Shown piece by piece: positions 1 to 39,343 of a stretch of 39,343 nucleotides of DNA (within the stretch, counting starts at the first letter, position 1; every line of letters begins with the position of its first letter). The notes under the pieces were generated by a model, which ran no database searches, was not told the origin of the DNA, and saw only the letters and a list, made by a program, of their open reading frames with translations. Source of the stretch: Candidatus Magasanikiibacteriota bacterium. Its GTDB lineage: Bacteria; Patescibacteriota; Patescibacteriia; Magasanikbacterales; UBA922. Where the stretch lies: positions 1-39,343 of the forward strand of contig JAHFIC010000004.1 of the NCBI GenBank assembly GCA_023246555.1. Reading direction: 5' to 3'. Position numbers and translations under genes: made by a program.

Positions 1-725
1 GATGGTCGCCAAGCGAAATAACCTTGGGCTTCTGGTAAATCCGGATTGATGCGAATGCGGGCATCCGTAATTCTATCTGGATATTGAGCACGCAAGACCA
101 GGCTGACTTCTTGAATCTCCTCACCTACCACGACTGATTCATGAGAAATGCGCAGGTCACCAAACTCAGAGTGCACGTATCCATTGGCATTCACGCGAAA
201 ACTTGTATCCACTGGAATCCAGCCGCTGGCAAAATCCCGTGACGGATCAGCCCACGCATATTCAATGTCATTATCAACAACATCGCCATATGTTTGATCA
301 GCTGTCCAGCGGAAAATAAATGTCGCTGTCCGCGCTTTTGTATTCACGTAATACTGTGATCCGGCAGTAGGATTACTTGGATTTTCTGGAAGAAGGGTGA
401 CAAAAGCGTTACCAGTTTCAATACTGTTGCCTCGCTCGGTAAAACCATTGACATTCGTCCAACGAAAATTGCCCCGTGTCGGACTGGTTGGGTGATTAAA
501 ATTGATTCGAAAAGATACAGTCGTAATGTCACCGGGTGTTTCGTACGGAATAACCAACTTGGCCGCCTGAACATCGGCGCTATTGGCCTGTTGCACCCGT
601 TTCCAAATGCCTCGCAGTATGGGATCAGTGCTTGGCACGATTTGTGCCGAAGCTATATTACTCGCGCCAAACATAACGGCAAGCAACGTTATTCCTGCCG
701 CGACTACTGAAAACGCCTTTTTCAT
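1..725 (-). CDS. Secreted hypothetical protein with N-terminal signal peptide (3' end outside window)
   Basis: Manual translation from ATG at 725..723: MKKAFSVVAAGITLLAVMFGASNIASAQIVPSTDPILRGIWKRVQQ..., open to the window edge. Typical signal peptide with AxA cleavage site. Absent from the ORF track because it has no stop in the window. Confidence 0.8.
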   Translation of the reverse strand, partial: MKKAFSVVAAGITLLAVMFGASNIASAQIVPSTDPILRGIWKRVQQANSADVQAAKLVIPYETPGDITTVSFRINFNHPTSPTRGNFRWTNVNGFTERGNSIETGNAFVTLLPENPSNPTAGSQYYVNTKARTATFIFRWTADQTYGDVVDNDIEYAWADPSRDFASGWIPVDTSFRVNANGYVHSEFGDLRISHESVVVGEEIQEVSLVLRAQYPDRITDARIRINPDLPEAQGYFAWRP

Positions 726-780
726 AGCGAAACTATGATTAAAAATGATGCGTTATCTTAGCATTTCTTTACTTTTTTGT

Positions 781-820
781 CAATAGCAATAGCCACGCCG
801 AGGCGGGGCTATTGTTATTG
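781..820. terminator. Strong inverted repeat between rpoD and the downstream secreted-protein gene
   Basis: CAATAGCAATAGCCACGCCGAGGCGGGGCTATTGTTATTG folds into a long stem. No clean U-tract follows on either strand, so terminator function is tentative. Confidence 0.45.
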
Positions 821-832
821 AAGTAAAAAGGT

Positions 833-2077
833 CTAATAATCTCGCAATCGAGTAATCACATCCATGCCCTGAATCTTCTCGAGGGCCTTGGCTTCGATCT
901 GGCGAATACGCTCGCGCGTAACGTCAAATTCCTTGCCAACTTCCTCGAGCGTGTGCGTCACTCCGTCGGTCAAACCAAAACGCATCTCCAAAATTTTCTG
1001 TTCACGTGGGCTTAGATCTTTTATGGCATCGCGAATATAATCGCGCAAGAGCTGTACGCCAGCTGCGTGCGCTGGGGAAACATTTTTTACATCTTCAATA
1101 AAGTCACCGAGCTGAGAATCATCATCGTCGTCGCCAACCGATGTTTCAAGTGAAATGGTTTCTTGAGAAATTTTAATAATGTGTTTGATTTTATCAACTT
1201 CCTCGCCCATTTCCGCCGCGAGTTCTTCCGGCGTCGGGTCACGGCCCAAATCCTGAAGCAATCGGCGCTGCACTTGTTGAAATCGATTGATGGTCTCCAC
1301 CATGTGGACGGGGATCCGAATCGTGCGGCTTTGATCCGCTAAGGCGCGCGTGATCGCCTGCCGAATCCACCAGGTTGCATAAGTAGAAAATTTATACCCT
1401 CTTCGGTAATCAAATTTTTTTACCGCCCGAAACAAGCCGATATTGCCTTCTTGAATCAAGTCAAGAAGTGAGAGTTGTTTGCCCACAAATTTTTTCGCGA
1501 TAGAGACGACAAGACGCAAATTCGCTTCGATCATTTTTCGTTCAGCTTCCCGATCCCCGCGTTCTTTGCGTTTGGCATATGAGACTTCTTCTTCGGCGTT
1601 GAGAAGTGAAATTTTTCCAATCTCACGCAAATACATTTGAATGGAATCCTGCGAAATGCTCCCCAAATCAAAGGATCCTTCCATATCGGGCTGAGATCCT
1701 TGCAAGGTCGCCAAAATTTCTTTATTTTCCATGGGACGGCCCAGAAAACCCTCCCGCATTTCAACCACCGATACGCCGCTATAATCCAAAACATCCAAGA
1801 ATCCTTCGTAGAGAGGAATGCAGTTTTCTACATGCGAAAAAATCGAAAGAATTTCCTGTTCAGTCACAAACCCGCGCCCGCGTGCTTTGTCGAGGAGTCG
1901 CCAAATGGCTTCTTCTTCGGGCGGCGTCGGCGGCGCTTCTTGAACGGGTACCATTGATTTCTTTTTCATCGGCTTCTTTTTTTGCGTCTTCTTTCGCGAA
2001 ACAACAAAAGCGCGGCGCTTCATTTTCGCAATGATTTTTTTCTTTTTCAGTTTCACCTGTTTCTTTTTGTGCGGCAT
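833..2077 (-). CDS. rpoD: RNA polymerase primary sigma factor (sigma-70)
   Basis: Region 2 and 4 motifs: [75 protein letters not shown]. Confidence 0.97.
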
Positions 2078-2087
2078 GTTGATATGA

Positions 2088-3866
2088 TTAACGCAAAGTT
2101 TCGAAAACCGAATTTAAATGAGCAATCCTCGTCGCATCCCCGGCTCGCTCCGCAAGATCAATTTCCCGTTCAAGAATAATCCGCTCTGCTTGCTTCCATT
2201 CCTTCTTTATTTCCGCCACAATAACGGCAACCTCTTTTTTTGCTTGCGACTCATGAGTGTTCTGAAACAATAAATCACCCTGCAAGATCAGAGTATCTAC
2301 AATGTTCTCAATATTTCCATCGGAGAACGCATGACGAAGATTGTCACGACTGATTGAATGTTGCGTAGTATACCCGCTTCCAACACTCTCGTAAAGATGC
2401 GCGAGGTCTGGTGTGGATAACATTGGCGTTACCCCTCCTGGGAGGTCCCATTCTTCATACGCAGTGGGATACCGAAGGACAAGAACAAGAAACCGCTCAA
2501 CCAAGGCATCCATACGAGTCTTTTGGGGAGGATATGGAGACACAACCTCATTGGGCTTTGCCTGCTGGGGTTTGGATTTTGGACTCCGTCGTATGCGCTC
2601 CATATCTTCTTTCAAAATGTCCACATCAACACCAATTCTCCCGGCGAGTTCTCGCAGCCAGTGATCGCGCTCCACGGCATAGGGAATCCGTGAAATGTCT
2701 GGAAGCAGCTCGTTGGCAATTTGTTGTTTCTCCTTTGGATTCGTGATGTTCCTGCCCCGGAACACACCTACAAACAGCCATTCAATATATTCTTCCGCAT
2801 TCAAAACCGCATCAAACCATACCTCTGGATTTTTCTTTAGACACTCATCCGGGTCTTTTCCGGCACCATCGGGAATGCGAATAATGGTGATATTCATGCC
2901 TTCTTGAAGGGCAACATCCCGACCGCGTTTAGCGGCGGCGATGCCAGCAGAATCCGCGTCAAATGAGATTGATACATTTGAAGAATACCGCTTTAACACC
3001 TCTACTTGTTGCTCGGTCATGGCCGTGCCACTGACGGCCACCACATGCTTCATACCCGCCTGGTGACAGGCGACCACATCCATTTGCCCCTCGACCATAA
3101 TCATCCGATCGTTCTTTTTAATTTCTTGTTTGGCTTTATTAAGTCCAAAGACGACGCGCGACTTATCATAAAGCGGTGTCTGCGGTGTGTTCACATATTT
3201 GCCTCCCGATGTTTCAGTCTCCACCAGCACGCGTCCGGTAAAGCCGACAACCGTATCATGAGCGTCCCAAATTGGGAACATGATTCTGCCGCGAAAGCGG
3301 TCGTAAAATCCGCCTCCGTCTTTCTTAATCGTGAGTCCTGAGACAACAAGGTCATCAATACCGTAGCCTTTTTTCAAAAGATACTGCGTGAGAAGATCCC
3401 ATTGATCAGAGATAAAGCCAATTCGCCACTCTTCAATGGTCGCCTCTTTCAATCCTCGCTCGTTCAAATACTGGCGCGCGCCGGCCGCGGCTGGCATCTG
3501 TAGTAAAAATTGATGAAAAAACCGCGCGGCTTCCACGTTAATGTCTTTGAGACGATTCTTTTGGTTGCGATCTGACTCGCTCCGTGTATGTGTGAGCGGG
3601 ACACCGGCTCGATCTGCCAGAAATCGAAGCGCTTCAATAAATTCCATGCTCTCGATTTCTTGAATGAAGGAAAAAATATCTCCACCTTTGGAGCAACCAA
3701 AACAATGCCATGACTGGCGCTCGCGGCTCACCATGAAAGACGGCGTTTTTTCGCGATGAAATGGACAAAGCCCCTTCTGATTCACGCCAGCAGGTTTGAG
3801 TTGCACATACTCGCCCACCAAGTCCACAATATCGATCTTATCTTTAATGAGTTGGGTATCGGACAT
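2088..3866 (-). CDS. dnaG: DNA primase
   Basis: CHC2 zinc finger [34 protein letters not shown] and Toprim region ([16 protein letters not shown]...); sits 10 bp upstream of rpoD. Confidence 0.97.
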
Positions 3867-3868
3867 AC

Positions 3869-3896
3869 TTTGGCTTTCGGCTATTAGCTATGAGCT
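3869..3896. repeat. Degenerate 7-bp periodic repeat
   Basis: TTTGGCT|TTCGGCT|ATTAGCT|ATGAGCT, directly upstream of the dnaG start. Confidence 0.7.
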
Positions 3897-3914
3897 CAAT
3901 CTACCGCTACAATA

Positions 3915-3940
3915 ACAAAAGAGAGGCTTCCGTGGAAGCC
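3915..3940 (-). terminator. Intrinsic terminator downstream of the 77-aa ORF
   Basis: On the minus strand GGCTTCCACGGAAGCC hairpin followed by TCTCTTTTGTT. Confidence 0.6.
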
Positions 3941-3969
3941 CCAAGGCGATTGAAAACGAAATGAAGGAA

Positions 3970-4203
3970 CTAGACCCGCTTTTTTGCCGAACATCTCGGT
4001 CTTCGGGTATTGTGCTCCCTCTCTTTACCCATACGGCGCAGGGTCTGGCGCAGATGGTAGGCAAGCGTCTCGCCGAGTGCCGATGCGAACCGTGCTCTAT
4101 CCTCCGCCGATCCGGTTTTCGCGGCCCGATCGGTCGCGATCGCTAAACGCTTCTTGAGCCGCGTCAATTCCGACGGTTGTCTTTTTTTATGCTTTTTCTT
4201 CAT
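3970..4203 (-). CDS. Small basic hypothetical protein (77 aa)
   Basis: ORF MKKKHKKRQPSELTRLKKRLAIATDRAAKTG...; GAGG 8-11 nt upstream of ATG; follows the 111-aa ORF closely. Confidence 0.5.
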   Translation of the reverse strand: MKKKHKKRQPSELTRLKKRLAIATDRAAKTGSAEDRARFASALGETLAYHLRQTLRRMGKEREHNTRRPRCSAKKRV

Positions 4204-4212
4204 TTCTACACC

Positions 4213-4548
4213 TCAATCAATACCCGGACCAACTGCTGGCGCGTAGATACGGTTCATACGGCAGAGAATTTCTGCCCGCTCAACTGCGCCAAGCTGTTCA
4301 GTCCAACCAGGAATCGCTGGCAACTTGGGGTCCCGCCTCATGACAATTGGGGTGAGTTCCCCTTTTATCCTCATCATCCGCGCGTCATCCTTCAGGTCTC
4401 CGGTTAGAAACACCGCCGGAATGCCGCTTGGCAATTCTTCGACAGAGACACTCACGCTTGCCGCCGCGCCATCCGGCAGAATCGCCAACAACCCCTTCCG
4501 CACTGCGGGATCGATAATTGCTCTCTCGAGCTCAGTTTTGGTGAACAA
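4213..4548 (-). CDS. Hypothetical protein (111 aa)
   Basis: ORF between pyrG and the 77-aa ORF, co-directional, balanced composition. Confidence 0.55.
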   Translation of the reverse strand: MFTKTELERAIIDPAVRKGLLAILPDGAAASVSVSVEELPSGIPAVFLTGDLKDDARMMRIKGELTPIVMRRDPKLPAIPGWTEQLGAVERAEILCRMNRIYAPAVGPGID

Positions 4549-4571
4549 AGACAGCTCCTTTCTCTTGTTTT

Positions 4572-6221
4572 CTATCCACGTTTCATCGCCGCATGAACAA
4601 ATGCTAAAAATAATGGATGCGGATTCATCGGACGTGATTTGAATTCTGGATGAAATTGAGTGCCCACAAAAAACGGATGGTCTTTGAGTTCGACAATTTC
4701 CACGAGGTCGGTTTCTGGATTTACGCCGACGATCCGGAGTCCTGCATGATCAACCATTTCTCGATATTCATTGTTGAACTCATACCGATGGCGGTGGCGT
4801 TCGGATATTTTGTCGCTCCCGTACGCTTTTCTTGTCCAACTCCCCTTTTTCAAAGCGCAATCATACGCGCCGAGGCGCATGGTGCCGCCATACCGGTTCT
4901 CGCGAACATTTTTCGCCTGCCGCGGATTGATGTGAATAATCGGATATGGTGTTTTCGGATCAATTTCTACCGTATTCGCCTGATGCTTTCCCAGTACATT
5001 TCTCGCAAATTCAATGCTCGCCAATTGCATGCCGTAGCACAAGCCGAAATACGGAATCTTTTTTTCACGCGCCAAACGGATCGCCTGAATAATACCTTCG
5101 ACTCCACGGTGACCGAATCCTCCCGGCACAATAATGCCGCTATATGCCGACAAATCATGAACCAACTCCGAGTTACTTTCGTATGCCTCGGAATCAATCC
5201 AGTCCATAACCGGCTTTGCGCCATGGTGCCACGCGGCATGCTTGACCGCCTCAATCACTGAAATATACGAATCAGACAGTGTGTATTTTCCCGTCCCAAA
5301 ATATTTGCCAACAACTGCGATATTTACTTGTTTTTCAGCGCTGTGGATTTTTTTCACCAAATCCTGCCATTGCTTCAAATTGCTCGACCGACGTTTCAAC
5401 CCCAAAATTTTCAATAAATTGTTCCCTGTCTCCTGCTCTTCAAATTTGAGCGGAACCTCGTAAATAGAAGCAACATCAGGCGCGGAGATGCAGTTTTCTG
5501 GACGAACGCCGCAAAAAATCGCGAGCTTTTCGCGCCGCGGACGGTCGAGCTCGGACGGGCCACGAGCGATAATGATATCAGCCGCAATTCCCGCTGAATT
5601 CAATGCCCGGGATGCATGCTGTGTTGGTTTGGTTTTCATCTCTCCCAAATGCGACGGCACAGGAAGATACGATACGAGAACAACAGCAACATCTCCGGGA
5701 GACTTTAATTTCATCATTCGCACTGCTTCCAAAAAAAGAATATTTTCATATTCCCCCACGGTGCCGCCGATTTCAATCGTCGTAATATCGGCATCACGCT
5801 TCTGCGCGGCTTCTTCGATGCGACGGATAATTTCATTGGGAACATCCGGGACTACTTGAACGCACCTCCCTTTATATTTCATGCTTCGTTCATCTTCAAT
5901 GACTGACAAATACACGCGACCGGTGGTCATGTAGTTCACGCTACCAAGATCGGCGTTCAAAAACCTCTCGTAATTTCCAATATCCTGATCCGTCTCATCC
6001 CCATCGTCGGTAACAAATACCTCGCCATGCTCAATCGGATTCATGGTGCCGGCATCCACGTTAATATACGGATCGGCCTTAAGCGCCGTAACGCGAAAGC
6101 CTTTGGCCGAAAAAATGGCGCCCAAAGACGCCGTCGCGACTCCCTTGCCGACGCCGGAGAGCACGCCGCCAACTACAAAAATATATTTACGCTGTTTTTT
6201 TGCCATAACGAACATTTTCAC
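4572..6221 (-). CDS. pyrG: CTP synthase
   Basis: KYIFVVGGVLSGVGKGVATASLGAIFSAKGFRVTALKADPYINVDAGTMNPIEHGEVFVTDDG; glutamine amidotransferase part with GLCYGMQ. Likely start 6206 (MAKKQRKY). Confidence 0.97.
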   Translation of the reverse strand: MKMFVMAKKQRKYIFVVGGVLSGVGKGVATASLGAIFSAKGFRVTALKADPYINVDAGTMNPIEHGEVFVTDDGDETDQDIGNYERFLNADLGSVNYMTTGRVYLSVIEDERSMKYKGRCVQVVPDVPNEIIRRIEEAAQKRDADITTIEIGGTVGEYENILFLEAVRMMKLKSPGDVAVVLVSYLPVPSHLGEMKTKPTQHASRALNSAGIAADIIIARGPSELDRPRREKLAIFCGVRPENCISAPDVASIYEVPLKFEEQETGNNLLKILGLKRRSSNLKQWQDLVKKIHSAEKQVNIAVVGKYFGTGKYTLSDSYISVIEAVKHAAWHHGAKPVMDWIDSEAYESNSELVHDLSAYSGIIVPGGFGHRGVEGIIQAIRLAREKKIPYFGLCYGMQLASIEFARNVLGKHQANTVEIDPKTPYPIIHINPRQAKNVRENRYGGTMRLGAYDCALKKGSWTRKAYGSDKISERHRHRYEFNNEYREMVDHAGLRIVGVNPETDLVEIVELKDHPFFVGTQFHPEFKSRPMNPHPLFLAFVHAAMKRG

Positions 6222-6234
6222 TTCTAGTATACGG

Positions 6235-7568
6235 CTATGCCGCCACTTTTTTCAACCGCTCCTTGGTGGTCAAAATTTCGTTGTACAAATCCCACGATAA
6301 GCTAAGTGCAACCTCGGCCGCTTCAGCCGGAGTCAGCTCCTTTTCTTTTGTCCAACCACTCTTCTCTAGCTGTGCCACAATGCGATCCGAGGTTGTCATG
6401 CGGCTTTTCAGCATATCCTCGAGCGGCTGAAGGATTTTCTCCCGATTTTCCGGCACAAACTGCTTCGCCATCCGGAAAAACGCCTGACAATAGTTGAAAA
6501 CAACATCGTCTGCAAGCCCCTCGTATGCCGCGCGGCGTTGAAGATTTTTCCTCACAAAACTATCGGGTGGAATAACAATCGTCTTTCCATCAAAAGAAAA
6601 CGGATGCTCCACCCCTGTATCTGCCGGCAAGATACGAATATGTTTTTCCTGGATTTCTTTCAGAAGAAATTTTACCAAGATAGCAATGGCGGCAATAATA
6701 TCGGGGTGGTTCATATCCATACCGCGGATTTCCATCGTCCCGTGAGAATTGATTTTGACCGGATTCCACGTGTTGTCCAAAATAGATCCATGTTTAGAAA
6801 ACATGGCGATTTTTGTTCCGACGGATTTGAGGATCTCTGCCCAATCCACGAACCGGTCGGCAATTTGACTCAAAATATCCGTGCTGGTTGTTTTATATTG
6901 CTGTAGCGCGCCGAATTCAGGCAAATTGGCATACAATCCTTCTGGAGAATCCAAATCTTTTCCGCCGCGATACATAAGGACGCGGCTATCCTTTGCCAGG
7001 TACTTTCCCTGATAGAGCGGAGAAGACTGCGCAAAGGTAAACAGCGCCGGATCCATGGCGATGCAGAGGTTATAAATATCCACCATGGTTTGCATGTTTT
7101 TGGAACGAATGAGGGGTTTGATGATTTTTTTAATGTCATCAAAAACACCCCAAGGAAGCGAATAATGGATATGAAGCCCGACACAACGGCCGGCAATAGC
7201 GAACCGCTGTTTGCCTAAAATTTTCTGCTGTGCCCGGTAGCGACGGTGCACATGAAACTCCGGAGTGAAAGCACCCGGATAGGTGCCGTAAGCATACAGC
7301 ACAAGTTTTTCTTCGGTCGCCGCGACCGCCACCACTTCGAAATTCTCCATGGCACGAATCATCGCCGCTGGCACATCAGTTTCGACCGGCGTCGTTATCT
7401 CGATCATGTTTTTGCCGCACTCACGCTTGATGTCAATCTCGGGATGCTCCCGTTTTACGCGTGCGATGAGCTGGTCAGCGCCGTTTGCCATGTATCCTTT
7501 TTCATCGAGCGTAAACAATTCAAATTCAATGCCAAAACGCAATGTTTTTTGCACTTTCTTTTTCATGA
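6235..7568 (-). CDS. GCS2-type glutamate-cysteine ligase / carboxylate-amine ligase family protein
   Basis: LRFGIEFELFTLD..., CGKNMIEITTPVETD, AGRCVGLHIHYSLP, GTMEIRGMD. Start trimmed from 7716 to the ATG at 7568 so it does not overlap the upstream antiporter gene. Confidence 0.75.
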
Positions 7569-7571
7569 TTC

Positions 7572-8540
7572 TTAGGGTAGCACATCCGAGATCCCGTGGG
7601 CAAATCCGAATGCGGCACGAATAACAAAATACGATACAAAAATAACAATCAGCGCAATCGCTTCTTTCGTGCTCAATTTCATGCGTGTTCGAAGCAAGAG
7701 TGTGGCCAGGATGCACGCCACAATAAGAAACGGAAAATCAAATGAAATGACCGACGCTGGAACCGTGAGGTTTTTTGCAATGACCGCTCCAAGCCCGACG
7801 ACAAACAGCATGTCAAAAATATTGCTTCCGACCAGATTCTCAAAGACAAAGATTCCCTGATTTTTCTTCATCGCTGTGACCGTCGCGGCCAGTTCGGGGA
7901 GACTGGTGCCCAATCCGACCAAGAGAAGCCCAACGAGCGCCTGGCTGACATGAAAACGCTCCGAGAGCAACAAGGCGTGCGTTACGGTTACATACGACGC
8001 AATACAAAGAAGCGCCAAGCCGCCGCAAAGATACAGGAGCGGTCCAATGCGTTCGATATTTTTCAAGGGAATCGCTCTCGCTTCACGGCGCTCTTCACGA
8101 GCGATCATAAAAAGGTACAGGATATAGACAGCGATCAGCGCCAGCCCATCGAGTCGGGAAATCGTGCCATCCAGTGCGGAAAAAAATAACAAAAAAGAAG
8201 ATATGATCATCATGGTGCCGTCGCGCAGCAATAATTTTTTTGTAAGCGTAATCGTGCCAATGAGCCCGGCGATGCCCAAGATAAGCGTTGCTTGGCTGAG
8301 CACCGTGCCAACAATTTCCCCGAGTACGAGCCCGGAGGTATTCATACCTTTGGCTTGCCCAATAGCGCCAACACCCACCACAAAAATTTCCGGAAGGTCA
8401 GTGCCAATCGCGACAATCGTGAGGCCGATAAATGCCGGCGTCAAACGAAACCAGTGCGCAACCGCAAGACCGCGAAGGACAAGCTTTGCGCCGGTGATGA
8501 GGGTCGCGAGACCAAGGATAACAATGAGAATGGACATCAT
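7572..8540 (-). CDS. Calcium/sodium antiporter, CaCA family (YrbG-like)
   Basis: Two alpha repeats: GLTIVAIGTDLPEIFV and GLLLVGLGTSLPELAATV; NLVGSNIFDMLFVVG; about 10 hydrophobic segments. Confidence 0.9.
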   Translation of the reverse strand: MMSILIVILGLATLITGAKLVLRGLAVAHWFRLTPAFIGLTIVAIGTDLPEIFVVGVGAIGQAKGMNTSGLVLGEIVGTVLSQATLILGIAGLIGTITLTKKLLLRDGTMMIISSFLLFFSALDGTISRLDGLALIAVYILYLFMIAREERREARAIPLKNIERIGPLLYLCGGLALLCIASYVTVTHALLLSERFHVSQALVGLLLVGLGTSLPELAATVTAMKKNQGIFVFENLVGSNIFDMLFVVGLGAVIAKNLTVPASVISFDFPFLIVACILATLLLRTRMKLSTKEAIALIVIFVSYFVIRAAFGFAHGISDVLP

Positions 8541-8556
8541 GCACCGATAGTATAGT

Positions 8557-9567
8557 TTACTTCAAGAAATCACTCAAAAGCGTTTCCAACTCCCCTAACG
8601 TATTTACGCGCACCAATTTTTCGCGCATAACTTTGAGGCCTTCCACTTCAAAACCAACTTTGTTCGTTTTGAAATACCATGAAAGATGCTTGCGAAATGA
8701 TACCATGCCGCGTTCGCCATACTGCGCAGAGTGTAATCGCGCATGCTCAAGAACAACCCGAACTCGCTCGTCGATAGATATTCTAGAATTTAGATTCTGT
8801 ATTCTAGATTCTGTCAAACGAAAAAACCACGGATTCCCCAACGCCCCGCGCGCGATTAAGACCCCGTCCGCACTGGTGATGTCCAACACTTCCCGCACCT
8901 GATGCGGCTCATGAATGTCCCCATTCGCCAAGATCGGCACGCGCGCGATTTTTTTTGCTTCTCTAATCCGCACCCAATCGCTTTTCCCGCTGTACCCTTG
9001 TGCTTTTGTCCGTCCATGAATAGTGATAAGCTCGGCGCCGGCATCTTCAATGACAGGAATAAACTTCCTGAATTCATCCGGGTCACTCCAGCCCAAACGA
9101 ATCTTCACCGACAGCGGCGTCTCGCCGATCGCGCGTTTCATTTCACGAATAATTGCTCCTGCGCGCTCCGGCTCCTTCATGAGAGCGCACCCATTAAAAT
9201 TGCTGATAATCTTATACACCGGACACCCCATGTTGATGTCGATACCTTCTGGACCCGCATGCTCCATCACAATTGCCGCGGCTTTTGCCATGGTCAATGG
9301 ATCCGCACCAAAAATCTGTTGCACAATCGGTCGTTCTGCTTCCACAAAATCCGTCATGCCAAGCGTTTTTTGGTTCTCTCGAATAAGCGCTTCACTCGAG
9401 ACCATTTCCCGAAACACAACATCGGCCCCACCAACTCGTCGGACAATCTGACAGAAAGCACTGTCGGTCATATCCGCCATCGGTGACAGCGCCAAAATTT
9501 TCTTGTTTTTTTGCAGAACCTCTTCAATCCACATACCCATAAATTTTGCATTTTGAGTTATCCACAA
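8557..9567 (-). CDS. dus: tRNA-dihydrouridine synthase
   Basis: LSPMADMTDSAFCQIVRRVGGADVVFREMVSSE, INMGCPVYKI, SVKIRLGW, ITIHGRTKAQGYSG, VPILANGDI, GVLIARGALGNPWFF. Start may be internal (MWIEEVLQ). Confidence 0.95.
   Translation of the reverse strand: MWITQNAKFMGMWIEEVLQKNKKILALSPMADMTDSAFCQIVRRVGGADVVFREMVSSEALIRENQKTLGMTDFVEAERPIVQQIFGADPLTMAKAAAIVMEHAGPEGIDINMGCPVYKIISNFNGCALMKEPERAGAIIREMKRAIGETPLSVKIRLGWSDPDEFRKFIPVIEDAGAELITIHGRTKAQGYSGKSDWVRIREAKKIARVPILANGDIHEPHQVREVLDITSADGVLIARGALGNPWFFRLTESRIQNLNSRISIDERVRVVLEHARLHSAQYGERGMVSFRKHLSWYFKTNKVGFEVEGLKVMREKLVRVNTLGELETLLSDFLK
8780..8814. repeat. 7-bp periodic repeat inside dus, in frame
   Basis: ATTCTAG|AATTTAG|ATTCTGT|ATTCTAG|ATTCTGT, encoding ESRIQNLNSRIS. 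Confidence 0.75.
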
Positions 9568-9575
9568 CTGTATAC

Positions 9576-9591
9576 TTTTTTAGCTAAAAAA
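9576..9591. promoter_or_regulatory. 16-bp perfect palindrome in the divergent dus / B12 operon intergenic region
   Basis: TTTTTTAGCTAAAAAA. Confidence 0.4.
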
Positions 9592-9598
9592 TCAACAT

Positions 9599-9627
9599 TT
9601 GACCAGCTAAAACGATGGTGCTATAGT
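9599..9627 (+). promoter_or_regulatory. Putative sigma70 promoter for the riboswitch operon
   Basis: TTGACC - 17 nt - TATAGT. Confidence 0.65.
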
Positions 9628-9637
9628 CCCTCTACAA

Positions 9638-9830
9638 TTCAACAACATATTTGTGGAAGTGAGGTGATCCGCCAAAGGCGGACAAGCATTCCTCTACTGT
9701 GCCGCAACGGTAAAGTCCCGATGGAATCGGGAACAAGTCCGGTCTTCAAATATGTTTTACGCCCGAGCAGGTAACGACGCGCTTTGCGTCTTTCTCCATC
9801 TCTACCTGTCCGGCTAGAGTTTTTTTATTT
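9638..9830 (+). ncRNA. Cobalamin riboswitch (candidate) with intrinsic-terminator expression platform
   Basis: GTGAGGTGATCC, ACTGTGCCGCAACGGTAA (matches the conserved cobalamin core CCCGCAACGGTAA) and AAGTCCGGTCTTC (B12-box-like). Closing helix AACATATTT (9644-9652) / AAATATGTT (9748-9756); internal hairpins TCCGCCAAAGGCGGA and TCCCGATGGAATCGGGA. Confidence 0.85.
9767..9828 (+). terminator. Riboswitch terminator
   Basis: GCAGGTA (9767-9773) pairs with TACCTGT (9803-9809), with nested GACGC/GCGTC hairpin, then CGGCTAGAGTTTTTTTATTTT directly before the ATG at 9832. Confidence 0.7.
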
Positions 9831-9831
9831 T

Positions 9832-10377
9832 ATGAAGGAATTTCATGCCAAACACAAGCACCATATTCGTCTGTGGATTCTTCTCGCCCTTCTAACCACG
9901 GTGAGCGGATATGTTGGGTACGGGCGATCATCGACGCCGAAACCAGAAGCCGGAAACCAAAAGTCGGAAATAACCCAGGGAAATGAATCGGTGGTTCAGA
10001 AAACACCAAACGATCAGGAAATTGTCTATACAAGCGTAGACAAACAGACGAAATTTGAGGAAACCACAGAAGCGGTATTTGTTCCGATTACTTTAGTGAT
10101 TGGTGAAGCCGAGTATATCGTACCCACCCCGCCGGACAGCACGGTTTACGCGCTCATGGAGACGGCACAAAGAAGCGGCGTCCTTCAATTTTCCAGTAAA
10201 AACTTCGGCGGCGACTTGGGCTATCTCATCGAAGAAATCAACGGCGTCAAAAATAGCGTCCGAGACAAAAAATATTGGATTTATTATATCAATGGGAAAA
10301 AAGCGGCGGTTGGAGTCTCAAACTACAAACCGCAAACGAACGACACCATCTCGTGGAAGTACGAGGACGAAGAGTGA
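9832..10377 (+). CDS. Membrane-anchored DUF4430 (transcobalamin beta-domain-like) protein
   Basis: Start corrected from 9784 (inside the terminator) to the in-frame ATG at 9832. N-terminal TM/signal, then VPTPPDSTVYALMETAQRSG...FGGDLGYLIEEINGVKNSVRDKKYWIYYINGKKAAVGVSNYKPQTNDTISWKYE, typical of DUF4430. Confidence 0.85.
   Translation: MKEFHAKHKHHIRLWILLALLTTVSGYVGYGRSSTPKPEAGNQKSEITQGNESVVQKTPNDQEIVYTSVDKQTKFEETTEAVFVPITLVIGEAEYIVPTPPDSTVYALMETAQRSGVLQFSSKNFGGDLGYLIEEINGVKNSVRDKKYWIYYINGKKAAVGVSNYKPQTNDTISWKYEDEE
9940..9974. repeat. 7-bp periodic repeat inside the DUF4430 gene
   Basis: AAACCAG|AAGCCGG|AAACCAA|AAGTCGG|AAATAAC. Confidence 0.65.
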
Positions 10378-10406
10378 AATTTACCAATTTACTAATTTTC
10401 AAAACA
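10375..10406. repeat. 8-bp periodic repeat between the two DUF4430 genes
   Basis: TGAAATTT|ACCAATTT|ACTAATTT|TCAAAACA. Confidence 0.6.
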
Positions 10407-10411
10407 AACTT

Positions 10412-13054
10412 ATGCATCTTCAGGTATATCGTCTTCTATTTATCCTCATTACCTTCCTCGGTGTCTGGAATGCCTCCCCTGCCCTGGCGGCTGATCCTGT
10501 GACTACCCACCTCACGATTCGACATGAAGATGTGATTGTTTTTGACGCCGATGTCTCCACCACAACAGAGGGAGCGACCACGGTTCTCGCAATGCTCCAG
10601 GCCGCGGATGAAGCAAGCGACGACTTTGCAATCACTGACCTGGCGTATTACGCCTCATTCAATGATTATCTCCTAAACTGTATTACATTCGGAAATCCAG
10701 AAACAAACGCCTGTTACAGTTGGAAATATGTGGTGAATGGCGAGTATCCGTTTCTTGGCATTGGCTCATACACGATTTCGGGCGGCGAATCGATTTACCT
10801 CTATTTCGGCGACCGCTATCGACTGGAGACGGAAGCTACAGAAGTGACACCGGATGATCCACTGATTGCCAGATTCTCTGAATACGATTTTGAAGCCAAC
10901 GCCTGGCTTCCCAAAGGTCAGAGTGAACTGCTTGCGACCGAGCCAATCTTACCTGATTATTCCAACTGGCCACCGGCGACCGTGCTCACAACCACAACCG
11001 ACAACGCCGGCGCCGCATCATTTCTTTTTTCCACAACCGGCACCTATTACATCACCATTCCAAATGACTACTGGCCGGGAGTAACCGTGGGGGTGATTGA
11101 CCCACCGGAAGAACCAGCGCCGTCTGTGCGACTCGTCGTGAGATATGGAGAGACATTTCTTTTTGATGAAGAAGTCGTTCTTCCGACCTCCACCGTAATT
11201 TCCTATACTGACTCGGCCACCGGCGCACCGGGAACGACCACCACGCTTCAGACATCCGTTTTGTCGCTCCTTCTCGCGACTGACGCGGCGACGAGTTCGT
11301 TATCGGTCACCCCGCCGGTGTACTACGAACAATTTGGCAGTTTTCTGGTGAATTGCATAAATGACGCGTGTTACAGTTGGAATTATGTCGTAGATGAACA
11401 ATATCCGCAGATTGGCCTGGACCAGTATCGCCTCCTCGGTGGAGAAACAATCTACGTTTATTTCAGCTCGCCGTGGCAGATCACAACGCCGTCCACAACC
11501 GTTGAAGTGGGAGAAGAAGTATCATTCGCCACTTGGCGGTATGAATACGACAATATTGAGGGATCCTGGACGCCTGACCCGAATACCAGTGTACAAATCT
11601 CTGTGCCAAATCCAGCGCCAACGGGATGGTGGGACGCGACAATTCCCGTAGCGACGATCACATCCAATGAGTCTGGTATTGCGACGACAACGTTTTCCGC
11701 GACTGGTACCTTTTCTGCAAGCATTACCTCGGCTGACTTTTCCAAGTGGAGCAGTCCGGTAACGGTGGAAGTGGTTGAGCCGGCCGTCCCACTACCGCCA
11801 GCGAACAATACTCAAAACTCGAACGGTGGTGGAACGAGTGCGCCGCCCGCATTTGACGTGCCGAGAGCCTTAATTTTCATCACCACTCAACAGAATTCAG
11901 ACGGATCGTTTGGCACACCTCTCTATACGGACTGGGCAGGAATCGCCCTTGGCGCCGTTCCCGGAACTTCTGCAGCCGAGGATCGGCTCCGCGCGTATCT
12001 TCTTACCAATCCAGACCCAGGGAGTCTGCTGACTGACATTGAACGCCGCGCTATGGCCCTTATGGCACTGGGTATTAACCCATACACAGGCACACAAACG
12101 AATTATATTGAACGCATTGTGGACAATTTCTCGAATGGTCAATTCGGTGATGTCGGTCTCTTCAACGACGACGTCTTTGCATTTTTTCCACTCATTCGCG
12201 CCGGTGTTTCTCCGAGCGATCCGCGCATCGCGAGCTCAACGGCATTTATTCTTTCTTTTCAGGAACCAAATGGCTCATGGGGAAGTGTTGATATGACTGG
12301 CGCGACGATCCAGGCCTTGGCGCTTGTTCCAGATATCCCCGGTGTTTCCGCTGCCACAGTCCGCGGAGTCGCCTACCTTGAGCAAACCGCAACCGATAAT
12401 GTGTTCTCTGCCGCGTGGAGCAATCAAGGCCTAGCGGCGGCCGGCAGGGCCGTAAATGATGCGCAACTTCTTTCGTTTCAAGAAGCTGATGGTGGCGTTA
12501 CAACAACTCCGCTTACTCCCAACAATCGTGTCTGGGGAACAAGTACCGTGATTCCGGCGGCATTGCATTTGCCATGGGGACAAATCTTGGCTGCTTTCAC
12601 GCCACCAATGCCAGCGGAAACTAATCAACAAGCGGGCGGTAACAACAGCCAGGCAAGTGGTGGTTTTGTGATTCCTCCGCAACCGGAAGAAGTCGCAACT
12701 ACGACCACCACCGGTTTGGAAGAACCGCAAACAGAAACCCCCCTTGCGCCGACAGATATTCAAGAAGGGTCGAATGATTCCACCAATGGAGAAACAGACC
12801 AAACACCGGTGGCATCTCAACCATCAGCCGATCCGACCGCGTCTGCCAATTCATACACGCCACCGCCGACATCCGAAGAAACGCCAGCTACAACGGCAGA
12901 TGAGATCACGGCAACACTCCCCGCTTCCGAAAAAACTGTTCTGTCGCAAAATCCGATTCAGGAAGCGGCCAGAGATGTGTTTGCCGGCTCGGCTAGTATG
13001 ACTGCTGGTCTCGGCCTATATCTCGCTTGGCGATTTCTTAAATTCATCGTATAG
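10412..13054 (+). CDS. Surface protein with two DUF4430-like domains, alpha/alpha-toroid (prenyltransferase/terpenoid-cyclase-like) region and C-terminal TM anchor
   Basis: Start corrected to MHLQVYRLLFILITFLGVWNASPALAADP (signal peptide). ACYSWKYVVNGEYPFLGIGSYTISGGESIYLYF and ACYSWNYVVDEQYPQIGLDQYRLLGGETIYVYF repeats; FITTQQNSDGSFGTPLYTDWAGIALGA and FILSFQEPNGSWGSVDMTGATIQALAL QW-like repeats; Pro/Thr/Glu-rich linker; GLGLYLAWRFLKFIV end. Confidence 0.85.
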   Translation: MHLQVYRLLFILITFLGVWNASPALAADPVTTHLTIRHEDVIVFDADVSTTTEGATTVLAMLQAADEASDDFAITDLAYYASFNDYLLNCITFGNPETNACYSWKYVVNGEYPFLGIGSYTISGGESIYLYFGDRYRLETEATEVTPDDPLIARFSEYDFEANAWLPKGQSELLATEPILPDYSNWPPATVLTTTTDNAGAASFLFSTTGTYYITIPNDYWPGVTVGVIDPPEEPAPSVRLVVRYGETFLFDEEVVLPTSTVISYTDSATGAPGTTTTLQTSVLSLLLATDAATSSLSVTPPVYYEQFGSFLVNCINDACYSWNYVVDEQYPQIGLDQYRLLGGETIYVYFSSPWQITTPSTTVEVGEEVSFATWRYEYDNIEGSWTPDPNTSVQISVPNPAPTGWWDATIPVATITSNESGIATTTFSATGTFSASITSADFSKWSSPVTVEVVEPAVPLPPANNTQNSNGGGTSAPPAFDVPRALIFITTQQNSDGSFGTPLYTDWAGIALGAVPGTSAAEDRLRAYLLTNPDPGSLLTDIERRAMALMALGINPYTGTQTNYIERIVDNFSNGQFGDVGLFNDDVFAFFPLIRAGVSPSDPRIASSTAFILSFQEPNGSWGSVDMTGATIQALALVPDIPGVSAATVRGVAYLEQTATDNVFSAAWSNQGLAAAGRAVNDAQLLSFQEADGGVTTTPLTPNNRVWGTSTVIPAALHLPWGQILAAFTPPMPAETNQQAGGNNSQASGGFVIPPQPEEVATTTTTGLEEPQTETPLAPTDIQEGSNDSTNGETDQTPVASQPSADPTASANSYTPPPTSEETPATTADEITATLPASEKTVLSQNPIQEAARDVFAGSASMTAGLGLYLAWRFLKFIV

Positions 13055-13077
13055 TTTCACTATCTCCATCTATTAAT

Positions 13078-13611
13078 ATGCAAAAAAAACTTGACTACAT
13101 CCTCGTGTTCTTCCTCATCGCCCTGGGCGCAACCGCGCGGCTTTTTCCGCATCCGGCAAATGTCGCGCCCATCGGCGCGATCGCCCTCTTCGCCGGACTG
13201 TATCTGCCCCGCCGCCTGTCGCTTATCGTTCCCCTTTTTGCAATGTTTTTGAGCGATCTTGTCATCGGCTTTTACAGTCTGCCAATTATGACGGCGGTTT
13301 ACGGAAGTTTCCTTGTCTCGATCGCCATTGCGCGCATCATGAAAAGAAAAAAAACTATTCCGTTTCTCATCGGTGGTACGACGCTTGGCGCGATTGTCTT
13401 TTTCCTTTTGACCAATGCCGCGGTCTGGGCTTTTGGAACAATGTATTCGCACAGCCTTTCAGGCCTTGCGCACAGCTACAGTAGGGCTATTCCGTTCTTT
13501 CGAAACAGTCTCGTGGGAGATCTCTTTTTTGTCGGTCTTCTTATTGGTGGGTATGAACTCCTAGCCAAACTTCATCGGCGGCGGTTCGTTCACCTCTTCG
13601 AGCGAACCTGA
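13078..13611 (+). CDS. DUF6580-type, ECF S-component-like integral membrane protein
   Basis: ARLFPHPANVAPIGAIALFAGLYLPRRLSLIVPLFAMFLSDLVIGFYS...NSLVGDLFFVGLLIGGYEL; about 5-6 TM segments; 23 bp after the previous gene with no terminator. Confidence 0.75.
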   Translation: MQKKLDYILVFFLIALGATARLFPHPANVAPIGAIALFAGLYLPRRLSLIVPLFAMFLSDLVIGFYSLPIMTAVYGSFLVSIAIARIMKRKKTIPFLIGGTTLGAIVFFLLTNAAVWAFGTMYSHSLSGLAHSYSRAIPFFRNSLVGDLFFVGLLIGGYELLAKLHRRRFVHLFERT

Positions 13612-14952
13612 AATTGGAGCCACCACCCGTTCGATCGGCAGTGTTGCCGGCGGTTCGGCGCGCTTGCCCTCAATTTTCTGCAGGGATGGGGTCTTGATGT
13701 GCGACATGGGAAAATGCCAGATCGTGGCCAATTCTTCAATATTCAAAATAAATGGATTCGCACCCACCTTCATTTTGCGCTTTTTGTAGGCATTCATGAG
13801 GAGCCGTTTACGATAATTCGCGCGCCACACAGCGCCGACATACGACGTGTGCACCCCATACGTTGGCGCCAAAGAATTCGCTGATGGGATATTGAATTGA
13901 TTGATCGCGCCAATGAGCGCCGATACCGCCCGCTGAACTTTAAACACTTCCTTTCGCGCAATATACACGCCGCGCATTTTTGTTTTGAACCCAATCTTTG
14001 AAATTTTTTCTTCGATCCCTTCAACAAGTTTGCTTTCCCCAGGTGTTAAATATTGTATCTTATTGGGCGGACCGCTGTCATCATTGGATTCCGCGTGGGC
14101 ATCTTCCTCACCGCCAAAAATCTGCTGCCCGGCGAATTCCAACACCTTGATTGGTGCGTTAGCCAGCGCTTGGAGTATCTGCGATCCACCATGATGCCCA
14201 TGGCCCGTATCGCCAACAAGTTCTTTCACTTTGGCAATACCCTTCTCCTTCCAGTCATTGCCTGTCGGCTGAACAAGAATTTGGAACCAAAGTTGTTCGC
14301 CGGGGCCAATGCGCGTAAAACTTTCCAAAAATGCCGCCATCGGATCTTTCAATTGCGTATCTTTTGAAATGGTATGTTCAAAGTCCTGATAGGTGCGAAG
14401 CGGGTAGGTGTCGGATTCTGTAAGGGTAAAGTCAGCGCCCCACATGTTGTGCGTTTCATTCGGAAACTGGGTTGGAACACTCGTCACATAATCATCAACT
14501 TCTGTAATTTCCACCTCCGGATATTGAGCGTACACCGCCGCTTCGACCAGATCGCGAAATGTTTCTTCGGTGCGAATAAGAAACTGAATATATCCTTCGA
14601 TGCTGATAATTTCAAAGCTAAAATGCGGTTGTTTATACCCGTGCCAAAACTTTTTTGCGATGTCCTCATGCTCATGCGCTCCTGCCAAGTGCGCAAAAAT
14701 TTGTTCTACGGCTTTTGGTGTCTGCACATTAAGGAGCGGAATATCGACTGCCAGGACTACCCATTTCCAATGGGCGGTATATCGCGATTCTTTCCATTCC
14801 ACCCACATCGCAAGGCCGGCAAAAAAAAGGAGATGGAATAAAATAAGCCAACCACCCATGGCAGTAATTTGAGAAATGATCTCCCACGTCGACTGTTCAG
14901 AAAAAAAACGATTGATTTGATCGACGTCAATGTAGAGCGGCCCAAATTGCAT
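13561..14952 (-). CDS. Conserved membrane protein (DUF8128-like; often seen near type IV secretion-like ATPases in CPR)
   Basis: N-terminal TM (GGWLILFHLLFFAGLAMWVEW) then a long soluble domain (DIPLLNVQTPKAVEQIFAHLAGAHE...). Family assignment is from memory. Confidence 0.6.
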   Translation of the reverse strand: MQFGPLYIDVDQINRFFSEQSTWEIISQITAMGGWLILFHLLFFAGLAMWVEWKESRYTAHWKWVVLAVDIPLLNVQTPKAVEQIFAHLAGAHEHEDIAKKFWHGYKQPHFSFEIISIEGYIQFLIRTEETFRDLVEAAVYAQYPEVEITEVDDYVTSVPTQFPNETHNMWGADFTLTESDTYPLRTYQDFEHTISKDTQLKDPMAAFLESFTRIGPGEQLWFQILVQPTGNDWKEKGIAKVKELVGDTGHGHHGGSQILQALANAPIKVLEFAGQQIFGGEEDAHAESNDDSGPPNKIQYLTPGESKLVEGIEEKISKIGFKTKMRGVYIARKEVFKVQRAVSALIGAINQFNIPSANSLAPTYGVHTSYVGAVWRANYRKRLLMNAYKKRKMKVGANPFILNIEELATIWHFPMSHIKTPSLQKIEGKRAEPPATLPIERVVAPISGSLEEVNEPPPMKFG

Positions 14953-15020
14953 AGCTACTAAAGCTTCAAAGCTACTAAAGCTTCAGAAGCTGGGGAAGCT
15001 CCGAAAGCTTTGGAAGCTTT
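14953..15020. repeat. 9-bp periodic AGCT-phased repeat array
   Basis: AGCTACTAA|AGCTTCAA|AGCTACTAA|AGCTTCAGA|AGCTGGGGA|AGCTCCGAA|AGCTTTGGA|AGCTTTCAA. Confidence 0.85.
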
Positions 15021-15199
15021 CAATGATGCCCTCCGCCGCCGGCGGTAACCAAACCATAGATAACAAAATAGACACCGATCACGGAGATCCCTGCCCACCA
15101 CCATTCGTGAATGCCAGCAACATAGCCCGAAAAATAAACCAGTCCGGCAATGAGCGTACCGACAAACGCCACGAAATGTCGTATAAAATTTTCTGTCAT
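15020..15199 (-). CDS. Small membrane protein, 59 aa (below the ORF-track cutoff)
   Basis: Manual translation: MTENFIRHFVAFVGTLIAGLVYFSGYVAGIHEWWWAGISVIGVYFVIYGLVTAGGGGHH*. Confidence 0.7.
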   Translation of the reverse strand: MTENFIRHFVAFVGTLIAGLVYFSGYVAGIHEWWWAGISVIGVYFVIYGLVTAGGGGHH

Positions 15200-15204
15200 A
15201 CTAT

Positions 15205-15306
15205 AGCTACTTTAGCTTCAAAAGCTGCTGAAGCTTCAAAGGCTTTTGTATTGTACCACAAAAAAACTTCGGAAGCTAATAAAGGCTTCGGAAGCTTTGG
15301 AAGCTA
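15205..15306. repeat. Second 9-bp periodic AGCT-phased array
   Basis: AGCTACTTT|AGCTTCAAA|AGCTGCTGA|AGCTTCAAA|GGCTTTTGT, then after a gap CTTCGG AAGCTAATA AAGGCTTCGG AAGCTTTGG AAGCTAAGC. Confidence 0.8.
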
Positions 15307-16296
15307 AGCAGTAGCGAGCCGTTTCTGCCGCCATTCCTCCCATGCGACGAGGATAGCGCTCGCGACAAACACCGATGAATAGGTACCGAACCCGATGCCA
15401 ATAATAAGAGCCAGTGCGAAATAATGTATGGAAAGACCTCCAAAAATATACAGGGCGACGAGAACCAGGAGAATAGTCAAGGAAGTGTTAATGGAACGCG
15501 CTAGTGTCTCTTGCACTGCTCGCGAGACCACAGCGCCGAAGGCCTGCCCGCGATAGCGAATCAGGTTCTCGCGAATGCGATCAAAAACGACAATCGTATC
15601 ATTCACCGAGTAGCCAAGAATTGTCATGAGTGCTACCACAAACGGCACGTCTACTTCTACACCACGGTATTTCCCCAGAAACGCGAAGACACCGGCAGTA
15701 ATGACGACATCGTGTATCAAGGCAATAATCGTCGAAAGACCGTATTTCCAGGACGCGACTGGCTTTGAAACCCGCCGAAAGGCATATGCGACAAATAAGA
15801 GAATCGCGACATTGACTGCCAAAAGCATAACAAACGATCGACTCCGAAGTTGGGAGCTAATAGACGGCCCGATGGTTTCGATACGTTCTTCAAGAATATC
15901 CGGCAATGCTTTTGCTCCGAATGCCGCCCCAGTAAGCTCTTCCCCACCTTCGGTGACGATCGTGACCGGAGCGCTCGCTTCTTTTCCAAACACCGTACGG
16001 ATCGTTCCAAGAATCTGTTGATGCTCTGCTTCGGAAATAAATCGCATCTTCAGAATCATGTTTTTTTCTTTTGTGGGCTGAATAACCATCACCCCGAGAT
16101 TGAGCGGCCGCAGGGCATCTTCCATTGCGGTTGTTTCTGGTCGCTCTCCGGCAAACGAAATTTCGAGCAGTGAGCCGCCAGTAAAATCAAGCCCTGGTTT
16201 TAGACCGTACGCGATGAGAGCAACCACTGCCACAAGAAAAACAGTACCTGAAAAAAGAAACGTGAATTTTTTATACTGAATCAAATCAATCATCAT
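15304..16296 (-). CDS. secF: Protein translocase subunit SecF
   Basis: YGLKPGLDFTGGSLLEISF, TILGYSVNDTIVVFDRIRENL, SRAVQETLARSINTSLTILLVLVALYIFGG. Confidence 0.96.
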   Translation of the reverse strand: MMIDLIQYKKFTFLFSGTVFLVAVVALIAYGLKPGLDFTGGSLLEISFAGERPETTAMEDALRPLNLGVMVIQPTKEKNMILKMRFISEAEHQQILGTIRTVFGKEASAPVTIVTEGGEELTGAAFGAKALPDILEERIETIGPSISSQLRSRSFVMLLAVNVAILLFVAYAFRRVSKPVASWKYGLSTIIALIHDVVITAGVFAFLGKYRGVEVDVPFVVALMTILGYSVNDTIVVFDRIRENLIRYRGQAFGAVVSRAVQETLARSINTSLTILLVLVALYIFGGLSIHYFALALIIGIGFGTYSSVFVASAILVAWEEWRQKRLATA

Positions 16297-16305
16297 AGAG
16301 AGATA

Positions 16306-18366
16306 TCACGAATTCTTGTTATCTGCCGGATGCGCTTTTGCACCCAAAAACAGCCGATTGGCAAACTCCGGAAACCACGGAACGACAAACCGCAAAAAAA
16401 CACGGCTGACCGTAACGGCGGAGAATAGACTCATAAGCACCCCGATGGCAAGCGTAATCGCGAACCCTTTCACAAAGCTAATACCAAACCACAAGAGAAG
16501 ACTGCAGCTAATGAGCGTTGAAAGATGGCTGTCCCGAATGGAGGACCACGCACGTAAAAATCCTTCTTCCACCGCCGCCCGGAGACTTTTGCCACTTCGC
16601 AATTCTTCTTTCATGCGTTCAAAAATAAGAACATTCGCATCAACGGCAGCGCCAATAGAAAGAACAAAACCAGCAATGCCTGCCAAAGTGAGTGTAATGC
16701 CGAAGAGTTTAAATATGGCCAGGCTCACCGTGATATACACCAGAAGCGCAATCGCAGAAATCAACCCCGGCAAACGATAATACAGCACCATAAAAAGAAT
16801 CACCAGGAGAAAACCAGCGATGCCCGCATGCAAACTCTTGGTGATAGAATCCGCGCCAAGCGTAGCCCCGAGCGACTGCTGACCAATAAGCTCTACCGGC
16901 ACAGGCAGAGCGCCCGCATTCAAACGTTGCGTAAGGAGTCTTGCTTCAGCAATCGTGAAGTTCCCCGTAATGACTGCTTTACCCTCCGCAATTGCCTGCT
17001 GTACCGTAGGGATGCTAATTGGCTGTCCATCTAAGAAAATTGCAACTGGTTTCCCGACATTTCTTGTGGTAATTTCTTCAAACAACTTTCTCCCCTCTTC
17101 ATTGAATGTGAGGGACACCTGTACCGCGCCCGTCGTCGGATCTTGAACCACTTCAGAACGCGCCAACTGCTTCCCGGACAAACCGGTATTTTTCCATGGA
17201 TCGACAGGAGGGAGAAAATCAGCCTCACTTTTCGTGCGAACAAGAATGCGGGAGATATCGTATTCTTGTGGTGTCTCTTCGGCAGTTTTCCAAATAATGT
17301 GATATCCGAATTGCGTCTCAACTGGTCCGATAATTTCTCCGACTTTTGCTCCAAAAATTGCAGATTCAAATGTCGGTACCATGGCGCCTTTTGGGAAAAA
17401 TCCCAAATCACCGCTATTATCGCGATTGCTGGCATCCGCGGAATATTCTTTGGCCAACGCCGCGAAGGTGTCCGCATTCGCTTGCGTATATATTTCCTGT
17501 GCTTTGGCGAATGCCTCTTCTTTTGTGTATTTGGTATCCGTACAGCTTGTGGAACCAAGATAACAGATCAAGATGTGACTGGCGCGCACTTCGGAAGCAC
17601 CTGCCTTTTCCACCCCACGCTTGGCAATACTATAACCGTCGGCTGTCCGGATGAGGGTTGATGAGATCTGTTCTTCTTTGGCTGTTTTTGCCCATTCATA
17701 GAGAGCAGCAAACGGGGTGCTTTTACCGATGGAGCCTAAGAAGCCGCCATTGTTTTTGCTCTGCTCATCTTCAGATGATTCTTTTGCAACCGCGGCAAAA
17801 TCAGCCCCACCACGGACTTTTTTCAACAACTCTTTTCCTCGTTTTTCCGCGTCTTTGTTCATTGCATCAAGCTGTTGTTTTTCCTCTGCCGTAAGCTCGC
17901 GAGGTGGGTCGGTATTTCCTTCACGAAATTCCAAAATCGGTGTTTCACCAATCATGGCGATGGCCTCTGCCACATCTGAAACCCCCGGCAATTCAACAAT
18001 CAGTCGAAATTCATCGCCAACTTTTGTGTTTTGAATATTTGGCTCTCCAACACCAAGGCCATTGACCCGGCGATCAATAACGTCACGCACGCCCTCTACG
18101 GCCTGCGCGCGATCAGCCTCTGGAATATCCGAAACATCTGCCGCATATGAAAGTTGGGTTCCTCCTTGAAGATCAAGCCCAAGACGAAAATTCTTTTCCG
18201 GAATGTGCGGCAATCCTAAAGCCACGGATTGATTAATAAGATCAATCGCTCGGTTGGTATACCCGGGAGCAACAAACATTCCGGCAATGATCAGGAGACC
18301 AAAAACACCGGCAATCCCCCATCGGATTTTCGCGCGTAATTTCGATGCAACCTCAACCCTCGGCAT
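16306..18366 (-). CDS. secD: Protein translocase subunit SecD with inserted parvulin-type PPIase domains
   Basis: SecD motifs FRLGLDLQGGTQLSYAADV, DVIDRRVNGLGVGEPNIQ, IGAAVDANVLIFERMKEELRSGKSLRAAVEEGF. Parvulin-like insert VRASHILICYLG...FAALAKEYSADASNRDNSGDLGFFPKGAMVPTFESAIFGAKVGEIIGPVETQFGYHIIWK, preceded by a second diverged copy. Confidence 0.95.
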   Translation of the reverse strand: MPRVEVASKLRAKIRWGIAGVFGLLIIAGMFVAPGYTNRAIDLINQSVALGLPHIPEKNFRLGLDLQGGTQLSYAADVSDIPEADRAQAVEGVRDVIDRRVNGLGVGEPNIQNTKVGDEFRLIVELPGVSDVAEAIAMIGETPILEFREGNTDPPRELTAEEKQQLDAMNKDAEKRGKELLKKVRGGADFAAVAKESSEDEQSKNNGGFLGSIGKSTPFAALYEWAKTAKEEQISSTLIRTADGYSIAKRGVEKAGASEVRASHILICYLGSTSCTDTKYTKEEAFAKAQEIYTQANADTFAALAKEYSADASNRDNSGDLGFFPKGAMVPTFESAIFGAKVGEIIGPVETQFGYHIIWKTAEETPQEYDISRILVRTKSEADFLPPVDPWKNTGLSGKQLARSEVVQDPTTGAVQVSLTFNEEGRKLFEEITTRNVGKPVAIFLDGQPISIPTVQQAIAEGKAVITGNFTIAEARLLTQRLNAGALPVPVELIGQQSLGATLGADSITKSLHAGIAGFLLVILFMVLYYRLPGLISAIALLVYITVSLAIFKLFGITLTLAGIAGFVLSIGAAVDANVLIFERMKEELRSGKSLRAAVEEGFLRAWSSIRDSHLSTLISCSLLLWFGISFVKGFAITLAIGVLMSLFSAVTVSRVFLRFVVPWFPEFANRLFLGAKAHPADNKNS

Positions 18367-18411
18367 ACAAATAATTTCAAAGCAAAGTGGAATTATTGTA
18401 CGATAGTGTGT

Positions 18412-18873
18412 TTAATCCGTCAAGGACGGCCTATCCCAGTAGTGCCGGCCATGTCGATAGGCATCAATTTTCAATTGTGCCGGGCCAAACAGCGGATCCG
18501 GAAGCGCATTGATGTCATACCATTGCCAACCACAAATTTTCTCCGGTTCAAGATTCTGCGGCTCTCCAAAAGCCCAGTCCGCGACAATGCCGATATCCAC
18601 ATAGTGCTTCGGCGCGTACCAATCGAGGTTTGCAAGCGACAGAAAACGAATGTTCTTGATTTCGACGCCGCACTCTTCGCGTGTTTCCCGCCTTGCGCAA
18701 TCCTCAAATGATTCCATGTATTCCAGATGCCCGCCCGGAAAGGAATAATCGCCCGCGCCGTGCGAACCGATTCTTCGGCCAACCAAAATTTTTTTATCTT
18801 TAAAAATAAGGACGCCGATGCCGACTCGGGGATATTTCTGAACTTCAATATTTGGAGATACATTATTGTCCAT
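18412..18873 (-). CDS. NUDIX hydrolase
   Basis: Nudix box [25 protein letters not shown]. Start trimmed to the ATG at 18873; overlaps the secA 3' end by 11 bp. Confidence 0.9.
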
Positions 18874-21631
18874 GACACTTCTTATATTTCTTTCCGCTAC
18901 CGCAAGGACACGGGTCATTGCGACCGACTTTCGCGGCTCCCCCATGGCCGGTATTCGCTTGGGAGTGTTCACCGCCCATTTCTTTTTCCGCGCCTTGAAG
19001 TGTCAGCCGATCGGAGGCCATGATCGTTGGCGCTAGCTGAAACCCGATACCGATTTTAAAGAATGAGTAAACGATCTCTTTTTGAATACTCGCCTGCAAT
19101 TCTTGAAACAGCTGATAGGTTTCCTTTTTATACTCGACCAATGGGTCTCGCTGGCCATACCCGCGCAGTCCAATACCGGTTCTCAAATAATCAATCGCAA
19201 GCAGATGATCCACCCAAAGCGTATCGATCGCGCGCAGGAGAACACCTTTTTCCACTTCACGCATAAGGCTTTGGTCTGGTATTTTCCCCTCAATCCGGGC
19301 ATACTCTTCTTTCGCCCGATCAAAGAGGTAGACAGAAAGCGCTTCCCGCGCAAGAACTTCATCGAGTTTTCCATTCTGCACCGGCGTCATGGCCGACAAT
19401 TTTTCTTCGTCTTCTGCCGACAATGGAAAAATGGTTTTTGTTGTTTCAATTATTTCTCGCATATTCCAACCACGCTCATGAGAGACTTCGGCAGCTGGAG
19501 ATTTTGACATTTCGAAAGTATCTGTTGTTGGATTTGTATGAAAAGAAACGACAAATTCGATCTCTTGTTCTATCAACTCAAGGATCATGTCTTTTGTTTT
19601 TTCAGATTCTAAAATATCGCGGCGGCGCTTATAGATGACTTGGCGATGTTTGTTCAAAACGTCATCGTACTCAAGCAAATGCTTTCGCATGTCAAAATGA
19701 TGACTTTCCACTTTTTTCTGCGCCGTTTCGAGGAGTTTCGTGATCATGCCCTGCTCGATTGGCATATCATCCGGCACATTGAGCCGGGTCATGACATTCT
19801 TCAATCGGTCGCCGGCAAAAATACGCATCAGATCATCGTCGGTCGAAACAAGAAATTGTGTCTCACCGGGGTCACCCTGACGCGCCGATCGCCCGCGAAG
19901 CTGGTTGTCGATACGGCGAGACTCATGCCGTTCGGTGCCGAGCACAAAAAGCCCTCCGGCCCCGATAACGGTCTCGACATCGGTGGACTCTCCCGGAACG
20001 CCGCCCAATTTAATATCCACGCCGCGACCCGCCATGTTCGTGGCCAGCGTCACCGCTCCGGGCCGTCCGGCTTGGGCAATAATTTCACCCTCGCGCTCAT
20101 GATTTTTTGCATTCAAAATTTCATGCGTAATTCCATTCGCGGTGAGATATTCCGAAAGCGCTTCATTCTTTTCCACCGAAATGGTGCCAATAAGGATTGG
20201 TTGTTTCTTTTCTTGGCATTCCTTCACGCGATCAATAATTGCTTTGTACTTGCCGAGTTCTGTTTTGTAAATCCGATCATTATGATCGGTGCGGCAGTCG
20301 GCTTTATTTGTTGGGATAACCACCACCTCAAGATTGTATATTTTCCCAAATTCCTCGGCTTCCGTGACCGCCGTCCCGGTCATGCCGGCGAGTTTTCCAT
20401 ACATGCGGAACAAATTTTGAAACGTAATCGTTGCCAAAGTCTGGCTTTCGCGCTGAATCGGTAAATGCTCTTTGGCTTCAATCGCTTGATGCAACCCTTC
20501 AGAATACCGGCGCCCCGGCATTTTCCGGCCGGTAAACTCATCGATAATAACAATTTCTTCTCCGTCAACCACATACTCGCGATCGCGCGTAAAAAGGACT
20601 TCGGCCTTAAGCGCTTGTTCAATATGGTGAACGAGCCCAATACCGCCTTCCACGTATAAATTCTCCATGCCAAGCCAACTCTCAAATTTTGCAATCCCAG
20701 CATCGGTGAGCGTCGCCGCGCGCAATTTTTCATCAACATTGTAATCATCGTTTTCTTTCAGTTGTTTGACGAGCGATGCGAACCGATAGTACTGATCGGT
20801 CGCCTTTTCGGCCGCCGCGGAAATAATCAAAGGCGTGCGCGCTTCATCGATGAGAATGGAATCGATTTCATCGACAATCGCATATGGCATCTCGGTTCCT
20901 GGCCGCATGACCATATCGCCCAAACGCTGAACCATGTTGTCACGAAGATAATCAAAACCGAACTCATTGTTCGTGCCGTAGGTGATATCGCATCGATACG
21001 CCTCTTGCCGAGAGCAAGGACGGAGATACTCGTATTCCACCTTGAAGCCACCAAGCGTATCGCGCTCAATATCAAGAGCGCTGCCTTCGGCTCTCGACTC
21101 AACGCCGTTTGCTGATTGCTGACTGCTCATAGCCGCATCGTACACATAACTCACCCGCTGATTTTGTATGATTCCCACGGTCAGTCCAAGCGCGTCATAA
21201 ATCTGGCCCATCCAGACCGCATCACGACGAGCCAGATAATCATTGACCGTGACCACATGGACGCCCTTGCCCGTGAGCGCGTTCAAATACGCCGGGAGCG
21301 TTGCGACCAATGTTTTCCCTTCACCAGTGCGCATTTCAGCAATTTTCCCCTGGTGCAATACGATGCCGCCCAGAAGCTGGACATCGAAATGGCGCATGCC
21401 GGTAACGCGGTGAGACACTTCACGGACGATGGCAAAGGCATCGGGTAACATGTCGTCGAGTGTTTTTCCGTTCTTGAGCGCGTCTTTTAATTCCTGCGTT
21501 TTGGCCTTGAGCGCTTCATCAGAAAAAATTTTGTAGGCCGATTCAAGACGGTTAATCTCATCCACGATCGGCTGTAATCCTCGGAGAAACTTTGCGTTTG
21601 GGTCGCCGAAAATCTTGGTAATGAGGGACAT
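18863..21631 (-). CDS. secA: Preprotein translocase ATPase SecA
   Basis: [70 protein letters not shown] motif [17 protein letters not shown]. Likely start 21631 ([12 protein letters not shown]). Confidence 0.97.
21104..21138. repeat. 7-bp periodic repeat inside secA, in frame
   Basis: GCCGTTT|GCTGATT|GCTGACT|GCTCATA|GCCGCAT, encoding the [11 protein letters not shown] segment. Confidence 0.65.
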
Positions 21632-21674
21632 AAAAATATATACGACCACTCAACAATAGCAATTTTTCGGACGC

Positions 21675-21703
21675 TTGACAACCCCCAAAAGGTGTTATAG
21701 GAT
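21675..21703 (+). promoter_or_regulatory. Putative sigma70 promoter for the small ORF
   Basis: TTGACA - 17 nt - TAGGAT. Confidence 0.5.
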
Positions 21704-21894
21704 TATTCATCCCTTCCCGACTGAAGGGCGCAGTGATACTTCACTGGACATGTTCTTTTACACGAAAGATTGGACGAGCGTCTGGTTACCATAGGGAACA
21801 ATGGTCGCCGTCATGCTCGTCTGATCCTCGCTACAACTCACTTTCCTCACCCGCCGTATGCCGGCAGGTGAGCTACCCTTGAGGAGGGTAAAAC

Positions 21895-22071
21895 ATGAGG
21901 AATCTCTTGCTGCTCGCCGGGGTCTTGGATCTCTTTTTTCTGTTGCTCCTGACCGGAGCAACCAACGGGTGGGCGGGGTTGCTGACCAACGCCCTCGCGT
22001 GGTCAATTTTCCTGACCAAGGTCGGCCAAATCTCGCTGATCGCGTGGGCGATGAAAAAGAGGGTCGAATAG
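21895..22071 (+). CDS. Small hydrophobic protein, 58 aa (below the ORF-track cutoff)
   Basis: MRNLLLLAGVLDLFFLLLLTGATNGWAGLLTNALAWSIFLTKVGQISLIAWAMKKRVE*; strong SD GAGGAGGG 7 nt upstream; intrinsic terminator just downstream. Confidence 0.7.
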   Translation: MRNLLLLAGVLDLFFLLLLTGATNGWAGLLTNALAWSIFLTKVGQISLIAWAMKKRVE

Positions 22072-22099
22072 ACCTAACCCGCACAACCATCGGCCACTG

Positions 22100-22137
22100 G
22101 CCCGTCTCGACACCTCGTCGGGGCGGGCTCGTTTTTT
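22100..22137 (+). terminator. Intrinsic terminator after the 58-aa ORF
   Basis: GCCCG...CGACACCTCGTCG...CGGGC hairpin then TCGTTTTTTG. Confidence 0.75.
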
Positions 22138-22140
22138 GTA

Positions 22141-22169
22141 TTGACCAAACACACATAAGCTGATATAAG
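22141..22169 (+). promoter_or_regulatory. Putative sigma70 promoter of the HAD gene
   Basis: TTGACC - 17 nt - TATAAG; SD GGAGG at 22176-22180, ATG at 22190. Confidence 0.65.
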
Positions 22170-22189
22170 AATTACGGAGGAACTACAAA

Positions 22190-22846
22190 ATGGAATTCCG
22201 CTGTGTGATCTTTGACGCTGGACAGGTTCTGGTAAACTTCCGGAACGACCGATTGCTTCAGGCCCTTGCCGAAAAAAGCGAAGCCGAGCCGACAAGAGGT
22301 ACTCCGGCGTACCTCGACTATCTACTGTTCGAAGCGCCGGAGGCTCTGGTCAAACCATTCGAACGAGGCGAATGGACAAGCACGCAGTTCTTCCAGATCG
22401 TGCGAGCGGCCATCAACGCCCCGTCCCTCACGGAAGATGAATTCTTCCGCATCTGGAACGATATCTTTCTCCCGAACCTCGGCATCGACACGGTGCTCGA
22501 CCGGATTCAGAAGGGTGTCCGGAAGATGATTCTCTCCAACACCAACCCGCTTCACTGGGGAGAGGTGAAACGAGGCCAGGAGGCCCTGCTCAAACATTTC
22601 CCGGACGATGCCCAAATTCTCTCGTATCGAGAGAAAGCGAGGAAACCGGAAGAAAAAATCTTCCGCGCCGCTCTCGAGCGCGCCGACGTGGCGCCGGGGC
22701 GAATCGTCTACGTCGACGATCGCCAAGAAAATCTCGACACCTTCGTCGAATTCGGCGTACACGGAATCCGCTATGACTGTCGCACGGACAATGCGCGGGT
22801 GCTCGCAAGCCAACTCGAAGAGCTCAACGTGATCGCGACATTCTAA
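22190..22846 (+). CDS. HAD-family (subfamily IA) hydrolase
   Basis: VIFDAGQVLVNF (motif I, DxG variant), MILSNTNPLHWGEV, KPEEKIFRAALERADVAPGRIVYVDDRQENL. Confidence 0.85.
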   Translation: MEFRCVIFDAGQVLVNFRNDRLLQALAEKSEAEPTRGTPAYLDYLLFEAPEALVKPFERGEWTSTQFFQIVRAAINAPSLTEDEFFRIWNDIFLPNLGIDTVLDRIQKGVRKMILSNTNPLHWGEVKRGQEALLKHFPDDAQILSYREKARKPEEKIFRAALERADVAPGRIVYVDDRQENLDTFVEFGVHGIRYDCRTDNARVLASQLEELNVIATF

Positions 22847-22877
22847 AATAAGATTCAGAACAGACCCGCCAACCAAA

Positions 22878-22917
22878 AGCCCGCCCGAGGAGACTCGCGA
22901 CGGGCTTCATTTTTTTT
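22878..22917 (+). terminator. Intrinsic terminator after the HAD gene
   Basis: AGCCCG CC CGAG GAGA CTCG CGA CGGGCT then TCATTTTTTTT; possibly bidirectional with hpf. Confidence 0.8.
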
Positions 22918-22921
22918 AAAC

Positions 22922-23275
22922 TTACTCTTCTTGGTATTCTTTTTGGGCTCGAATGCCCTTTTTGTCCTTTGTGCGCATTTTTTCTTTCCGCTTTTCGAGA
23001 TCCACTTTCAGGTGATCTTTCACCTTATCAATCGCTTTATAGAGATCCTCCGAATCCTTCTCTACGCGAACCAACTCCCCGGGCACATGCAGATTTACTT
23101 CCGCATAAAAAATCTTGCCCTTATTGTGATGATGCGAACGCAGGCCGATGTCAATATCCGCTTGCCGGATATTGTCGAAAAACTTCGTGAGTCCGCTGAT
23201 TTTTTCTTCCGCGTACTGTTTGATTGCTGTGGTGAGTTCAATCCCCGTACCGTGGATGTTGATGATCATACGCAA
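22922..23275 (-). CDS. raiA: Ribosome hibernation promoting factor / RaiA family
   Basis: MIINIHGTGIELTTAIKQYAEEKISGLTKFFDNI...KIFYAEVNLHVPGELVRVEKDSEDLYKAIDKVKDHLKVDLEKRKEK. Confidence 0.92.
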   Translation of the reverse strand: MRMIINIHGTGIELTTAIKQYAEEKISGLTKFFDNIRQADIDIGLRSHHHNKGKIFYAEVNLHVPGELVRVEKDSEDLYKAIDKVKDHLKVDLEKRKEKMRTKDKKGIRAQKEYQEE

Positions 23276-23280
23276 AAAAA

Positions 23281-24666
23281 TTATGATGTTTGTCGTTCAC
23301 GAATAAGCTGTTCTATCTTGGCAAGCGTCTTTTCCTCCTCATCACCTCCAACGAGCACCTCATCGATTTGTCTTTTCAATTCGCCGCTTGGATCGCTTTC
23401 TTGAAGAATCGAATCAACTGAAACGTGCTGGGTCTTGCCGAACAATTTTCTCACCAACTTCCCTAATCGATTCTCATCAACCAATGTTTCAATCCTTAAA
23501 GAAATTCTTTCGGGTGGAACGTCGGATTGTCCGACAAAATCCGTTCTTTCTGCAGGAGTAAGCGATGCGAGAAAATCCCTTTTTGTATCCCGCAAAACTT
23601 GATTCTTTGCCGCAGCTAATTCTCCCTTTCCCACGGCTCTGTTTCCACCACGTACACGCAAACCTTGCATAGCAGTGATAAATGAATCACTGGCCACTTG
23701 CGGCAATGTGAGATACTTGGCACTCTTTGTGTCAATCCCTGTTAAAACAAAAACACGAAGCGGAATAATTTTCCCTCTTTCATTTTCAGGATAAATACGA
23801 ACGACCCGTTTTGCTTGCTCAACTTTTCGTTCTGAAGGAGCTTCTCCTTCTCGCAATAGACGAAGTCCTGAAACATCGCCTCGCACAAAACGATCTTTTG
23901 CACTTTCTTTTCTCGGCAGAGTTACCTTCAATTCCTTAACGCCGAAATCCATTTGTAACTTTTGTGGATCATCGTGATACAAACGCCCCATGGCGTGTAT
24001 ATGCTCAGACAAACGGTCTGGGTTGTGCGCTGGAATCCCTTGATAGATAAGATCGTCTGAGATTATTTTCATCTGTGTATCGATAGCGTCATCATGAGTA
24101 TCAGGGAACCGCTCAGGTTGGGGATCCGCAAGACTCTCGGCTGCCATGCGCGCGTGAATCATTTCTCTTTTCAATTGGGGCAATACCTCTTTTGGCCAAC
24201 CAGCAATCGTGCCTTTTTCTTGCAGCTCGATCAATTTCTCTTGATCAAGTCGTGCACCAAGAATTCCAAAAAGTCTGTCTTGATTTTCTGTGTCAGTTTC
24301 TTCAAGTGCTATTCGAAACATCCCTTTGAGAATACTTCGAACGCCATCAAAAGTAAGATCGTTCGATGTTGACCCAAAAAGCCGCGCCATTCCTTCAAAG
24401 GAATACAAGCGCTGTAATATGTGGCCTGACCGTGTATAGATATCACGCAAAGCAGTGTTGGCGTCTTCGAGCGATATTTGTTGAGAATTACACTGCTCAA
24501 AGATACGACGAATTTCAGATTTTGTGGCTTCAATACTACGACGAACTTCCACCGCTGGTTCAGGAATATTAAAAAGCTCTTGTTTTTCAGTACTCGGTGC
24601 CGTGGCTCTTTTTTGTTCTCCTGATATGGCAAGAATTTTTTCCATGTCCTCACCGCGTTCATTCAT
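23281..24666 (-). CDS. Hypothetical protein (461 aa)
   Basis: Long co-directional ORF packed between murB and raiA; no family recognised. Confidence 0.75.
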   Translation of the reverse strand: MNERGEDMEKILAISGEQKRATAPSTEKQELFNIPEPAVEVRRSIEATKSEIRRIFEQCNSQQISLEDANTALRDIYTRSGHILQRLYSFEGMARLFGSTSNDLTFDGVRSILKGMFRIALEETDTENQDRLFGILGARLDQEKLIELQEKGTIAGWPKEVLPQLKREMIHARMAAESLADPQPERFPDTHDDAIDTQMKIISDDLIYQGIPAHNPDRLSEHIHAMGRLYHDDPQKLQMDFGVKELKVTLPRKESAKDRFVRGDVSGLRLLREGEAPSERKVEQAKRVVRIYPENERGKIIPLRVFVLTGIDTKSAKYLTLPQVASDSFITAMQGLRVRGGNRAVGKGELAAAKNQVLRDTKRDFLASLTPAERTDFVGQSDVPPERISLRIETLVDENRLGKLVRKLFGKTQHVSVDSILQESDPSGELKRQIDEVLVGGDEEEKTLAKIEQLIRERQTS

Positions 24667-24671
24667 AGTAT

Positions 24672-25607
24672 TTAAATAATCTGTATCTCTTCCTCCAAGG
24701 CTACGCCAAATCTATCGTACACCTTTGTTTTAATCTCATCAATCAGCGCGAGCACGTCTGCCGCTGTCGCGTGGCCGTTGTTCAGAATAAAATTGCAGTG
24801 CTTCGTGGACACTTCCGCACCGCCGACCACCGCGCCTTTGAGTCCCGACTGATCAATCAACCATCCAGCGGAAATTTTCCCTTTTTTCAAAAACTCCTCT
24901 GGCAAATCAGAAATTTTGAGATTTTGAGATTTCGATATCTCGAAATTTTTAAAAACACACCCAATCGACTGTCCTTGCGGCTGGGTTTTCGCGCGGTAGG
25001 CTAAGTGTTCTAGCGCCCGTTTTCGACCCTCAATATTTTCGCCTTTGCGCAGTGTGAGTGTCGCGCGAAGCACCACTCCACCCCCGTGTTTCAACGTGCT
25101 ATCGCGGTAGCCAAATGCACATTCTGTGTTTGAAAGCGTTACCACTTCGCCATCTCGATACGCCTCGATCTCTTTGACCACATCTTTCATTTCCCCCCCC
25201 ATGGCGCCGGCGTTGCCACGCACCGCGCCGCCGATCGTGCCCGGCACGCCCACACCCCATTCAAATCCAGTCAGTCCTGAAGAGAAAGATTCTTGAGCAA
25301 TCTGAGCGGTGATGCACCCGGCATCCGCTTGAATGTAAGTACCTTTGGTATTTGAACTTTGGCATTTGACATTGACCGCGACACCGCGGAAACCGTTGTC
25401 ACGAACTAACATATTGCTCCCACTACCGATAATGAAATACGACACTCCTTCACCATCAAGAAACCGCAATGCTTCAACCAACTTTTCGGTGGAATCAATG
25501 GTCAAAAAAACATCGGCCGGTCCGCCAATGCGAAACGTCGTACGTTTCGCCATTGGTTCATTGATTTTGACAGAACCAAATTGTTTTAATTGATCGTATA
25601 ATTCCAT
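24672..25607 (-). CDS. murB: UDP-N-acetylenolpyruvoylglucosamine reductase
   Basis: TTFRIGGPADVFLTI, IIGSGSNMLVRDNGFRGVAV, GVPGTIGGAVRGNAGAMGGEMKDVV, GQSIGCVFKNF, SAGWLIDQSGLKG. Confidence 0.96.
   Translation of the reverse strand: MELYDQLKQFGSVKINEPMAKRTTFRIGGPADVFLTIDSTEKLVEALRFLDGEGVSYFIIGSGSNMLVRDNGFRGVAVNVKCQSSNTKGTYIQADAGCITAQIAQESFSSGLTGFEWGVGVPGTIGGAVRGNAGAMGGEMKDVVKEIEAYRDGEVVTLSNTECAFGYRDSTLKHGGGVVLRATLTLRKGENIEGRKRALEHLAYRAKTQPQGQSIGCVFKNFEISKSQNLKISDLPEEFLKKGKISAGWLIDQSGLKGAVVGGAEVSTKHCNFILNNGHATAADVLALIDEIKTKVYDRFGVALEEEIQII
24913..24952. repeat. 8-bp periodic repeat inside murB
   Basis: ATTTTGAG|ATTTTGAG|ATTTCGAT|ATCTCGAA|ATTTTTAA, encoding KNFEISKSQNLKIS. Confidence 0.75.
25344..25371. 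repeat. 7-bp periodic repeat inside murB
   Basis: TTTGGTA|TTTGAAC|TTTGGCA|TTTGACA, encoding VKCQSSNTKG. Confidence 0.7.
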
Positions 25608-25644
25608 ATTGCCAAGGCAGGATGCTCCTTATATACTCTTTATC

Positions 25645-26964
25645 ATGATGCAGAAACTTCTCGAACAACTCGCGGCAACCCCTGTCGCCTACATAGCGCG
25701 GGATATCGAACGCGCGCTTGGACTTACGCTCCCGACGAGAGGATATTGTATTGTCTCAAATGCAACCGCCTTTGCCAAGAAAATTGCCAATGGATCTGAT
25801 GACGCGCTCCTCATCCCCTCCGAGCATCCGCTTGATACCGAAGAGCTTCTGCGGCATGAACTGACAATGCCCTTTCTGCGCAAGCATGGCATTCGCCGCG
25901 TCGTTGTGTTTAAAAACACATCGCACATCGAACGCGCCGCGTCTGCTCTGGGATTAGAGCTCCTCAATCCGCCGGCAGATATTTCAAAAATAGTGGAAGA
26001 AAAAATATCTCAAGTGCGGTGGCTTGGGGAACTTGCCACTTATCTCCCGCCGCACACCATAACCACGTGCAAAAAGCTTGAATGGACTGGCACCGACGTG
26101 ATCGTGCAATTCAATCACGCGCATACCGGCGATGGTACGCTTCGCCTGACATCAAAAGAAACGATGCGCGCGCTGGCCGAACAATTTCCTGATCGCGACG
26201 TGCGCGTGATGGATGTGGTCAATGGTCCGACGTTCACCAATAATAATGTTGTCGCGCGAGACGCCGTACTGTTTGGAAATGTGAATTACCAAATCACTGG
26301 CCTCACCCCGTTTACCGATCGGCCGTTTGCCACGGTGGGAAACGATTGGGGGCTCGCGGAACGTCTCTTGCCGGAATCGGCGAGAGCGACATACACCGAA
26401 ATGGTCGCGACGATCGGTAATCAGTTACGGCAGAGCGGCTGGCGCGGGCTCTTCGGTGTGGACGTGATGTACGATGAAGACAAGAAAAAACTTTTTCTCA
26501 TCGAAATCAATGCGCGTCAACCCGCGTCAGCGACGTTTGAATCACAATTACAGCACAGCCATCGGCTATCGGCCAAAAGTCCCGCACACTGCGGGACCCC
26601 GCCCGAGGGCGGTGGCCAAAAGTCCCGCACACTGCGGGACCCCGCCCGAGGGCGGTGGCTGAAAGCCATAACAATCTTTGAAGCCCACCTGGCGGCGTTG
26701 TTGGATCTGCCGCTTGGTGATAAAACCTTGGTCACGATCCACGACGGAGCGCAATTGGTGAGACGAATCAGAGATGATGAATCAAAAATGACGGATATAT
26801 CCGAAAAAATCGAAAAGCTGAAGGCAGCAGGATTGACGGTCATGCGCTATGACAACACCGAGCCTGGTCAAGACGTGCTCCGCATCCAAAGCGAGCGTTC
26901 ACTCATGGAGTCGCATCATAAATTAAATGAGCGTGGGCGGCTGATCCAAAGCATGGTGTCGTAA
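25645..26964 (+). CDS. ATP-grasp domain protein (preATP-grasp plus ATP-grasp-like)
   Basis: GLFGVDVMYDEDKKKLFLIEINARQPASATFE is the typical ATP-grasp C-terminal signature. Likely start ATG 25645 (MMQKLLEQL) rather than 25609. Confidence 0.7.
   Translation: MMQKLLEQLAATPVAYIARDIERALGLTLPTRGYCIVSNATAFAKKIANGSDDALLIPSEHPLDTEELLRHELTMPFLRKHGIRRVVVFKNTSHIERAASALGLELLNPPADISKIVEEKISQVRWLGELATYLPPHTITTCKKLEWTGTDVIVQFNHAHTGDGTLRLTSKETMRALAEQFPDRDVRVMDVVNGPTFTNNNVVARDAVLFGNVNYQITGLTPFTDRPFATVGNDWGLAERLLPESARATYTEMVATIGNQLRQSGWRGLFGVDVMYDEDKKKLFLIEINARQPASATFESQLQHSHRLSAKSPAHCGTPPEGGGQKSRTLRDPARGRWLKAITIFEAHLAALLDLPLGDKTLVTIHDGAQLVRRIRDDESKMTDISEKIEKLKAAGLTVMRYDNTEPGQDVLRIQSERSLMESHHKLNERGRLIQSMVS
26571..26656. 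repeat. Tandem 2 x 43-bp palindrome-containing repeat inside the ATP-grasp ORF
   Basis: GGCCAAAAGTCCCGCACACTGCGGGACCCCGCCCGAGGGCGGT at 26571-26613, exactly repeated at 26614-26656; flanked 5' by GCCATCG|GCTATCG heptamers. Confidence 0.95.
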
Positions 26965-26969
26965 TTCCT

Positions 26970-27407
26970 ATGCGCGTAGAAAGTCCAGTTTTTTCAAATA
27001 ACGAATCCATTCCGGTGGCGTATACCTGTGATGGAAAGGAAAAAAATCCGCCGTTCCAATTTTTTGATGTACCAACTGAAGCAAAAAGCTTGGTACTGAT
27101 CGTGGACGATCCTGATGCTCCGGGTGGTGACTTCGTGCATTGGCTGGTATGGAATATTGATCCCAGAACAACAGAAATTACTGAAGCGAGCGTGCCGCCG
27201 GGCGCGATCCAAGGCACAACGGATTTTGGAACCACCGGGTATGGCGGTCCGTGTCCACCATCGGGAACGCATCGCTATCAATTCAAACTCTACGCGCTTG
27301 ATACGTCGCTGTCTCTTCCGCCATCAACCAAAAAATCCGCACTCGAGGCGGCAATGAAAGGGTATGTGCTCACCGAAGCGCGGTTGGTTGGGTTGTATAA
27401 AAGATAA
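26970..27407 (+). CDS. PEBP family (YbhB/YbcL-like) protein
   Basis: IPVAYTCDGKEKNPPFQFFDVPTEAKSLVLIVDDPDAPGGDFVHWLVWNIDP...GYGGPCPPSGTHRYQFKLYALD. Confidence 0.95.
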   Translation: MRVESPVFSNNESIPVAYTCDGKEKNPPFQFFDVPTEAKSLVLIVDDPDAPGGDFVHWLVWNIDPRTTEITEASVPPGAIQGTTDFGTTGYGGPCPPSGTHRYQFKLYALDTSLSLPPSTKKSALEAAMKGYVLTEARLVGLYKR

Positions 27408-27429
27408 AGGGTGTTCCCCGAGCCGAGAA

Positions 27430-27461
27430 GAAAAAAGTCCCGCGGCAACCGACACGGGACT
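27430..27461 (-). terminator. Intrinsic terminator of the 38-aa ORF
   Basis: Minus strand: AGTCCCG ... CGGGACT then TTTTTTCTTC. Confidence 0.7.
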
Positions 27462-27496
27462 CCGAGTGAGCTGTGCGCCTCCGCGCTCCCCTATTA

Positions 27497-27613
27497 TCAC
27501 AGAGGATTCCGCATCTGTGCCCAAGCGTAGACTAGCACTGCCCCAACTACGGCAGGCGTAACCGCGATAGCGACGCCGTACCAAAACGCATATTTCAATT
27601 TGCGACAATCCAT
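27497..27613 (-). CDS. Small hydrophobic protein, 38 aa (below the ORF-track cutoff)
   Basis: MDCRKLKYAFWYGVAIAVTPAVVGAVLVYAWAQMRNPL*; strong SD AAGGAGG upstream; terminator downstream. Confidence 0.6.
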   Translation of the reverse strand: MDCRKLKYAFWYGVAIAVTPAVVGAVLVYAWAQMRNPL

Positions 27614-27664
27614 TTCGTGCCTCCTTCCATTTCTGATTGTTTTTGTTATACTGCTCCTCACCAT

Positions 27665-28435
27665 ATGGAGTCAAGCACGCTCTCACAACCAGCATTGAAA
27701 ATGATCGCCGCGTACGAGCATTTGCCGTTTGAACACACCACGGTTGTCTGTCCGTATTTCATCAATCGCCGCCAGCGGATTCGCGGCGCGCTTCGGGCGC
27801 TGGTCGGCAAGGGCAGTCCGGACGATATTGTGGAAGAAGCCGTGATCATTGCACTCAAAGAAAAAGTTGATTTAAAATCGCTCGATGCCGAAGGGCTGAA
27901 AAAATTTCTTGTTGACCACAAACTTGGTATTGATTGCTCTGGGTTTGTGTATTATGTTCTCGACGCGGAATTGCGTGCGAGGAATATGGGCGCCCTTAAA
28001 AAACACCTCCGTTTCCCCGACAGAATGAGCCTCCTTAGAAAATTGATCGCCAAATTCCGCCCCGTGGAAAATACCGACGTTGGAGTCTTGGTAGAGGACA
28101 CGAATAGTGCGATCGTTTCATTGGACCGCGCGCGGGCCGGGGATATCATAACCATGCGCGGCATTGGGCAAGCGCAGGATCGCGACCATGTTCTTCTCGT
28201 CTCTGCGGTCGATGCTTCCGCAATTCATTACGCACATGCATTTCAATGGTCGACCGATGGAAAATATCTTCATGGGATAAAAAAGGGGCGGATCGAAATC
28301 CTTGATCCAAAAAAATCGCTCCTTGAGGAGCGATGGGTAGAGGCGGGAAAAATTGGTGAAGACAGTGAGACATATCGGCACGCAAAAAAAACACAGATGA
28401 TTGAACTTCGACGATTGAATATTTTGGAGAATTAA
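27665..28435 (+). CDS. NlpC/P60-like (papain-fold) putative cysteine peptidase
   Basis: GIDCSGFVYYVLD (catalytic-Cys-like) and RDHVLLVSAVDASAIHYAHA (His region). Start trimmed to MESSTLSQP. Confidence 0.65.
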   Translation: MESSTLSQPALKMIAAYEHLPFEHTTVVCPYFINRRQRIRGALRALVGKGSPDDIVEEAVIIALKEKVDLKSLDAEGLKKFLVDHKLGIDCSGFVYYVLDAELRARNMGALKKHLRFPDRMSLLRKLIAKFRPVENTDVGVLVEDTNSAIVSLDRARAGDIITMRGIGQAQDRDHVLLVSAVDASAIHYAHAFQWSTDGKYLHGIKKGRIEILDPKKSLLEERWVEAGKIGEDSETYRHAKKTQMIELRRLNILEN

Positions 28436-28475
28436 AAAAGCGTCCGGGGAATCGTTGATTCGCCATCGGACGCTT
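28432..28475 (-). terminator. Intrinsic terminator of the GC-rich 197-aa ORF
   Basis: Minus strand: AAGCGTCCG ... GAATCAACGATTC ... CGGACGCTT then TTTTTAATTC. Confidence 0.75.
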
Positions 28476-28515
28476 GCGTGTGTGGACGGGAAGTGTGTCA
28501 GAACGAGACGAGTCG

Positions 28516-29109
28516 CTAGTTCAGCGCCAGCCCGAGCGAGGTCGCTCGCTCCCGCGCGAACATCGGCAACGCCCTCACGCTCTGACGCGTCTCCGCGAGG
28601 CGCTTGGGGCTCGTGTTGAAGCCCCAAAGGAGCCGCTTCGCCTCCTTCCTGTGCCGCCGCGCGAACGACGGCTCCATCATGAGGAGCCGAACGAATCGCT
28701 CGATCTCGGAGTTGATCTCCACATGGGTCGGTTGCGGCGTGAAGGCCACCATCGGCGCGGACTCCCGCGCCTCGACGGGCCGGAGGTCGTAGATCTCGCC
28801 GACCTCGATCGTCGGCGGAATCGAAACCGGCCACCCGGCCGCGATGAGCTGCTTCTCGGCCTCGGCGCGCATGTCCTCGTTGACCTCGGCGAGGATGAGG
28901 GGGATGAGCTCGACGCGGAGCGACGCGAGATCGGACATCTCGAGGATGCTCGCCTTGCCCGTCATCTGGGTGTCGTTGCCGGGCGCCCGGCAGATGTGGT
29001 AGGCGATCTTCGCCGCAACCTTCTCCAGCGCGGCCTCACCCACCCAGCGAGCGATGTCTTTCCGATCCATAGCGAAACGCCAGTACTTCGTGGGGTAATT
29101 GATCATCAT
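28516..29109 (-). CDS. GC-rich hypothetical protein (197 aa)
   Basis: Chosen over the overlapping Arg-rich + strand ORFs because of balanced composition, own promoter (29239-29267) and terminator. Confidence 0.65.
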   Translation of the reverse strand: MMINYPTKYWRFAMDRKDIARWVGEAALEKVAAKIAYHICRAPGNDTQMTGKASILEMSDLASLRVELIPLILAEVNEDMRAEAEKQLIAAGWPVSIPPTIEVGEIYDLRPVEARESAPMVAFTPQPTHVEINSEIERFVRLLMMEPSFARRHRKEAKRLLWGFNTSPKRLAETRQSVRALPMFARERATSLGLALN

Positions 29110-29238
29110 TTATCGAACTCTCTTCTTTACTAGTCGAATTTGTAGTCCATCTTCCACCGTCCTTGGCAGAATCCGAACAAATGAACGATTGTACTCTTCG
29201 CCGTACCAAGACTCCTGTCTTGTACAACAAAGCCCAAT

Positions 29239-29267
29239 AACTTAGCATATTTTTCTTATATTGTCAA
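29239..29267 (-). promoter_or_regulatory. Sigma70-like promoter of the 197-aa gene
   Basis: Minus strand TTGACA - 17 nt - TAAGTT. Confidence 0.6.
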
Positions 29268-29289
29268 TAGCCGAATCTCCTGGTATAAT
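29261..29289 (+). promoter_or_regulatory. Sigma70-like promoter of mraY with extended -10
   Basis: TTGTCA - 17 nt - TATAAT preceded by TGG (extended -10). Confidence 0.7.
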
Positions 29290-29297
29290 CTTCCCGT

Positions 29298-30428
29298 ATG
29301 TCGCTCGGTGAAACCCACCTGGAACTTCTCAAAAATGCCCTAGGTTACGGCATTTTTTCCTGTTTTGTAGCCTTTCTTTGGGCGCCGCTTCTCATCAAAT
29401 TCCTCTACCGATTCAACATCACCCGCCAGCGGGAATTCGATGCCACACTCGGATTCGACGCGCGAAAACACAAAGCCGGCACCCCGATTATGGGTGGCCT
29501 TTTGGTCATTCTCACGGTCGCGATCGTCACCATCTGGTTCAATTGGGAACGCCGGTTCACCTTTGTCCCGGTCGGCGTCATGGCGCTCGCGGCCACTTTA
29601 GGCGGCATTGACGACATCATGCACGTCTACGGCAAAGAGCGACGCAATCGCTCCATCCGCCACGTGCTTCGCTTGATTCGTGTTCATGCCGATTGGCGCG
29701 AGCGTCTCTGGCTTGTGCTCACATTGCCATGGTCCATCTTCAAACGCGCGTCGCTGTGGCTAGGGTCGCACCCGGGTCGCGGCGTGCATGTGCACGAAAA
29801 ATTGCTCCTGCAGTTTATTGCTGGTTCTATTACCGCCTACTGGATTTATTTCAAGCTGGGCGAGCATTGGCGGAATATCTTTATTCCGTTTGACGGCTAC
29901 ATCAACATCGGCTGGTGGATCATTCCCATAATTATTCTCTTTGTCATGTTCACGGCAAACGCGGTTAATGTGGCCGACGGCATGGATGGCCTGGCCGGCG
30001 GTACGCTTCTCATTACCTTTTCGGCGCTCACGATTCTCTCGTGGCTTGAAGGATACCAATCCATTGCGATTTTGAACGCGACGACTGCTGGCGCGCTTAT
30101 TCCGTACACATATTTCAATATCAAACCCGCGCGCTTCCAGATGGGCGATGTTGGGTCTTTGGGTCTTGGAGCACTTCTCGCCATCAATGCGATTGCGATC
30201 AATCGCATGCTCCTTCTGCCATTTTTAGGATTCATTTTTTATATCGAACTTACTACCGTCATGATCCAAGTGTTCGGCCGTTATGTTTTGGGCCGCCGCA
30301 TTTTCCGCATGGCACCGATTCACCACCATTTTGAATTGCGCGGCTGGTCGGAAGAGAAAGTCGTGATGCGGTTTTGGATTATGCATGCCGCGATGGTGAT
30401 GCTTGGGTTGTGGATTGCTCTGTACTAG
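29298..30428 (+). CDS. mraY: Phospho-N-acetylmuramoyl-pentapeptide-transferase
   Basis: HKAGTPIMGGLLVI, NAVNVADGMDGLAGG, QMGDVGSLGLGALLA, RMAPIHHHFELRGWSEEKVVMRFW. Confidence 0.96.
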   Translation: MSLGETHLELLKNALGYGIFSCFVAFLWAPLLIKFLYRFNITRQREFDATLGFDARKHKAGTPIMGGLLVILTVAIVTIWFNWERRFTFVPVGVMALAATLGGIDDIMHVYGKERRNRSIRHVLRLIRVHADWRERLWLVLTLPWSIFKRASLWLGSHPGRGVHVHEKLLLQFIAGSITAYWIYFKLGEHWRNIFIPFDGYINIGWWIIPIIILFVMFTANAVNVADGMDGLAGGTLLITFSALTILSWLEGYQSIAILNATTAGALIPYTYFNIKPARFQMGDVGSLGLGALLAINAIAINRMLLLPFLGFIFYIELTTVMIQVFGRYVLGRRIFRMAPIHHHFELRGWSEEKVVMRFWIMHAAMVMLGLWIALY

Positions 30429-30441
30429 CTAAGGGATTCCA

Positions 30442-31089
30442 ATGTATCTTTCCTGGAACGAACAAATTATCACCGACTTCTCCGACGCGCACATCAATAC
30501 ACTCTACAGAGAAGGGTATCTTTTTACGCGTGTCGACCGCGGTGTCATGAAGCAAACCAGAAGTGTTAGGATTGATCTGTCTCAATTCGAACTTTCCAGT
30601 GAAAACCGCCGTATACTCAAAAAAACTGAATGGATAGAAATAAAAAAAGAAACCCTCCCCTACGCGAACTACTCGTGGAAAATCGGAAAATTGGCCAAAG
30701 ACTTTTACGAGACAAAATTCGGCAAAAAAACTTTTTCTGCCAATAAAATAAAAGAATTACTCACAACCAATAAAAGCAATTTCAATCGAGTGTTCGTGTA
30801 TTCATACAATGGTGAACCAATCGGATATTGCATCGCACGAGAAACAAATGAAATGATCCACTATTCTTATCCGTTCTACACCCTCAACTCTCAACTCTCA
30901 ACTCTCAACCCCGGCATGGCAATGATGACGCAGGCGGTTCTTTTTGCGAAAGAACACGGCAAAAAATATATCTATCTTGGCAGTGCCCAGCGTCCGACCG
31001 ATACCTACAAACTGCAATTCGCGGGGTTGGAGTGGTTTGATGGAAAGGAATGGAAGACCGATCTCGCGGCGCTGAAATCCCTTTTATGA
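30442..31089 (+). CDS. Ate1/Bpt-like (arginyl/leucyl-tRNA-protein transferase fold, GNAT-like) protein
   Basis: TRSVRIDLSQFELSSENRRILKK resembles the Ate/Bpt RI...F..S..rR element; KKYIYLGSAQRPTDTYKLQFAGLEWFDGKEWK resembles the YLGyyI...YK..f.P.E...g.W C-terminal element. No N-terminal Cys cluster. Confidence 0.55.
   Translation: MYLSWNEQIITDFSDAHINTLYREGYLFTRVDRGVMKQTRSVRIDLSQFELSSENRRILKKTEWIEIKKETLPYANYSWKIGKLAKDFYETKFGKKTFSANKIKELLTTNKSNFNRVFVYSYNGEPIGYCIARETNEMIHYSYPFYTLNSQLSTLNPGMAMMTQAVLFAKEHGKKYIYLGSAQRPTDTYKLQFAGLEWFDGKEWKTDLAALKSLL
30883..30909. repeat. Near-perfect heptanucleotide tandem repeat inside the Ate-like gene
   Basis: (CTCAACT)x3 + CTCAAC, encoding TLNSQLSTLN. Confidence 0.9.
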
Positions 31090-32420
31090 AACATGTCCAC
31101 TTCATCGGCATTTGCGGTGTTGCCATGTCGGCCTTGGCCATTGCCTGCAAAAAAGCCGACTGGCACGTCACTGGCTCGGACGCCGGATTTTTCCCTCCCG
31201 TTTCGACGGCGCTCACACACGCCGGTATTTCTTTTTACCCCGGCTGGCATCCGGAAAAAATGGGTATACCTGATCTCGTGGTGGTCGGCAATGTCGCGAG
31301 TTCCACGAATCCGGAATGGCTTGTCGTACAGGAAAAAAAAATCCCCTACCTCTCGTATCCGGAATTTATCGCCAAATACCTTGTGAAACCAATATCCGTC
31401 GTCTGCGCCGGTACCTATGGTAAAACGACCAGCGCTGCACTGTTGACATGGATCCTCACACAGGCCGGAAAAAATCCGAGTTATCTGTTTGGCGGACTCG
31501 CGATCGACGCGTTTGATTCAGCTGCGCTTACTGATAGCGACATAAGCGTCCTCGAAGGCGACGAATACAAAAGCGCGCGCTGGGACAATCGGCCGAAATT
31601 CGCGCACTACTCCCCCACCCATCTCATTCTGACCGGCATCTCCTGGGATCATGCCGATGTGTATCCAACCGAGGAATCGTACAAAAAGGTGTTTGCTGAG
31701 CTTCTCCAATCTGTACCAAAAAACGGTGTTGTGATCGCGGCCGGCAAAACCTATGGTTCAGATGCCAATCTGCCTTGGCGCTACGAAAATGTGAACTCCC
31801 CGCCGCAGGGAATTGCTTTTGCTATCGTTCACGATAAAAAAACCTACCATGTTGAAAGTCCGATGCTTGGTGAATACCAAGCCGCGAATATTACCGGCTG
31901 TTTTGCCATGGCGCACGCGCTTGGAATTGACGCGGAAACAACCATTGCCGCTATAAAAAATTTCCAAGGACTCAAGCGCCGACTCGAAAAACGACTCGAT
32001 GGACCGATCACCATTTTCGACGATATCGCCCACTCCCCCGCCAAGGCCAAGGCGACGCTCGCAACGCTCAGAAAAATTTATTCAGGAAAAATTGTCGCGG
32101 TCTTTGAACCGAATACTGGAAATCGGAAAACGATCGCTCTCTCAAGTTATGCTGACGCCTTCAATAACGCCAATGAAGTAATTATCCCTGCATTGACAAA
32201 AATCAAAAAAGATGTGAATGATGAAGGTGCCACCATGGATGGCGAGGGGTTGTGTGCAGTCATTGGGAAAATTCACCACAATGCCCAATATATCGGCGAT
32301 GATGTGAAACTGATCGATCATATCCGGCGCATAGTACAGTCAGGTGATGTAGTGGTATTCCTCGGTTCCCATGGATTTCGCGGGATAATCGACGTATTAA
32401 TAAAAAAATTACACCTATGA
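31086..32420 (+). CDS. Mur ligase, Mpl/MurC-like
   Basis: MKHVHFIGICGVAMSALA, VCAGTYGKTTSAALLTWIL, ISVLEGDEYKSARWDNRPKFAHYSPTHLILTGISWDHADVY. ATGA overlap with the previous gene. Confidence 0.85.
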   Translation: MKHVHFIGICGVAMSALAIACKKADWHVTGSDAGFFPPVSTALTHAGISFYPGWHPEKMGIPDLVVVGNVASSTNPEWLVVQEKKIPYLSYPEFIAKYLVKPISVVCAGTYGKTTSAALLTWILTQAGKNPSYLFGGLAIDAFDSAALTDSDISVLEGDEYKSARWDNRPKFAHYSPTHLILTGISWDHADVYPTEESYKKVFAELLQSVPKNGVVIAAGKTYGSDANLPWRYENVNSPPQGIAFAIVHDKKTYHVESPMLGEYQAANITGCFAMAHALGIDAETTIAAIKNFQGLKRRLEKRLDGPITIFDDIAHSPAKAKATLATLRKIYSGKIVAVFEPNTGNRKTIALSSYADAFNNANEVIIPALTKIKKDVNDEGATMDGEGLCAVIGKIHHNAQYIGDDVKLIDHIRRIVQSGDVVVFLGSHGFRGIIDVLIKKLHL

Positions 32421-32995
32421 AAATCCCATCCCAAGCAAAACGCGTTTTCAAAGGAAAAATTTTTGACGTCTACCAATGGGAACAACAAATGTTTGATGGC
32501 TCTCATGAAACATTTGAAATGCTCAAACGCCCAGATACGGTGCAAATCATCGCGACGGGCGATGAAAAAATATTTATTGCAAAAGAACAGCAGCCAAATC
32601 GGACCGAGCCGTATCTTACGTTGTTCGGCGGCCGAGTTGACGATGGCGAGGAACCGCTTGCCGCGGCCAAACGGGAACTTTTGGAAGAAGCCGGTATGAC
32701 TACGAACGATTGGGAACTCTGGTGTACGAAAGAACCAGCAAGCAAAATTGAATGGACGGTATACACATTTATTGCCCGCGGATGCAAACAAACCCATGCG
32801 CAGTGCCTTGACGCGGGAGAAAAAATTACTCTCCATGAAGTAAACCTTGATGAATTTGTCACCAACGCGACACACCCATCATTTCGCAATCTTGGTATTA
32901 CCTGGGAACTCTTACGGCTTCAGCTTGAACCAAAAAAGCTGGAGGAATTTAAGAAAAAACTGTTTATTTCCCCTCATCCGCCACTTCAGCAGTAA
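32417..32995 (+). CDS. NUDIX hydrolase
   Basis: FGGRVDDGEEPLAAAKRELLEEAGM; ATGA overlap with the previous gene. Confidence 0.9.
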   Translation: MKIPSQAKRVFKGKIFDVYQWEQQMFDGSHETFEMLKRPDTVQIIATGDEKIFIAKEQQPNRTEPYLTLFGGRVDDGEEPLAAAKRELLEEAGMTTNDWELWCTKEPASKIEWTVYTFIARGCKQTHAQCLDAGEKITLHEVNLDEFVTNATHPSFRNLGITWELLRLQLEPKKLEEFKKKLFISPHPPLQQ

Positions 32996-33131
32996 CGCCG
33001 CTATCCACCACATCCAGAATCAGAAGCGAAATGCCGCAGTGATTGCACTCCACCACCTGATCTTTCACAAGCGGCTGCGGGAGCGCTGAAAGATCGACTG
33101 AATTTTTGCATTCTGGACAAATCAACGTCAT
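32964..33131 (-). CDS. Small zinc-ribbon protein (LysW-like), 55 aa
   Basis: Start trimmed to MTLICPECKNSVDLSALPQPLVKDQVVECNHCGISLLILDVVDSGVTAEVADEGK; two CxxC pairs. Overlaps the NUDIX 3' end by 32 bp, convergent. Confidence 0.6.
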   Translation of the reverse strand: MTLICPECKNSVDLSALPQPLVKDQVVECNHCGISLLILDVVDSGVTAEVADEGK

Positions 33132-33179
33132 AAAAATAAAAGAAAAATACGAAAACAGTATAACCAGAACTTGAATGAT

Positions 33180-34028
33180 ATGCAAACTCCACAAGAATCA
33201 TTCCCGGCGCTCGCGCATGCACTTGGTGTTCCAAGCATTTTTTTGAAACGGGAAGACCTTCACCCGCTTGGTTCTCACAAAGGGCGGTCGATTCCACCAA
33301 TGATAGAGCACTATGTGGCCAATGGAGTCCGTAATTTTGTTATTTCCTCGTCCGGTAACGCCGCGATTGCCGCGGTAAAAACACTGCCGGAAGGTTGTAC
33401 GCTGAAAATACTTATCGGCGAGAAGATTGGTGTTGAAAAAGAGAAGCAATTGAAAAAAGAGATCGGAAATCAAAAATCAATTATTTTGGAAAAACGAAAA
33501 AATCCGAAACAAACGGCGTTTCTCATGGAGAAAAATGGACAAGCAAAGAACCTCCGCCAATCGACGGACGATACGGCGCTATCGGGGTACGAATCGCTTG
33601 CCGAAGAATTAAAAGCGATCCCAAACCTCCAAGCAGTGTTTATTCCAACCTCATCGGGCACGACCGCTCAAGCGCTCGGAAAAAACCTGCCCGGCGTGCA
33701 AATCCATATTGTCCAAACCGCCGCCGTGCACCCGATCGCGGAGACTTTTGATAAAAATTTTATTCCGCAAAAAAACAGCGTGGCAAACGCAATCGTCGAT
33801 GCCGTCGCCCACCGAAAAAACGCCGTCATACGAGCCGTCAAACAATCCGGTGGTTCCGGTTGGGTTGTTTCGGACGATGAGATACAAAAAGCGGCCATAA
33901 TCGTAAAAGAAACCATCGGCCTCGGTATCTCCCCAAATAGCGCTCTCTCGATCGCCGGACTTGGCAAAGCCATAAACCATGCTTGGCGATTTCCCGATTC
34001 AGTCGCCTGTCTCACGACTGGCGCGTAG
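33180..34028 (+). CDS. Pyridoxal-phosphate-dependent enzyme, threonine synthase/cysteine synthase-like (PALP family)
   Basis: FLKREDLHPLGSHKGRSIP (PLP-Lys-like), ISSSGNAAIAAV, PTSSGTTAQALG. Confidence 0.8.
   Translation: MQTPQESFPALAHALGVPSIFLKREDLHPLGSHKGRSIPPMIEHYVANGVRNFVISSSGNAAIAAVKTLPEGCTLKILIGEKIGVEKEKQLKKEIGNQKSIILEKRKNPKQTAFLMEKNGQAKNLRQSTDDTALSGYESLAEELKAIPNLQAVFIPTSSGTTAQALGKNLPGVQIHIVQTAAVHPIAETFDKNFIPQKNSVANAIVDAVAHRKNAVIRAVKQSGGSGWVVSDDEIQKAAIIVKETIGLGISPNSALSIAGLGKAINHAWRFPDSVACLTTGA
33462..33489. repeat. 7-bp periodic repeat inside the PALP gene
   Basis: ATCGGAA|ATCAAAA|ATCAATT|ATTTTGG. Confidence 0.55.
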
Positions 34029-34686
34029 CGATCGAGACGATATTCATTCCCCGGGCATCAAATTGCTTTTCCACGACCAGCCCGGCGATCTCGCACCACT
34101 TCGCGATATCTTCCGGCGTATAAGCGTAGTACAGCCGCTCGCCAATCACCGCTCCGCGAGCGTCTTTCCACGGCACTATCATCTCCCGATCAATACTTCC
34201 TAATCTCCATTTTCCCGTTTCTAATTTCTTCTTCGCCCAACCTGAATGCAGATTCCAATTCGTCATGACGAGCATTCCGCGTGGTTTCAATACTCGCCGA
34301 ATCTCGCGAAGAGTTTGTACGCGCTCCTTGTCTGCCGAAAGATGGTGAAACGCCGCTAGGCAAAAAACGATGTCGAACGATTCATCGGGGCAAGGAATCC
34401 GCGTCATCTCGCCCAATCGAACATCAATATCCGGAAAACGCGCTCGCGCCAGCTCGAGCAGGGCTTCGCTAAAATCCACACCGACGTATTCAATATCCTT
34501 GACTGTTCCTTTTTCTACAAATGCCTGGTACAGTCGCGCATTGCCACAGGCCAAATCCAACACCCGACTGTCCGGTTTCGCATACGCGGCGAGGACAAAG
34601 ATCTCCTCTGTTACACGGGATCGCGTTTTTGAAAAACGCTCTCCGATGATATTATAAACATTTTGGTTATTAGAATTGTCTATAAT
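34012..34686 (-). CDS. Class I SAM-dependent methyltransferase (Trm9/ALKBH8-like N-terminus)
   Basis: RVLDLACGNARLYQAF, YVGVDFSEALLELA, FDIVFCLAAFHHL. The reading frame is open upstream of the listed ATG: (I)DNSNNQNVYNIIGERFSKTRSRVTEEIFVLAAYAKPDSRVLDLACG. The 5' boundary is uncertain. Confidence 0.75.
   Translation of the reverse strand: MIDNSNNQNVYNIIGERFSKTRSRVTEEIFVLAAYAKPDSRVLDLACGNARLYQAFVEKGTVKDIEYVGVDFSEALLELARARFPDIDVRLGEMTRIPCPDESFDIVFCLAAFHHLSADKERVQTLREIRRVLKPRGMLVMTNWNLHSGWAKKKLETGKWRLGSIDREMIVPWKDARGAVIGERLYYAYTPEDIAKWCEIAGLVVEKQFDARGMNIVSIATRQS
34197..34228. repeat. 8-bp periodic repeat inside the methyltransferase gene
   Basis: TTCCTAAT|CTCCATTT|TCCCGTTT|CTAATTTC, encoding KKKLETGKWRLGS. 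Confidence 0.6.
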
Positions 34687-37600
34687 ATAAGAGCGAAGAA
34701 CTTAAACAACTGTTTTAATCGGTTGCCTGTCGGAGCGCTTGACGATGAATGACAATCGCTCGGGCATGAGCCGGTTGATTCTCCATAATCGCATGTGCCG
34801 TTGCCATTGCAGGCGGTCCAACTGCCGCTTCCGCCGCAGTCAGATGGACAAGAACTATAAGACTCATTGGATTCGCAAGCGCCGTTGTTGTTGCAGGAAC
34901 TACTGCCGCCGCCGCAGTCAGATGGACAAGCTGAGTATGATTCGTTTGAGTCGCAGACGTTGTTGTAGTTGCATCCTGACGATCCGCAATCGCTTGGACA
35001 CGAACCAGTTGATTCTCCATAATCGCATGTGCCGTTGCCATTGCAGGCGGTATTCCCGCTTCCCGCGCAGTCCGATGGGCAGGATGTTGTCGACTCATTT
35101 GAATCACAAACACGATTGTTGTTGCAGTTCGCTGTGGTGCTACCACTGCTCGCGCACCCGCTAGGACAACCATTATTATCATAGGTGCACCATTGCGTTG
35201 TGGATCCGGGCGCAGGACATGCGCTACAAGCATTTGGGTTACTGCACGTCACGCTGTTTTTCACACATGAATTGGTGGTACTGTTCCATGTCCAGTCTGG
35301 ACCGCAGGAGGAGCTTGTTCCGCCACCGCCGCTTGAAGCGCAAGGCGCGCTTGAACTATTAGAATAACAGGCCGAGGTCGAGTCGCACCACGTGAAGTTA
35401 TGCGCCTCGCAAGTGGAGCGAGAAGTGCATTTTACCGGCATGGCCGAACAGGAGCTTGAACTGCAATCATTCGGACATCCGGTTCCCGTTTCACCGCTAT
35501 CGCAGATCCCGTCGTTATCGCACTTAGGCGCGCAGTCAGTGACACACGATGTGACGGTTTCTCCGCTATCGCAGATGTTATTCCCGCAATATCCGCCGAC
35601 AGTTGTTTGGCACGAAACCGGACAGCCATCGCCAGTCCACTGGCACCATTTTGTCGCGCTCGATGTGCGGCATGCGTCACACGCCTTTGGCGCTGAACAC
35701 ACAACTCCATCGCGCACGCAGGACCGCGCTTCAAGATCATAGTGCCAGCCGCTCCCGCCGCAATAGGTTGTTGTGTCTGATGAGCAATCAGACGGACAGG
35801 AAGCGATGGTTTCATTGCTATCGCAGGTGCCATTCTTATTGCAAGTCGTCCCCGAGCACGCGGCGCTTTGGCAGGCGCCGTTGCACCAGTAAAACCCATG
35901 TGAAGTGCAGTCAACCTGGGTCGTACAGGCCGATGGGGTCGCGGTGCAAAAAGATGTTATTGTACCCGTACAATCATAAGGACATTTGGTTGAAGTTTCT
36001 CCCGGATCGCACACCGCGTTTCCGCAGAACGCTCCGCCGTCTTTGCAGGCTGACGCCGAACAACTATTGCCGCACCAGTATGAACCGCGGCCGATACATC
36101 CGGTCTTTGTTCTACAGTAATATGGGCTGCCATTACAAAGCGGATCTTCTCCCGGGGCGCAGTCTTGAAGACAAGATTCTGTAGTTTCTCGTCCGTTGCA
36201 AGCGCCATCACCGCACCACGGCGTCGCCGGGCATTCAGACGGACAAATGGTTGATGTTTCGGATCCGCCACAGACACCATCCCCATTGCACACAGTGGTA
36301 GAACCGCAATCTGAAGGACAGGAGCCGGAAGATTCTCCGTACTCGCAACTGCCGTCGTTGTCACAAGCCGTAGTTCCGCCGCAGTCAGAGCGGCAAGAAT
36401 CATAGGTTTCATTTGATTCGCAAACGCCGTTGCTATTGCAAACAAGCGCCACGGTATCGCAATCGGACGGGCAACTTTCTGCGGTTTCACTGCTATCGCA
36501 GATATTGTTGCCGCAGATTGGCGTTATGGGTTGTTCATCCGGAACACACGATCCATAAATACTGCAACCCTGCTGATCGATTGTGATGTCACGATGCATC
36601 GCGCTAGGGCATGGACTTGGCCGCGTCGGACAAGCAATCGGCTTTGGCTCTGGCGGCAAAACACATGACCAATCAGCGCACGGATTTTTTCTCTTATCAG
36701 GAGGCAATGGCGCTTCTCCCGGCGCGCATATTCTTGGCATCACTGCCGGACAAATCGGCGACTGACATTCGGAATAAATGGTACAGCCGTTTTGATCAAC
36801 GCTTTCGCTTCTAAATAGTCCGACCTGACAATCAACTGGTTTCGCCGGACAGCGATTTTTTTCTATCGGAATACATCCGCCCGGAACCCAGCAGCCATCG
36901 ACTTTTTGTTTCGTCTCGCGGTATTCTCCATTCGGACAGGAAAGATACGAAGTTATCGGACAAATCCGAGTATCAAAAGAAGCACAAGAACGCGACCCTT
37001 CATCCCAAAATTGGCCATGTCCACAACCCCGCCGATTATCCTTTTCACAACGTCTCAAGAGATAATCATAGTAAAATCCTTCTTCGCACGAAGCAATGTT
37101 CGTTGGCACGCAATCTCGCTTCCCGCTATCCCAGAAAAACCCGCTTGAACAAACTTGCGCAACATTAGTCGTACAATCCTGCGGATAGGAAATGGTCCCA
37201 TTTGAACCAATGGTTGGTTTACAGTTTTCTGTCTCATTTGTTTTTCGACAAATCCCTTGCCCGCCATCCCAATAAAATCCGGTGCCACAGGCAATAAACC
37301 TCTCTGGGGGCTTAAAGAATGGATCTGTCAGGCAATTTTTTCCATCCCAATATGTGCCAACGGCACAGGATTGCTGAACCGATGTTTCGGTCGTTGATAC
37401 GCATCGCGCCTGTCCAGCATCCCAGAAAAAACCTGGGGCACAGGCAACCGGCTGTAATGCCACAGTGATCCACTGGCACTCTGGCACTTTCTGGTTTTTA
37501 CGACAATAAGTCTCACATGATTCTGAGGTGTTGCACCTCGCCGCAAGCGGATTATCCAGCTCATATCGCGCTTTTTCCAATTCAATATTTTTACGCTCGC

Positions 37601-39343
37601 GTTCCAAATCATCGCCCATGACCTCGCGCTGATGGCGCAGTTCCTGATCCAAAAACTGAGTCTGGATCGACTGACAGGTCTTGTCACAGCCAAATGGATC
37701 AAGACTCAATCTGGCCTCAAACAGGCGCTTTTGTTCGGCATAGCGCTCATTGAGACGGGCATACGAGTCCTGGATTTTTTCTTCCCACAACTGTTTTCTG
37801 GTATCAAAATTATCCCACTTTGTCTCATTCAATTTTCGGAAAAACTCATCATTTTCCTGCCGTTCAACCCGATCTGTTTGATGCCGCAGTTCTCGCTCTT
37901 CATAATCAATTTGGGAACGGGCAATCTGGCGTGATCGCTCTTCCTCCAGCCGCTGTTGTTCGATTTTTCTCCATTTGAACTGCAAAGCGTTTTGAAACTC
38001 CGGATCATAGGCCTTGATACTGTCGATCGCAACCTGTGGAGCTGAAACGAAGCGCTCGTACACCCGATCAAACTCTTCCGGCCGCTCGGCATCGCGAACA
38101 TAGGTCGCGAGCTTATCAATCTTTTGCTTGACAATGGCGGATTTCACCTCCGGGCTGATTTCGATCGCTTCAATCGAAGCAATGTCCTGCGGATCGAGCG
38201 AGGCATAGCGCTCGGCAAATCGCTCGCCCTCGCGGCGATACCGCGCCTCGACTTCGCCTGTCATTTGATTTTCTAGAGACTCCAGGAAGCCGCTTTTTTC
38301 CGGGTCGCCCTGCACCTCTTGTTCGAGTTCACGCAAAAGTGCAAATGTTTTAGGAGTCGGATTTTCGATCATTTTTCGCGACAATGCGGTAAACAGTTCT
38401 GCTTGATTTTGCGAGGTCGCGTCAGTAAAACGCGCCTTAAACGCGGTCACGGCCTTTTCATGGGCATCCGCCAAATCTTTTGCCACGACACTTCCCTGCG
38501 TCAAGCGATTGCGAAAATCTTCGAGGGCAATAACTTGTCCGGCATCGGACAAATCACGATGTTCAATAAGAGACGCTTTCACGACCGGATCCTGTATCTG
38601 TTCGAACTTGCGTTCAAATTTTTTCGAAACCAACTCTTTCGCCTCCTCGAGCTTCTCGAGCACGTCTGATGGCACATTGGACGTATTCTTGATATCTTCA
38701 AGAAGCGTAAACAACCGTATGTCATCGCCTGGAGAAAACTCCACATACCGCTTCAATTGCTCCGCCCTCACTATTGGCGGCAAATTTTTCACCCGCATCT
38801 CGAACTGCTCGACAGTATTTTTCTTCGCTAGTGCCACCGCCTCTTTGATATTGTCCGGCGCGACGTCGCTCATTGACGTGAGAATAACCAAGTGGCGCAG
38901 ATCTCGAAGGTCAGATCCGGTTTGCTTTTTAAGCGCCTGTGTGAGCCGCTCACTCGCCGCCTCGGGAGTAGGGTCCACCATACCGAGCACGTTCACGAAA
39001 TTTTCGGTCATTTTGCTTTTGTTTTCATTGATCACAGTGACAAGCTGTTCGGTTTCTTTCGATACGGTCTCACCTTCGCCTTCAGCCACGAAAGCGGCTG
39101 CTGTGATCACTGTCTCCTGAAGCGTATCAAGAATTTTTTGTTCTTTAATATGCTTATCAGCAAAGTTATCCATGAGGGCCGCGACAGCTTCTGGATCTTC
39201 TTCCCGCTCTTTGCTCAAGTCAGCCGCCGCACTGCTTACATCAGAAAGTCGCCCCTCAGAGCGCTCAATCGCAGCCGCAATCACATCGGCGTCCACGGCG
39301 CTAACACCCTTCTCGTCCACAAGCTGTTTCACTTCCCACAGCT
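34680..39343 (-). CDS. Giant secreted/surface Cys-rich repeat protein, partial (5' end outside window)
   Basis: N-terminal alpha-helical/coiled-coil region (about 600 aa), then several Cys repeat families including 14 copies of C-x(2-3)-[DN]-x-x-C-x(3)-E[TS]-x(3)-C-x(2)-[DE]-C. The frame stays open past the GTG at 39332 to the window edge (LWEVKQLVDEKG). Confidence 0.9.
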   Translation of the reverse strand, partial: LWEVKQLVDEKGVSAVDADVIAAAIERSEGRLSDVSSAAADLSKEREEDPEAVAALMDNFADKHIKEQKILDTLQETVITAAAFVAEGEGETVSKETEQLVTVINENKSKMTENFVNVLGMVDPTPEAASERLTQALKKQTGSDLRDLRHLVILTSMSDVAPDNIKEAVALAKKNTVEQFEMRVKNLPPIVRAEQLKRYVEFSPGDDIRLFTLLEDIKNTSNVPSDVLEKLEEAKELVSKKFERKFEQIQDPVVKASLIEHRDLSDAGQVIALEDFRNRLTQGSVVAKDLADAHEKAVTAFKARFTDATSQNQAELFTALSRKMIENPTPKTFALLRELEQEVQGDPEKSGFLESLENQMTGEVEARYRREGERFAERYASLDPQDIASIEAIEISPEVKSAIVKQKIDKLATYVRDAERPEEFDRVYERFVSAPQVAIDSIKAYDPEFQNALQFKWRKIEQQRLEEERSRQIARSQIDYEERELRHQTDRVERQENDEFFRKLNETKWDNFDTRKQLWEEKIQDSYARLNERYAEQKRLFEARLSLDPFGCDKTCQSIQTQFLDQELRHQREVMGDDLERERKNIELEKARYELDNPLAARCNTSESCETYCRKNQKVPECQWITVALQPVACAPGFFWDAGQARCVSTTETSVQQSCAVGTYWDGKNCLTDPFFKPPERFIACGTGFYWDGGQGICRKTNETENCKPTIGSNGTISYPQDCTTNVAQVCSSGFFWDSGKRDCVPTNIASCEEGFYYDYLLRRCEKDNRRGCGHGQFWDEGSRSCASFDTRICPITSYLSCPNGEYRETKQKVDGCWVPGGCIPIEKNRCPAKPVDCQVGLFRSESVDQNGCTIYSECQSPICPAVMPRICAPGEAPLPPDKRKNPCADWSCVLPPEPKPIACPTRPSPCPSAMHRDITIDQQGCSIYGSCVPDEQPITPICGNNICDSSETAESCPSDCDTVALVCNSNGVCESNETYDSCRSDCGGTTACDNDGSCEYGESSGSCPSDCGSTTVCNGDGVCGGSETSTICPSECPATPWCGDGACNGRETTESCLQDCAPGEDPLCNGSPYYCRTKTGCIGRGSYWCGNSCSASACKDGGAFCGNAVCDPGETSTKCPYDCTGTITSFCTATPSACTTQVDCTSHGFYWCNGACQSAACSGTTCNKNGTCDSNETIASCPSDCSSDTTTYCGGSGWHYDLEARSCVRDGVVCSAPKACDACRTSSATKWCQWTGDGCPVSCQTTVGGYCGNNICDSGETVTSCVTDCAPKCDNDGICDSGETGTGCPNDCSSSSCSAMPVKCTSRSTCEAHNFTWCDSTSACYSNSSSAPCASSGGGGTSSSCGPDWTWNSTTNSCVKNSVTCSNPNACSACPAPGSTTQWCTYDNNGCPSGCASSGSTTANCNNNRVCDSNESTTSCPSDCAGSGNTACNGNGTCDYGESTGSCPSDCGSSGCNYNNVCDSNESYSACPSDCGGGSSSCNNNGACESNESYSSCPSDCGGSGSWTACNGNGTCDYGESTGSCPSDCHSSSSAPTGNRLKQLFKFFALIL

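Follow-up and report, generated by a model that had tools for sequence, protein, structure and literature searches.

A predicted cobalamin-capture protein with DUF4430 and alpha/alpha-toroid domains in a riboswitch-headed operon of Candidatus Magasanikiibacteriota

The B12 carriers of animals (intrinsic factor, transcobalamin and haptocorrin) share a 12-helix alpha/alpha barrel and a DUF4430-type beta domain, the latter being their C-terminal domain (PMC4350170). Among bacterial importers, ECF-CbrT of Lactobacillus delbrueckii (structure 6FNP) is a proven B12 transporter with its gene in the cluster nrdJ-cbrS-cbrT-pduO, and solitary CbrT is unable to support growth in E. coli (PMC5997447). BtuM of Thiobacillus denitrificans acts alone, and B12 uptake through it needs no ECF module (PMC6072759). 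With BtuG/BtuB of Bacteroides (PMC6143338, PMC10404256) the operon described here would share the principle of catching B12 at the cell surface before it is transported. Unlike this operon, BtuG/BtuB constitute an outer-membrane TonB-dependent system. The folds of BtuG and BtuB also differ from those of DUF4430/toroid proteins. In Lactobacillales, DUF4430 proteins likewise occur beside a B12-dependent ribonucleotide reductase (RNR) or EcfT-EcfA-S genes, with a single DUF4430 and no toroid in the examples seen: the L. rhamnosus gene LGG_02295 lies beside rtpR (PMC9963975), a DUF4430 gene adjoins a B12-dependent RNR on an E. gallinarum plasmid, and on plasmids of Lactobacillales DUF4430 adjoins EcfT-EcfA-S genes. 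The link between DUF4430 and B12 is therefore visible elsewhere too, and is uncharacterised in the open-access literature searched, in which we found no function for bacterial DUF4430 and nothing on B12 in Magasanikbacteria.

We analysed a window of 39,343 nucleotides (GCA_023246555.1, contig JAHFIC010000004.1) from a Candidatus Magasanikiibacteriota bacterium, which belongs to a type of tiny bacteria and is probably host-dependent. Its 880-aa protein is most likely the subunit that captures cobalamin at the cell surface for an uptake system of this Ca. Magasanikbacteria-type Patescibacterium. The protein is encoded by the middle gene of a three-gene operon on the forward strand. Gene 1 (9832-10377) encodes a 181-aa, N-terminally anchored protein with a single DUF4430 (Pfam E-value 1.4e-14; 54.7 bits against a cut-off of 23.8, and 56.4 bits in a genome-wide domain search); gene 2 (10412-13054) follows after 34 bases; and gene 3 (13078-13611), another 23 bases downstream, encodes a DUF6580 membrane protein (PF20221, 3e-45) that is a candidate B12 permease. 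The triad of short DUF4430 protein, toroid protein and DUF6580 recurs in relatives with the same families in the same order, including Ca. Magasanikbacteria, Nomurabacteria, Kaiserbacteria and other Parcubacteria-type lineages. In the genome_contigs set searched with BLAST, all three genes were present within the stretch examined at 21 of 80 loci.

Many Nomurabacteria loci show two DUF4430 genes alone within that stretch; at L183, L184, L188, L193 and similar loci both are present and no DUF6580 lies within the 5-kb flank, so that the permease may be elsewhere or come from another family. A metagenome-assembled genome labelled Actinomycetes (L236, JAJRWQ010000095.1) carries the full triad, by lateral transfer or mis-binning. 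Within the window, the reverse-strand gene at 13561-14952 encodes a 463-aa protein without a Pfam match that is about 50-56% identical in many relatives, where it is syntenic, convergent to DUF6580 and beside SecF. Farther downstream, a 1550-aa protein (34680-39332, reverse strand) bears, in its C-terminal part, an extended series of Cys-rich repeats (C-NNG-CD--E----CPSDC type), closes with a hydrophobic tail, and is probably a surface protein.

The 880-aa protein begins with a signal peptide (residues 1-26, 10412-10489) ending in an ALA-A site at residue 26. It continues with DUF4430-1 (residues 28-134, 10493-10813; Pfam, genome domain search and AlphaFold2), a beta-sandwich spacer modelled at low confidence (about residues 138-229, 10823-11098), DUF4430-2 (residues 238-355, 11123-11476; domain search, AlphaFold2 and alignment), which contains the invariant W323, and a second modelled beta-sandwich spacer (about residues 356-455, 11477-11776). 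An alpha/alpha toroid of 12 helices (residues 483-735, 11858-12616; profile, Pfam and AlphaFold2) is followed by a P/T/E-rich stalk (residues 736-855, 12617-12976) and a C-terminal transmembrane helix (residues 857-880, 12980-13051), the last two read from the sequence. Each DUF4430 has its own Cys pair (90/101 and 315/320). Pfam detects DUF4430 (PF14478) at 5.6e-9 and 36.8 bits (gathering cut-off 23.8), and the genome-wide domain search separates two sites within gene 2, at 27.8 and 17.5 bits; with the one in gene 1, these are the only three DUF4430 domains in the 770-kb genome. The initial annotation had described two DUF4430-like domains before a toroid, a stalk and a terminal membrane helix, and sequence, Pfam and the structural model all confirm this layout.

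The toroid was recognised through family profiles, which were needed because the single 880-aa sequence found no match in the PDB with phmmer. A profile of 20 family members matches squalene-hopene cyclase (1gsz) at 7.9e-17, and SQHop_cyclase_C is found in 42 of 44 family members. The QW-like motifs on which the toroid had originally been proposed, QNSDGSFG and QEPNGSWG, are present at residues 494 and 617; across the 44 members, W508 is conserved in 43 and NDD 585-587, Q617, D627, T629 and W669 are invariant. PF01122, 'Eukaryotic cobalamin-binding protein', matches 16 of the 44 toroid proteins at E<0.01 and reaches its curated cut-off in one (25.4 against 25); Pfam did not detect it in the window protein itself. 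AlphaFold2, run with a 44-sequence alignment from the window and public loci, gave a mean pLDDT of 83.9, mostly above 90 in DUF4430-2 and the toroid. The 12 toroid helices (residues ~483-717, where pLDDT exceeds 90 for the most part) fold as had been predicted, and a beta-sandwich follows each DUF4430. With a pTM of 0.47, the model is reliable for folds and unreliable for domain placement, including how toroid and DUF4430 lie relative to each other.

The closest architectural parallel is transcobalamin, in which the alpha domain precedes the beta domain; in the window protein beta precedes alpha, with two DUF4430 domains first. Unlike transcobalamin, the window protein is bacterial, membrane-anchored and interrupted by beta-sandwich spacers, has no Cys in its toroid, and has a predicted cobalamin ligand. 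A profile of the short-DUF4430 family matches gastric intrinsic factor (2pmv, 1e-6) and transcobalamin-1 (4kki, 2.4e-4), consistent with the presence of DUF4430 in the animal carriers. The 880-aa protein likely works like transcobalamin; because the order is reversed and ligand binding is predicted, we do not claim membership of that family.

The reversed order, proposed at the outset as a permutation, holds for the window protein and is not universal among its relatives. In proteins fetched from two partly overlapping collections, with orders confirmed by Pfam, 77 have DUF4430 then toroid, 15 have the toroid first as in animals, and 27 have a toroid without a detected DUF4430. Several toroid-first genes (for example in G190, G154 and G096) lie directly behind AdoCbl riboswitches, and in a toroid tree, whose deep support is weak, the toroid-first proteins fall largely on one side (5 changes versus 14.2 when shuffled). 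Together these observations indicate that the permutation follows lineage while the functional slot stays the same. In five genomes (G113, G127, G119, G168 and G189) a minimal form consists of riboswitch, DUF4430 and DUF6580 and has no toroid, which suggests that the toroid was added as a capture module. A Collinsella protein of 1264 aa (L256:3645-7439) has four DUF4430 domains and lies beside a second DUF4430 gene.

An AdoCbl (cobalamin) riboswitch heads the DUF4430/toroid/DUF6580 operon. An Rfam scan of the window at default thresholds gave no match, and a permissive scan placed RF01482 at 9629-9792 (37.1 bits, E-value 3.6e-5, below the gathering threshold of 50); the genome's one match to RF00174 is the same aptamer, also sub-threshold (E-value 0.097). 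A model, R1, built from the aptamers of 15 relatives with the window excluded, finds 9629-9763 on the forward strand as its sole match in the window at 100.5 bits (E-value 3.7e-25, a rough estimate). Both sides change in 20 of 28 pairs, a covariation signal that is lost when the structure is slid, and relatives have cobalamin-clan matches (Rfam CL00101) at the same place, several passing 50 bits. Directly before the aptamer lies a sigma-70-like promoter (9599-9627, forward strand; TTGACC-17-TATAGT with TG), weak evidence in a consensus scan that found 1 against 1.4 expected by chance, though correctly placed. A GC hairpin (9761-9814) followed by a T-run makes 9761-9827 of the same strand a possible expression platform (minimum free energy z-score -2.26); a formal terminator scan of this region found none, the hairpin loop being too long. 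Across 192 related Patescibacteria genomes there are 69 AdoCbl-riboswitch matches; the next labelled gene is DUF4430, toroid or DUF6580 for 58 of them, and 57 of those 58 have the gene start within 800 bp. One relative (L302, G026:C10:716-4461) has a class I RNR and no DUF6580; there a cobalamin riboswitch stands before genes for CobT, a protein resembling BtuF, BtuC (FecCD 5.5e-92) and an ABC ATPase, so that the B12 importer in this regulatory position is of the classical type. The contig measures 7.5 kb and contamination is possible.

The third gene points to a membrane partner with a predicted S-component fold resembling BtuM and CbrT. A DUF6580 profile of 25 members has one PDB match only, 6fnp_A (E-value 0.0017), which from its chain length and name would be the CbrT subunit; at the level tested it has no sequence match to BtuM in the PDB. 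The AlphaFold2 model of DUF6580 (pLDDT 91.8) has BtuM with cyano- and hydroxocobalamin (8c7p/8ovv) as its best Foldseek match over the PDB, with probability 1.00 and TM 0.69-0.70, at E-values for BtuM of 0.05-0.15 in a search whose best was 0.046 and in which none fell under 0.001. The next plausible matches are other S components (RibU, FolT and ThiT). BtuM has an essential Cys as cobalt ligand, whereas the window DUF6580 has no Cys and has instead a near-invariant His25 (24/25 and 26/26), which we speculate to be a candidate cobalt ligand. No DUF6580 was found in plasmids.

Many Patescibacteria depend on a B12-dependent RNR, yet EcfT was found in 0 of the 192 genomes, and FecCD/BtuC was found neither in the genome studied here nor in 183 of the 192 relatives. 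Given the lack of EcfT in relatives, a DUF6580 permease would have to work without an ECF module, as BtuM does. DUF6580 is present in 93 of the 192 genomes. As these genomes are related and are not independent samples, p-values overstate independence; with this limit, DUF6580 goes with NrdJ over the cut-off (79 genomes with both, 14 with DUF6580 alone, 28 with NrdJ alone and 71 with neither; p 7e-16), correlates with the PduO adenosyltransferase (p 2.5e-10) and the riboswitch (p 1e-19), and tends to be absent where class I NrdB is present (p 1.5e-10). In 25 cases in these genomes a DUF6580 gene and NrdJ are no more than 6 kb apart, always sharing a strand, and the DUF6580-NrdJ pattern repeats across many families. 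As in the CbrT cluster, an S-component-type B12 permease homologue is linked to NrdJ and, in many relatives, accompanied by PduO; unlike that cluster, the operons of this type have toroid capture proteins and an AdoCbl riboswitch, and lack EcfT in the 192 relatives. The genome studied here (94.7% complete, 770 kb) has NrdJ over the cut-off, and we found no NrdB, no EcfT and no B12-binding-domain enzyme in it; PF02310, CobA and PduO are all without a match, and no adenosyltransferase was found at this completeness. Three genomes (G004, G056 and G059, with loci L055, L045 and L054) have the triad and no NrdJ match at 1e-20; a different B12-dependent enzyme, a diverged RNR or gaps in the assembly may explain this.

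We propose that when B12 is scarce and internal AdoCbl low, the riboswitch would be freed and the operon expressed. The tethered 880-aa protein would then display two DUF4430 domains and the toroid outside the cell and bind cobalamin, perhaps with toroid and DUF4430 clamping one ligand, while the short anchored DUF4430 protein would also bind cobalamin outside, so that its concentration at the surface would rise. Both capture proteins would hand cobalamin to DUF6580, a putative solitary S-component-like permease and presumed kin of CbrT and BtuM, which would transport it inwards with no help from an ECF ATPase module and probably by toppling, the movement put forward for BtuM and for the S components of ECF transporters. 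Inside, cobalamin would serve the B12-dependent RNR NrdJ, with adenosylation or NrdJ binding as candidate means of trapping it. The riboswitch, the homology of the short DUF4430 protein to intrinsic factor and transcobalamin, the DUF6580 partner and the co-occurrence with NrdJ thus support the cell-surface, transcobalamin-like ligand trap suggested in the initial annotation, with cobalamin as the predicted ligand. A bolder version, which we put forward tentatively and which could well be wrong, is that the DUF4430/toroid fusions of Patescibacteria are true bacterial transcobalamins that clamp cobalamin between their domains like the animal carriers, in both orders, and feed DUF6580 as a new class of stand-alone S-component B12 permease, in which His25 may be the cobalt ligand.

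The same mechanism might act on another corrinoid or precursor (cobinamide, another cobamide or alpha-ribazole) in place of cobalamin. Cobalamin riboswitches sense corrinoid cofactors of several kinds (PMC9600662), CbrT carries cobinamide too (PMC5997447), and the missing adenosyltransferase in the genome studied here fits as well; but NrdJ needs a complete cobamide, and CobT, a late remodelling enzyme, appears in one relative only, on a small contig, which makes this ligand assignment unlikely. That the 880-aa protein is a generic surface or adhesion protein, with a decorative cyclase-type toroid and a coincidental B12 riboswitch, is very improbable, since the linkage to riboswitch, NrdJ and DUF6580 across many families goes far past coincidence, even though its P/T/E stalk and the occurrence of DUF4430 in varied surface proteins, such as that of Collinsella, would suit such a role.

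Two further readings arise from what the toroid resembles. Its best sequence homology, to squalene-hopene and drimenyl cyclases, and its invariant NDD motif could indicate a secreted class II terpene-cyclase-type enzyme, but the catalytic DXDD motif of squalene-hopene cyclase is absent from the 880-aa protein, the single short barrel is fused to DUF4430 and extracellular, with no substrate there, and the riboswitch context does not fit; we regard such an enzyme as extremely unlikely. Searched with Foldseek, the multidomain model has complement/TEP proteins and cyclases as its top 50 matches, with no transcobalamin among them, and TED domain matches occur in 14 of 44 family members, as an alpha-2-macroglobulin or thioester-type protein would have it. 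These matches cover beta-sandwiches and toroid only, with TM below 0.3, and the protein has neither the GCGEQ thioester motif of complement/A2M nor any Cys in the toroid, so the chance of a thioester protein is close to negligible. With thioester and DXDD motifs missing, we rejected the Foldseek identity as complement/TEP or cyclase, and we retain cobalamin capture at the cell surface as the preferred reading.

The operon offers a directly testable answer to the question of how Patescibacteria acquire B12, and supplies a predicted function for DUF6580 and for bacterial DUF4430. Bacteria too have the two-module architecture known from animal B12 carriers, placed behind a B12 riboswitch and occurring in both domain orders, which bears on the origin of intrinsic factor and transcobalamin; if DUF4430/toroid fusions do prove to be true transcobalamins, those of Patescibacteria or other bacteria would bear on where the animal B12 carriers came from.

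What the first reader, a model, noticed from the sequence alone, without database searches (positions are those of the whole stretch)
26549..26668. Duplicated 43-bp palindromic element inserted inside an ATP-grasp ORF without breaking it
Two exact 43-bp copies, each with two hairpins (GTCCCGCACACTGCGGGAC and CCGCCCGAGGGCGG), interrupt the protein after the conserved EINARQPASATFE motif. Because 43 is not a multiple of 3, the copies are read in different frames (AKSPAHCGTPPEGGG then QKSRTLRDPARGRW), yet the ORF stays open. This recalls Rickettsia palindromic elements in coding genes.
Basis: partly seen in the sequence, partly recalled or inferred. Interest (0 to 1): 0.7.

Follow-up and report, generated by a model that had tools for sequence, protein, structure and literature searches.

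The report
Mobile palindrome inside bacterial protein genes
A 36-base, hairpin-forming DNA repeat has spread through the small genome of an apparently Patescibacteria-like bacterium and sits, without breaking the reading frame, inside at least ten protein genes including DNA-repair genes; different palindromes do the same in its relatives, so this Rickettsia-like oddity occurs well beyond Rickettsia.

Summary
Window 26571-26656 holds two exact 43-bp tandem copies in an open ATP-grasp gene (25645-26964), read in two different frames. The real unit is a 36-bp core (two hairpins, TCCCGC...GGTGG) plus a 7-bp spacer. A covariance model built from it finds 17 copies at 15 loci in this 770-kb genome. 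Eleven loci are inside or at the end of protein genes, in frame: ATP-grasp, UvrB, UvrC, a UvrD-type helicase-nuclease, GlyRS, cysteine desulfurase, CarA, PyrC, a methyltransferase, an O-antigen ligase-like protein and a membrane protein. Against solved homologs the UvrB and cysteine desulfurase inserts are each exactly 12 residues (36 bp). All three phases are used, so the conserved object is DNA, not a peptide. Loops of UvrC and of the same ATP-grasp carry unrelated palindromes in related genera. Best reading: a non-autonomous selfish palindromic element working like Rickettsia palindromic elements (RPEs), tolerated because it is 12 codons long and stop-free in six frames. It is not filed as an RPE (too short) nor as a GTAG/CGTC REP (no tag). 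No Y1 transposase was found, so the mobiliser is unknown. New variant of a known kind.

The parts
25645..26964 (+). host gene: ATP-grasp-like protein, 439 aa (weak Pfam ATP-grasp_3)
   Evidence: open frame; PF02655 E 7.8e-4, below the Pfam cut-off; homologs in 69 of 92 genomes searched, the window's own included, up to 55% identity
26573..26579 (+). 7-bp spacer copy 1, CCAAAAG
   Evidence: sequence; flank table
26580..26615 (+). 36-bp palindromic core, copy a (hairpins 26579-26597 and 26599-26612)
26616..26622 (+). 7-bp spacer copy 2, CCAAAAG
   Evidence: sequence
26623..26658 (+). 36-bp palindromic core, copy b (hairpins 26622-26640 and 26642-26655)
26659..26665 (+). 7-bp spacer copy 3, CTGAAAG (diverged)
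   Evidence: sequence
26560..26574 (+). left flank CATCGGCTATCGGCC, heptamer-like GGCTATC repeat of the type that also flanks other copies in the genome

Best explanation
The 43-bp repeat is two tandem copies of a dispersed, non-autonomous mobile palindromic element (36-bp core with two hairpins) that works like a Rickettsia palindromic element: it inserts at the DNA level, into genes as well as between them. Insertions survive where they fall in protein loops, linkers or tails and keep the frame, which is easy because the core is 12 codons long and has no stop in any of six frames. Shown: dispersal, in-frame location in at least ten genes, absence at the same sites in the homologs compared, use of all three phases, unrelated palindromes in the same loops of relatives. 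Inferred: mobility by a hairpin-dependent (single-stranded DNA) route, either a transposase acting in trans that is no longer or not detectably encoded, or copying during replication or repair; near neutrality for the host protein. The tandem pairs here and in uvrC probably arose by repeat expansion between short flanking direct repeats.
For: 15 copies at E<=1.5e-4 and two more at E 0.003-0.004. Eleven of 15 loci in CDS, in frame. UvrB and cysteine desulfurase inserts are each exactly 12 residues against solved homologs, GlyRS shows a 10-residue gap at the element. ATP-grasp and UvrC loops are 39 and 40 residues against medians 11 and 14 in 29 relatives each. Core 81% GC, open in six frames. 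Phases 0, 1 and 2 all used. In the UvrC set, inserts are enriched in inverted repeats (12 of 22 with stem score >=8 against 4.3% of control segments); G020 has 26 matches to another palindrome, and nine of the ten further copies inspected lie in long ORFs, besides four different inserts in its one uvrC. The same ATP-grasp loop holds another palindrome in G041 and G044.
Against: No Y1 (IS200/RAYT-type) transposase in the 94.7%-complete genome; other transposase types were not searched. No constant target-site duplication: flanking direct repeats are 13 bp at two loci, about 7 bp at some, absent at others. Ten of 11 intragenic loci carry the core in the same orientation relative to the gene (sign test by hand p about 0.01), which plain neutrality does not predict. 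No expression or protein data. No presence/absence polymorphism between strains could be shown.
Confidence: 0.78

Rival explanations
1. The copies are not mobile as a unit: short heptameric repeats (GATAGCC, TTCTATT types) expand by slippage in loops, and the palindrome arises and spreads only by recombination or template switching between such heptamer tracts.
For: Several copies are flanked on both sides by the same heptamer type; a bare in-frame heptamer array lies in the fmt gene; UvrC of relatives carries heptamer-like coded inserts such as STVKSQ and NKEQRT.
Against: Copies in uvrB, glyS, the cysteine desulfurase and the methyltransferase have no recognisable heptamer flank, and the net insert in uvrB and the desulfurase is exactly the 36-bp core.
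Confidence: 0.12
2. A selected element: the hairpins act in RNA or DNA (mRNA stability, translation pausing, nucleoid or recombination sites), and genome-maintenance genes are preferred targets for a reason.
For: Strong fold (z -8.3); three hosts are uvrB, uvrC and a UvrD-type helicase (rough P 0.0008 for 3 of 11 under random placement by length; about 0.015 by hand if the helicase is not counted); repair genes were reported as recurrent REP targets in other bacteria (PMC3733652); orientation bias.
Against: Hosts are otherwise unrelated, sequence drifts in older copies, no conserved position relative to gene ends, only 15 loci.
Confidence: 0.07
3. Assembly artefact of a draft genome: repeat copies collapsed or wrongly joined.
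For: Exact tandem repeat; draft genome in 56 contigs; no reads available.
Against: The element is on nine contigs in distinct contexts, frames stay open everywhere, diverged copies exist.
Confidence: 0.03

Closest known systems
Rickettsia palindromic elements (RPE; Ogata et al. 2000, as described in PMC10969869 and PMC3767692)
   Same: Palindromic repeat families inserted in frame in many unrelated genes of a reduced genome; related genomes can carry different element groups at or near the same site; overlapping host types (an excinuclease subunit and an O-antigen ligase; QueA in relative G020).
   Different: Core is 36 bp, not about 100-150 bp; read in all three phases here; no sequence kinship shown; different organism.
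Intragenic REPs, GTAG and CGTC superfamilies (Di Nocera et al. 2013, PMC3733652)
   Same: 20-40 bp palindromes, singles and dimers, some inside coding genes, often uvrABCD and other repair genes.
   Different: This core bears neither a GTAG nor a CGTC tag, no RAYT-type transposase was found, and most loci are intragenic rather than intergenic. The G020 elements (TGTCATTGCGAGG...CAATGACA) look closer to the CGTC/RPE-4/6/7 type, which share the ATGAC motif (a resemblance, not tested).
Bacterial MITEs and repeat units (ERIC/RU, RUP, NEMIS)
   Same: Small non-autonomous repeats that can carry open frames and sit in genes (PMC2759123).
   Different: Much shorter; no terminal inverted repeats of a parent insertion sequence and no constant target duplication seen.

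Membership tests
Rickettsia palindromic elements | palindromic repeat dispersed in the genome | tested here: met
   17 copies at 15 loci, two hairpins
Rickettsia palindromic elements | located in frame inside preexisting genes | tested here: met
   11 loci in frame; homologs lack the insert at the five sites compared
Rickettsia palindromic elements | length about 100-150 bp | tested here: not met
   36-bp core
Rickettsia palindromic elements | sequence membership in a described RPE family | not tested
   RPE sequences or models were not at hand
Rickettsia palindromic elements | host protein still expressed and functional | not testable with these tools
   needs expression or activity data
GTAG/CGTC REP elements | GTAG or CGTC tag at one end of the hairpin | tested here: not met
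   core ends are TCCCGC and GGTGG
GTAG/CGTC REP elements | RAYT-type Y1 transposase in the genome (GTAG type) | tested here: not met
   PF01797: no match, controls positive in 5 of 14 genomes; genome is 94.7% complete
MITE | terminal inverted repeats and constant target-site duplication | tested here: inconclusive
   flanking direct repeats vary from none to 13 bp
known structured RNA | match to an Rfam family | tested here: not met
   only a chance-level hit, E 1, far below the gathering score

The most novel reading that the evidence does not exclude
In this bacterial family, in-frame palindromic insertions of several unrelated types are a general force shaping proteins, with nucleotide-excision-repair genes as preferred targets, spread by a hairpin-dependent mechanism that does not use the usual REP transposase.
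Probability: 0.3. Interest if true: 0.8.

Novelty: new variant of a known kind. Interest (0 to 1): 0.62.

Why it matters
Protein-coding palindromes were described chiefly as a peculiarity of Rickettsia, with intragenic REPs in some other bacteria. Here a distinct, much shorter and untagged family does it in a reduced genome of another lineage, and related genera do it with different palindromes, up to four in one uvrC. That gives many independent insertions for asking how such elements move, why proteins tolerate them, and whether repair genes are hit more than chance allows.

Tried and rejected
Exact 23-mer in 85,462 species genomes and in IMG/VR: none (the window's own genome may be left out of those collections). 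The 25-mer with two mismatches in 94 relatives: none; the covariance model finds weaker relatives in six genomes, at least one of them (G007) in frame in a gene. Rfam: nothing. A DNA-uptake-sequence reading was rejected: far too few copies. AlphaFold on the single sequence gave pLDDT 37, uninformative. Three late queries to the genome contigs machine gave no answer, so the organism's name is unknown; the Patescibacteria-like placement is my inference from genome size and gene content. Literature searches in open-access PMC found no report of coding palindromes in Patescibacteria, which does not cover subscription journals.

Full report
Observation. The window holds two exact 43-bp tandem copies at 26571-26613 and 26614-26656 inside a gene that stays open from 25645 to its stop at 26962-26964. 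The gene product is a 439-residue ATP-grasp-like protein (weak PF02655) with homologs in 69 of the 92 genomes searched, a count that includes the window's own. It lies next to murB on one side and a gene for a PEBP-family protein on the other, with a family-4 glycosyltransferase gene (mraY-like) further on. The two copies are read in different phases, and computing the reading with one copy left out hits a stop at once, so the frame rests on the pair.

The unit. Comparison of copies shows that the conserved part is 36 bp, TCCCGC-loop-GCGGGA followed by CCCCGCC-loop-GGCGGTGG, which folds as two hairpins as single-stranded DNA. In the window the 43 bp are 36 plus a 7-bp spacer; in uvrC (contig C48) the unit is 50 bp, that is 36 plus 14. 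The core is 81% G+C in a window of 50% G+C and has no stop codon in any of six frames.

Copies in the genome. A covariance model from six variants found 15 copies at E<=1.5e-4 and two more at E 0.003-0.004, 15 loci in all. Four are intergenic: just after the stop of an lgt-like gene (my reading of the frame), upstream of nusA, upstream of a superoxide dismutase gene, and after a gene on C51 (names from my reading of the sequences). Eleven are in genes, in frame: ATP-grasp (two copies), UvrC (two copies), a UvrD-type helicase with PD-(D/E)XK nuclease domain, UvrB, GlyRS, a cysteine desulfurase, CarA, a methyltransferase, an O-antigen ligase-like protein, and the C-terminal tails of PyrC and of a membrane protein. 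Other names rest on Pfam and NCBIfam. Longer repeats on C14, C16, C22 and C33 share only the first hairpin and look like a different family.

Empty sites. In UvrB and in the cysteine desulfurase the best solved homolog lacks exactly 12 residues at the element, that is 36 bp; in GlyRS it lacks 10 at the same place. In ATP-grasp the loop between FESQLQ and TIFEAHL is 39 residues against a median of 11 in 29 relatives; in UvrC the loop before RIEGYDIS is 40 against 14. So the element was inserted into genes that existed before, in loops or linkers.

DNA, not peptide. The intragenic copies use phases 0, 1 and 2, giving unrelated peptides such as HRPRAGSRTLRD, ATALGGVPSAGGK and PPPSGGVPQTAG. What is conserved is the DNA palindrome. 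Ten of the 11 intragenic loci have the core in one orientation relative to the gene (sign test by hand, p about 0.01); I have no firm explanation.

Flanks. Recent, near-identical copies are flanked by heptamer-like direct repeats (GATAGCG, GATAGTC, GATAGCC), 13 bp on both sides at C18 and C26. Others are flanked by TTCTATT-like sequence, and the older copies by nothing recognisable. A bare array of the first type sits in frame in fmt. Whether the heptamers are targets, by-products or partners is open.

Relatives. The exact 25-mer, even with two mismatches, is absent from 94 related genomes and the 23-mer from other species genomes and viral contigs. The model finds weaker kin in six relatives, at least one, in G007, in frame in a gene. 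More telling, the same loops hold other palindromes: the ATP-grasp loop has PHPNPPLIKGRE-type sequence in G044 and G041, whose palindrome occurs four times in G041. UvrC of G020 has four different inserts and that of G076 three. Inserts in UvrC of the set, own copy included, have a stem score of at least 8 in 12 of 22 cases against 4.3% of control segments. One G020 palindrome gives 26 matches in its genome, and the inspected copies lie mostly in long ORFs such as UvrA, Dus, TatD, QueA and glycosyltransferases (names from my reading of the sequences).

Comparison with the known. Rickettsia palindromic elements do the same thing with longer repeats (PMC10969869, PMC3767692). Di Nocera and colleagues described GTAG and CGTC REPs within genes and remarked on uvrABCD and other repair genes as hosts (PMC3733652). 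Three of 11 hosts here are of that kind; under random placement by gene length, with assumed sizes for uvrA and mfd and 90% coding density, the chance is roughly 0.0008, or about 0.015 by hand if the helicase is not counted. That is suggestive only. The core lacks both tags, and no Y1 transposase was found, so it is not filed as a REP; it is too short to be filed as an RPE.

Mechanism. Best supported: a selfish, non-autonomous palindrome inserted at the DNA level, filtered by selection for frame and loop position. The mobilising activity is inferred, not shown.

Noticed in passing
G000:C14:11045, C16:6506, C22:6084, C33:12416 (L119, L124, L120, L121): A second, longer dispersed repeat that shares the GTCCCGCC-GGCGGGAC hairpin but has its own long flanking sequence, such as AAAATGGGGTTGCTTTAGGGAGTGAGCACGCTGGGCGAACGACCGTGCCAGACAGG.
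   Followed up: no
G000:C18:3306-3331 (L093): Bare heptamer array (GCTATCG/A) in frame in a methionyl-tRNA formyltransferase gene, coding SYRLSAIGYQL.
   Followed up: partly
L079 and L148 (G020): One uvrC with four different palindromic inserts, and a UvrA-like ORF with at least two repeat-like inserts, all in open frames.
   Followed up: partly
window 27434-27463: Hairpin around AAAGTCCCGCGGCAACCGACACGGGACT downstream of the PEBP-family gene; terminator-like, not part of the element family (not matched by the model).
   Followed up: no
L070 (G005): Two short palindromes of the type GGACAGGTCGCGACCTGTCC in different loops of one UvrC.
   Followed up: no
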